The notes beneath the pieces are model-generated. The model was not told where the DNA came from. It did no database searches and worked only from the letters and a program-made list of their open reading frames with translations. Below, piece by piece: positions 1 to 64,000 of a stretch of 64,000 bases of DNA (positions are counted from its first letter, which is position 1; every line of letters starts with the position of its first letter). A program made the translations under genes and the position numbers. Source of the DNA: Haliclystus octoradiatus (Eukaryota; Cnidaria; Staurozoa; Stauromedusae; Haliclystidae); NCBI GenBank assembly GCA_916610825.1, contig OU744454.1, positions 12,973,141 to 13,037,140 on the forward strand. The letters are read 5' to 3'.

Positions 1-3211
<3,211 letters not shown>

Positions 3212-6200
3212 ACTAGCAATGAGTGTAGTCCATTATGGACCTTCTATGATAAAACTTTCAGATCACTTATAATTAAACAATTGACTAAGCTGACTATCGC
3301 TGTATAATACGGAGTATGAACTCTGGAGGAGAACACGAGACACAATACGTATTGAAACGATGTAGCATTAATCAATACATCTTAATCATTCCTTTAATAA
3401 AAATTTAATTTATTTCACATCAATTGAGTCGATTGAAATGTATAATTTAACGTAGCTATCTCTACATAGAAAAACTTTATTTTATGTGCTGAAAGGAAAC
3501 CAGAACACATTAATTATTATGAATTACAAATATTCAGTCAAATTTCGAAATATGAAACTATCCATAAAAAATCATTTCAAATCCGATCCGATCCGAAGAC
3601 CTAAAATATTAACCCGAATCTGACCCGATACGATCAAATCGCGTTCGGTTCGGATTGATAAATCTTCATTGCAATACAAACAACACTAATGTGGTGTTCA
3701 CAAAATAACGCCGTCAAGGTGAGGCCGGTCAAACTCGTGGCATCGCATGTAATATATTCAATATTAAATTAATTTAGCTTCGACAAGACACATGGTCCAC
3801 TAATTTCTGTTATTAACATGATCAAACGATATCTTTTGTTAATTAACAATGATTTACTGCTTCATATTAAAAAAAATAAGAAAAATTGTTGATAAAAATT
3901 TTCCGAATGGCGGATTTGAACTGACGACCCTCATATTGTGTGCCAGAGCATTAACCAATGAGCCACTGCCTTACTTATTATTATAGACGCTTTGACTGAC
4001 GTCATCAACAAACCTACTGCTTCGACAACGTATTATTGAACAAGGCCGACACACGCGCGTGTAATTGAAAATCAAATTATATATATAATCTGAAAATATT
4101 ATGATATGATAGTATATGAGCCTATATATTTTTAATCTTTGCAATCTCAGCAAGTAGGACTGTGATTTTCATGGCAGTCTATCAAAATACTAAGAGTTCG
4201 TTGAAAATAAAATTTTAAAAGTAAACAAAAGATATGAAAAGTTGACCTCATAGTGCTTCTTGTTATCAAATTTTCCAGAATAATAGCATCAACATTCTTT
4301 TAAAATGAAATAAAATTTTATAATAAATCGCTATACTAATTCGATATTGATATTATGTTACATCTTGTTGTCAATATTTCTACGCGCTATTTATAATACA
4401 TTACAGATGTCGAATGAAAGAAAAGATGATTATGAATAAATTAATTATTTTGATAGAAAAACGAAAACAACTCATTTTGCCAGATTCGTGATATGCATTT
4501 ATTCAGAATTTATTGAAACTGACGCGATGGTTTATAGAGTGGAAATGTTTAGTGCAGCTTCAAAGATATAAAATACCACAGCCGATGGTAATATTTAAAT
4601 GCTCATGTTATGATGTCTGACGAAAAGGATAATTTACTATGTAGAAAATGAATCTACTTTACCATGCATTTGATCACGATATGAAATGATCATTTTTGTC
4701 AGAATTATTTCGAATAAAAGACAATCTTTATTTTATTCTTATCGGGCGTACATTCTCCTTCGATAAAATATGGTTGTTAACTTATTATTGATTGGTGTAT
4801 TAACTCAGAGAACCCGCTATTATGTATTTAAATGTTGTTCGGAGATTATGCCGCTCGTATAGTTTTTATTTGGATCTCATTTGGAAAATGGTAAGTTGTA
4901 TTTTAATAAATATTGTTTGCTATGATCGATTATTTCATGCAACCTTTTCGCTTTTTATTTTTGTAACACAAGGTTTGTTACACTCATCCAAACTGTATTA
5001 ACTATTTAAAAATGTTTTTAAATTATGTTTTTGTGCTTTTAAATTCAAAGCAAAATTTTTGAACGCTGAAAATATTATAATTATTATTATTTATCACAAA
5101 TCATACGCTCAATTCAATTTAACTTTGTTGAATTTGATATACCTGAAAAAATTAACTTTATTAAATGTTGATCAACGATAATAACAAGACATCGCTATTT
5201 TTATTCTCGAAACTGTAGTAACATACTGTGTGTTATTCGTATAGCAAGTCAACAAAATGAAATTTTAATTTTAATCGATGCCTATAATTCCTTCGTTAAT
5301 TATTGAAGCAAAATCTGAAAATAAAAGCCTGCCTGCTCATAACCAAATGATTCATATTTTTATATTCACTAATAAATTATAGAAATACTTTTGTGCAATG
5401 CCTTGATTAGTTCTAAACTCTATAATTTTATACTGTAGACAGATAATCTATTCGAACTTTGAATATTTTTCGAATTGATCGAACGCCAACGTCATTTTGA
5501 AAATTCTTGAAAGTTAATTTGTTTTTATGCCCCGCGATAGATTATTCATTTCAAAACAGATTGTTTGCTCAGTGTTCTCACAAATTATATATCAAAATAG
5601 CCTTTTTAAAAGTGAAATGTTTTATATCTCGATTTTGATAAAAGTAATGAACGGCATTTTGTTTCATTAATAAATTAAATTAAGACCTAAAGTCTCTTTA
5701 ATTTTCATAGCGTTTGTGCAGCGCTATATGTATTGCTGATATCAACACTACATGAAATAAGTCTACGTTTCTTTGATTTCAAAACATATTTTGTTTGGCC
5801 TATTTATACTGGTAATTCAATGTAATTCAGTATTTCGTATTGTTTTAATTATCATAAAACTGATTCATTTTCAAGTTTCACTTGCTCAAACAATTTACAC
5901 GCAGCTTTTAAATTCAAAGCAAAATATTTTTGTTCTGGGGATTTCAATTTGAATTCGATTTGGCTGCCCGCTAGATTATCGACCTATGAAATTTTTCAAA
6001 ATCTCTGAATTTTTTAATGCAAGGATATCAAATAAATTATCAGATGAAGTATATTATTTTAAAACAACGTCATAGACCCATACTTTTCATACAACAAATT
6101 TGTTACTGTACACGGTTATCTCGACACAAATGTTTGCATAATTTCCCGACAACGGATTATCCGTATTATATCGCCAGTAAGACGTACATAAGTCGCGGAC

Positions 6201-6300
6201 AGACACAGAAATATCGAAATATAGAAATATAGAAATATTGTGATATATAAACAGACAGTATTATTAATATAAGTAGATATAAACAGACAGTATTATGTAT
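3212..6300 (-). mobile_element. Helitron unit 2
   Basis: 3089-bp unit and the longest in the array. It has both copies of the 10-mer GCTTCGACAA (3777 and 4019), which units 3-5 have collapsed into one, and it keeps the tRNA-like segment between them. Near its 5' end (about 6240-6300) a short stretch containing AAACAGACAGTATTA is duplicated. Confidence 0.8.
3902..3971 (-). other. tRNA-like segment (Helitron unit 2)
   Basis: Minus-strand A box TGGCTCATTGG and B box AGTTCAAATCC at tRNA spacing. The acceptor and T stems do not pair well. Same relic as in units 1, 6, 7 and 8. Confidence 0.45.
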
Positions 6301-9077
6301 ACTAGCTATGAGTGTAGTCCATAATGGACCTTCTATGATAAAACTTTCAGATCACTTATAATTAAACAATTGACTAAGCTGACTATCACTGTATAATACG
6401 GAGTATGAACTCTGGAGGAGAACATGAGACACAATACGCATTGAAACGATGTAGCATTAATCAATACATCTTAATCATTCCTTTAATAAAAATTTAATTT
6501 ATTTCACATCAATTGAGTCGATTGAAATGTATAATTTAACGTAGCTATCTCTACATAGAAAACTTTATTTTATGTGCTGAAAGGAAACCAGAACACATTA
6601 ATTATTATGAATTACAAATATTCAGTCAAATTTCGAAATATGAAACTATCCATAAAGAATCACTTCAAATCCGATCCGATCCGTAGACCTAAAATATTAA
6701 CCCGAATCTGACCCGATACGATCAAATCGCGTTCGGTTCGGATTGATAAATCTTCATTGCAATACAAACACCACTAATGTGGTGTTCACAAAATAACGCC
6801 GTCAAGGTGAGGCCGGTCAAACTCGTGGCATCGCATGTAATATATTCAATATTAAATTAATTTAGCTTCGACAACGTATTATTGAACAAGGCCGACACAC
6901 GCGCGTGTAATTGAAAATCAAATTATATATATAATCTGAAAATATTATGATATGATAGTATATGAGCCTATATATTTTTAATCTTTGCAATCTCAGCAAG
7001 TAGGACTGTGATTTTCATGGCAGTCTATCAAAATACTAAGAGTTCGTTGAGAATAAGATTTTGTAAGTAAAAAAAAGATGTGAAAAATTGACCTCATAGT
7101 GCTTCTTGTTATCAAATTTTCCAGAATAATAGCATCAACATTCTTTTAAAAGGAAATAAAGTTCTATAATAAATCGCTATACTAATTTGATATTGATATC
7201 ATGTTACATCTTGTTGTCAATATTTCTACGCGCTATTTATAATACATTACAGATGTCGAATGAAAGAAAAGACGATTATGAATAAATTAATTATTTTGAT
7301 AGAAAAACGAAAACAACTCATTTTGCCAGATTCGTGATATGCATATTTATTCAGAATTTATTGAAACGGACGCGATGGTTTATAGAGTGGAAATGTTTAG
7401 TGCAGCTTCAAAGATATAAAATACCACAGCCGATGGTAATATTTAAATGCTCATGTTATGATGTCTGATGAAAAGGATAATTTACTATGTAGAAAATGAA
7501 TCTACTTTACCTTGCATTTGATCGCGATATGAAATGATCATTTTTGTCAGAATTATTTCGAAGAAAAGACGTCAATCTTTATTTTATTCTTATCGGGCTT
7601 ACATTCTCCTTCGATAAAATATGGTTGTTAACTTATTATTGATTGGTGTATTAACTCAGAGAACCCGCTATTATGTATTTAAATGTTGTTCGGAGATTAT
7701 GCCGCTCGTATAGTTTTTATTTGGATCTCATTTGGAAAATGGTAAGTTGTATTTTAATAAATATTGTTTGCTATGATCGATTATTATATGCAACCTCTTC
7801 GCTTTTTATTTTTGTAACACAAGGTTTGTTACACTCATCCAAACTGTATTAACTATTTAAAAATGTTTTTAAATTATGTTTTTGTGCTTTTAAATTCAAA
7901 GCAAAATTTTTGAACGCTGAAAATATTATAATTATTATTATTTATCACAAATCATACGCTCAATTCAATTTAACTTTATTAAATGTTGATCAACGATAAT
8001 AACAAGACACCGCTATTTTTATTCTCGAAACTGTAGTAACATACTGTGTCTTATTCGTATCGCAAGTCAACAAAATGAAATTTTAATTTTAATCGATGCC
8101 TATTATTCCTTCTTTAATTATGGAAGCAAAATCTGAAAATAAAAGCCTGCCTGCTCAAAACCAAATGATTCATGTTTTTATATTAAATAATAAATTATAG
8201 AAATACTTTTGTGCAATGCCTTGATTGATTCTAAACTCTGTAATTTTATACTGTGGACAGATAATCTATTCGAAGTTTGAATATTTTTCGAATTAGTCGA
8301 ACGCCAACGTCATTTTGAAAATTCTTGCAAGTTAATTTGTTTTTATGCCCCGCGATAGATTGTTCATTTCAAAACAGATTGTTTGCTCAGTGTTCTCACA
8401 AGTTATATATCAAAATAGCCTTTTTAAAAGTGAAATGTTTTGTATCTCGATTTTGGTAAAAGTAATGAATGGCATTTTGTTTCATTAATAAATTAAATTA
8501 AGACCTAAAGTCTCTTTAATTTCATAGCGTTTGTGCCGCGCTATATGTATTGCTGATATCAACACTATATGAAATAGTTCTACGTTTCTTTGATTTCAAA
8601 ACATATTTTGTCTGGCCTAGTTATACTGGTAATTCAATATAACTCAGTATTTCGTATTGTTTTAATTATCATAAAACTGATTCAGTTTCAAGTTTCACTT
8701 GTTCAAACAATTTTCACGCAGCTTTTAAATTCAAAGCAAAATATTTTTGTTCTGGAGAATTCAATTTGAAGTCGATTTGGCTGCCCGCTAGATTATCGAC
8801 CTATGAAATTTTTCAAAATCTCTGATTTTTTTAATGTAATGATATCAAATAAAATATCAGATGAAGTATATTATTTTAAAACAACGTCATAGACCCATAC
8901 TTTTCATACAACAAATTTGTTACTGTACACGGTTATCTCGACACAAATGTTTGCATAATTTCCCGACAACGGATTATCCGTATTATATCGCCAGTAAGAC
9001 GTACATAAGTCGCGGACAGACACAGAAATATCGAAATATTGAAATATAGTGATATATAAACAGACAGTATTATGTAT
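6301..9077 (-). mobile_element. Helitron unit 3
   Basis: 2777-bp unit. It lacks 242 bp found in unit 2; the deletion joins at a single GCTTCGACAA at 6865 and removes the tRNA-like segment. It is nearly identical to unit 4 over its whole length. Confidence 0.82.
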
Positions 9078-11854
9078 ACTAGCTATGAGTGTAGTCCATA
9101 ATGGACCTTCTATGATAAAACTTTCAGATCACTTATAATTAAACAATTGACTAAGCTGACTATCACTGTATAATACGGAGTATGAACTCTGGAGGAGAAC
9201 ATGAGACACAATACGCATTGAAACGATGTAGCATTAATCAATACATTTTAATCATTCCTTTAATAAAAATTTAATTTATTTCACATCAATTGAGTCGATT
9301 GAAATGTATAATTTAACGTAGCTATCTCTACATAGAAAACTTTATTTTATGTGCTGAAAGGAAACCAGAACACATTAATTATTATGAATTACAAATATTC
9401 AGTCAAATTTCGAAATATGAAACTATCCATAAAGAATCACTTCAAATCCGATCCGATCCGTAGACCTAAAATATTAACCCGAATCTGACCCGATACGATC
9501 AAATCGCGTTCGGTTCGGATTGATAAATCTTCATTGCAATACAAACACCACTAATGTGGTGTTCACAAAATAACGCCGTCAAGGTGAGGCCGGTCAAACT
9601 CGTGGCATCGCATGTAATATATTCAATATTAAATTAATTTAGCTTCGACAACGTATTATTGAACAAGGCCGACACACGCGCGTGTAATTGAAAATCAAAT
9701 TATATATATAATCTGAAAATATTATGATATGATAGTATATGAGCCTATATATTTTTAATCTTTGCAATCTCAGCAAGTAGGACTGTGATTTTCATGGCAG
9801 TCTATCAAAATACTAAGAGTTCGTTGAGAATAAGATTTTGTAAGTAAAAAAAAGATGTGAAAAATTGACCTCATAGTGCTTCTTGTTATCAAATTTTCCA
9901 GAATAATAGCATCAACATTCTTTTAAAAGGAAATAAAGTTCTATAATAAATCGCTATACTAATTTGATATTGATATCATGTTACATCTTGTTGTCAATAT
10001 TTCTACGCGCTATTTATAATACATTACAGATGTCGAATGAAAGAAAAGACGATTATGAATAAATTAATTATTTTGATAGAAAAACGAAAACAACTCATTT
10101 TGCCAGATTCGTGATATGCATATTTATTCAGAATTTATTGAAACGGACGCGATGGTTTATAGAGTGGAAATGTTTAGTGCAGCTTCAAAGATATAAAATA
10201 CCACAGCCGATGGTAATATTTAAATGCTCATGTTATGATGTCTGATGAAAAGGATAATTTACTATGTAGAAAATGAATCTACTTTACCTTGCATTTGATC
10301 GCGATATGAAATGATCATTTTTGTCAGAATTATTTCGAAGAAAAGACGTCAATCTTTATTTTATTCTTATCGGGCTTACATTCTCCTTCGATAAAATATG
10401 GTTGTTAACTTATTATTGATTGGTGTATTAACTCAGAGAACCCGCTATTATGTATTTAAATGTTGTTCGGAGATTATGCCGCTCGTATAGTTTTTATTTG
10501 GATCTCATTTGGAAAATGGTAAGTTGTATTTTAATAAATATTGTTTGCTATGATCGATTATTATATGCAACCTCTTCGCTTTTTATTTTTGTAACACAAG
10601 GTTTGTTACACTCATCCAAACTGTATTAACTATTTAAAAATGTTTTTAAATTATGTTTTTGTGCTTTTAAATTCAAAGCAAAATTTTTGAACGCTGAAAA
10701 TATTATAATTATTATTATTTATCACAAATCATACGCTCAATTCAATTTAACTTTATTAAATGTTGATCAACGATAATAACAAGACACCGCTATTTTTATT
10801 CTCGAAACTGTAGTAACATACTGTGTCTTATTCGTATCGCAAGTCAACAAAATGAAATTTTAATTTTAATCGATGCCTATTATTCCTTCTTTAATTATGG
10901 AAGCAAAATCCGAAAATAAAAGCCTGCCTGCTCAAAACCAAATGATTCATGTTTTTATATTAAATAATAAATTATAGAAATACTTTTGTGCAATGCCTTG
11001 ATTGATTCTAAACTCTGTAATTTTATACTGTGGACAGATAATCTATTCGAAGTTTGAATATTTTTCGAATTAGTCGAACGCCAACGTCATTTTGAAAATT
11101 CTTGCAAGTTAATTTGTTTTTATGCCCCGCGATAGATTGTTCATTTCAAAACAGATTGTTTGCTCAGTGTTCTCACAAGTTATATATCAAAATAGCCTTT
11201 TTAAAAGTGAAATGTTTTGTATCTCGATTTTGGTAAAAGTAATGAATGGCATTTTGTTTCATTAATAAATTAAATTAAGACCTAAAGTCTCTTTAATTTC
11301 ATAGCGTTTGTGCCGCGCTATATGTATTGCTGATATCAACACTATATGAAATAGTTCTACGTTTCTTTGATTTCAAAACATATTTTGTCTGGCCTAGTTA
11401 TACTGGTAATTCAATATAACTCAGTATTTCGTATTGTTTTAATTATCATAAAACTGATTCAGTTTCAAGTTTCACTTGTTCAAACAATTTTCACGCAGCT
11501 TTTAAATTCAAAGCAAAATATTTTTGTTCTGGAGAATTCAATTTGAAGTCGATTTGGCTGCCCGCTAGATTATCGACCTATGAAATTTTTCAAAATCTCT
11601 GATTTTTTTAATGTAATGATATCAAATAAAATATCAGATGAAGTATATTATTTTAAAACAACGTCATAGACCCATACTTTTCATACAACAAATTTGTTAC
11701 TGTACACGGTTATCTCGACACAAATGTTTGCATAATTTCCCGACAACGGATTATCCGTATTATATCGCCAGTAAGACGTACATAAGTCGCGGACAGACAC
11801 AGAAATATCGAAATATTGAAATATAGTGATATATAAACAGACAGTATTATGTAT
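9078..11854 (-). mobile_element. Helitron unit 4
   Basis: 2777-bp unit with the same length, deletion and private variants as unit 3. Only scattered substitutions separate the two, so this is the youngest duplication in the array. Confidence 0.82.
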
Positions 11855-14622
11855 ACTAGCTATGAGTGTAGTCCATAATGGACCTTCTATGATAAAACTT
11901 TCAGATCACTTATAATTAAACAATTGACTAAGCTGACTATCACTGTATAATACGGAGTATGAACTCTGGAGGAGAACATGAGACACAATACGCATTGAAA
12001 CGATGTAGCATTAATCAATACATCTTAATCATTCCTTTAATAAAAATTTAATTTATTTCACATCAATTGAGTCGATTGAAATGTATAATTTAACGTAGCT
12101 ATCTCTACATAGAAAACTTTATTTTATGTGCTGAAAGGAAACCAGAACACATTAATTATTATGAATTACAAATATTCAGTCAAATTTCGAAATATGAAAC
12201 TATCCATAAAGAATCACTTCAAATCCGATCCGATCCGTAGACCTAAAATATTAACCCGAATCTGACCCGATACGATCAAATCGCGTTCGGTTCGGATTGA
12301 TAAATCTTCATTGCAATACAAACACCACTAATGTGGTGTTCACAAAATAACGCCGTCAAGGTGAGGCCGGTCAAACTCGTGGCATCGCATGTAATATATT
12401 CAATATTAAATTAATTTAGCTTCGACAACGTATTATTGAACAAGGCCGACACACGCACGTGTAATTGAAAATCAAATTATATATATAATCTGAAAATATT
12501 ATGATATGATAGTATATGAGCCTATATATTTTTAATCTTTGCAATCTCAGCAAGTAGGACTGTGATTTTCATGGCAGTCTATCAAAATACTAAGAGTTCG
12601 TTGAGAATAAGATTTTGTAAGTAAAAAAAAGATGTGAAAAATTGACCTCATAGTGCTTCTTGTTATCAAATTTTCCAGAATAATAGCATCAACATTCTTT
12701 TAAAAGGAAATAAAGTTCTATAATAAATCGCTATACTAATTTGATATTGATATCATGTTACATCTTGTTGTCAATATTTCTACGCGCTATTTATAATACA
12801 TTACAGATGTCGAATGAAAGAAAAGACGATTATGAATAAATTAATTATTTTGATAGAAAAACGAAAACAACTCATTTTGCCAGATTCGTGATATGCATAT
12901 TTATTCAGAATTTATTGAAACGGACGCGATGGTTTATAGAGTGGAAATGTTTAGTGCAGCTTCAAAGATATAAAATACCACAGCCGATGGTAATATTTAA
13001 ATGCTCATGTTATGATGTCTGATGAAAAGGATAATTTACTATGTAGAAAATGAATCTACTTTACCTTGCATTTGATCGCGATATGAAATGATCATTTTTG
13101 TCAGAATTATTTCGAAGAAAAGACGTCAATCTTTATTTTATTCTTATCGGGCTTACATTCTCCTTCGATAAAATATGGTTGTTAACTTATTATTGATTGG
13201 TGTATTAACTCAGAGAACCCGCTATTATGTATTTAAATGTTGTTCGGAGATTATGCCGCTCGTATAGTTTTTATTTGGATCTCATTTGGAAAATGGTAAG
13301 TTGTATTTTAATAAATATTGTTTGCTATGATCGATTATTATATGCAACCTCTTCGCTTTTTATTTTTGTAACACAAGGTTTGTTACACTCATCCAAACTG
13401 TATTAACTATTTAAAAATGTTTTTAAATTATGTTTTTGTGCTTTTAAATTCAAAGCAAAATTTTTGAACGCTGAAAATATTATAATTATTATTATTTATC
13501 ACAAATCATACGCTCAATTCAATTTAACTTTATTAAATGTTGATCAACGATAATAACAAGACACCGCTATTTTTATTCTCGAAACTGTAGTAACATACTG
13601 TGTCTTATTCGTATCGCAAGTCAACAAAATGAAATTTTAATTTTAATCGATGCCTATTATTCCTTCTTCAATTATGGAAGCAAAATCTGAAAATAAAAGC
13701 CTGCCTGCTCAAAACCAAATGATTCATGTTTTTATATTAAATAATAAATTATAGAAATACTTTTGTGCAATGCCTTGATTAATTCTAAACTCTGTAATTT
13801 TAGACTGTAGACAGATAATCTATTCGAACTTTGAATATTTTTCGAATTGATCGAACGCCAACGTCATTTTGAAAATTCTTGCAAGTTAATTTGTTTTTAT
13901 GCCCCGTGATAGATTATTCATTTCAAAACAGATTGTTTGCTCAGTGTTCTCACAAATTATATATCAAAATAGCCGTTTTAAAAGTGAAATGTTTTGTATC
14001 TCGATTTTGAGAAAAGTAATGAATGGCATTTTGTTTCATTAATAAATTAAATTAAGACCTAAAGTCTCTTTAATTTCATAGCGTTGTTCCGCGCTATATG
14101 TATTGCTGATATCAACACTACATGAAATAGGTCTACGTTTCTTTGATTTTAAAACATATTTTGTCTGGCCTAGTTATACTGGTAATTCAATGTAATTCAG
14201 TATTTCGTATTGTTTTATTTATCATAAAACTGATTCAGTTTCAAGTTTCACTTGTTCAAACAATTTACACGCAGCTTTTAAATTCAAAGCAAAATATTTT
14301 TGTTCTGGGGATTTCAATTTGAATTCGATTTGGCTGCCCGCTAGATTATCGACCTATGAAATTTTTCAAAATCTCTGAAATTTTTAATGCAATGATATCA
14401 AATAAAATGTCAGATGAAGTATATTATTTTAAAACAACGTCATAGACCCATACTTTTCATACAACAAATTTCTTACTGTACACTGTTATCTCGACACAAA
14501 TGTTTGCATAATTTCCCGGCAACGGATTATCCGTATTATATCGCCAGTAAGACGTACATAAGTCGCGGACAGACACAGAAATATCGAAATATAGTGATAT
14601 ATAAACAGACAGTATTATGTAT
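11855..14622 (-). mobile_element. Helitron unit 5 (chimeric)
   Basis: 2768-bp unit. Its first part matches units 3 and 4, including the 242-bp deletion. From about 13780 the private variants switch to those of other units, which indicates recombination between neighbouring units. Confidence 0.8.
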
Positions 14623-17600
14623 ACTAGCAATGAGTGTAGTCCATAATGGACCTTCTATGATAAAACTTTCAGATCACTTATAATTAAACAATTAACCAAG
14701 CTGACTATCGCTGTATAATACGGAGTATGAACTCTGGAGGAGAACATGAGACACAATACGCATTGAAACGATGTAGCATTAATCAATACATCTTAATCAT
14801 TCCTTTAATAAAAATTTAATTTATTTCACATCAATTGAGTCGATTGAAATGTATAATTTAACGTCGCTATCTCTACATAGAAAAACTTTATTTTATGTGC
14901 TGAAAGGAAACCAGAACACATTAATTATTATGAATTACAATTATTCAGTCAAATTTCGAAATATGAAACTATCCATAAAAAATCACTTCAAATCCGATCC
15001 AATCCGAGGACCTAAAATATTAACCCGAATCTGACCCGATACGATCAAATCGCGTTCGGTTCGGATTGATAAATCTTCATTGCAATACAAACAACACTAA
15101 TGTGGTGTTCACAAAATAACGCCGTCAAGGTGAGGCCGGTCAAACTCGTGGCATCGCATGTAATATATTCAATATTAAATTAATTTAGCTTCGACAAGAC
15201 ACATGGTCCACTAATTTCTGTTATTAACATGATCAAACGATATCTTTTGTTAATTAACAATGATTTACTGCTTCATATTAAAAAAAAAAAGAAAAATCGT
15301 TGATAAAAATTTTCCGAATGGCGGATTTGAACTGACGACCCTCATATTGTGATGCCAGAGCATTAACCAATGAGCCACTGCCTTACTTATTATTATAGAC
15401 GCTTTGACTGACGTCATCAACAAACCTACTGCTTCGACAACGTATTATTGAACAAGGCCGACACACGCGCGTGTAATTGAAAATCAAATTATATATATAA
15501 TCTGAAAATATTATGATATGATAGTATATGAGCCTATATATTTTTAATCTTTGCAATCTCAGCAAGTAGGACTGTGATTTTCATGGCAGTCTATCAAAAT
15601 ACTAAGAGTTCGTTGAGAATAAGATTTTGTAAGTAAAAAAAAGATGTGAAAAATTGACCTCATAGTGCTTCTTGTTATCAAATTTTCCAGAATAATAGCA
15701 TCAACATTCTTTTAAAAGGAAATAAAGTTCTATAATAAATCGCTATACTAATTTGATATTGATATCATGTTACATCTTGTTGTCAATATTTCTACGCGCT
15801 ATTTATAATACATTACAGATGTCGAATGAAAGAAAAGACGATTATGAATAAATTAATTATTTTGATAGAAAAACGAAAACAACTCATTTTGCCAGATTCG
15901 TGATATGCATATTTATTCAGAATTTATTGAAACGGACGCGATGGTTTATAGAGTGGAAATGTTTAGTGCAGCTTCAAAGATATAAAATACCACAGCCGAT
16001 GGTAATATTTAAATGCTCATGTTATGATGTCTGATGAAAAGGATAATTTACTATGTAGAAAATGAATCTACTTTACCATGCATTTGATCACGATATGAAA
16101 TGATCATTTTTGTCAGAATTATTTCGAATAAAAGACAATCTTTATTTTATTCTTATCGGGCGTACATTCTCCTTCGATAAAATATGGTTGTTAACTTATT
16201 ATTGATTGGTGTATTAACTCAGAGAACCCGCTATTATGTATTTAAATGTTGTTCGGAGATTATGCCGCTCGTATAGTTTTTATTTGGATCTCATTTGGAA
16301 AATGGTAAGTTGTATTTTAATAAATATTGTTTGCTATGATCGACTATTTCATGCAACCTTTTCGCTTTTTATTTTTGTAACACAAGGTTTGTTACACTCA
16401 TCCAAACTGTATTAACTATTTAAAAATGTTTTTAAATTATGTTTTTGTGCTTTTAAATTCAAAGCAAAATATTTGAACGCTGAAAATATTATAATAATTA
16501 TTATTTATCACAAATCATACGCTCAATTCAATTTAACTTTGTTAAATTTGATATACCTGAAATTTACTTTATTAAATGTTGATCAACGATAATAACAAGA
16601 CACCGCTATTTTTATTCTCGAAACTGTAGTAACATACTGTGTCTTATTCGTATAGCAAGTCAACAAAATGAAATTTTAATTTTTATCGATGCCTATAATT
16701 CCTTCGTTAATTATGGAAGCAAAATCTGAAAATAAATGGCTGCCTGCTCAAAACCAAATGATTCATATTTTTATATTAAATAATAAATTATAGAAATACT
16801 TTTGTGCAATGCCTTGATTAATTCTAAACTCTATAATTTTAAACTGTAGACAGATAATCTATTCGAACTTTGAATATTTTTCGAATTGATCGAACGCCAA
16901 CGTCATTTTGAAAATTCTTGCAAGTTAATTTGTTTTTATGCCCCGCGATAGATTATTCATTTCAAAACAGATTGTTTGCTCAGTGTTCTCACAAGTTATA
17001 TATCAAAATAGCCTTTTTAAGAGTGAAATGTTTTGTATCTCGATTTTGGTAAACGTAACGAACGGCATTTGGTTTCATTAATAAATTAAATTAAGACCTA
17101 AAGTCTCTTTAATTTCATAGCGTTTGTGCCGCGCTATATGTATTGCTGATATCAACACTACATGAAATAGGTCTACGTTTCTTTGATTTCAAAACATATT
17201 TTGTCTGGCCTAGTTATATTGGTAATTCAATGTAACTCAGTATTTCGTATTGTTTTAATTATCATAAAACTGATTCAGTTTTAAGTTTCACTTGTTCAAA
17301 CAATTTACACGCAGCTTTCAAATTCAAAGCAAAATATTTTTGTTCTGGGGATTTCAATTTGAAGTCGATTTGGCTGCCCGCTAGATTATCGACCTATGAA
17401 ATTTTTCAAAATCTCTGATTTTTTTAATGTAATGATATCAAATAAAATATCTGATGAAGTATATTATTTTAAAACAACGTCATAGACCCATACTTTTCAT
17501 ACAACAAATTTGTTACTGTACACGGTTATCTCGACAAAAATGTTTGCATAATTTCCCGACAACGGATTATCCGTATTATATCGCCAGTAAGACGTACATA

Positions 17601-17662
17601 AGTCGCGGACAGACACAGAAATATCGAAATATCGAAATATCGAAATATAGAAATATAGAAAT
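14623..17662 (-). mobile_element. Helitron unit 6
   Basis: 3040-bp unit that retains the tRNA-like segment. The junction with unit 7 falls inside an expanded run of the 8-mer GAAATATC/G. Confidence 0.8.
15312..15382 (-). other. tRNA-like segment (Helitron unit 6)
   Basis: A and B boxes on the minus strand, as in the other full-length units. Stems are degenerate. Confidence 0.45.
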
Positions 17663-20600
17663 ACTAGCTATGAGTGTAGTCCATAATGGACCTTCTATGA
17701 TAAAACTTTCAGATCACTTACAATTAAACAATTGACTAAGCTTTCTATCGCTGTATAATACGGAGTATGAACTCTGGAGGAGAACATGAGGCACAATACG
17801 CATTGAAACGATGTAGCATTAATCAATACATCTTAATCATTCCTTTAATAAAAATTTAATTTATTTCACATCAATTGAGTCGATTGAAATGTATAGTTTA
17901 ACGTAGCTTTGTTTACATAGAAAAACTTTATTTTATGTGTTGAAAGGAAGCCAGAACACATTAATTATTATAAATTACAAATACTCAGTCAAATTTCGAA
18001 ATCGGAAACTTTCCATAAAAAATCACTTCAAATCCGATCCGATCCGAAGACCTAAAATATTATCCCGAATCTGACCCGACACGATCGGATTGCGTTCGGT
18101 TCGAATTCATAAATCTTTATTGCAATATATACAACACTAATGTGGTGTTCACAAAATAACGCCGTCAAGGTGTGGCCGGTCAAACTCGTGGCATTGCATG
18201 CAATATATTCAGTATTAAATTCATTTAGCTTCGACAAGACACATGGTCCACTAATTTCTGTTATTAACATGATCAAACGATATCTTTTGTTAATTAACAA
18301 TGATTTACTGCTTCATATTAAAAAAAAAGCAGAACAATCGTTGATAAAAACTGCCGAATGGCGGATTTGAACTTACGACCCTAATATTGTAATACCAGAG
18401 CATTAACCAATGAGCCAACCCCTTACTTACTGTAGTACGCGCTTTGACTGTACTGATCAACAAACCTACTGCTTCGACAACGTATTACTGAACAAGGCGA
18501 CAGCGCGTGTATTGATTTCAAATTATATATATAATCTGAAAATATTATGATATGATAGTATATGAGCCTATATATTTTTGATCTTTGTAATCTCAGCAAG
18601 TAGGCTTGTGATTTTCATGGCAGTCTATCAAAATACTAAGAGTTCGTTGAAAATAAAATTTTAAAAGTAAAAAAAAAGATGTGAAAAGTTGACCTCATAG
18701 TGCTTCTTGTTATCAAATTTTCCAGAATAATAGCATCAACATTCTTTTAAAAGGAAATAAAATTCTATAATGAATCGCTATATTAATTCGAAATTGATAT
18801 TATGTTACATCTTGTTGTCAATATTTCTACGCCCTATTTATAATACATTACAGATGTCGAATGAAAGAAAAGATGGTTATGAATAAATTAATTATTTTGA
18901 TAGAAAAACGAAAACAACTCATTTTGCCAGATTCGTGATATGCATATTTAATCAGAATTTATTGAAACGGACGCGATGGTTTATAGAGTGGAAATGTTTA
19001 GTGCAGCTTCAAAGATATAAAATACCACAGCCGATGGTAATATTTAAATGCTCATGTTATGATGTCTGACGAAAAGGATAACTTACTATGTAGAAAATGA
19101 ATCTACTTTACCATGCATTTGATCACGATATGAAATGATCATTTTGGTCAGAATTATTTCGAATAAAAGACAATCTTTATTTTATTCTTATCGGGCGTAC
19201 ATTCTCCTTCGATAAAATATGGTTGTTAACTTATTATTGATTGGTGTATTAACTCAGAGAACCCGCTATTATGTATTTAAATGTTGTTCGGAGATTATGC
19301 CGCTCGTATAGTTTTTATTTGGATCTCATTTGGAAAATGGTAAGTTGTATTTTAATAAATATTGTTTGCTATGATCGATTATTTCATGCAACCTTTTCGC
19401 TTTTTATTTTTGTAACACAAGGTTTGTTACACTCATCCAAACTGTATTAACTATTTAAAAATGTTTTTTAATTATGTTTTTGTGCTTTTAAATTCAAAGC
19501 AAAAATTTTGAACGCTGAAAACATTATAATTATTATTATTTATCAAATCATACGCTCAATTCAATTTAACCTTGTTAAATTTGATATACCTGAAATTAAC
19601 TTTATTAAATGTTGATAAAAGATAATAACAAGACATCGCTATTTTTATTCTCGAAACTGTAGTAACATACTGTGTCTTATTCGTATAGCAAGTCAACAAA
19701 ATGAAATTTTAATTTTAATCGATGCCTATAATTCCTTCGTTAATTATGGAAGCAAAATCTGAAAAAAAAAGCCTTGCTGCTCAAAACCAAATGATTCGTT
19801 TTTTTATATTATATAATAAATTATAGAAATACTTTTGTGCAATGCCTTGATTAATTCTAAACTCTATAATTTTAGACTGTAGACAGATAATCTCTTCGAA
19901 CTTTGAATATTTTTCGAATTAGTCGAACGCCAACGTCAATTTGAAAATTCTTGCAAATTAATTTGTTTTTAAGCCCCGCGATAGATTATTCATTTCAAAA
20001 CAGATTGTTTGCTCAGAATCAAAATAGCCTTTTTAAAAGTGAAATGTTTTGTATCTCGATTTTGAGAAAAGTAATGAACGGCATTTTGTTTCATTAATAA
20101 ATTAAATTAAGACCTAAAGTCTCTTTAATTTTCATAGCGTTTGTGCCGCGCTATATGTATTGCTGATATCAACACTACATGAAATAGGTCTACGTTTCTT
20201 TGATTTCAAAACATATTTTGTCTGGCCTAGTTATACTGGTAATTCAATGTAATTCAGTGTTTCGTATTGTTTTAATTATCATAAAACTGATTCAGTTTTA
20301 AGTTTCACTTGTTCAAACAATTTACACGCAGCTTTTAAATTCAAAGCAAAATATTTTTGTTCTGGGGATTTCAATTTGAATTCGATTTGGCTGCCCGCTA
20401 GATTATCGACCTATGAAATTTTTCAAAATCTCTGATTTTTTTAATGTAATGATATCAAATAAAATATCAGATGAAGTATATTATTTTAAAACAACGTCAT
20501 AGACCCATACTTTTCATACAACAAATTTGTTACTGTACACGGTTATCTCGACACAAATGTTTGCATAATTTCCCGACAACGGATTATCCGTATTATATCG

Positions 20601-20663
20601 CCAGTAAGACGTACATAAGTCGCGGACAGACACAGAAATATCGAAATATCGAAATATAGTGAT
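17663..20663 (-). mobile_element. Helitron unit 7
   Basis: About 3.0 kb and clearly more diverged than units 2-6, notably near 17880-18430. It retains the tRNA-like segment. Confidence 0.78.
18352..18423 (-). other. tRNA-like segment (Helitron unit 7)
   Basis: A box TTGGCTCATTGG and a B-box-like AGTTCAAATCC on the minus strand. Most similar to the copy at 44709. Confidence 0.45.
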
Positions 20664-23035
20664 ATAGCAATGAGTGTAGTCCATAATGGACCTTCTATGA
20701 TAAAACTTTCAGATCACTTTTAATTAAACAATTGACTAAGCTGACTATCGCTGTATAATACGGAGTATGAACTCTGGAGGAGAACATGAGACACAATATG
20801 CATTGAAACGATGTAGCATTAATCAATACATCTTAATCATTCCTTTAATAAAAGTTTAATTTTTTTCACATCAATTGAGTCGATTGAAATGTATAATTTA
20901 ACGTAGCTATATCTACATAGAAAAACATTATTTTATGTGCTGAAAGGAGGCCAGAACACATTAATTATTATAAATTACAAATACTCAGTCAAATTTCGAA
21001 ATCTGAAACTATCCATAAAAAATCACTTCAAATCCGATCCGATCCGAAGATTTAAAATATTAACCCGAATCTGACCCGATACGATCGGATCGCGTTCGGT
21101 TCGGATTCATAATTCTTTATTGCAATATATACAACACTAATGTGGTGTTCACAAAATAACGCCGTCAAAGTGTGGCCAGTGAAACTCGTGGCATTGCATG
21201 CGATAGATTCAATATTAAATTAATTTAGCTTCAACAAGACACATGGTCCACTGATTTCTGTTATTAACATGATCAAACGATATCTTTTGTTAATTAAAAA
21301 TGATTTACTGCTTCATATTAAAAAAAAGAAAAATCGTTGATAGAAGGTTTCCGAATGGCGGATTTGATAACGACCCTGAAATTATTATACCAGAGCATTA
21401 ACCAATTAGCCACTGCGTTGCTTACTGATATCAGCGCTTTGACTGACCTTATCAACAAACCTACTGCTTCGACAACGTATTATTGAACAAGGCCGACCCA
21501 AGCGCGTGTATTGAATTTCAAATTATATATATAATCTGAAAATATTATGATATGATACTATATGAGCCTATATATTTTTGATCTTTGCAATCTCAGCAAG
21601 TATGCCTGGGATTTTCATGGCAGTCTATCAAAATACTAAGGTTTTGTTGAAAATAAAATTTTATAAGTAAAAAAAAGATCTGAAAAATTGGTCTGATAGT
21701 GGTTCTTGTTATCAAATTTTCCAGAATAATAACATCAACATTCTTTTAAAAGGAAATAAAATTCTATAATAAATCGCTATACTAATTCGATATTGATATT
21801 ATGTTACATCTTGTTGTCAATATTTCTACGCGCTATTTATAATACATTACAGATGTCGAATGAAAGAAAAGATGACTATGAATAAATTAATTATTTTGAT
21901 AGAAAAACGAAAACAACTCATTTTGCCAGATTCGTGATATGCATATTTATTCAGAATTTATTGAAACGGACGCGATGGTATATAAAGTGGAAATGTTTAG
22001 TGCAGCTTCAAAGATATAAAATACCACAGCCGATGGTAATATTTAAATGCTCATGTTACGATGTCTGACGAAAAGGATAATTTACTATGTAGAAAATGAA
22101 TCTACTTTACCTTGCATTTGATCACGATATGAAATGATCATTTTTGTCAGAATTATTTCGAATAAAAGACAATCTTTATTTTATTCTCAAAAGACAATCT
22201 CTGTAATTTTATACTGTAGACAGATACTCTATTCGAACTTTGAATATTTTTCGAATTAGTCGAACGCCAACGTCATTTTGAAAATTCTTGCAAGTTAATT
22301 TGTTTTTATGCCCCGCGATAGATTGTTCATTTCAAAACAGATTGTTTGCTCAGTGTTCTCACAAATTATATATCAAAATAGCCTTTTAAAAGTGAAATGT
22401 TTTGAAAAGTAATGAACGGCATTTCGTTTCATTAATAAATTTGAAGAACTGAAGTCTCCTTAATTTTCATAGCGTTTGTGCCGCGCTGTATGTATTGCTG
22501 ATATCAACACTACATGAAATAGGTCTAGATTTCTTTGATTTCAAAACATATTTTGTCTGGCCTAGTTATACTGGTAATTCAATGTAATTCAGTATTTGGT
22601 ATTGTTTTAATTATCATAAAACTGATTCAGTTTCAAGTTTCACTTGCTCAAACAATTTACACGCAGCTTTTAAATTCAAAGCAAAATATTTTTGTTCTGG
22701 GGATTTCAATTTGAATTCGATTTGGCTGCCCGCTAGATTATCGACCTAAGAAATTTTTAAAATCTCTGAATTTTTTAATGCAATGATATCAAATTAAATA
22801 TCAGATGAAGTATATTATTTTAAAACAACGTCATAGACCCATACTTTTCGTACAACAAATTTGTTACTGTACACGGTTATCTCGACACAAATGTTTGCAT
22901 AATTTCCCGACAACGGATTATCCGTATTATATCGCCAGTAAGACGTACATAAGTCGCGGACAGACACAGAAATATCGAAATATAGTGATATATAAACTGA
23001 CAGTATTATGTATATAAGTGATAAGTGATAAGTGA
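20664..23035 (-). mobile_element. Helitron unit 8 (array 5' terminal copy, internally deleted)
   Basis: 2372-bp unit that carries the complete 5' terminus of the array (minus-strand TCACTTATCACTTAT..., with the terminal motif repeated). About 0.6 kb is missing around 22190, where AAAGACAATCT is repeated. The CTAG at its junction with unit 7 is altered. Confidence 0.78.
21350..21417 (-). other. tRNA-like segment, decayed (Helitron unit 8)
   Basis: The A box TGGCTAATTGG is recognisable on the minus strand, but the B box has lost bases. Confidence 0.35.
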
Positions 23036-23064
23036 TTATTAATATTATTATTATTACTGTTATT
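23036..23064. repeat. short impure ATT run at the Helitron array 5' flank
   Basis: Begins with TT directly after the Helitron TC terminus and continues as broken ATT triplets. It pairs with the ATT run at 1-180 on the other side of the array. Confidence 0.8.
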
Positions 23065-23470
23065 AGCAGCAGACAAGTACATGTTTCTGGCCATTAGCCT
23101 TCAGCAGTACTGCTCAGTGAGCGAACGAGGAACTGACTTCAGTATATAACCTAAGTCAAGATGAGTTATAAATGTGGTGAAAAAATTCATCACATGAAAA
23201 AAACATCTGTGCCATACCAGAGTGCTCAAACTACCGAAGTAGTGGGCAATGCATATCGCAAATAGTATAGACACATCCCAAGTTGATAGTGCTTAAAATT
23301 GCACATGCGCAATTGAGACATACATAGCAGCAGACAAGTACATGTTTCTGGCCAATAGGCTTTATCAGTACTGCTCAGTGAGCGAACAAGTCAAGATGAG
23401 TTATAAATGTGGTGAAAAAATTCATCACATGAAAAAAACATCTGTGCCATACCAGAGTGCTCAAACTACC
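23065..23470 (-). repeat. decayed 261-bp hammerhead repeat, 1.5 copies
   Basis: One full unit (23065-23325) and a partial unit (23326-23470) of the repeat found at 37766-42349, here on the minus strand. The hammerhead core is mutated in both: CTGCTGA instead of CTGATGA in the first, CTGATAA in the second. The NRF-1-like palindrome is also broken (GCACATGCGC). These are older, probably inactive copies. The second stops abruptly at an ATT run. Confidence 0.9.
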
Positions 23471-23495
23471 AAATTATTATTATTATTATTATTAT
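23471..23495. repeat. (ATT)n before assembly gap
   Basis: A short ATT run joins the truncated 261-bp repeat to the gap. It probably continues into the gap, as the other ATT runs here are long. Confidence 0.9.
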
Positions 23496-23695
23496 NNNNN
23501 NNNNNNNNNNNNNNNNNNNNNNNNNNNNNNNNNNNNNNNNNNNNNNNNNNNNNNNNNNNNNNNNNNNNNNNNNNNNNNNNNNNNNNNNNNNNNNNNNNNN
23601 NNNNNNNNNNNNNNNNNNNNNNNNNNNNNNNNNNNNNNNNNNNNNNNNNNNNNNNNNNNNNNNNNNNNNNNNNNNNNNNNNNNNNNNNNNNNNNN
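23496..23695. other. assembly gap (200 N)
   Basis: Exactly 200 undetermined bases. The round size suggests a placeholder. It hides the 5' part of the first Penelope copy. Confidence 0.99.
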
Positions 23696-24688
23696 GGGAT
23701 CACCATTGGGACCTTTGTTAGCTAATGTATTTATGTCCAATATTGAAAAAATTTTATCAGAATCTAATAAATTACCAGAGTTCTACTGGCGCTATGTAGA
23801 TGACACCTTGGCAATTGTCAACAATAGAAAAGAAGCAGAAAACTTATTATCAATTCTGAATGCAGCACACTCCTCATTAAACTTCACGATTGAGTTAGAG
23901 GAAAACAAAAATCTACCTTTTCTTGGAATCAAAATGACCAATACCGCACAGAAATATCAACAAGTGTACATCGAAAAACAACAAACAAAGGACTTCTTTT
24001 ACATTATCAGAGTCATGTGGACCAAAGGTATAAAACCGGTATTTTGAAGACAATGCTTCACAGAGCGCATCGTCTTTGTTCCTCTGAAGCTGATTTTAAT
24101 ATTGAATGTAAAGTACTTTTTAACATTTTTAGTAAACTTAAGTATCCGCCCCGTGTTTTTAATTCTATTTTAAATAAAATGCTAAGTAATGATTTTAATT
24201 CTCCAGTTTTACCAGACGATAATTTAAAATATGTTAGTATAGTTTTACCTTTTAAAGACCAACATTCATGTGATGAAACAAGAAAAGAACTTTACCGTTT
24301 AAATTGTAAAATAAGTGTAAAGTTTAATGCTATTTTTAAAAGTAAGAAGCTCAACGATGACTTGCGTACCCGTGAGGAGAAGCCAGATTTGTTAACCCAG
24401 CAATGTGTCATATATCATTTTAAATGTGGTCTGTGCGAAGCAGACTATGTTGGCTATACATGCCGGCACTTATATGAACGCATAGATGAACATAACAAAA
24501 GTAACCTTGGTACACACGTCCGTCAAGAGCACGGAATATCTACTGATCAATTTGAAAAACATTTTAGAATAATAAAAAAGTGCAAAAATAAATTCGATTG
24601 TCTCGTGAATGAAATGCTGGCAATTCAAGAACTGAAACCAACATTAAACGTTCAGGGCGATTCCATCCGGGCCAAAGTTTTCAAATAA
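23696..24688 (+). pseudogene. Penelope-like RT/GIY-YIG, copy 1 (partial, frameshifted)
   Basis: This copy emerges from the assembly gap inside the RT palm (GSPLGP). It continues through YVDD and LPFLGIK and then loses one G near 23945 relative to copies 2 and 3. The shift ends that frame at 24047. The correct frame resumes from about 23950 and runs to the normal stop at 24686, so the thumb and GIY-YIG region are otherwise intact. The missing base is either a real disabling mutation or a base-call error beside the gap. Confidence 0.93.
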
Positions 24689-24854
24689 CTGCATGCATTT
24701 CATATCTATAGGCTAGTTACCATAGTTACTGTTGTCACTGATATAGATCTCATATAATTGTAAATATTTTTCATGATGTAACTTTACCCTCAAGGGGCAA
24801 ACATTTTTATGTATAAATATATCTTAATTAATAATAAAAAACATTCACTTGAGA
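24689..24854 (+). other. Penelope inter-ORF (pseudo-LTR) region 1
   Basis: Non-coding, AT-rich sequence repeated almost exactly at 27318 and 29947. It precedes the start codon of the next copy and probably holds the element's promoter and 3' end. No clear promoter motif is seen. Confidence 0.75.
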
Positions 24855-27317
24855 ATGGCTGAAGTCAATCAGTCGAAACGTTGTGCAAATTTAGTTGTGT
24901 TGTTATTTTGTACCAAAATTATCACCAAGAAGATTCTGATAAATATTATAAAACGCAACAATCAGTTACTACTTTTCCGGAGATTAGAAAAGTGTAGCAA
25001 CCACCTAGTCAGTTGTGAAACTGGTCTAGAATATTTACGACTCTGTTTAAACTTTGGCGTTACACCAACATTTGCCAGAGTAGAGAGTGTAAAGTCAAAA
25101 AAATGGAAAGATTCTACGGAAAGTTATCAGATGAATATCATCAAAGAAGAAATCAAAGTGAGAACAAGGGAACTGAAAAAATTCCAACTAGAGGTAAATG
25201 GTCTATTCGTAGATATAAAAGAGAAATTCACCACAATCATGTATTTATCAATTTTAAAGGCCTTAAGTATTATGAGAGAGCGAAAGTATCAGTCATTAAC
25301 AAGAAAACATGGCAAGAAATTAAGCCGGCTAATAAATAATACAACAGATGTTGATCAACACATTAATAACTTGTCAGATTACTCATTGAACTTTTTTGAA
25401 AAATTAGTATTGTCGAGAGGGCTAGATTTCTCGTTACCAAGACGATCAACGCGTAGGGACGAAATTGACACGAAGGCTGAGTTTGAGAAGGCATACTTCA
25501 GGGCAGAAAGATATTTACCATCTGACGAGAAAGATATCACAGCATCTACGCTCAAGTCTATTGCCTTGAATTACTGCCGTTTACAAGGACAGAAACCACC
25601 CAAGTCTTTACTACGAGCAATATCATCTTTAAAACGCAATAAGAACATTGTAATAACTAAGCCGGATAAGGGTAATGGTATCGTCATTATGAACAAAGAA
25701 CATTATAATAGACTATTGATGGAAGCATCGATTGACAAACGAGATAAATTTACCTTTGTAGACCCGAATAAAAAACGTAGAGGGAGGCCTGCAAAACATC
25801 CCCACCCTCTCCTTTATAAAGAAAGAATGGTAAATAAATGTATAAAAAAAATTTTACCAGAAGAAATAGCAACAAAACTTTGTCCTAAAGGCTCTCGGCT
25901 AGCACATTTATATGGCCTACCAAAAACACATAAAACTAACTTACAAATGCGACCAGTTCTATCGGCAGTGGGATCTTATAACTTTCTTTTGGCAAAATGG
26001 CTAGATGACAAGCTCAAACCTTTGGCTATCAATAGTTTTACAATATTAGATATATTAAATTTTAGCGAAGAAATACGCAACGTAAAATTCCGAAAAGGTA
26101 GTATTATGGTCTCTTTTGACGTGAGTGCTCTGTTTACCAACGTCCCCCTACTGGAAACAATTGAAATTTTGGTTACGGATGCATTTTCTAACAATTGGTT
26201 CAATGAAAAGTATTCCTTGAATTTAACGCCTGATGATCTGCGTGACCTATTATTGATCAGTACCAAAGATCAATTGTTTCAATTCGATGGTGAGCTGTAT
26301 GAACAGTCAGATGGAGTGGCAATGGGATCACCATTGGGACCTTTGTTAGCTAATGTATTTATGTCCAATATTGAAAAATTTTTATCAGAATCTAATAAAT
26401 TACCAGAGTTCTACTGGCGCTATGTAGATGACACCTTGGCAATTGTCAACAATAGAAAAGAAGCAGAAAACTTATTATCAATTCTGAATGCAGCACACTC
26501 CTCATTAAACTTCACGATTGAGTTAGAGGAAAACAAAAATCTACCTTTTCTTGGAATCAAAATGACCAATACCGGCACAGAAATATCAACAAGTGTACAT
26601 CGAAAAACAACAAACAAAGGACTTCTTTTACATTATCAGAGTCATGTGGACCAAAGGTATAAAACCGGTATTTTGAAGACAATGCTTCACAGAGCGCATC
26701 GTCTTTGTTCCTCTGAAGCTGATTTTAATATTGAATGTAAAGTACTTTTTAACATTTTTAGTAAACTTAAGTATCCGCCCCGTGTTTTTAATTCTATTTT
26801 AAATAAAATGCTAAGTAATGATTTTAATTCTCCAGTTTTACCAGACGATAATTTAAAATATGTTAGTATAGTTTTACCTTTTAAAGACCAACATTCATGT
26901 GATGAAACAAGAAAAGAACTTTACCGTTTAAATTGTAAAATAAGTGTAAAGTTTAATGCTATTTTTAAAAGTAAGAAGCTCAACGATGACTTGCGTACCC
27001 GTGAGGAGAAGCCAGATTTGTTAACCCAGCAATGTGTCATATATCATTTTAAATGTGGTCTGTGCGAAGCAGACTATGTTGGCTATACATGCCGGCACTT
27101 ATATGAACGCATAGATGAACATAACAAAAGTAACCTTGGTACACACGTCCGTCAAGAGCACGGAATATCTACTGATCAATTTGAAAAACATTTTAGAATA
27201 ATAAAAAAGTGCAAAAATAAATTCGATTGTCTCGTGAATGAAATGCTGGCAATTCAAGAACTGAAACCAACATTAAACGTTCAGGGCGATTCCATCCGGG
27301 CCAAAGTTTTCAAATAA
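24855..27317 (+). CDS. Penelope-like reverse transcriptase with GIY-YIG endonuclease, copy 2
   Basis: An intact 820-aa retroelement protein that copies its RNA into DNA at a nick made by its own endonuclease. RT motifs appear in order: DKGNG (about residue 270), YGLPKTHK (354), RPVLSAVGS, FDVSALFTNVP (421), MGSPLGP (489), catalytic YVDD (523), LPFLGIK (567) and the HRKTTNKG block. The C-terminal domain has VIY...YVGYT (GIY-YIG, 729-743), a CGLC pair followed by histidines typical of Penelope endonucleases, the arginine in RHLYERIDEH and a glutamate in NEMLAIQELKPTLN. The start is the first ATG of the frame, at 24855; the N-terminal residues lie in repeated terminal sequence, so the true start could be further in. 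It differs from copy 3 by Phe for Ile after NIEK. Confidence 0.95.
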   Translation: MAEVNQSKRCANLVVLLFCTKIITKKILINIIKRNNQLLLFRRLEKCSNHLVSCETGLEYLRLCLNFGVTPTFARVESVKSKKWKDSTESYQMNIIKEEIKVRTRELKKFQLEVNGLFVDIKEKFTTIMYLSILKALSIMRERKYQSLTRKHGKKLSRLINNTTDVDQHINNLSDYSLNFFEKLVLSRGLDFSLPRRSTRRDEIDTKAEFEKAYFRAERYLPSDEKDITASTLKSIALNYCRLQGQKPPKSLLRAISSLKRNKNIVITKPDKGNGIVIMNKEHYNRLLMEASIDKRDKFTFVDPNKKRRGRPAKHPHPLLYKERMVNKCIKKILPEEIATKLCPKGSRLAHLYGLPKTHKTNLQMRPVLSAVGSYNFLLAKWLDDKLKPLAINSFTILDILNFSEEIRNVKFRKGSIMVSFDVSALFTNVPLLETIEILVTDAFSNNWFNEKYSLNLTPDDLRDLLLISTKDQLFQFDGELYEQSDGVAMGSPLGPLLANVFMSNIEKFLSESNKLPEFYWRYVDDTLAIVNNRKEAENLLSILNAAHSSLNFTIELEENKNLPFLGIKMTNTGTEISTSVHRKTTNKGLLLHYQSHVDQRYKTGILKTMLHRAHRLCSSEADFNIECKVLFNIFSKLKYPPRVFNSILNKMLSNDFNSPVLPDDNLKYVSIVLPFKDQHSCDETRKELYRLNCKISVKFNAIFKSKKLNDDLRTREEKPDLLTQQCVIYHFKCGLCEADYVGYTCRHLYERIDEHNKSNLGTHVRQEHGISTDQFEKHFRIIKKCKNKFDCLVNEMLAIQELKPTLNVQGDSIRAKVFK

Positions 27318-27483
27318 CTGCATGCATTTCATATCTATAGGCTAGTTACCATAGTTACTGTTGTCACTGATATAGATCTCATATAATTGTAAATATTTTT
27401 CATGATGTAACTTTACCCTCAAGGGGCAAACATTTTTATGTATAAATATATCTTAATTAATAATAAAAAACATTCACTTGAGA
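27318..27483 (+). other. Penelope inter-ORF (pseudo-LTR) region 2
   Basis: Essentially identical to 24689-24854. It contains CTGAAG...GTCGAAACG just after the start of the next copy, which resembles a broken hammerhead but lacks the required core. Confidence 0.75.
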
Positions 27484-29946
27484 ATGGCTGAAGTCAATCA
27501 GTCGAAACGTTGTGCAAATTTAGTTGTGTTGTTATTTTGTACCAAAATTATCACCAAGAAGATTCTGATAAATATTATAAAACGCAACAATCAGTTACTA
27601 CTTTTCCGGAGATTAGAAAAGTGTAGCAACCACCTAGTCAGTTGTGAAACTGGTCTAGAATATTTACGACTCTGTTTAAACTTTGGCGTTACACCAACAT
27701 TTGCCAGAGTAGAGAGTGTAAAGTCAAAAAAATGGAAAGATTCTACGGAAAGTTATCAGATGAATATCATCAAAGAAGAAATCAAAGTGAGAACAAGGGA
27801 ACTGAAAAAATTCCAACTAGAGGTAAATGGTCTATTCGTAGATATAAAAGAGAAATTCACCACAATCATGTATTTATCAATTTTAAAGGCCTTAAGTATT
27901 ATGAGAGAGCGAAAGTATCAGTCATTAACAAGAAAACATGGCAAGAAATTAAGCCGGCTAATAAATAATACAACAGATGTTGATCAACACATTAATAACT
28001 TGTCAGATTACTCATTGAACTTTTTTGAAAAATTAGTATTGTCGAGAGGGCTAGATTTCTCGTTACCAAGACGATCAACGCGTAGGGACGAAATTGACAC
28101 GAAGGCTGAGTTTGAGAAGGCATACTTCAGGGCAGAAAGATATTTACCATCTGACGAGAAAGATATCACAGCATCTACGCTCAAGTCTATTGCCTTGAAT
28201 TACTGCCGTTTACAAGGACAGAAACCACCCAAGTCTTTACTACGAGCAATATCATCTTTAAAACGCAATAAGAACATTGTAATAACTAAGCCGGATAAGG
28301 GTAATGGTATCGTCATTATGAACAAAGAACATTATAATAGACTATTGATGGAAGCATCGATTGACAAACGAGATAAATTTACCTTTGTAGACCCGAATAA
28401 AAAACGTAGAGGGAGGCCTGCAAAACATCCCCACCCTCTCCTTTATAAAGAAAGAATGGTAAATAAATGTATAAAAAAAATTTTACCAGAAGAAATAGCA
28501 ACAAAACTTTGTCCTAAAGGCTCTCGGCTAGCACATTTATATGGCCTACCAAAAACACATAAAACTAACTTACAAATGCGACCAGTTCTATCGGCAGTGG
28601 GATCTTATAACTTTCTTTTGGCAAAATGGCTAGATGACAAGCTCAAACCTTTGGCTATCAATAGTTTTACAATATTAGATATATTAAATTTTAGCGAAGA
28701 AATACGCAACGTAAAATTCCGAAAAGGTAGTATTATGGTCTCTTTTGACGTGAGTGCTCTGTTTACCAACGTCCCCCTACTGGAAACAATTGAAATTTTG
28801 GTTACGGATGCATTTTCTAACAATTGGTTCAATGAAAAGTATTCCTTGAATTTAACGCCTGATGATCTGCGTGACCTATTATTGATCAGTACCAAAGATC
28901 AATTGTTTCAATTCGATGGTGAGCTGTATGAACAGTCAGATGGAGTGGCAATGGGATCACCATTGGGACCTTTGTTAGCTAATGTATTTATGTCCAATAT
29001 TGAAAAAATTTTATCAGAATCTAATAAATTACCAGAGTTCTACTGGCGCTATGTAGATGACACCTTGGCAATTGTCAACAATAGAAAAGAAGCAGAAAAC
29101 TTATTATCAATTCTGAATGCAGCACACTCCTCATTAAACTTCACGATTGAGTTAGAGGAAAACAAAAATCTACCTTTTCTTGGAATCAAAATGACCAATA
29201 CCGGCACAGAAATATCAACAAGTGTACATCGAAAAACAACAAACAAAGGACTTCTTTTACATTATCAGAGTCATGTGGACCAAAGGTATAAAACCGGTAT
29301 TTTGAAGACAATGCTTCACAGAGCGCATCGTCTTTGTTCCTCTGAAGCTGATTTTAATATTGAATGTAAAGTACTTTTTAACATTTTTAGTAAACTTAAG
29401 TATCCGCCCCGTGTTTTTAATTCTATTTTAAATAAAATGCTAAGTAATGATTTTAATTCTCCAGTTTTACCAGACGATAATTTAAAATATGTTAGTATAG
29501 TTTTACCTTTTAAAGACCAACATTCATGTGATGAAACAAGAAAAGAACTTTACCGTTTAAATTGTAAAATAAGTGTAAAGTTTAATGCTATTTTTAAAAG
29601 TAAGAAGCTCAACGATGACTTGCGTACCCGTGAGGAGAAGCCAGATTTGTTAACCCAGCAATGTGTCATATATCATTTTAAATGTGGTCTGTGCGAAGCA
29701 GACTATGTTGGCTATACATGCCGGCACTTATATGAACGCATAGATGAACATAACAAAAGTAACCTTGGTACACACGTCCGTCAAGAGCACGGAATATCTA
29801 CTGATCAATTTGAAAAACATTTTAGAATAATAAAAAAGTGCAAAAATAAATTCGATTGTCTCGTGAATGAAATGCTGGCAATTCAAGAACTGAAACCAAC
29901 ATTAAACGTTCAGGGCGATTCCATCCGGGCCAAAGTTTTCAAATAA
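27484..29946 (+). CDS. Penelope-like reverse transcriptase with GIY-YIG endonuclease, copy 3
   Basis: An intact 820-aa copy with the same RT (DKGNG, FDVSALFTNVP, YVDD) and GIY-YIG (VIY, YVGYT, CGLC, NEMLAIQELKP) motifs as the preceding copy. It carries Ile after NIEK, as does copy 1, so the Phe of copy 2 is the derived state. No stops or frameshifts. With copy 2 it is the best candidate source of active reverse transcriptase in the window. Expression cannot be judged from sequence. Confidence 0.95.
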   Translation: MAEVNQSKRCANLVVLLFCTKIITKKILINIIKRNNQLLLFRRLEKCSNHLVSCETGLEYLRLCLNFGVTPTFARVESVKSKKWKDSTESYQMNIIKEEIKVRTRELKKFQLEVNGLFVDIKEKFTTIMYLSILKALSIMRERKYQSLTRKHGKKLSRLINNTTDVDQHINNLSDYSLNFFEKLVLSRGLDFSLPRRSTRRDEIDTKAEFEKAYFRAERYLPSDEKDITASTLKSIALNYCRLQGQKPPKSLLRAISSLKRNKNIVITKPDKGNGIVIMNKEHYNRLLMEASIDKRDKFTFVDPNKKRRGRPAKHPHPLLYKERMVNKCIKKILPEEIATKLCPKGSRLAHLYGLPKTHKTNLQMRPVLSAVGSYNFLLAKWLDDKLKPLAINSFTILDILNFSEEIRNVKFRKGSIMVSFDVSALFTNVPLLETIEILVTDAFSNNWFNEKYSLNLTPDDLRDLLLISTKDQLFQFDGELYEQSDGVAMGSPLGPLLANVFMSNIEKILSESNKLPEFYWRYVDDTLAIVNNRKEAENLLSILNAAHSSLNFTIELEENKNLPFLGIKMTNTGTEISTSVHRKTTNKGLLLHYQSHVDQRYKTGILKTMLHRAHRLCSSEADFNIECKVLFNIFSKLKYPPRVFNSILNKMLSNDFNSPVLPDDNLKYVSIVLPFKDQHSCDETRKELYRLNCKISVKFNAIFKSKKLNDDLRTREEKPDLLTQQCVIYHFKCGLCEADYVGYTCRHLYERIDEHNKSNLGTHVRQEHGISTDQFEKHFRIIKKCKNKFDCLVNEMLAIQELKPTLNVQGDSIRAKVFK

Positions 29947-30202
29947 CTGCATGCATTTCATATCTATAGGCTAGTTACCATAGTTACTGTTGTCACTGAT
30001 ATAGATCTCATATAATTGTAAATATTTTTCTTGATGTAACTTTACCCTCAAGGGGCAAACATTTTTATGTATAAATATATCTTAATTAATAATAAAAAAC
30101 ATTCACTTGAGAATGGCTGAAGTCAATCAGTCGAAACGTTGTGCAAATTTAGTTGTGTTGTTATTTTGTACCAAAATTATCACCAAGAAGATTCTGATAA
30201 AA
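29947..30202 (+). pseudogene. Penelope terminal region 3 and truncated copy 4
   Basis: The terminal region repeats, with one change (TTTTCTTG for TTTTCATG). The fourth reading frame starts at 30113 and ends after about 30 codons, where the sequence changes abruptly at ATTCTGATAAA into (ATT)n. Only the first part of the fourth copy is present. Confidence 0.9.
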
Positions 30203-31233
<1,031 letters not shown>

Positions 31234-31404
31234 CTGGACATGCACTATTATTGCATAGTTCTGTTCTTTGATCATCTCCAGCGCAGTCCAACCCCCCATA
31301 GGCTGGAGTAGGATCGTTACATAAACGATTTTTCTGTTGTTCTCCTCCTCCACAAGTTAAGCTGCATACTCCAGATTCTTCCCATGGTGACCATGCTCCA
31401 TTAA
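31234..31404 (-). CDS. TSP1 repeat exon (second in window)
   Basis: A 171-bp exon bounded on the minus strand by an AG acceptor (31405-31406) and a GT donor (CCAG|GTAAAT). Translation gives a thrombospondin type 1 repeat: WSPW core, CSLTCGGGEQQ and six cysteines ending NNSACP. TSP1 modules are secreted or extracellular, bind glycans or proteins, and are often C- and O-glycosylated on the WxxW and CSxTCG-type motifs. The exon is phase 1-1 and exactly the same length as the TSP1 exon at 33654, as expected for duplicated symmetrical exons. It probably belongs to the same gene as the exons at 33654 and 36939. No terminal exon is seen before the transposon arrays begin. Confidence 0.88.
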
Positions 31405-31990
31405 CTATAATGCAAGGGTAAAATTGATCATACCATTCATGTATTCAAATCATAAGTTATCTCTACCATGAAAATGATTTGATTGTTGGGATTCTTAGCT
31501 ATATAATCCTTTATTATTCACAAATAGCAATTTAAGATGAGGATATTGAATGATTTGCGAATCAATTTATATTTAGATATCAGAGCATGCAGTGATAATA
31601 TTTAGCTTCCTAATTATCATTATGTCCAAAATTACAGGCATTTGTAGCCAATCGCTATATTTTACATGTTTTACGTGGCAGGAAATAAGCTATAAAATAT
31701 AGGAAGTACAAACATTCAGTTACATTCCAAAGCTTGAATTTTATTTATTTTTGGAGATAGAGATATTGATACACTTGAAGCATTTACTAGGGTTTTTAAG
31801 AGATCTCTAAGCGAAAAGAGTGCTATCACATCACATAATTCTCTGTGTTTGCTCGCTATCCTCACTGAGTTATAATTCATAGTTTTTTGTGACTTTTTGG
31901 ACATGACAATGATTTGATTTCCTCAGAAACATAATAATTAAGTTGCATTTATTTGAACTTCTGATGAAACAAGGCCATGACATTCATACT
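31405..31990. other. intron, no feature seen
   Basis: AT-rich intronic sequence between the TSP1 exons. A minus-strand open frame at 31716-31904 has no recognisable domain and is probably chance. Confidence 0.5.
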
Positions 31991-32182
31991 AAACAAATAG
32001 TTCATACTTTCCGTGAACTATGCTCTGATAGCACCACGAGAGGCACGTAAAGAGAAAACGAGAATGCATCAGAAAATTACAAGCCGCCCCGGAGAGTCAT
32101 TTTCGCCTTTGAGTTTTCTCCTTACATGCCTCTCTAGGTGCTATCAGAGCATAGTTCACGGAAAGTATAAACTATTTGGTTT
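31991..32182. mobile_element. palindromic MITE, about 192 bp
   Basis: Long terminal inverted repeats of about 70 bp. Left AAATAGTTCATACTTTCCGT matches right ACGGAAAGTATAAACTATTT, and GCTCTGATAGCACC matches GGTGCTATCAGAGC further in. A GC-richer centre (32080-32100) separates the arms. No clear target duplication was found. Confidence 0.75.
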
Positions 32183-33557
<1,375 letters not shown>

Positions 33558-33653
33558 GGAAACTACAGGCTGTGTTTGTCTAGCTTTCTATTAAAGAAAA
33601 CGTGATGCAATACTAAATACAAGAAAACTCAGCATACAGTAACAAAAGCTTAC

Positions 33654-33824
33654 CTGGACAGGCATTTGATTTGCAAATAACAGTCCTTTCACTGTCACCT
33701 TCACATTCTGGTCCAAAATCAGATGGTTCCGGGACATTGCACGAGCGAATCTCCTCTTCTTCTCCTCCGCCACATGTCACAGTACACTGGCCACTAGTTT
33801 GCCATGCTGACCACCCTCCAGCTA
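33654..33824 (-). CDS. TSP1 repeat exon (first in window)
   Basis: A 171-bp phase 1-1 exon with acceptor AG at 33825-33826 and donor GTAAGC at 33648-33653 on the minus strand. It encodes a TSP1 module: GGWSAWQTSGQCTVTCGGG, then an acidic EEEE stretch, and cysteines at CNVP, CEGD, ICKS and ACPG. The WxxW tryptophan pattern is reduced to WSAW. It lies downstream of the PAN-like exon at 36939 on the same strand, so a secreted PAN-TSP1 protein is likely. Linkage in one transcript is inferred. Confidence 0.9.
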
Positions 33825-34342
33825 CTATTAACATGGAGAAGCATAATAATCAGAGAGTTGTGAGTTCAATTCCAATTTCTCGGGTTCCAAATGTTATTGG
33901 GTATTTCCACTATTAAAATACGAGAGCGTGCAGAAATAAACGAAGGAATTATAACGTTTAAAAGTATAATCACATTGGATTAAATACTGATAAACAAATC
34001 AATTCTTCTATGTTTTTGATGTCACGTGAATACTTGGATTTGGATACTTAACAACCCAGTTAAATTGTACAAAGTCCCTAGCTGATCTGTATACTAACGC
34101 TATTGATGCTATTTAAACCATCATGGTCTAGTTTTTAAGAAATCCATTTAGGTAAGTTAATACAAATGTTGTTTCTTTCATTGATTTTGAGTTTTGCTAG
34201 CATACTGCTTTGTACGCTTGTGACAAATTCTTCCAACCATCCTATCAGCCAACCATAAGCAATATTGAAAATTGGGATTCGATTTCGGATTTCATAAACA
34301 GTATTATAGAACACCAAACATACGCAGTTGGACAAAATTTAT
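33825..34342. other. intron, nothing recognised
   Basis: No exon, repeat or RNA gene seen. Open frames here are short and lack domains. Confidence 0.5.
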
Positions 34343-34640
34343 AGAGGAGGATTAGCTCAGATGGCAGAGCAACCGAACTTCAGATCGGATCATTTCTGAT
34401 CGACCGTGGTTCAAATCCCCCTAAGGTCAACTCAGCCTTGACTTTATCTGAAACATCAAATGAGTACCATCTGAGGATGGTGGGTGGAATGGTCTAGAGG
34501 AAATTGCATTGTGAGTAGCTGTGGCGCATTGTTGGGCATTGACAATCAAGACCAATCTGCCATGAAATCTGTTGAAATTGATCTGCAGTGTCGCGGCTGA
34601 GATCAACAAAGAGCGTTTAAAATCATTGCTCTCAGCGAAA
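34343..34640 (+). mobile_element. tRNA-derived SINE-like element
   Basis: The head has a strong Pol III A box (TTAGCTCAGATGG, 34352-34364) and a perfect B box (GGTTCAAATCC, 34408-34418). The D arm pairs perfectly (GCTC/GAGC) and there is a long variable-arm-like hairpin (GATC...GATC). The T stem is imperfect. An unrelated body of about 215 bp follows, with no A-tail. A tRNA pseudogene followed by unique sequence is the alternative. Confidence 0.55.
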
Positions 34641-34667
34641 AAAGCCAACAACACAAACTAACATCCC

Positions 34668-34955
34668 GTGATTGTTCGAAATGTTTCACTGTTTTAAGAC
34701 ACTGCTCGAATAAAGCCGATTGCCTCATTCATGAGATGCTTTTCATTCGCAGGTTGAAGTCCACATTGAACATGTAACATAAGTCTTTAGTAATGTATTT
34801 ATTTTTGAAGAATTTTACTGTCCTGATCCATAGATTTCACATTTCACTTCCAAAATTTTCAAAATAGGTATAATAAGGTTAGGTTTTTCATTAACTTTTT
34901 AGTTCACTTGAAATGATCACAAGTCGCGATTGAACGTCGTGCAAAACGAAAGATT
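34668..34955 (+). pseudogene. Penelope-like element fragment (GIY-YIG C-terminus and 3' region)
   Basis: The frame from 34668 to the stop at 34775 reads FTVLRHCSNKADCLIHEMLF and then IRRLKSTLNM. This aligns with FRIIKKCKNKFDCLVNEMLA and IQELKPTLNV of the intact copies. After the stop, TTCACTTGAAATGATC...GTCGTGCAAAA at 34912-34955 resembles the pseudo-LTR of the intact elements. It is an old copy of a related but distinct Penelope family. Confidence 0.75.
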
Positions 34956-36088
34956 AACTATGTTATCACCAATTGTTTTTTCTATCAAATGTTTATCAAG
35001 CAAGCTTCTGTTAAATAATATAGTCCTTCTGAAGTAGAGAAAAAAATATGAACATCGTTAATCTGTTCATCGTGACCTCATCGTTTTTATAGAATTTTCT
35101 TAAAATATTTATTTCGAACAATATTCTTTATTTTGATAATGAAGTTCCGTAAGTAAATTTATCTGAATTTGTAACTGTAAAGGTCTTTAGAAAGATTAAA
35201 CTTTGAAACTCAAATCAAAATTTTCTGGAAGTAGATTTAACAAAAAGCTCAGATTTAAAGCCGCAAAATCTATCGATTTATAAGGCAATCATCAATTTCC
35301 ATACCATAGTATTAATTAAGCAGTTTGAGTTTTATCTCTATATATTAAGAGTTTTTTTCTGAAGTGACACGAGTGCACACAATATCAATAGCTCATAGGA
35401 AACTGTGCGCCAATTGCATTGTATTGTAACCAGCAAAACTTTTACAAGCATTTACATGACTTTCTTGCTCATGAAATGTGTTTGAAAACTCCTGATCAAA
35501 TTGGAAATTCTCATACGTATTATCAAGTTCGAATTGTAGGATCGATTGTGTTTTCGATTTATAATTTTGCTATTGCGACTTGGCATCAAAATCTAAACCA
35601 ATCAGATTGATCGAATCAAATTATTATAATACAGCGTTAAATAGTATAGTGTAATATAGAAATATATTCTAGTAGACTTGATTATCAAAGCAAACGTGCT
35701 CATGTCGTATGCCAATTGAAAACGTCTACTAAGTTCCAATATATCCCTGTTTTCATTTCCGCTCAACTCTTCCGTATTGCATATTAAAATTGAATATTAT
35801 GTTATAAACTTTACCAAAAGCGAAAAGTATGGCTTGCAAAATAACAGCAAGCAACTATTTATTGAGAGATAAAGGAATTTTGGAATAATACTAATATCCT
35901 ATATTTGATAATTCATCTTTATCCCAAATGATTTTGTTTCATTCACACCGATTCCAGAGCGAAAGGCGCTAAGACTTTATCAGAGTCCGTATCAGACTCA
36001 CGAAGGTAGACATACCTGGATTGATTACTCTCGAAAGCTCCTGCAAGATAATGACAAAAAATATTGGAAAAGTTTACTATAATCATCT
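34956..36088. other. intron, nothing recognised
   Basis: About 1.1 kb of AT-rich sequence. No exon or repeat recognised. Confidence 0.5.
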
Positions 36089-36420
36089 TCCGGGGAGTAC
36101 TTCAATACCCTTTTGTACGGGGCTGTGCCATTTTAGAAATCCCGCTAGTATCCCAAAATTGCAGTTTTGCTCAAAACCATACCCCAAAAATGCAAAAGAA
36201 ATGTATTATTTCCTGGCATTTTTCATGAAAAATGCCATTCTGGTGCATCACAGTTGGAGAATTTTCGGTTTTCACAGCTTGAAACCGGAAGCTTCACTGC
36301 AGAATTCCAGAATTGGATATTTGATACCACAACATTTCCAGCATTGTGCCAAAAAAAGTCATTCCCAAAAATAATGGCACATCCACGTATAGCGCCTATA
36401 TGGAAGTACCCTCCCGGGAA
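36089..36420. mobile_element. MITE family A, copy 1 (CCCGGG ends)
   Basis: 332-bp element with inverted ends TTCCGGGGAGTACTTC and GAAGTACCCTCCCGGGAA, and inner ends sharing a GTGCCAT motif. A related copy of almost equal length lies at 61036-61368. The centre contains a small palindrome (GGCATTTTTCATGAAAAATGCC, interrupted pairing). Open frames across it are chance. Confidence 0.7.
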
Positions 36421-36938
36421 TTGTCTTGTTTCAACAATCAGAACTTATGACTCCGTTTGAAGTTCTCTACAGATTTTCTAACAAGGGATGGGCAAGGGGA
36501 CGAATAGCTCAATGTCAGTAGCTCAATACTCAGCTACATCACAGTGGAAGATAATATGTTTGGTATTATTAATTAAGTGTCTTTGTAACCAGTTGTCAAA
36601 TAAATCTATAATGAGTTTGCTCCATTGTCATGAGTATAGCCATCTGTGAATATATTCTGATCATTGGGTGTTCTATCAAGCGAAGTTTGGTTTAACCGTT
36701 TTAAATAATTCCACAGAAGTCCAACCAGGTTAATGAAATGCAAGATTGATTCAAGAATTTTACGGAGCTCTGGAAATAATTCAAGTGTACTACAATAGAA
36801 AGAATTGAGGCATGGATTTGGGGTATGATTGTCATTTATAATTTTCACTCGTTTCTCAGATGTTTCCGAAGTGACTATAAATATGAACTGAAATGTAAAT
36901 AGATACCTGTTACAGGCATGAGATTTTTTTATACTCAC
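36421..36938. other. intron, nothing recognised
   Basis: Lies between the MITE and the donor of the PAN-like exon. The minus-strand frame reads on through the donor, but residues past 36938 are not domain-like. Confidence 0.5.
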
Positions 36939-37250
36939 TGATGTTTGAATGTCGTCGTCAGTTTGTCTCTCTAGGACATCAGTTATGAGAGGGCCATCAA
37001 ATCGTTTTGCTAACTGACATGTGGGCATTTCATTATCAGAAGATCTAACTCTTATGATAAATTGACACTCATCTTTTTTCATGGCGCATTTCAGACTGCA
37101 TTGAACAGGTGATAGACCATCGAAAGTGTTTGTTTTGCTGTAGAGAACTTTGTGACTGATTTTATGCTCAAGTCTCTTCACAGTCCTTGCAGTAATAATG
37201 GTGAGGAAGATAGCAAGGAAATATACATAAATATATTGAACCGTGGCCAT
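36939..37250 (-). CDS. signal peptide + PAN/apple-like exon (first coding exon)
   Basis: Start chosen at the ATG at 37250. It opens a typical signal peptide (MATVQYIYVYFLAIFLTIIT, probable cleavage after ITA), while an in-frame ATG 19 codons upstream would bury it. The mature part has SPVQCSLKCAMKKDECQFII and a further Cys in CQLAKRF, the spacing of a PAN/apple-like module, which mediates protein or carbohydrate binding outside the cell. The exon ends at ...CATCA|GTGAGT. That donor has phase 0, whereas the TSP1 exons are phase 1, so at least one more exon is expected in between. The assignment to PAN is by cysteine pattern only. Confidence 0.7.
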
Positions 37251-37517
37251 GATTGTTAGATACAATCTGAAAACAAGAATTTCAAGTTTGAATGACCAGG
37301 TTATCAATAGTAAACAATTTGCCTGATAGGTTTGAATATGCAGGCACGAGAATAAGTTTTACCGTAAGAACTATAAGGATACAAAAACACAATAGATAAA
37401 GTAACCGTAGAACAACAATAGACTAAAACTTCAATAAATATATATATATTAGCTTATGTTGTCTGTACTGTTTTCATAGTGCTCAATGATATTTGTAAAT
37501 GAAGAGCTATATATAAC
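37251..37517. other. 5' flank of the PAN-TSP1 gene
   Basis: Presumed promoter or 5' UTR region. No TATA box or other motif can be singled out in this AT-rich sequence. Confidence 0.4.
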
Positions 37518-37705
37518 TAAATTAATTGGAAAAACACAAAAAATCAAACATTAATTTTTGCTACTTCAAGTTTCACGCCTATAAAGCGATTATCAGGCAA
37601 TCTAATCTTAGATTAGATCAGATTAGATTACCTGATGATCACTTATAGTCGTGAAACTTGAAGTAGCAAAAATGAATGTTTGATTTTTTGTGTTTTTCCA
37701 ATTAA

Positions 37706-37709
<4 letters not shown>
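37518..37709. mobile_element. palindromic element with hammerhead-like arms
   Basis: Two about 88-bp inverted arms around a TCTAATCTTAGATTAGA centre. Each arm, read outwards, has a hammerhead-like string: plus arm CTGATGA (37632-37638) then GAAA (37653-37656) and ACTTGAAGTA; minus arm CTGATAA (rc of 37590-37596) then GAAA. Stem II (CGC/GCG) and stem III (ACT/AGT) can form, followed by a GTA cleavage triplet. Stem I is weak in both. A shortened relative lies at 59480-59600. Confidence 0.5.
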
Positions 37710-37752
<43 letters not shown>

Positions 37753-37765
37753 CTCTATATATATG
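37710..37765. repeat. (AT)n microsatellite
   Basis: AT dinucleotide run between the palindromic element and the first 261-bp repeat. A similar run follows the last repeat at 42350. Confidence 0.9.
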
Positions 37766-38026
37766 CTATGTATGTCTCAATTGCGCATGCGCAATTTTGA
37801 GCACTATCGACTTGGGATGTGTCTATACTATTTGCGATATGCATTGCCCACTACTTCGGTAGTTTGAGCACTCTGGTATGGCACAGATGTTTTTTTCATG
37901 TGATGAATTTTTTCACCACATTTATAACTCATCTTGACTTGGGTTATATACTGAAGTCAGTTCCTTGTTCGCTCACTGAGCAGTACTGATGAAGGCTAAT
38001 GGCCAGAAACATGTACTTGTCTGCTG
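37766..38026 (+). repeat. 261-bp hammerhead repeat (retrozyme-like), copy 1
   Basis: First of four units with exact 261-bp period; the other three follow the hAT element at 41567. No coding potential. It contains an 18-bp palindrome near its start and a type I hammerhead at its end. Size, tandem layout and ribozyme type fit metazoan retrozymes. Confidence 0.9.
37779..37796. promoter_or_regulatory. 18-bp palindrome with NRF-1-type core
   Basis: AATTGCGCATGCGCAATT is a perfect palindrome whose centre TGCGCATGCGCA matches the NRF-1 binding consensus. It recurs unchanged in each of the four units here but is mutated in the decayed array at 23 kb. It may be the internal promoter of the repeat; that role is inferred. 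Confidence 0.55.
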
Positions 38027-38028
38027 CT
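37979..38028 (+). ncRNA. hammerhead ribozyme, type I, copy 1 (intact core)
   Basis: Core CTGATGA (37986-37992) and GAAA (38006-38009). Stem I pairs 37979-37985 with 38022-38028: seven pairs, one of them G-U. Stem II pairs GGCT with GGCC around an AAT loop, outside an A-A juxtaposition. Stem III is a short ACA/TGT with a six-base loop. The cleavage triplet is GTC, so the cut falls between 38021 and 38022. Very short stem III and an open stem I define type I motifs, which often act as dimers in tandem transcripts. Cleavage would release 261-nt monomers. Confidence 0.85.
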
Positions 38029-38034
38029 ATGTAT
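38027..38034. repeat. hAT target site duplication, left
   Basis: CTATGTAT, identical to 41567-41574. It duplicates the start of the 261-bp unit. Confidence 0.95.
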
Positions 38035-38225
38035 CAGGGTTGTTAATTTGGATTTTTTGAAGCCAAATTTGACGAATTTGGATTTTTTTTTAGTCTTTTG
38101 GCTTCAGAAGTTGACGTTTGGCTTTTCCTTAAAAATTGGCCTTTTTTGGCCTTTTTGAACAATTTCTTCTTAATTTTTTACATCAGTTCGAATTCTGTCG
38201 ATTCTCTGCCATGCAGCTCAAATTA

Positions 38226-38336
38226 TTAACTTGCTCAAGTCTCACTTTTACTTTTAGGATTTTGATATGTTGGTAAGTGACCGCTTACCGCTCGTCAAAG
38301 TGCGGTATATCAAAGCGGGACTTATAGATCAGTCAA
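38226..38336 (-). mobile_element. small MITE with 9-bp TSD, copy inside hAT
   Basis: 111 bp with ends TTAACTTG...AGTCAA, flanked by CTCAAATTA and TTCAAATTA (8 of 9 match). It is the reverse complement of the element at 56904-57028. The interior can form a hairpin around CCGCTTACCGC. Short ends and 9-bp duplications suggest a Mutator-like element. Confidence 0.75.
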
Positions 38337-39100
38337 TTCAAATTATTGCTTGTGACGTGTTCAAATTTGTGTACGTCACAGAATAACAGGGTGTTCCCCT
38401 ATACCCTATATGTTACATAGAGCATATAGCAATGACATCTTCATTTGACTTGACCACAAAACTTCCGCGTGTGTCTAGTCTATTGTGTTCCAATTTGACG
38501 TGAGTTATGTCAACATTTTTTACACAATAGACCAATGAATAGAAAATAGAATAGAAAGCATACAGTGTATATTTCTGAAATAGCCCGCTATAATAGCATA
38601 AATACCGCTTTGATTAATATTCTCAATTATTTCAACTTCCATGTTGAATTATACGATTTCTAGAAATGTTGTAAAGAATGTGAAGCTGCTATTGGTAATA
38701 GTTATATTTAAATGCAATAATAATTTTGAACCAAGATAGTTAATGCCGTTAACAGTATTTTTGTCATTTTTGAATGAATGTAAAATGATTAGATGTAAAA
38801 AATTCTGCGGCGTCAGAAGAATAGACTGCCGGAAAAAATTATCGTTTCAAAGAAATGACTAACAAGCCAAATGACTGACTGACTGAAATGACTGACAAAC
38901 CAAATAAGCATCGTCATTAATAGTCATTAATTGCATATGCATCAGTTCCGCATAAACCGCATATATAAGTGCTAAACGTTACGATATGCCATACAGTAAT
39001 CCACGATCAATATCAGCTACACTGATGTAGTTTACCGTGATTACACTGCTTAATATATATACAGTTAGAACAAAGAGGTTTATTTTATTGAAATTCAGTT

Positions 39101-41143
39101 ATGTCAAAGTGGAAAGGAAGGTATGAAAGCGGAAGAAAATACAGTAAGTCTTGGGAGAATAGATTTGCATGGGTGAAGCAAGCTCCTGATGGCACTGAAA
39201 GTGCTTTTTGTAAATTATGCCGTGTTACGATGTTGCCAAAAATCTCAAATTTGCAAAATCACGAAAAAACCGATAAGCATAAGAAAACTGTTAGCTCGAT
39301 TAATTCAACTAGGTCATTGCACACAATGATGACTCCAACGTTGATGTCCGATCAGTTAAAGACATTTGAAATAAAAATGGCTGTAGCCATTGCTTGTCAC
39401 GCAGCTGTGAGCAGCATTGATCACATAGGAGAGATTGTCAAGGATGGCAACAAAAAAGGCGTTGCCGGAGATATGAAGCTGCATAGAAATAAATGCACAA
39501 AGGTTATTACCAAAGTTGTTGCCGAAACATTCAAGGAGGAGTTAAAAGACAAATTAGTTGGAAAAAAATATTCGGTATTAATTGACGAATCGACTGATGT
39601 TTCAGCCCTGAAGAATATGGCGATTGTTGTGCGATTTTTTGATGAACAGTCAAATTCTATCGGAACATCGTTTGGTGCACTTATGCCTGTGATTGGTACA
39701 ACTGGGGAAGAGCTATTTACATCATTAAAAGAATGGCTGCAGTCAATGGACCTTACCTTATCTGATTGTATAGGATATGGCTCAGATGGTGCAGCTGCTA
39801 TGGTTGGAGAGAACAATTCCCTCTGGAGCAGAATTAAACTAGCATCTCCTGATTGCATACAAGTTAAATGTATATGTCATTCATTGAGCCTCTGTATACA
39901 ACATGCCTTTGAAAAATTACCATCAAACCTTGGTTTTCTGCTAAGAGAGATACCTAAATGGTTTTCTAAAAGCATTATTCGGAGGGAGGCATATAAAGAT
40001 TTGTTTGACGTTATCAATGCAGAAGGTGCTAATGCAATTCAAGGAACGCCAATGCCTTTTCAAAAGTTTTGCGCTACCCGTTGGCTTGTCAGAGGAAAAA
40101 TTCTTCTGAACTTATTGTTTAATTGGGAAGAGCTGAAGGCATATTTTATGTGCGCTGAAACTGGCTCAACACAGCAAGTAAGGTATAAAGCCCGCCTACT
40201 CTATGAGATGTTATCGGATCCTATCAATTTTTTATACTTTCATTTTACATCTCCGATAGTTACTGAATTTGAAAGGGTAAACTCTTTTTTCCAAGCAACT
40301 AACGCTGACCCTGCATTAATGGAGAACGAACTTACTCTACATTACGATAGCCTTAAGTCAAGGATTTATTATCCAGACAAAGTACGATTATTACCACTAG
40401 CCAATGTTGATTTCGGCGGGAAATTTTTAGCTGAAGTAGCAAAATATTTATCAGCTAATGATAATTCGGCAGCTTCTGTGGCCGCTGTTTCTACTATTAA
40501 GGAACGATGCTATGCCTTTTTAGTTGAAGCCTTGAAGCAAGTAGAAAAGAAACTTCCTAATGTAAGGAATGTATTCAAGAAACTATGTTACTTAAGTCCC
40601 GATTTAGTTTTAAGTCATACTACACGTCTCCCATTTCATGAATTGCCACTGCCTCATTTATTAAACACAAACTATTCAACTATAGAGGAACAATATAGAA
40701 AAATGATAGTTGTGAACTGGAAGGAAGAGGCCGTTTTTGGAGGCAATATCCCATCTGACAGTGCTGAATTTTGGTCAATGGTTCATCGGTACAAAAATTC
40801 AGCTGGCACTCAAACATTCAAGGAATTATCTGAATATGCACTTTCTTGCCTCTCCCTCCCTGTAAGTAACGCTGTTGCAGAGCGGGTATTCTCATACGTC
40901 ACAGCAGTGAAAACAAAACAGCGGAACAGAATGGGAATTGAGCTCCTAGATTCTATAGTACGAATTCGAGCCAATCTTCATTTCAACAAAAAATGTTGTA
41001 AAGACTTAAAAGTTACAAAAACAATGATCGACAAATTTGGTTTTATGTATGATTACCAGAGGAAGACAGCTGACAACGAAGAAGACACTATTGATCCTGC
41101 CGACATTGATAACCATAGCACCCTACAGCTGGATTTATTTTAA
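39101..41143 (+). CDS. hAT transposase, 680 aa, intact
   Basis: Cut-and-paste transposase that binds the element ends and moves the transposon. The N-terminus has a BED-like zinc finger (FCKLCRVTML...NHEKTDKHKK, about residues 35-63). The RNase H-like fold starts at SVLIDESTDVS with the first catalytic Asp, then IGYGSDGAAAMVG with the second, then the CICHSLSLCIQHA segment and the KFCATRW motif of the inserted helical domain. The C-terminal hAT dimerisation region is LSCLSLPVSNAVAERVFSYV (about 595-615). The first in-frame ATG fits the usual length. No stops or frameshifts, so with intact ends and TSD the element may still be active. Confidence 0.95.
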   Translation: MSKWKGRYESGRKYSKSWENRFAWVKQAPDGTESAFCKLCRVTMLPKISNLQNHEKTDKHKKTVSSINSTRSLHTMMTPTLMSDQLKTFEIKMAVAIACHAAVSSIDHIGEIVKDGNKKGVAGDMKLHRNKCTKVITKVVAETFKEELKDKLVGKKYSVLIDESTDVSALKNMAIVVRFFDEQSNSIGTSFGALMPVIGTTGEELFTSLKEWLQSMDLTLSDCIGYGSDGAAAMVGENNSLWSRIKLASPDCIQVKCICHSLSLCIQHAFEKLPSNLGFLLREIPKWFSKSIIRREAYKDLFDVINAEGANAIQGTPMPFQKFCATRWLVRGKILLNLLFNWEELKAYFMCAETGSTQQVRYKARLLYEMLSDPINFLYFHFTSPIVTEFERVNSFFQATNADPALMENELTLHYDSLKSRIYYPDKVRLLPLANVDFGGKFLAEVAKYLSANDNSAASVAAVSTIKERCYAFLVEALKQVEKKLPNVRNVFKKLCYLSPDLVLSHTTRLPFHELPLPHLLNTNYSTIEEQYRKMIVVNWKEEAVFGGNIPSDSAEFWSMVHRYKNSAGTQTFKELSEYALSCLSLPVSNAVAERVFSYVTAVKTKQRNRMGIELLDSIVRIRANLHFNKKCCKDLKVTKTMIDKFGFMYDYQRKTADNEEDTIDPADIDNHSTLQLDLF

Positions 41144-41566
41144 TTTGAGCAGTTTAAACATAGGTTTTCTTAAAAATAATAGTGACAATAGTACATCATA
41201 GCTAATAGATATCGTACTTTACAAATTTTTACATATAGATATTGAGTATAGGAATAGTAATATGGCCTTATATAACTATTAAATATTTAATTAATTATAT
41301 ACCATCTTTATAAGCCGCATTTCAAAATTGCAAATTTACTAAATTCACTGCAAATTTTCAATACTTGTATAATATGTAATCACTTTGCAATTTTGTCAAC
41401 ATCATGTGTTGTTTTTGTATGTCTATTTGTACGAATTGATAAGAAATGATAAACTTAAAATTTTCCGAGTGCAGCGAGGAAAATTTTTTTTGAGACATTT
41501 GGCCTTTTCTGGATTTTTCCGGTCAGCGGTTTGGCTTTTTGCCTCGTTTTTGTTTTCCCAACCCTG

Positions 41567-41574
41567 CTATGTAT
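41567..41574. repeat. hAT target site duplication, right
   Basis: CTATGTAT, matching 38027-38034. Confidence 0.95.
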
Positions 41575-41779
41575 GTCTCAATTGCGCATGCGCAATTTTG
41601 AGCACTATCGACTTGGGATGTGTCTATACTATTTGCGATATGCATTGCCCACTACTTCGGTAGTTTGAGCACTCTGGTATGGCACAGATGTTTTTTTCAT
41701 GTGATGAATTTTTTCACCACATTTATAACTCATCTTGACTTGGGTTATATACTGAAGTCAGTTCCTTGTTCGCTCACTG

Positions 41780-41829
41780 AGCAGTACTGATGAAGGCTAA
41801 TGGCCAGAAACATGTACTTGTCTGCTGCT
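41780..41829 (+). ncRNA. hammerhead ribozyme, copy 2 (intact core)
   Basis: Same secondary structure as copy 1, with CTGATGA, GAAA and the GTC cleavage triplet. Stem I extends across the boundary into the next unit. Confidence 0.85.
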
Positions 41830-42040
41830 ATGTATGTCTCAATTGCGCATGCGCAATTTTGAGCACTATCGACTTGGGATGTGTCTATACTATTTGCGAT
41901 ATGCATTGCCCACTACTTCGGTAGTTTGAGCACTCTGGTATGGCACAGATGTTTTTTTCATGTGATGAATTTTTTCACCACATTTATAACTCATCTTGAC
42001 TTGGGTTATATACTGAAGTCAGTTCCTTGTTCGCTCACTG

Positions 42041-42090
42041 AGCAGTACTGATAAAGGCTAATGGCCAGAAACATGTACTTGTCTGCTGCT
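42041..42090 (+). ncRNA. hammerhead ribozyme, copy 3 (mutated core)
   Basis: The core reads CTGATAA: the invariant G8, the general base position, is A. Self-cleavage should be lost, so a transcript would stay joined here. Confidence 0.8.
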
Positions 42091-42301
42091 ATGTATGTCT
42101 CAATTGCGCATGCGCAATTTTGAGCACTATCGACTTGGGATGTGTCTATACTATTTGCGATATGCATTGCCCACTACTTCGGTAGTTTGAGCATTCTGGT
42201 ATGGCACAGATGTTTTTTTCATGTGATGAATTTTTTCACCACATTTATAACTCATCTTGACTTGGGTTATATACTGAAGTCAGTTCCTTGTTCGCTCACT
42301 G

Positions 42302-42351
42302 AGCAGTACTGATGAAGGCTAATGGCCAGAAACATGTACTTGTCTGCTGCT
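42302..42351 (+). ncRNA. hammerhead ribozyme, copy 4 (intact core)
   Basis: Core, stems and cleavage site as in copy 1. The 3' strand of stem I lies at the edge of the array but is complete. Confidence 0.83.
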
Positions 42352-42411
42352 ATATATATATATATATATATATACGTATAATAAAAAGAGTCAAAGACTA
42401 TACCAAACTAA
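42350..42411. repeat. (AT)n and AGTCAAAGACTA-containing flank
   Basis: AT run, then AATAAAAAGAGTCAAAGACTA immediately before the Helitron 5' end. The GTCTTTGACT motif recurs beside AAT runs at 46730, 49990 and 50535. Confidence 0.8.
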
Positions 42412-45400
42412 TCACTTATATACATAATACTGTCTGTTTATATATCACAATATTTCTATATTTCTATATTTCGATATTTCTGTGTCTGTCCGCGACTTAT
42501 GTACGTCTTACTGGCGATATAATACGGATAATCCGTTGTCGGGAAATTATGCAAACATTTGTGTCGAGATAACCGTGTACAGTAACAAATTTGTTGTATG
42601 AAAAGTATGGGTCTATGGCGTTGTTTTAAAATAATATACTTCATCTGATATTTTATTGATATCATTGCATTAAAAAATTCAGAGATTTTGAAAAATTTCA
42701 TAGGTCGATAATCTAGCGGGCAGCCAAATCGACTTCAAATTGAAATCTCCAGAACAAAAATATTTTGCTTTAAATTTAAAAGCTGCGTGTAAATTGTTTG
42801 AACAAGTGAAACTTGAAACTGAATCAGTTTTATGATAATTAAAGCAATACGAAATACTGAATTACATTGAATTACCAGTATAACTAGGCCAGACAAAATA
42901 TGTTTTGAAATCAAAGAAACGTAGACATATTTCATGTAGTGTTGATATCAGCAATACATATAGCGCGGCACAAACGCTATGAAATTAAAGAGACTTGAGG
43001 TCTTAATTTAATTTATTAATGAAACAAAATGCCGTTCATTACTTTTCTCAAAATCGAGATATAAAACATTTCACTTTTAAAAAGGCTATTTTGATACATA
43101 ATTTGTGAGAACACTGAGCAAACAATCTGTTTTGAAATGAATAATCTATCGCGGGGCTTAAAAACAAATTAATTTGCAAGAATTTTCAAATTGGCGTTGG
43201 CGTTCGACTATTTCGAAAAATATTCAAAGTTCGAAGAGATTATCTGTCTACAGTCTAAAATCATAGAGTTTAGAATTAATCAAGGCATTGCACAAAAGTA
43301 TTTTTATAATTTATTATTTAATATAAAAAAACGAATCATTTGGTTTTAAGCAGCAAGGCTTTTATTTTCAGATTTGCTTCCATAATTAACGAAGGAATTA
43401 TACTGGCATCGATTAATATTAAAATTTCATTTTGTTGACTTGCTATACGAATAAGACACAGTATGTTACTACAGTTTCGAGAATAAAAATAGCGATGTCT
43501 TGTTATTATCTTTGATCAACATTTAATAAAGTTAATTTCAGGTATATCAAATTTAACAAAGTTAAATTGAATTGAGCGTATGATTTGTGATAAATAATAA
43601 TAATTATAATATTTTCAGCGTTCAAAAATTTTGCTTTGAATTTAAAAGCACAAAAACATAATTCAAAAACATTTTTAAATAGTTAATACAGTTTGGATGA
43701 GTGTAACAAACCTTGTGTTACAAAAATAAAAAGTGAAAAGGTTGCACGAAATAATCGATCATAGCAAACAATATTTATTAAAATAAAACTTACCATTTTC
43801 CAAATGAGATCCAAATAAAAACTATACGAGCGGCATAATCTCCGAACAACATTTAAATACATAATAGCGGGTTCTCTGAGTTAATACACCAATCAATAGT
43901 AAGTTAACAACCATATTTTATCGAAGGAGAATGTACGCCCGATAAGAATAAAATAAAGATTGTCTTTTATTCGAAATAATTCTGACAAAAATGATCATTT
44001 CATATCGTAATCAAATGCATGGTAAAGTAGATTCATTTTCTACATAGTAAATTATCCTTTTCGTCAGACATCATAACATGAGCATTTAAATATTACCATC
44101 GGCTATGGTATTTTATATCTTTGAAGCTGCACTAAACATTTCCACTCTATAAACCATCGCGTCCGTTTCAATAAATTCTGAATAAATATGCATATCACGA
44201 ATCTGGCAAAATGAGTTGTTTTCGTTTTTCTATCAAAATAATTAATTTATTCATAATCGTCTTTCCTTTCATTCGACATCTGTAATGTATTATAAATAGC
44301 GCGTAGAAATATTGACAACAAGATGTAACATAATATCAATATCGAATTAGTATAGCGATTTATTATAGAATTTTATTTCCTTTTAAAAGAATGTTGATGC
44401 TATTAGTCTGGAAAATTTGATAACAAGAAGCACTATGAGTTCAACATTTCACATCTTTTGTTTACTTTTAAAATTTTATTTTCAACGAACTCTTAGTATT
44501 TTGATAGACTGCCATGAAAATCACAGGCCTACTTGCTGAGATTGCAAAGATCAAAAATATATAGGCTCATATACTATCATATCATAATATTATCAGATTA
44601 TATATATAGTTTGAAATCAATACACGCGCTGTCGCCTTGTTCAGTAATACGTTGTCGAAGCAATAGGTTTGTTGATTAGTACAGTCAAGGCGCGTACAAC
44701 AGTATGTAAGGGGTTGGCTCATTGGTTAATGCTCTGGTATTACAAAATCAGGGTCGTAAGTTCAAATCTGCCATTCGGCAGTTTTTATCAACGATTTTTC
44801 TGATTTTTTTTTTAATATGAAGCAGTAAATCATTGTTAATTAACAAAAGATATCGCTTGATCATGTTAATAACAGAAATTAGTGGACCATGTGTTTTGTC
44901 GAAGCTAAATTAATTTAATGCTGAATATATTGCATGCAATGCCACGAGTTTGACCGGCCACACCTTGACGGCGTTATTTTGTGAACACCACATTAGTGTT
45001 GTATATATTGCAATAAAGATTTATGAATTCGAACCGAACGCGATCCGATCGTGTCGGGTCAGATTCGGGTTAATATTTTAGGTCTTCGGATCTGATCGGA
45101 TTTGAAGTGATTTTTTATGGATAGTTTCAGATTTCGAAATTTGACTGAGTATTTGTAATTTATAATAATTAATGTGTTCTGGCTTCCTTTCAACACATAA
45201 AATAAAGTTTTTCTATGTAGACAAAGCTACGTTAAATTATACATTTCAATCGACTCAATTGATGTGAAATAAATTAAATTTTTATTAAAGGAATGATTAA
45301 GATGTATTGATTAATGCTACATCGTTTCAATGCGTATTGTGTCTCATGTTCTCCTCCAGAGTTCATACTCCGTATTATACAGCGATAGAAAGCTTAGTCA

Positions 45401-45469
45401 ATTGTTTAATTATAAGTGATCTGAAAGTTTTATCATAGAAGGTCCATTATGGACTACACTCATTGCTAG
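42412..45469 (+). mobile_element. full-length single Helitron copy A (3058 bp)
   Basis: Begins TCACTTATATACATAATACT after A and ends CATTGCTAG before T. The hairpin GGTCCATTATGGAC precedes the end by 11 nt. It is the reverse orientation of the array units and carries the tRNA-like segment. No Rep/helicase coding. It follows the 261-bp repeat array directly. Confidence 0.87.
44709..44781 (+). other. tRNA-like segment (Helitron copy A)
   Basis: A box TTGGCTCATTGG, anticodon-like stem CTGGT/ATCAG with an 8-base loop, and a B-box-like AAGTTCAAATC, at tRNA spacing. Acceptor stem does not pair. A tRNA relic rather than a working gene. Confidence 0.45.
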
Positions 45470-45485
45470 TACTATTACTAATACT

Positions 45486-46716
45486 GTTACTAATAGTTTT
45501 ATGCTTACGCAATCATCTGACAAATACACTAATTAATGAAAAACATACAGTTCCGCCTATATCGATTTACAAACCTACAATTTAACAGAACAAAGGCTTT
45601 TGATGCTAGAAATAAATTATATTGTTATTATTTCCTATTGTCGCTGGTTTGTTATCATCTGCATATGTAAATTATAAAATATATGTTATGTTTTCAAGGA
45701 TGTATAATTAGTTAGATAAAATTTATTTTCATGTCTACATTTGAAAATCAGTTCAGACTTTTTATTCAGTAGATCTTCTTTAGCGCAAATGATATGGTAC
45801 TTTTCAATTAGACATAGATGGCATTTTTTGATTTATTGCTGTCGCTTTAGCTTAGGCAGGTCCATTCAATTTTGTATTTTTCTTTCCTATATTTTAGTCT
45901 CCAAATGTATTTCGAAAGTTATGTGCTGTTAATATATTTTCTGTGTTTGAATGACATCATATGCTGCGGGTATCTTTATTTGAAGGTTTCCTCCATCAAA
46001 CCGTTGTAATTTTGACCTTCCTCATTTTCTGGGATAGTAACTTTTGTCTTGTAAACGAGGCTTTCTGTGAGGCACTCATTGTTAAATGGGCAAGGCAATT
46101 TTACCCTACACTGCTACGGTTGCATTGTTTATAGTACCAGCCTGCTGATTTTTTTTCCTCTGTTAATTACTTCGTTGTTATGGTTGGTTATAATGGTCTT
46201 CATGCTTGAGGTGCAGCTGTAGCTAACTTTAATATTGTTGGCGTTGAATATTTTACTTGACTCGTTCGACTTTGGAAAGTGTTGTTTAATAAGATTTAGA
46301 AATGTTCGGCCGATGTTTGTTCTGACACTTTTATTACTGGGTAGATTAAACCATGTGATATTTGTGCGCCTGTTTCGTTTGTTGCTGGTAATTGGTCGTT
46401 CGTGCCTTGGTTGATCATGGGTTGATAGGCAAAATTTGTGTCATGGCCACTTTCAATAAGGGCACTTTCAATAAATTTTATCTAACTAATTATTTATACG
46501 TGAAAACAAAACATATATTTTATAATTTACATATGCAGATGATAACTAACCAGCGATAAAGGAAATAATAACAATACAATTTATTTCTAGCATCAAAAGC
46601 TTTTGTTCTGTTAAACAATAACTGCAGGTTTGTAAATCGATATAGGCGGAACTGTATGTTTTTCATTATTTAGTTTATTTGTCTGATGATTGCGTAAGAA
46701 TGAAACTGTTAGTAAC
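45486..46716 (-). mobile_element. Penelope-family relic flanked by inverted repeats
   Basis: Two about 240-bp inverted arms (45486-45728 and 46465-46716), matching over GTTACTAA...GCTTACGCAATCATC...AACATACAGTTCCGCC, enclose 0.7 kb with decayed coding sequence. Inverted terminal copies are known for Penelope-like elements. No target duplication recognised. Confidence 0.65.
45930..46380 (-). pseudogene. decayed RT/GIY-YIG retroelement C-terminal fragment
   Basis: Minus-strand frames, broken by stops and a shift, read NITWFNLPSNKSVRTNIGRT, LIKQHFPKSN, VSYSCTSSMK, then CPFNNECLTESLVYKTKVTI and NYNGLMEETFK. The order WFNPP-like, NIG, FP, CP..C and VY...Y.GL...F matches the widespread RT plus GIY-YIG retroelement proteins, of a family different from the intact array at 24 kb. 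Not functional. Confidence 0.65.
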
Positions 46717-47439
46717 AATTATGAATGTGTAGTCTTTGACTCCTTTTATTATATTTAGCTCTGACAAATGACATGGAGCATTATTTTTTGCCATTGATTA
46801 AGAGCCCTGAGATAATTCTTAGTATTTGAAAAGAAAACGATATTTCGAGCTGAAACGCCTCATATCTTAATTGAGATATTGATTTGTTGGCATTTTTCTC
46901 CCTATAGTACCCAGTCTTAGCGAGATAGAGTTGACGTACGCATAACAACCAACATTATGAATAATTATGAAAGAAAATCGTAAGAAAACAATCGGCAGAG
47001 AAAATATTGTCAGAAAAAAAAATACTTTACAAACTTAGTAATTTATTATTCCCAAATAATGGAACTTGAAACTCATAATGATAAAATCTAAGAAAACTAA
47101 TTTAATTGTATATCTATTTAACTAATTATGATTGTATATCATGAACCGTTTTTTATTGATAAAAGTCTAGTTTTCAAGTTCTATTATTTAGGAATCATAA
47201 ATTAGAAAGTAAAATATTATATCTTTCTCCCGCATTTGTTTTTCTTTAACAATGGTTTTCTTTATAATAATTTTGAGATAATATTAAAGCAATTATTGAA
47301 TTCGGCTTTGCATATTATTCAAAATAAATCATGTAGATAACTTCCACTGAGGTCAGAATAATTCTGAATATTAAGCGAAGCCTCATTCAACAATTGCTTA
47401 ATGTAAACATTGTTATGCATCTGGAGATTTCAATTCTCC
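46717..47439. other. unique AT-rich sequence
   Basis: GTAGTCTTTGACTCC at 46730-46744 repeats a motif seen beside AAT runs. Nothing else is recognised. Confidence 0.5.
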
Positions 47440-47705
47440 TTTGATTTTATCTACCCACCAGACTATCAACCTATGAACTTTTTGATAAATTTCTAAATTT
47501 CTTAATACAATGATGTCAAATAAAATATAAAAGGAATTGCATTACTTTAAAACAACGTCAGAATATCATGATTTCATAACACAAATACGACACAATTTCT
47601 TGCATAATTTCCCGAAAACGGATCATCCGTCTTATTTCGGCACAGAGACGTACATCAGCCGCGGACAGACCACAAATAACCAAAGATTTTATTTACAAAC
47701 AGACA
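47440..47705 (-). mobile_element. diverged Helitron 5'-region fragment
   Basis: Clearly related to the 5' 300 bp of the Helitrons (GCATAATTTCCCGA.AACGGAT.ATCCGT and GCGGACAGAC are kept) but much more diverged. Both termini are missing or unrecognisable. An old member of the same or a sister family. Confidence 0.65.
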
Positions 47706-48193
47706 ATACTATTAGCATAAAGATATATTATTATGCATCTAATTCATACTTACACTAAATACTATTGAAATCGATAGGATACTCACAAGTTTAATCACAT
47801 CATCTATATAATGTCTTTCATTTGTCGTCTGTTTATCTCGCTGAATTGAAAATAGCTGAAGTCATGAAAAAGAGAATAATTGCCAAGATTAATTACCCTA
47901 TAGCAGCTGATTTGCAAATACTACCTGCTTTTTCAATTAAGTAATTGATTGTACTGTACTGAATAAATAGAAGCACAGCGTTAGAAAATATTAACTTTAT
48001 AAATCAAGCTTCTCCATTGACAGATCAATTTGAAATATAGAAGCCTGGGAACGAAATTTCAAAAAAATTTGGTTTAATGGAACCAAGGTATATTAAGTCA
48101 AAGGCAGCATCGATCCTTCCAGTATAGGCACACTCTAAATCATTGTGACTTCACCACGATCACGTTTTTCACCCGTCGAGTCGTTTCTAGTGA
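47706..48193. other. unique AT-rich sequence
   Basis: No gene, repeat or RNA recognised. Confidence 0.5.
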
Positions 48194-48301
48194 CCCTGTG
48201 TTTTGTAATGTTAATTTGTAATCATCAAGCTGTTATCTCTTGTATATGTGAACTTGTATTCCATGTGTAATTAACGTCATCAGCCTATGTGAATCCTGCA
48301 A

Positions 48302-48636
48302 GGCAATCTTAAAACGTCGTGCTTTTCAGAAACAGTGCTAATTTTCGGGTGAGACCTGACAAAAGCGTGACGTATAAATCAGTACGCAATTTGTCTAGCA
48401 TGGCAAAATCTCGAATGTCGACGATGGTTGCCGCTCGGACATCATCTTCAAATACTGCTAAATCTAGCTGAGATTGTGTTAAAGTTAATTTGACTTTCAA
48501 TAATTGCGCACTACGTCAATTGCAAAAGCACGGCAGTATCACGCCGTCTAAAATGAATTGAAAGCCGGATTTCAATTCTGCGTTGCCATACAAAGGAAAT
48601 CACGGTGCATGTAAATAACGACGTCTGAAGACTGCC
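48302..48636. mobile_element. insertion in the 5' LTR with inverted ends
   Basis: A 335-bp block is absent from the other LTRs. Its ends GGCAATCTTAAAACGTCGT and ACGACGTCTGAAGACTGCC are imperfect inverted repeats. The interior (minus 48309-48500) keeps a 63-codon open frame without a recognisable domain. Confidence 0.65.
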
Positions 48637-48867
48637 TAATATATCTGTGTTTAAATGTGAATAATAAATCAGTTCCAAATTGATCGTGGTTGTATTCGCT
48701 GGGATTCAATGTCGCGTATATAATAGCAAGTCAGCCATATATCAGTTAGGCGTCCCTTATTGGGCTTCAACTAAACAGCTGAAGTATACTGTATAAAGCA
48801 AGTTAAATATCACCTCTTCTTGAAAGAAACGAAGCGCGAGATGATTTCAAAGGGAAGTACACGTTAA

Positions 48868-49066
48868 AGGGGCAAAATTGACCGGCGACCGCTGCGAGCA
48901 CAAGTTGAATCTATGCTTAGCGTAATTCAACCGTCTCGCTTTGAAACAATTGTTATACGCAGGCCTAACTTGTAATAAAATTCATGTCAACAATGAACAT
49001 GGTGTTATAACAATAAGCGTGCACGTGATCCTAAGTGCGTAGCGCCTGCCGGTCATTTTTGCTCGT
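48868..49066. mobile_element. 199-bp MITE at a TTAA site
   Basis: Absent from the second LTR element. It is flanked by TTAA at 48864-48867 and 49067-49070, and its ends AGGGGCAAAATTGACCGGC and GCCGGTCATTTTTGCTCGT are inverted. TTAA duplication is the hallmark of piggyBac-type transposition. Confidence 0.7.
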
Positions 49067-49602
49067 TTAAAATCACCTCTGCAAAGACAGACTGGCCAAC
49101 AAGTAACACAACGATACGAAGCAAGGAAATTAAATCTACCTAAAAAAGCACGGATATCAACAAAGTAAGCATGTTAAACTAGCTCTGCTAAAAGATACAA
49201 CGACAACATTGAAGATGCTGGAACATGCAATGGACTTTATAAACGACTGAAACATGCAGGGATTTTTCAAGAAACGTTGAAGGTTTTGTTTAATAATGTA
49301 TTATCGTAAGTTGCTAGAAATTGCTTGTTAAAGATTTTAAAAGTGTAAATTGCCACTCCTTAAATTTAGAGGGGGGATGTTGTGTAATGTAATTTGTAAT
49401 CATCAAGCTGTTATCTCTTTTATATGCGAACTTGTATTCTATGTGTAATTTAACTTCATCATCCTATGTGAATCCTGCAATATATCTGTGTTTAAATGTG
49501 AATAATAAATCGGTTAAAGTTTGACTGTTGTTGTGTTCGCTGAGACTTTGTGTTCGCAGAGACTCAATGTTGTTTTAGCCAAGTCAGCTATACGATACCC
49601 TG

Positions 49603-49984
49603 CAAATAGGAATTCATTACGATTAATCACGTGCTACAATCCAGTTAGGGTTATAGAGCTGTTTCACATCGATCATGCTGAGTTAGATGTTAGATGGATG
49701 TCATTTATACGCATACCATATATTTTTCAAAAGGAGGGCCTAACCAACATCCATAAAATGCAGACAAAGATAGTGTTGTTGACGACATCATCAGAACATT
49801 TGTAAACAGCCTCAATCTCTATTTCAGGTCATTGCGGATTATAAATAACCCCATTAACATTACTACTGTTGGTATCATGATCCACTTGATATCAGTAACT
49901 TTTGGAAACTGGTTTCTATCAAACTCCACTGTTTCATTTCTTTATTATTCTTTATTTCTTTACTTATATAATAATAATTTTGTC
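49603..49984. other. unique sequence, nothing recognised
   Basis: Short open frames only. Ends at the GTCTTTGACT motif beside the AAT run. Confidence 0.5.
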
Positions 49985-53965
<3,981 letters not shown>

Positions 53966-53967
53966 TA

Positions 53968-55270
<1,303 letters not shown>

Positions 55271-55879
55271 TATAATTATAATTATATTAAATAGATAATA
55301 AAAACACACATGGTACCTCTGGTATAAACTTACATAAATTGCAGCTATTGTTAAAAGGGATAAAGCCTATTGTATAGCACATAATAAACTATGACTTATC
55401 TAAGTTTGAAACTGTTGACGGTATTTGATAATGCTTCAACAAACAGCAGCTCGATATTTATTCTGCGAAAACACGACAGTCGTGTTCAACAAAGTCTAGA
55501 AACCTTCTATACGTTGGCAATGAAAACTGTCTGGTTCTTTTAAAAGCGCGCACTAATTTATCTAAAAGTGGTTGCACATTTAAAATAAATAATAAACTAC
55601 CATGATCCTAAGTTTGACTATAATTGCTTGACTCTTTTATACCTAAGTTATTTACTTTGCAAATACCAAGTATACTATACTCTTTCCGCTTTGTTGACAA
55701 AGTCTCAAAGCCATTTTTACTTTTTGAATAATAAGGTCTCTCAAATCAAAGCAAGATATGCCGATGACTACATATCACTCAACATGTATCACATGCATAC
55801 ACATGTATCGACGTAACTTGATAAAATTTCATGAAAAAGTATCAAGTTTAATATGTTTAGATATATAACCATCCAAGTT

Positions 55880-56790
55880 GCCAAAGGTTTTTTGGGGGGA
55901 GGGGGTGTCAAATGTAGGTCTTTCACTTACTTCAACTTGTAGGTCTCTCCAAATAAATTGAGACATGCAGATGACTAGATATCATTAGGTAGTACTCTTA
56001 GACATGCATCAAAATCAATTCAAAATATTTCTTGAAAATCGACCGAGTTTATATTTAGATACAGCCACTAAAGTTGACAAAGGGGGCATTTGGGTTTATT
56101 CAAAAAGCAAGGTTTACCTTTTCTCCCATTTCTAGGTAGGTTTCTCAACATAAAACAAGGGATGCCGATGATTATATATCATCAGAGATTACTCCTTGAC
56201 ACGTATCGAAGTAAATTCAAAACATTTCTTGACAAAATATCTAGTTTGTATTTAGATAGAGCCATTTAAGTTGACAAGGGGTGCATTTTGGGTTTTTCAA
56301 AAAGCTGGGTTCACACTTTCTCCAGCTTCTAGGTCCCTCAAATTAAAACAAGGGGTGCCAATGATTAGATATCATCAGAGATTACTCCTTGACAAGTATC
56401 GAAGTAAATTCTAAACATTTCTTGACAAAATATCTGGTTTGTATTTAGATAGAGCCATTTAAGTTGACAAGGGGTGCATTTTGGGTTTTTCAAAAAGCTG
56501 GGTTCACACTTTCTCCAGCTTCTAGGTCCCTCAAATTAAAACAAGGGGTGCCAATGATTAGATATCATCAGAGATTACTCCTTGACAAGTATCGAAGTAA
56601 ATTCTAAACATTTCTTGACAAAATATCTGGTTTATATTTAGATAGAGCCATTTAAGTTGACAAGAAGTGCATTTTGGTTTTTCAAAAAGCTGGGTTCACA
56701 CTTTCTCCAGCTTCTAGGTCCGTCAAATTAAAACAACGGGTGCCAATGATTAGATATCATCAGAGATTATTCCTTGACACATATCGAAGT
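55880..56790 (+). repeat. 193-bp tandem subrepeats, left arm
   Basis: Repeated blocks marked by GATATCATCAGAGATTACTC at 56173, 56366, 56559 and (variant) 56752. They continue after the LTR insertion at 57914-58500 and appear inverted at 59600-60180. Units include TTTCAAAAAGCTGGGTTCAC and ATTTAAGTTGACAAGGGGTG. Confidence 0.85.
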
Positions 56791-56794
56791 AAAT

Positions 56795-57913
56795 TGTCGT
56801 ATAGCTATAGCTGACTTTGCTATAGCGACATTGAGTCCCAGCGAACACAACGACGGTCAAACTGGAACTAATTTATTATTCAAACTACACATAGATAGAT
56901 TACTTGACTGATCTATAAGTCCCGCTTTGATATACCGCACTTTGACGAGCGGTAAGCGGTAAGCGGTTGGTACCGCACTTACCAACATATCAAAATCGTA
57001 AAAGTAAAGTGAGACTTGGGAAAGTCAAATAGATTACAGGAATTACATAGGGTGATGACGTCAATTACACATAGAATTACAACTTCACATATACAAGACA
57101 GAACAGCTTGATTATTACAAATTACATTACACAACATCCCCCTTCCAACTTTAAGGAGTGGCAATCATACTTTTACAAATTTTATCAAACAATTTCTAGC
57201 AACTTACGATAATACATTATTAAACAAAACCTTTAATGTTTCTTGACAAATCCCTGCATGTTTCAGCAGTTTATAAAGTCCATTGCATGTTTCAGCAGTT
57301 TCCTTGCATGTTTCAGCATTCCTTGCATGTTTCAGCATTCCTAGCATGTTTCAGCATTTTCAATAGTGTCGTTGTTTCTTTTAGCAGAGGTGGTTTAACT
57401 TGCCTGCTTAGTTGATTTCTGTGTTTCTTTAGGTAGATTTAATCTCCTTAATAGGCTTAATACTTCGTCTCGTTGTGTTTCTTCTTGGCCGATTTGTCTC
57501 TGCAGAGGTGATTTTAACATGCACATCCCTTTGATATCTTCTCGTGTTTCGATTATATTTAGCAGACGTGATATTTAACTTGCTTTATACAGTATACTTC
57601 AACTGTTTAGTTGAAGCCCAATAAGGGACGCCAAATTGTCGTATAGCTATAGCTGACTTTGCTATAGCGACATTGAGTCCCAGCGAACACCCGGGGACGC
57701 CAAATTGTCGTATAGCTATAGCTGACTTTGCTATAGCGACATTGAGTCCCAGCGAACACAACGACGGTCAAACTGGAACTAATTTATTATTCAAACTACA
57801 CATAGATAGATTACAGGAATTACATAGGGTGATGACGTCAATTACACATAGAATTACAACTTCACATATACAAGACAGAACAGTTTGATTATTACAAATT
57901 ACATTACACAACA
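56795..57913 (-). mobile_element. non-coding LTR element copy 2 (TRIM-like), TSD TAAAT
   Basis: LTRs at 56795-57136 and 57706-57913. After removing a MITE and its duplicated site from the first, both are 208 bp. On the minus strand: 5' LTR, primer-binding region TGGCGTCCCTTATTGGGC, about 500 bp non-coding, purine tract GGAAGGGGGA, 3' LTR. TAAAT is duplicated at 56790-56794 and 57914-57918. A partial LTR copy (57636-57690) lies beside the full one. Internal CATGTTTCAGCA is repeated five times (57258-57355). Inserted in a foldback subrepeat. Confidence 0.87.
56904..57028 (+). mobile_element. small MITE with 9-bp TSD, copy inside LTR
   Basis: 125 bp with ends TTGACT...AGTCAA, flanked by ATAGATTAC on both sides. 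The other LTR has a single uninterrupted ATAGATTAC. GAGCGGTAAGCGGTAAGCGG carries a 7-bp duplication absent from the hAT copy. Confidence 0.85.
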
Positions 57914-58500
57914 TAAATTAAAAACATTTCTTGAAAAAGATCTAGTTTATATTTAGATAGAGCCATTTAAGTTGACAAGGGGTGCATTTTGGGTTTTTCA
58001 AAAAGCTGGGTTTTACACTTTTTCCAACTTCTAGGTCTCTGAAGATACGGTAAATTGAGACAGGCAGATGACTAGATATCACTAGATAGGACTCTTAGAA
58101 ATGTATCGAAGTAAATTCAGAACATTTCTTCAAAAAACATCTAGTTTATATTTAGATAGAGCAATTTAACTTGACAAAGGGTGCATTTTGGGTTTTTCAA
58201 AAAGCTGGGTTCACACTTTTTCAAGCTTCTAGGTCCGTCAAATTAAAAACAAGGGGTGCCGATGATTAGATATCATCAGAGATTACCCCTTAAAACGTAT
58301 TGAAAGTAAATTCAGAACATTTCTTCAAAAAGCATCTAGTTTATATAAATTATATTTTGATAGAGCCATTTAAGTTGACAAGGGATGCATTTTGTGTTTT
58401 TCAAAAAGCTGGGTTCACACTTTCTCCAGCTTCTTGGTCCGTCAAATTAAAACGAGGGATGCCGATGACTAGATATCATCAGATATTACTTGTAAACGAC
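57914..58500 (+). repeat. 193-bp subrepeats, left arm continued
   Basis: Continuation of the tandem subrepeats after the LTR element (AAACATTTCTTGA, GGGTGCATTTTGGG, GATTAGATATCATCAGAGAT). Confidence 0.8.
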
Positions 58501-59479
58501 ACCCAGCGTCTGTGGAGTTTAATTTGTGTTACAGTTTGTATATTTGTTCAACTATTAGAACATTGAGGAACAAATGAAATTGTTAGAACATTGAAACAAC
58601 ATAACACTAAACACATGAATATCTTTGCTATTAAAATTAACTATTTCAAATTAATAATTCCGTCGTTGTAGAACACCCAAACACCTGACAAACAACTGTC
58701 ACAAATTGAGATGATGTGTACGTAAAACAGCGGGTGCACAGTCCAACTACATGCTGTTGAGGATGACTGCCACATTTTTGAGAGATAAAGCAAATCCAAC
58801 AACTAAATTCCCTTGTTTTTCATGTATTTTTTAATAAATTATATTTATTTCAAGCATAAAAAATGATTTAAAATAGGGCAGATTCAACATTAAACATCTC
58901 CGCTTATACAGTTTCAAACTAAGAAATCATTGTCACCATTCTTCATCATTTAGCTTCAGCTACTTGAATCTGTGTTAAAAATTTGTTGTGTCATGTGCTC
59001 TTTAAACTAGGTTACCTATATAGGCAAAATATCTAAATTATCTAATTGCTCAGCATTCTAAAAATAGTGTTACGTTATGATTGAATATAGTGCTCTCAAA
59101 AAAATCCCGAAGTAACATTACGTTATAAGTTAAAGATATGACATGCTATCATCTATTACATTCAAATAACGACACCATAATCAAACTTGGGCATAATTCA
59201 GAATACCTATTCATGTAGCTACGTCATCCAAGTTTAACATTTGTAATTAAACAATCATGTAATAATATAAAAAGAGGCCGATAAATTAGGAATTCCATTA
59301 ACTAATTAACTAAATAAAAAGCACAAATTTCATGAAAAAATATTAATTTAAGATATAAAACATATAGCCTCAAATTGATGTATCTAATATACACTAATAA
59401 TAACATAAAAGTGATTTTGTAGTCATTGCTGTTTTAATATTGTTTGATGCCATAAAAGCAGAGCTGTTTAATAATAAAT
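58501..59479. other. loop of the foldback-like element
   Basis: About 1 kb of AT-rich sequence without a long open frame. Not repeated elsewhere in the window as far as I can see. Confidence 0.5.
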
Positions 59480-59600
59480 AAATGGAAAAATGAGTTATTC
59501 ATATTTGCTACTAATAGTTTCGCCTTGAGCGATCATCATGCAATTTAATCTATAGATATGGTATGAATGTCTGATTTTTGTGTTTATTTATTATTAGATA
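59480..59600. mobile_element. shortened palindromic hammerhead-like element
   Basis: On the minus strand ATGATGATCGCTCAAGGCGA then AACTATTAGTAGC, similar to the arms at 37518-37709. The loop sequences differ but stem III (ACT/AGT) and the GTA triplet are kept. The first core base is A instead of C. The second arm is deleted after CTATAGATATGG. Confidence 0.45.
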
Positions 59601-60180
59601 TGAACTAGATATTTTTTCAAGAAATGTTTTGAATACTTGTCTAAGAGAAATCTTTATTGATATCTAGTCATCGGCATCCCTTATTTTAATATGAGGGACC
59701 TAGAAATTGGAAAAAGTGTAAATCCGGCATTTTGAAAAGACGCAAATGCCCCCTTTGATAACTTAAATGGCTCAATCTGAATATAAACTAGATATTTTGT
59801 CAAGAAATGTTTTGAACCTACTTCAATATTTGTCAAAGAGTAACCTCTAATGATTCTTAATCATCAGCACCCCTTGTTTCACTTTGAGGGACCTAGAAGT
59901 TGGAGAAGGTGTAAGCCCAGCTTTTTGAAAAACCCCAAATGTCCCCTTTGTCAACTTAAGCGGCTATATCTAAATATAAGCTGGATCCTTTTTCGAGAAA
60001 TATTTTGAATTTACTTCGATACATGTCTAAGAGTAGTATCTAGTGATATCTAGTCATCTGTATGTCTCAATTTATTTGGATAGACCTATAAGTTTAAGTG
60101 AAAGACCAGCATTTTGACCCCCCTCCCCCAAAAAAACCTTTGTCAACCTGGATGGTTATAAATTTCAAAACTTGATACTT
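59601..60180 (-). repeat. 193-bp subrepeats, right arm (inverted)
   Basis: Reverse complement of the left-arm units (CTTTTTGAAAAACCCCAAAT, CATCAGCACCCCTTGTTT), with more divergence. Confidence 0.8.
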
Positions 60181-60650
60181 TTTCATGAAATTTTATCGCT
60201 TTACGTCGATACATGTCTATGCATGTGATACATGTTGAGTGATATGTAGTCATCGGCATATCTTGCTTTGATTTGAGAGACCTTATAATTCAAAAAGAAA
60301 AAGATGGCTTTGAGACTTTGTCAACAAAGCGGAATGAGTATAGTATATTTCGTATTTTGCAAACTAAATAACTTTGGTATCAAAGAGTCAAGCAATGATA
60401 GCCAAACTTAGAATCATAGTAGTTTATGAATTATTTTAAATGTGCAACCAGTTTGAGACAAACTAGTGTGCGCTTTTAGAAGAACCAGACAGTTTTTATT
60501 GCCAACGTAGGCCTATCGTAGGTTTTATAGACTTTGTTGAACTCGACTGTCGTGTTTTTGCAAAATCAATATCGAGCTGTTCTTTGTTGAAGCATTATCA
60601 AATACTGTCAACAGTTTCAAACTTGGATAAGTCATAGTTTATTATGTGCT

Positions 60651-61035
60651 TACCTTTTTAGCGATATAGATTCTCGACTACAGTGTGTCTAGAACCATAG
60701 AATAATCAAATAATAGGCCATGACATTCAGAAATTAAGATTTATGCCGTCGACTATTTGACTTGATAATAAAAGTTTTTCTGAATCCATTTAATCGTTAA
60801 ATTTTTTAATTTGAAGTGTAATCAAGTATTCAATTTTCATTAAGAAATATAAAGTGTAATCTAAATATAAGTCATAGGTTTCCTTCGTTTAACGCCTGCT
60901 TCTGATCGCCATTTTGCAAAGATAACTTACGTGTTAGGCTTTGGCCGCACAATTAGAGCAAATTGACCGCTTTGGATATGTTACGGCACATGCGCGCACA
61001 GGTGGTCACAACTTCTATCTGTTTGTCAAATCGCT
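60651..61035. other. unique sequence, nothing recognised
   Basis: Flank between the foldback-like element and MITE family A copy 2. Confidence 0.5.
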
Positions 61036-61368
61036 TCCCGGGGAGTAACTCCACTATGGCGGCTATACGGGGACGTGCCATTGTTTTTGGGTCCATTTTC
61101 AAGCTGAGAAAAAAACTTTTTGCGTATTAGATTTCAAATTTTTGAGCTTTTGGGTATCCTTTTCTTGACTTTTTCAAGAATTTTTGAAGAAATTTTGCAC
61201 AATTTTTGTGTATTTACTTAAAATCAATCAACCTACTGGAATTTTTTGAGTAGCATTTTTGCAATTTGTTGGGCAGCATCAACAGAAGTTTTGGAACTTT
61301 TTGCGTACTTCCTCTTTTTCTAAAGTGGCACAACCCCGTCCCTGAAGAGCTGGATTTACCCCCGGGGG
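61036..61368. mobile_element. MITE family A, copy 2
   Basis: 333 bp. The left end TTCCCGGGGAGTAACTCC...GGACGTGCCATTGTTTTTGG matches the inverted right end of the copy at 36089-36420 (TTCCCGGGAGGGTACTTCC, GTGCCATTATTTTTGG). The right end is GTGGCACAACCCCGTCC...ACCCCCGGGGG. Confidence 0.7.
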
Positions 61369-61730
61369 TGTGTTGAACCATGTGACGCTTCTCCTTTTCC
61401 ATAGAAAAGATAGTAGAAAAGGTAAAAGGAGGAGAAATGTCACATGGTATGAATTTACTAATGTAAACACTGTTATTATTTTAACCGCATATTATCCTTA
61501 ACACTTTACAAATTTAATTATTTTATGGTGAGTTATTTCCGCGAAACAAAAGCGAAGAACATTGACTGAAATTGTTTCGAATTTCCTAAATTTTGCCACC
61601 AGCACACCATGTTCTTCTTTCGTGGCTCCGCAGTGCTACTCCCACTCTATATAGTTAATATCTCGACTCTCTTAATTTCATTGTATGTACCAACGTGTTA
61701 AGTTTTGTTTCGAGGAAATTTGTAAAATAA
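61369..61730. other. 3' flank of the fibrinogen-domain gene
   Basis: AT-rich. Contains a short inverted stretch around 61377-61445 (ACCATGTGACG.TTCTCC / GGAGAAATGTCACATGGT). Probably 3' UTR and intergenic sequence. Confidence 0.5.
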
Positions 61731-61993
61731 TTAACATCGAAATTTTGGCTTTATTCTCATTTCAGCCAGGTCGAGTAAGCACGTATTATAACCAGTCCAG
61801 CACATCTTCCTGTTTTGGCAGTCAGAAGTAACGCTCGTGTGTTTACTATTCAATGTGACCTGAAAATATTCTTTGTACCACCATCCCCCTTTCCTGAAGT
61901 CAGCACAATTCACATCCTCGCGCTTGTCAAAATCTTTATCACGTGTGCTAAATTTCATACCACTTTGTACACTGAATGAGCTTCCAGCAGTTC
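61731..61993 (-). CDS. fibrinogen-related domain, last exon
   Basis: The exon begins after a CTTTCAG acceptor and ends at the TAA at 61731-61733. The translation carries TAGSSFSVQSGMKFSTRDKD, NCADFRKGGWWYKEYF, LNSKHTS, CWTGYNT and LAEMRIKP. These match the C-terminal part of FReDs, the secreted lectin-like domains of ficolins, tenascins and fibrinogens: GMKFST, the calcium-site acidic residues, NCA, GGWWY, and a final MKIRP-like block. The usual Cys after GGWWY is replaced (KEYF), but Cys residues follow in SDCQNRKMC. Upstream exons lie beyond 61993 and were not found before the window edge. Confidence 0.9.
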
Positions 61994-63019
61994 CTGAAAG
62001 TTAAAATATCATGATTATATATCTTGCCTGTTAACACTTATGATGCCGACGGTTTTTCAATATCCTTTCACCACAGGCCGCCCTGTTTTTGCATGCGATC
62101 ACAATATCAAGTAATCAACTTTCAAGTTCATTTATCTCAAGAAATATTCGTTTTTATATAACAAAGTTTTGGGAAATTAATATTTCGATACATATATTTC
62201 ATGTTGTGTACTTTTTGTTTGAAATTTTACAATCAAAGACTGCGCAGTTTTCAAAAGAAAAACACAATGACGGAATTGTTTCAAATGTTTTATGAAAAAC
62301 AGTCTTAAAATTCAAATTATTTTAACATCAATCAAACAAAATAAGCTTTAACATATCATACTTTATATAAATTTTGATTTATTTGGTCTCAAGAGCAATT
62401 TAGCCTTGAAACAACATGAAAAAGAGAGCAACTATGTCTGTAGACCCACGCCCGTACGCCATGAATGTCGAAATTGTCATTTCTAAAAAAATTAATTTAA
62501 AATAGCAAGACTACATTTTATATCCAATAATGATTTAAGCTAACTCCCAATACAATTAATTAGACCAGGAATCGAATATAAACATATATAACATGCTTGA
62601 TTTATATTAATTTGGACAAAACTTTCATTATAACGAATTTTAAAAAATCCGAAAAAATTGCAAAACACAACACAAACTTCTCTGTCTCCAAATAAAATTC
62701 ATTAACCAGAAAACCACATAAAAAACAGAAATATTAATAGGTTGATGACCATATAAATGTATTGCTTAAGTTTTTATCGTGTTTTCGAAGTAATAATAGC
62801 TCATTTTATTGCCTTTCTTAGCGCCAAGGCGATCACGTGTCAACACTTCGCCATTTTGTTTTGCTTTCGAACTTTCAAACTGATTTAAAATCGTAAGATC
62901 ATGTTGAATTCAAGTGAAAGAAGATTCCCTGCTAAGCTGATATTCGATTGGTTTAATTGAACAAAGGTTTCTGCTTGAAGACTTCCTTTTTCATTGTTTT
63001 TAAGCTCTGTGGAAAGCCC
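61994..63019. other. intron of the fibrinogen-domain gene, nothing recognised
   Basis: About 1 kb without a recognisable exon or repeat on either strand. Confidence 0.5.
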
Positions 63020-63024
63020 ACGTT

Positions 63025-63095
63025 GCTATCCCGAGTATACTCGGGTTCGGCCTGCTGACGGGGGTCAAGCTATCCCGAGTATACTCGGGTTCGGC
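63025..63095. repeat. two direct repeats, each with a 16-bp palindrome
   Basis: CCCGAGTATACTCGGG occurs at 63030-63045 and 63074-63089, each within a 27-bp direct repeat (GCTATC...GGTTCGGC) with 44-bp spacing. Confidence 0.85.
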
Positions 63096-63212
63096 ACGAC
63101 AAGTGTTAATTACACATACATATATATCTAATAATGATGAAATGATCATACAAGGCTCCTCACTTTTGTGTTGAAGAGAATACTATGTAATACAACTTTG
63201 AGGATTCACAAA

Positions 63213-63690
63213 GTAGACCGAGCGTCACATATCTAAAACGGCAGGTTTCTCTGGGCAACTTGAAATTCATACAAAATTTTCATAAAAATACTATAAATAC
63301 TTTCCCGTTTCTTGTTCTAGTCAAATTTTATTGTGGAACTCACTGACGATGAATGTGTAAATCATTTCACGGTCAGAGCCTTCTTAATTCATACATAAAA
63401 AAATTAAAAAAAACATTTCATGTTTTCGTCACGCTTCTATGGATTCTCGATATCAAGGGAGAACAAAAAATCACAGACCATGAAGCTCACATGCTGCATT
63501 ATCTCAAAACAATAAGAAGGCTTTGACCGTGAATCATGAAATATAAATTGGATTTTTGAATGGTTCACAATAAAATTTAATTGAAACAAGAAATAGGGAA
63601 GTGTTCATCATATTTTTATGAACTAATTTACTGTGATTTTCAAGTTGCCCAGAGAAACCTGCCGTTTTAGTTCAGTGGTGCTCGGTCTAA
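63213..63690. mobile_element. 478-bp hairpin element with 9-bp TSD
   Basis: Inverted arms of about 190 bp, starting TAGACCGAGC and ending GCTCGGTCTA, with AACGGCAGGTTTCTCTGGGC in the left arm and its complement at 63645-63665. ATTCACAAA is duplicated at 63204-63212 and 63691-63699. The size, arms and TSD suggest a non-autonomous Mutator-like or foldback element. Confidence 0.78.
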
Positions 63691-63699
63691 ATTCACAAA

Positions 63700-64000
63700 T
63701 GACAAATATACAAGAAATTTCTTTATGCGATTTATTTTTACATATTTACGCAAATATGAATGTCTGATTTTTTAGTTTATTTATTAAATATTTATTTATC
63801 TATTAACATCAGCGGTGTATCGTGACTAACCAGAATCATAATCATAATCGCATTTATGAAATTACACTTTTTCTCCTCTTGAAGACGTTGAACAAACATA
63901 TAGCAGATTTAGGCTAGGGTTATATGGACGCACCGAACTCAATTCGAATTAGGTGCGACACCGAATAGCATTAAATTCGCATTTGGAGTTATACAGACGA
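63700..64000. other. end of window
   Basis: Contains ATATGAATGTCTGATTTTTT (63751-63770), the outer sequence of the palindromic element at 37518. The last 90 bp (GGGTTATATGGACGCACCGA...) may be the start of another repeat cut by the window edge. Confidence 0.4.

Follow-up and report, generated by a model that had tools for sequence, protein, structure and literature searches.

The window analysed here, 64,000 nucleotides of contig OU744454.1 of Haliclystus octoradiatus, carries at 37766-42349 four 261-bp units in tandem, as an initial annotation of this DNA had recognised (Table 1); they are 99.6-100% identical to the reference unit. That annotation also placed the predicted hammerhead cuts exactly 261 nt apart; this holds for the last three. 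A hAT transposon of 3532 bp (38035-41566), which the annotation had overlooked, lies between units 1 and 2 and sets the first cut apart from the others.

Table 1. Features of the 261-bp repeat array and of related elements in the window
Feature	Coordinates	Strand	Evidence or remark
Second two-unit copy of the 261-bp family, more diverged	23067..23476	-	BLAST 97.7% and 82.3%
Tandem Penelope-like element (PLE), (ATT)n at end	23696..30201	+	RVT_1 over cut-off; fixed 3' ends
Two 829-aa PLE frames	24828-27317, 27457-29946	+	
(TA)n tract, target on the array's 5' side	37712..37764		Tandem Repeats Finder; array begins ~37764
Unit 1	37766..38026	+	100% to reference unit; core C3 at 37986
Unit 1 hammerhead, core intact	37979..38028	+	Descriptor match, core letters; predicted cut 38021/38022
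Left copy of hAT target duplication, 8 bp	38027..38034		CTATGTAT
hAT transposon nested in the array, 3532 bp	38035..41566	+	Termini CAGGGTTG/CAACCCTG, target duplication
hAT transposase ORF	39101-41143		Dimer_Tnp_hAT 30.3 bits over its cut-off
Unit 2, hammerhead core intact	41567..41827	+	Core C3 at 41787; predicted cut 41822/41823
Right copy of hAT duplication (first 8 bp of unit 2)	41567-41574		CTATGTAT
Unit 3, core CTGATAA (G8 -> A), predicted inactive	41828..42088	+	Core C3 at 42048; predicted cut after 42083
Unit 4, hammerhead core intact	42089..42349	+	Core C3 at 42309; predicted cut 42344/42345
3' strand of the last stem I and fixed 3' end of the array; (TA)n next	42345..42352	+	TGCTGCTA; fixed 3' ends of mapped arrays

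The hammerhead motif has type I topology, and its stem I of seven pairs (one being G.U), its three-pair stem III, here with a 6-nt loop, and its core CTGATGA, intact in three of the four units, agree with what had been annotated. The annotation also described a complete hammerhead with a short stem II; this stem is indeed short, with 3-4 pairs, but at its base the 10.1/11.1 position holds an A.A mismatch, which had gone unreported. The 12-nt strand of stem III is self-complementary at 10 of its 12 positions, which would suit hammerheads formed by two RNAs. The predicted energy of the hammerhead fold is -11.4 kcal/mol, against a minimum of -12.6 kcal/mol. A relaxed descriptor, which tolerates a mismatch at the base of stem II and was written with the motif already seen, matched the window three times, exactly at the intact motifs, and had no match in 100 dinucleotide shuffles. 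The Rfam comparison proposed with the annotation did not recover the motif: no hammerhead reached the gathering score in the window, and scans of 4.9 kb and of 66 nt that include one motif gave none even with E allowed to rise to 10. A search of the whole genome with Hammerhead_1 returned 8 sub-threshold matches, none from the 261-bp family; four of them were read, and three belong to a different family. The exact hammerhead pattern had no match in viral contigs or in bacterial and archaeal genomes.

Searching the 262-Mb host genome, we counted 228 exact canonical 3' ends and 423 hammerheads with an intact core (reversed-pattern controls gave 0), and at least 104 unit matches (40 of 1078 candidates scored). 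The copies read are short dispersed arrays of ~0.1 to 7.2 units, with 168 exact unit-unit junctions; an array ends on its 3' side ~8 nt beyond the predicted cut, within (TA)n or (ATT)n tracts, and is truncated to a variable extent on its 5' side. Before the 5' ends were counted, 8 of 114 arrays were dropped (one with a junction made by the hAT element, one cut by a region edge and six with a non-canonical 3' end). The 3' flanks of the 106 kept are TA (82), TAA (13), ATT (9), other AT (1) and the hAT junction (1); the repeat type is identical on both flanks in 76, and target duplications are mostly inseparable from the microsatellite. As a check for ends missed by the 3'-end pattern, we examined 19 loci of one contig that have an intact hammerhead and lie outside the 3'-end list: 2 continue into another unit and 17 exit the unit no more than ~13 nt from the cut, one of these at the cut itself. 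The unit has a GC content of 0.41 and, when tripled, a longest stop-free run of 62 codons, and the units lie head-to-tail, with no LTR layout; this arrangement and the type I topology rule out a plant LTR retrozyme.

Fixed 3' ends, AT tracts and variable 5' truncation are together a signature of target-primed reverse transcription and not of satellite DNA. The units are tandem and nearly identical, as they would be in an ordinary satellite spread by unequal crossing-over, but we reject this reading as almost certainly wrong: the arrays are dispersed, with one end fixed and the other truncated, and sit in AT tracts, the regions read (most of 1.7-2.5 kb) contained no long array whose two ends were both free in phase, and variants common to only some units of an array were not found. 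Units of one array resemble each other far more closely than those of different arrays: discordance within arrays is 45/3364, versus 11.7% when shuffled, and of the variants private to one array 7 are in all units, 46 in one unit and none in some units. We favour, with a probability of about 0.8, the reading that the 261-bp repeat is a metazoan non-LTR retrozyme, non-autonomous and non-coding, probably copied via ribozyme-cut RNA. This kind of element is already known, and the retrozyme design seen in the initial annotation is supported, with unit size, type I hammerhead, short dispersed arrays, GC and lack of a long reading frame all matching the published description (PMC7229834). Movement through RNA, which had only been assumed, is now supported by the layout of the copies: their 3' ends are fixed, their 5' sides are truncated, and more of them than expected start at the predicted cut.

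Of the 106 arrays, 10 have their first nucleotide exactly at the predicted cut and 12 lie no more than 1 nt from it, where 0.6 would be expected; the next tallest position holds 5. The genome-wide count gives 21-24 starts at the cut, 3 of the 24 being probably point mutants, and 12 and 3 at two control positions; among 64 arrays not selected for whole units there are 2 (3) such starts (P 0.025, 0.038), a result that is weak alone. The A.A mismatch and the lack of an Rfam match would fit a decayed, inactive hammerhead, the starts at the cut then marking a transcription start or chance. This is improbable: the excess sits on the exact predicted cut nucleotide, all ten core nucleotides are kept in 160 of 175 aligned units, and the axolotl hammerhead HHR_Amex2, with U.U where the present one has A.A at the stem II base, still cuts (PMC7229834). 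The 5' ends at the predicted cut are indirect evidence of cutting in vivo by a hammerhead whose stem II is imperfect.

On the retrozyme reading, transcripts would cut themselves at GTC^TGC, and some of the cut RNAs may close into circles. A target-primed reverse transcriptase, probably of Penelope-like machinery acting on RNA that is perhaps partly circular, would begin where CUA(U) can pair with a TA or ATT target that has been nicked, and we infer that TGCTGCTA marks this start in the window's array. It would copy at least one unit, ending randomly, at the 5' end of the cut RNA or perhaps after whole laps. The template could instead be linear, a multi-unit transcript whose 5' end was made by the ribozyme, array uniformity being inherited from uniform source arrays. 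We regard this as a serious contender, if at somewhat less than even odds. The arrays that start at the cut include some of 1, 2 and 4 units that extend a few nt beyond the last cut, which is simple from a linear oligomer and not from a circle, and starts in the 3'-end zone can partly reflect short homology to TA tracts; against it, none of the 53 array-private variants is common to only some units, and in other animals related elements have a demonstrated circular intermediate (PMC7229834).

A fuller account, which we hold more doubtfully, is that the junctions record the life cycle: the cut RNA end would be written at the exact cut nucleotide, and circles in whole laps that all begin at one fixed start, with PLE machinery acting in trans on ribozyme-made circles. 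In this account the fixed start and the 3' strand of stem I overlap, which would make priming on TA/ATT targets and ribozyme folding mutually exclusive. Starts at the 3'-end position are in excess (11/106 versus 2.1 expected), but a further zone of four positions, 77-80, holds 8, and such starts, not being unique, are poor proof of circles. The whole-lap argument is also weakened by clusters of 5' starts outside the 3'-end zone, present in this family and in a second, 183-bp hammerhead family of the same genome. The 3' anchoring of the 183-bp family matches that of the 261-bp one, and it has target duplications (mean shared word 8.7, versus 4.6 swapped); none of its 23 starts lies exactly at its cut, one being 3 nt after.

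As to the helper, Penelope-like machinery appears the most likely, at slightly better than even odds, the link being circumstantial, and the PLE of the window is possibly of the helper type. Its GIY-YIG domain scores 22.4 bits, slightly below the 22.6 cut-off. Arrays of the host's PLE family are likewise tandem, lie in AT-rich DNA and have an internal 3' end that is fixed, and PLE-type copying begins inside the template at AT-rich targets (PMC11167929). Both points speak against mobilisation by a LINE-type retrotransposon, the first coming from a survey that covered PLEs; 5' truncation and the target duplications of the 183-bp family are equally LINE-like, and none of the 11 ends read of the window's PLE family lies in (TA)n. 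A LINE helper is in our view unlikely but worth retaining. Minimal type I hammerheads are carried by PLEs (PMC7761336, PMC11167929) and a PLE is present in the window, as would be expected if the repeat were the pseudo-LTR piece of a PLE that is autonomous. This we reject as very unlikely: a PLE-like match was found at only 1 of 119 fetched loci (L106), using 41 query proteins (the window PLE and 40 of 120 listed homologues), and the unit has no similarity to the PLE non-coding pieces compared. By the same count of 1/119 loci, the repeat is not regularly linked to a reverse transcriptase or GIY-YIG gene of its own, which tells against its being itself a Penelope-like element. Rfam gave nothing credible on the PLE 3' region.

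Compared with known systems, the 261-bp repeat shows the following likenesses and differences: (i) Metazoan non-LTR retrozymes (Cervera and de la Pena 2020, PMC7229834), which have no LTR, primer-binding site or polypurine tract and whose target duplications, when present, are of >4 bp, likewise carry type I hammerheads, occur as dimers to multimers, have low GC, consist of non-coding units (170-400 nt, here 261 bp) and co-exist with PLEs. The parts of that account consulted lack the junction anatomy described here from DNA sequence, and a review finds in its section 9 no motif that reveals the helper retrotransposon of metazoan retrozymes (PMC7761336). (ii) Newt and axolotl hammerhead repeats also have a short stem III, and the self-complementarity of the present stem III strand is a further likeness, but their unit is ~330-350 bp (PMC7229834), and the present repeat differs in its stem III of 3 pairs and 6-nt loop. 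(iii) PLEs with minimal hammerheads share tandem arrays, an internal start of reverse transcription, AT-rich targets and a hammerhead near the start site; in contrast, they encode protein, and the start used by the Anolis PLE lacks homology to the cut DNA, with ends at its hammerhead cut not detected (PMC11167929). (iv) In R2, with its HDV-like ribozyme, the ribozyme-made RNA 5' end coincides with the 5' junctions of inserted copies, as the predicted cut does in some arrays here, although R2 has a different ribozyme, is autonomous and is specific to a site in 28S rRNA genes (PMC3774820). (v) Plant LTR retrozymes are also non-coding and hammerhead-bounded, with a circular RNA intermediate, but have a type III hammerhead in LTRs, a primer-binding site and a 4-bp target duplication (PMC7229834, PMC7761336). 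The ends of the copies give a hint of the way these elements move, and a family of several hundred members, many of them almost identical, whose 3' junctions are fixed, whose targets are AT microsatellites and whose 5' ends include some at the predicted cut, makes both the form of the template and the helper testable.

The more diverged copy of the family in the window ends in ATT/TAA-rich sequence and adjoins both the PLE array and a stretch of N. The best matches of the window's hAT and PLE proteins have ~55% identity.

The 261-bp family is a new member of an already known kind of element, the metazoan retrozymes. As the initial annotation had proposed, all four tandem units in the window carry a type I hammerhead, and its count of three intact cores among the four is borne out: a relaxed descriptor, which allows a mismatch at the base of stem II, matches exactly these three motifs across the 64 kb, and 100 shuffles yield no match. 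The third hammerhead carries G8 -> A and should be dead, judging from its sequence. The Rfam models, which the same annotation had put forward as a check, give no match to the hammerhead of the 261-bp units. The hammerhead fold lies 1.2 kcal/mol above the minimum, and the 10.1/11.1 pair of stem II is A.A. Since this is the majority state among copies, and since the C found at 10.1 in some more diverged copies (together with an altered stem III loop) likewise makes no standard pair with A, the mismatch does not appear to result from recent decay. All ten core nucleotides are kept in 160 of 175 units. Mismatches to the majority number 22/1760 in the core, 5/1229 in stem I, 11/1229 in stem II, 0/1056 in stem III and 552/31039 elsewhere, counts that are only suggestive of selection on the hammerhead because they are uncorrected for shared ancestry. 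Two copies of the 12-nt stem III strand could pair with each other at 10 of 12 positions (duplex -7.6 kcal/mol), which would suit a two-RNA hammerhead, by analogy with those described for newts and axolotl (PMC7229834).

The four units were once a single array within a (TA)n tract, later split by the entry of a hAT transposon at the start of unit 2; a foldback element adjoins the (TA)n target. The 5' end of an older, diverged retrozyme array in the window is uncertain because a run of 200 N, probably an assembly gap, adjoins it and separates it from an array of a Penelope-like element (PLE).

Features of the window and related loci of the host genome (window coordinates unless a contig is named)
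Feature	Position	Strand	Basis or remark
Unit 1 of 261-bp repeat	37766-38026	+	sequence comparison
Unit 2 of 261-bp repeat	41567-41827	+	sequence comparison
Unit 3 of 261-bp repeat	41828-42088	+	G8 -> A in hammerhead core
Unit 4 of 261-bp repeat	42089-42349	+	sequence comparison
Palindrome TGCGCATGCGCA	37782-37793		same place in each unit
hAT transposon, 3532 bp	38035-41566		8-bp duplication CTATGTAT, hAT dimerisation domain
Foldback element	37489-37738		arms 96 bp, 89% complementary
Run of 200 N	23496-23695		
PLE and PLE-derived arrays	23696-30201 (window); C7:17191988-17195482, C5:18730892-18734413, C1:34119187-34121958 (host genome, G000)	+ (window)	
Very long (ATT)n-type microsatellites	30203-31043, 33195-33554, 50017-50911, 53969-55301		up to 444 copies
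Further tandem repeats, period 193-204 bp	55971-56795, 57914-58489, 59632-60058		some apparently interrelated
183-bp family	L128, L129, L131, L147-L166 (outside window)		palindromic stem III strand ACACGTGT, arrays of ~0.5-2 units, target duplications

The host genome spans 261.8 Mb in 33 contigs. A first search of it, with 40 of 1078 candidates scored, gave at least 104 matches to the unit; exact patterns gave 228 canonical 3' ends, 423 intact-core hammerheads and 168 unit-unit junctions, with 0 for each reversed pattern. Two sets of regions were sampled: (i) 37 by similarity to the unit, a design that favours long arrays, these and the window arrays being kept only where the unit reaches its last base; and (ii) 63 by 3' end, from among the matches listed (first 100 places per pattern), comprising the listed places on contigs C1 (39) and C2 (24) outside the earlier sample, with a further 9 of the 29 such places on C4. 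The second set is free of selection for array length and 5' end, and selected for AT letters. We mapped 114 arrays and kept 106. By script-assigned class, their 3' continuation is (TA)n in 82, TAA-type in 13, ATT-type in 9, other AT in 1 and the hAT junction in 1; in the similarity/window set (n=42), all 41 arrays without the hAT junction fall in AT-repeat classes (38 TA, 2 ATT, 1 TAA). Because both sets were selected on the 3' end, 19 further C1 loci with an intact hammerhead were examined: 17 exit the unit no further than ~13 nt beyond the cut, AT-rich DNA following in most of them, and 2 run on. The repeat type is identical on both flanks in 76/106 arrays, and therefore the tract was probably present before the array inserted.

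At 30 informative sites, 45 of 3364 comparisons between units within one array (1.3%) show a difference; shuffling units among arrays raises this discordance to a mean of 11.7% (minimum 9.2%). Variants private to one multi-unit array occur in all covering units (7) or in one (46), and never in some. This uniformity fits the copying of one unit, as from a circle, followed by ordinary mutation, but copies of a source array that was itself uniform would show the same pattern.

Exactly at the first nucleotide past the predicted cut start 10 of 106 arrays, and in 2 more a single additional C also matches. No other position collects more than 5, and start-dinucleotide-matched rates predict 0.6 starts at the three cut positions. 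By set, these starts number 8/42 (9 within 1 nt) in the similarity/window arrays and 2/64 (3 within 1 nt) in the 3'-end set, where P under uniformity is 0.025 and 0.038, respectively; with just 2 (3) of 64, the excess in this length-unselected set is weak taken alone. A genome-wide pattern count, independent of array length, found 24 starts at the cut preceded by two A/T letters, of which 3, preceded by TT, probably arose from unit junctions by point mutation (locus L101, whose unit carries that change, contains one of them); two control positions of the same C|T context gave 12 starts (7 with TT) and 3 (2 with TT). A second excess lies 6-9 nt past the cut (11/106; expected 2.1), and since arrays also end there, those starting there hold about one or two whole units. 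This excess is not unique, for positions 77-80, likewise AT-rich and away from the 3'-end zone, collect 8 starts, and short homology to the target may therefore explain much of it. Starts at a predicted ribozyme cut recall the R2 elements with an HDV-like ribozyme, for which a matching logic of the 5' end is described (PMC3774820). In the part of the retrozyme literature covered here, we found no description of metazoan retrozymes whose junctions lie at the cut.

In the probable mechanism, the 261-bp repeat would be transcribed by read-through or from its own promoter; the perfect palindrome TGCGCATGCGCA, which 102 of 110 units of this AT-rich genome keep intact, resembles the NRF1 site and is a possible internal promoter. 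The transcript would cut itself and some of the RNAs may be closed into circles, as published for retrozyme RNA of other animals (PMC7229834). A target-primed reverse transcriptase would then begin at CUA(U), which adjoins the 3' strand of stem I and partly coincides with it; copying would stop at random, at the end of a cut RNA, or perhaps after whole laps.

The window PLE has a reverse transcriptase domain over the cut-off and a GIY-YIG domain just under it; its named relatives, among the matches listed, are mostly from corals, at ~50-55%. Its 3' end is equally fixed: of 15 other ends examined, 10 leave the element at GATTCTGATAAA and pass into AT-rich DNA, while the remaining 5 continue in PLE sequence. 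The window copy terminates in (ATT)n, and none of these 11 ends (10 genomic exits and the window copy) lies within (TA)n. In the Anolis PLE, copying begins inside the template and AT-rich, ATT-containing DNA is preferred (PMC11167929). The likeness of the retrozyme to these PLEs supports PLE-type machinery as the helper, but not the window's own PLE. The PLE also occurs in identical tandem arrays of period 2629, with nine units on contig C8. Other arrays derived from it have short periods of 810, 569 and 839 bp and are probably internally deleted forms.

Across the whole genome, an Rfam hammerhead search produced 8 matches, 0 over the cut-off, and 3 of the 4 examined belong to a second family. 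Its 183-bp unit contains a canonical type I hammerhead and a sequence, GCGCATGCG, related to TGCGCATGCGCA. This family was sampled at 23 loci, the 3 Rfam matches and 20 of 40 scored candidates. Their 3' ends lie 7-29 nt past the family's own cut and their 5' ends are variable, 0/23 starting exactly at the cut (the nearest, L131, 3 nt after it). Seven starts fall in the 3'-end zone, positions 12-25 (P 0.0013 under uniformity, the zone being picked post hoc); whole laps are not established, because a second start zone, positions 71-83, holds eight of the 23 (L147, L154, L159, L162-L166). At 20 loci, 2 of them in AAT repeats, words common to both flanks average 8.7 vs 4.6 when flanks are swapped (maximum of 500 shuffles, 5.85), and these longer words are, on sequence grounds, target duplications.
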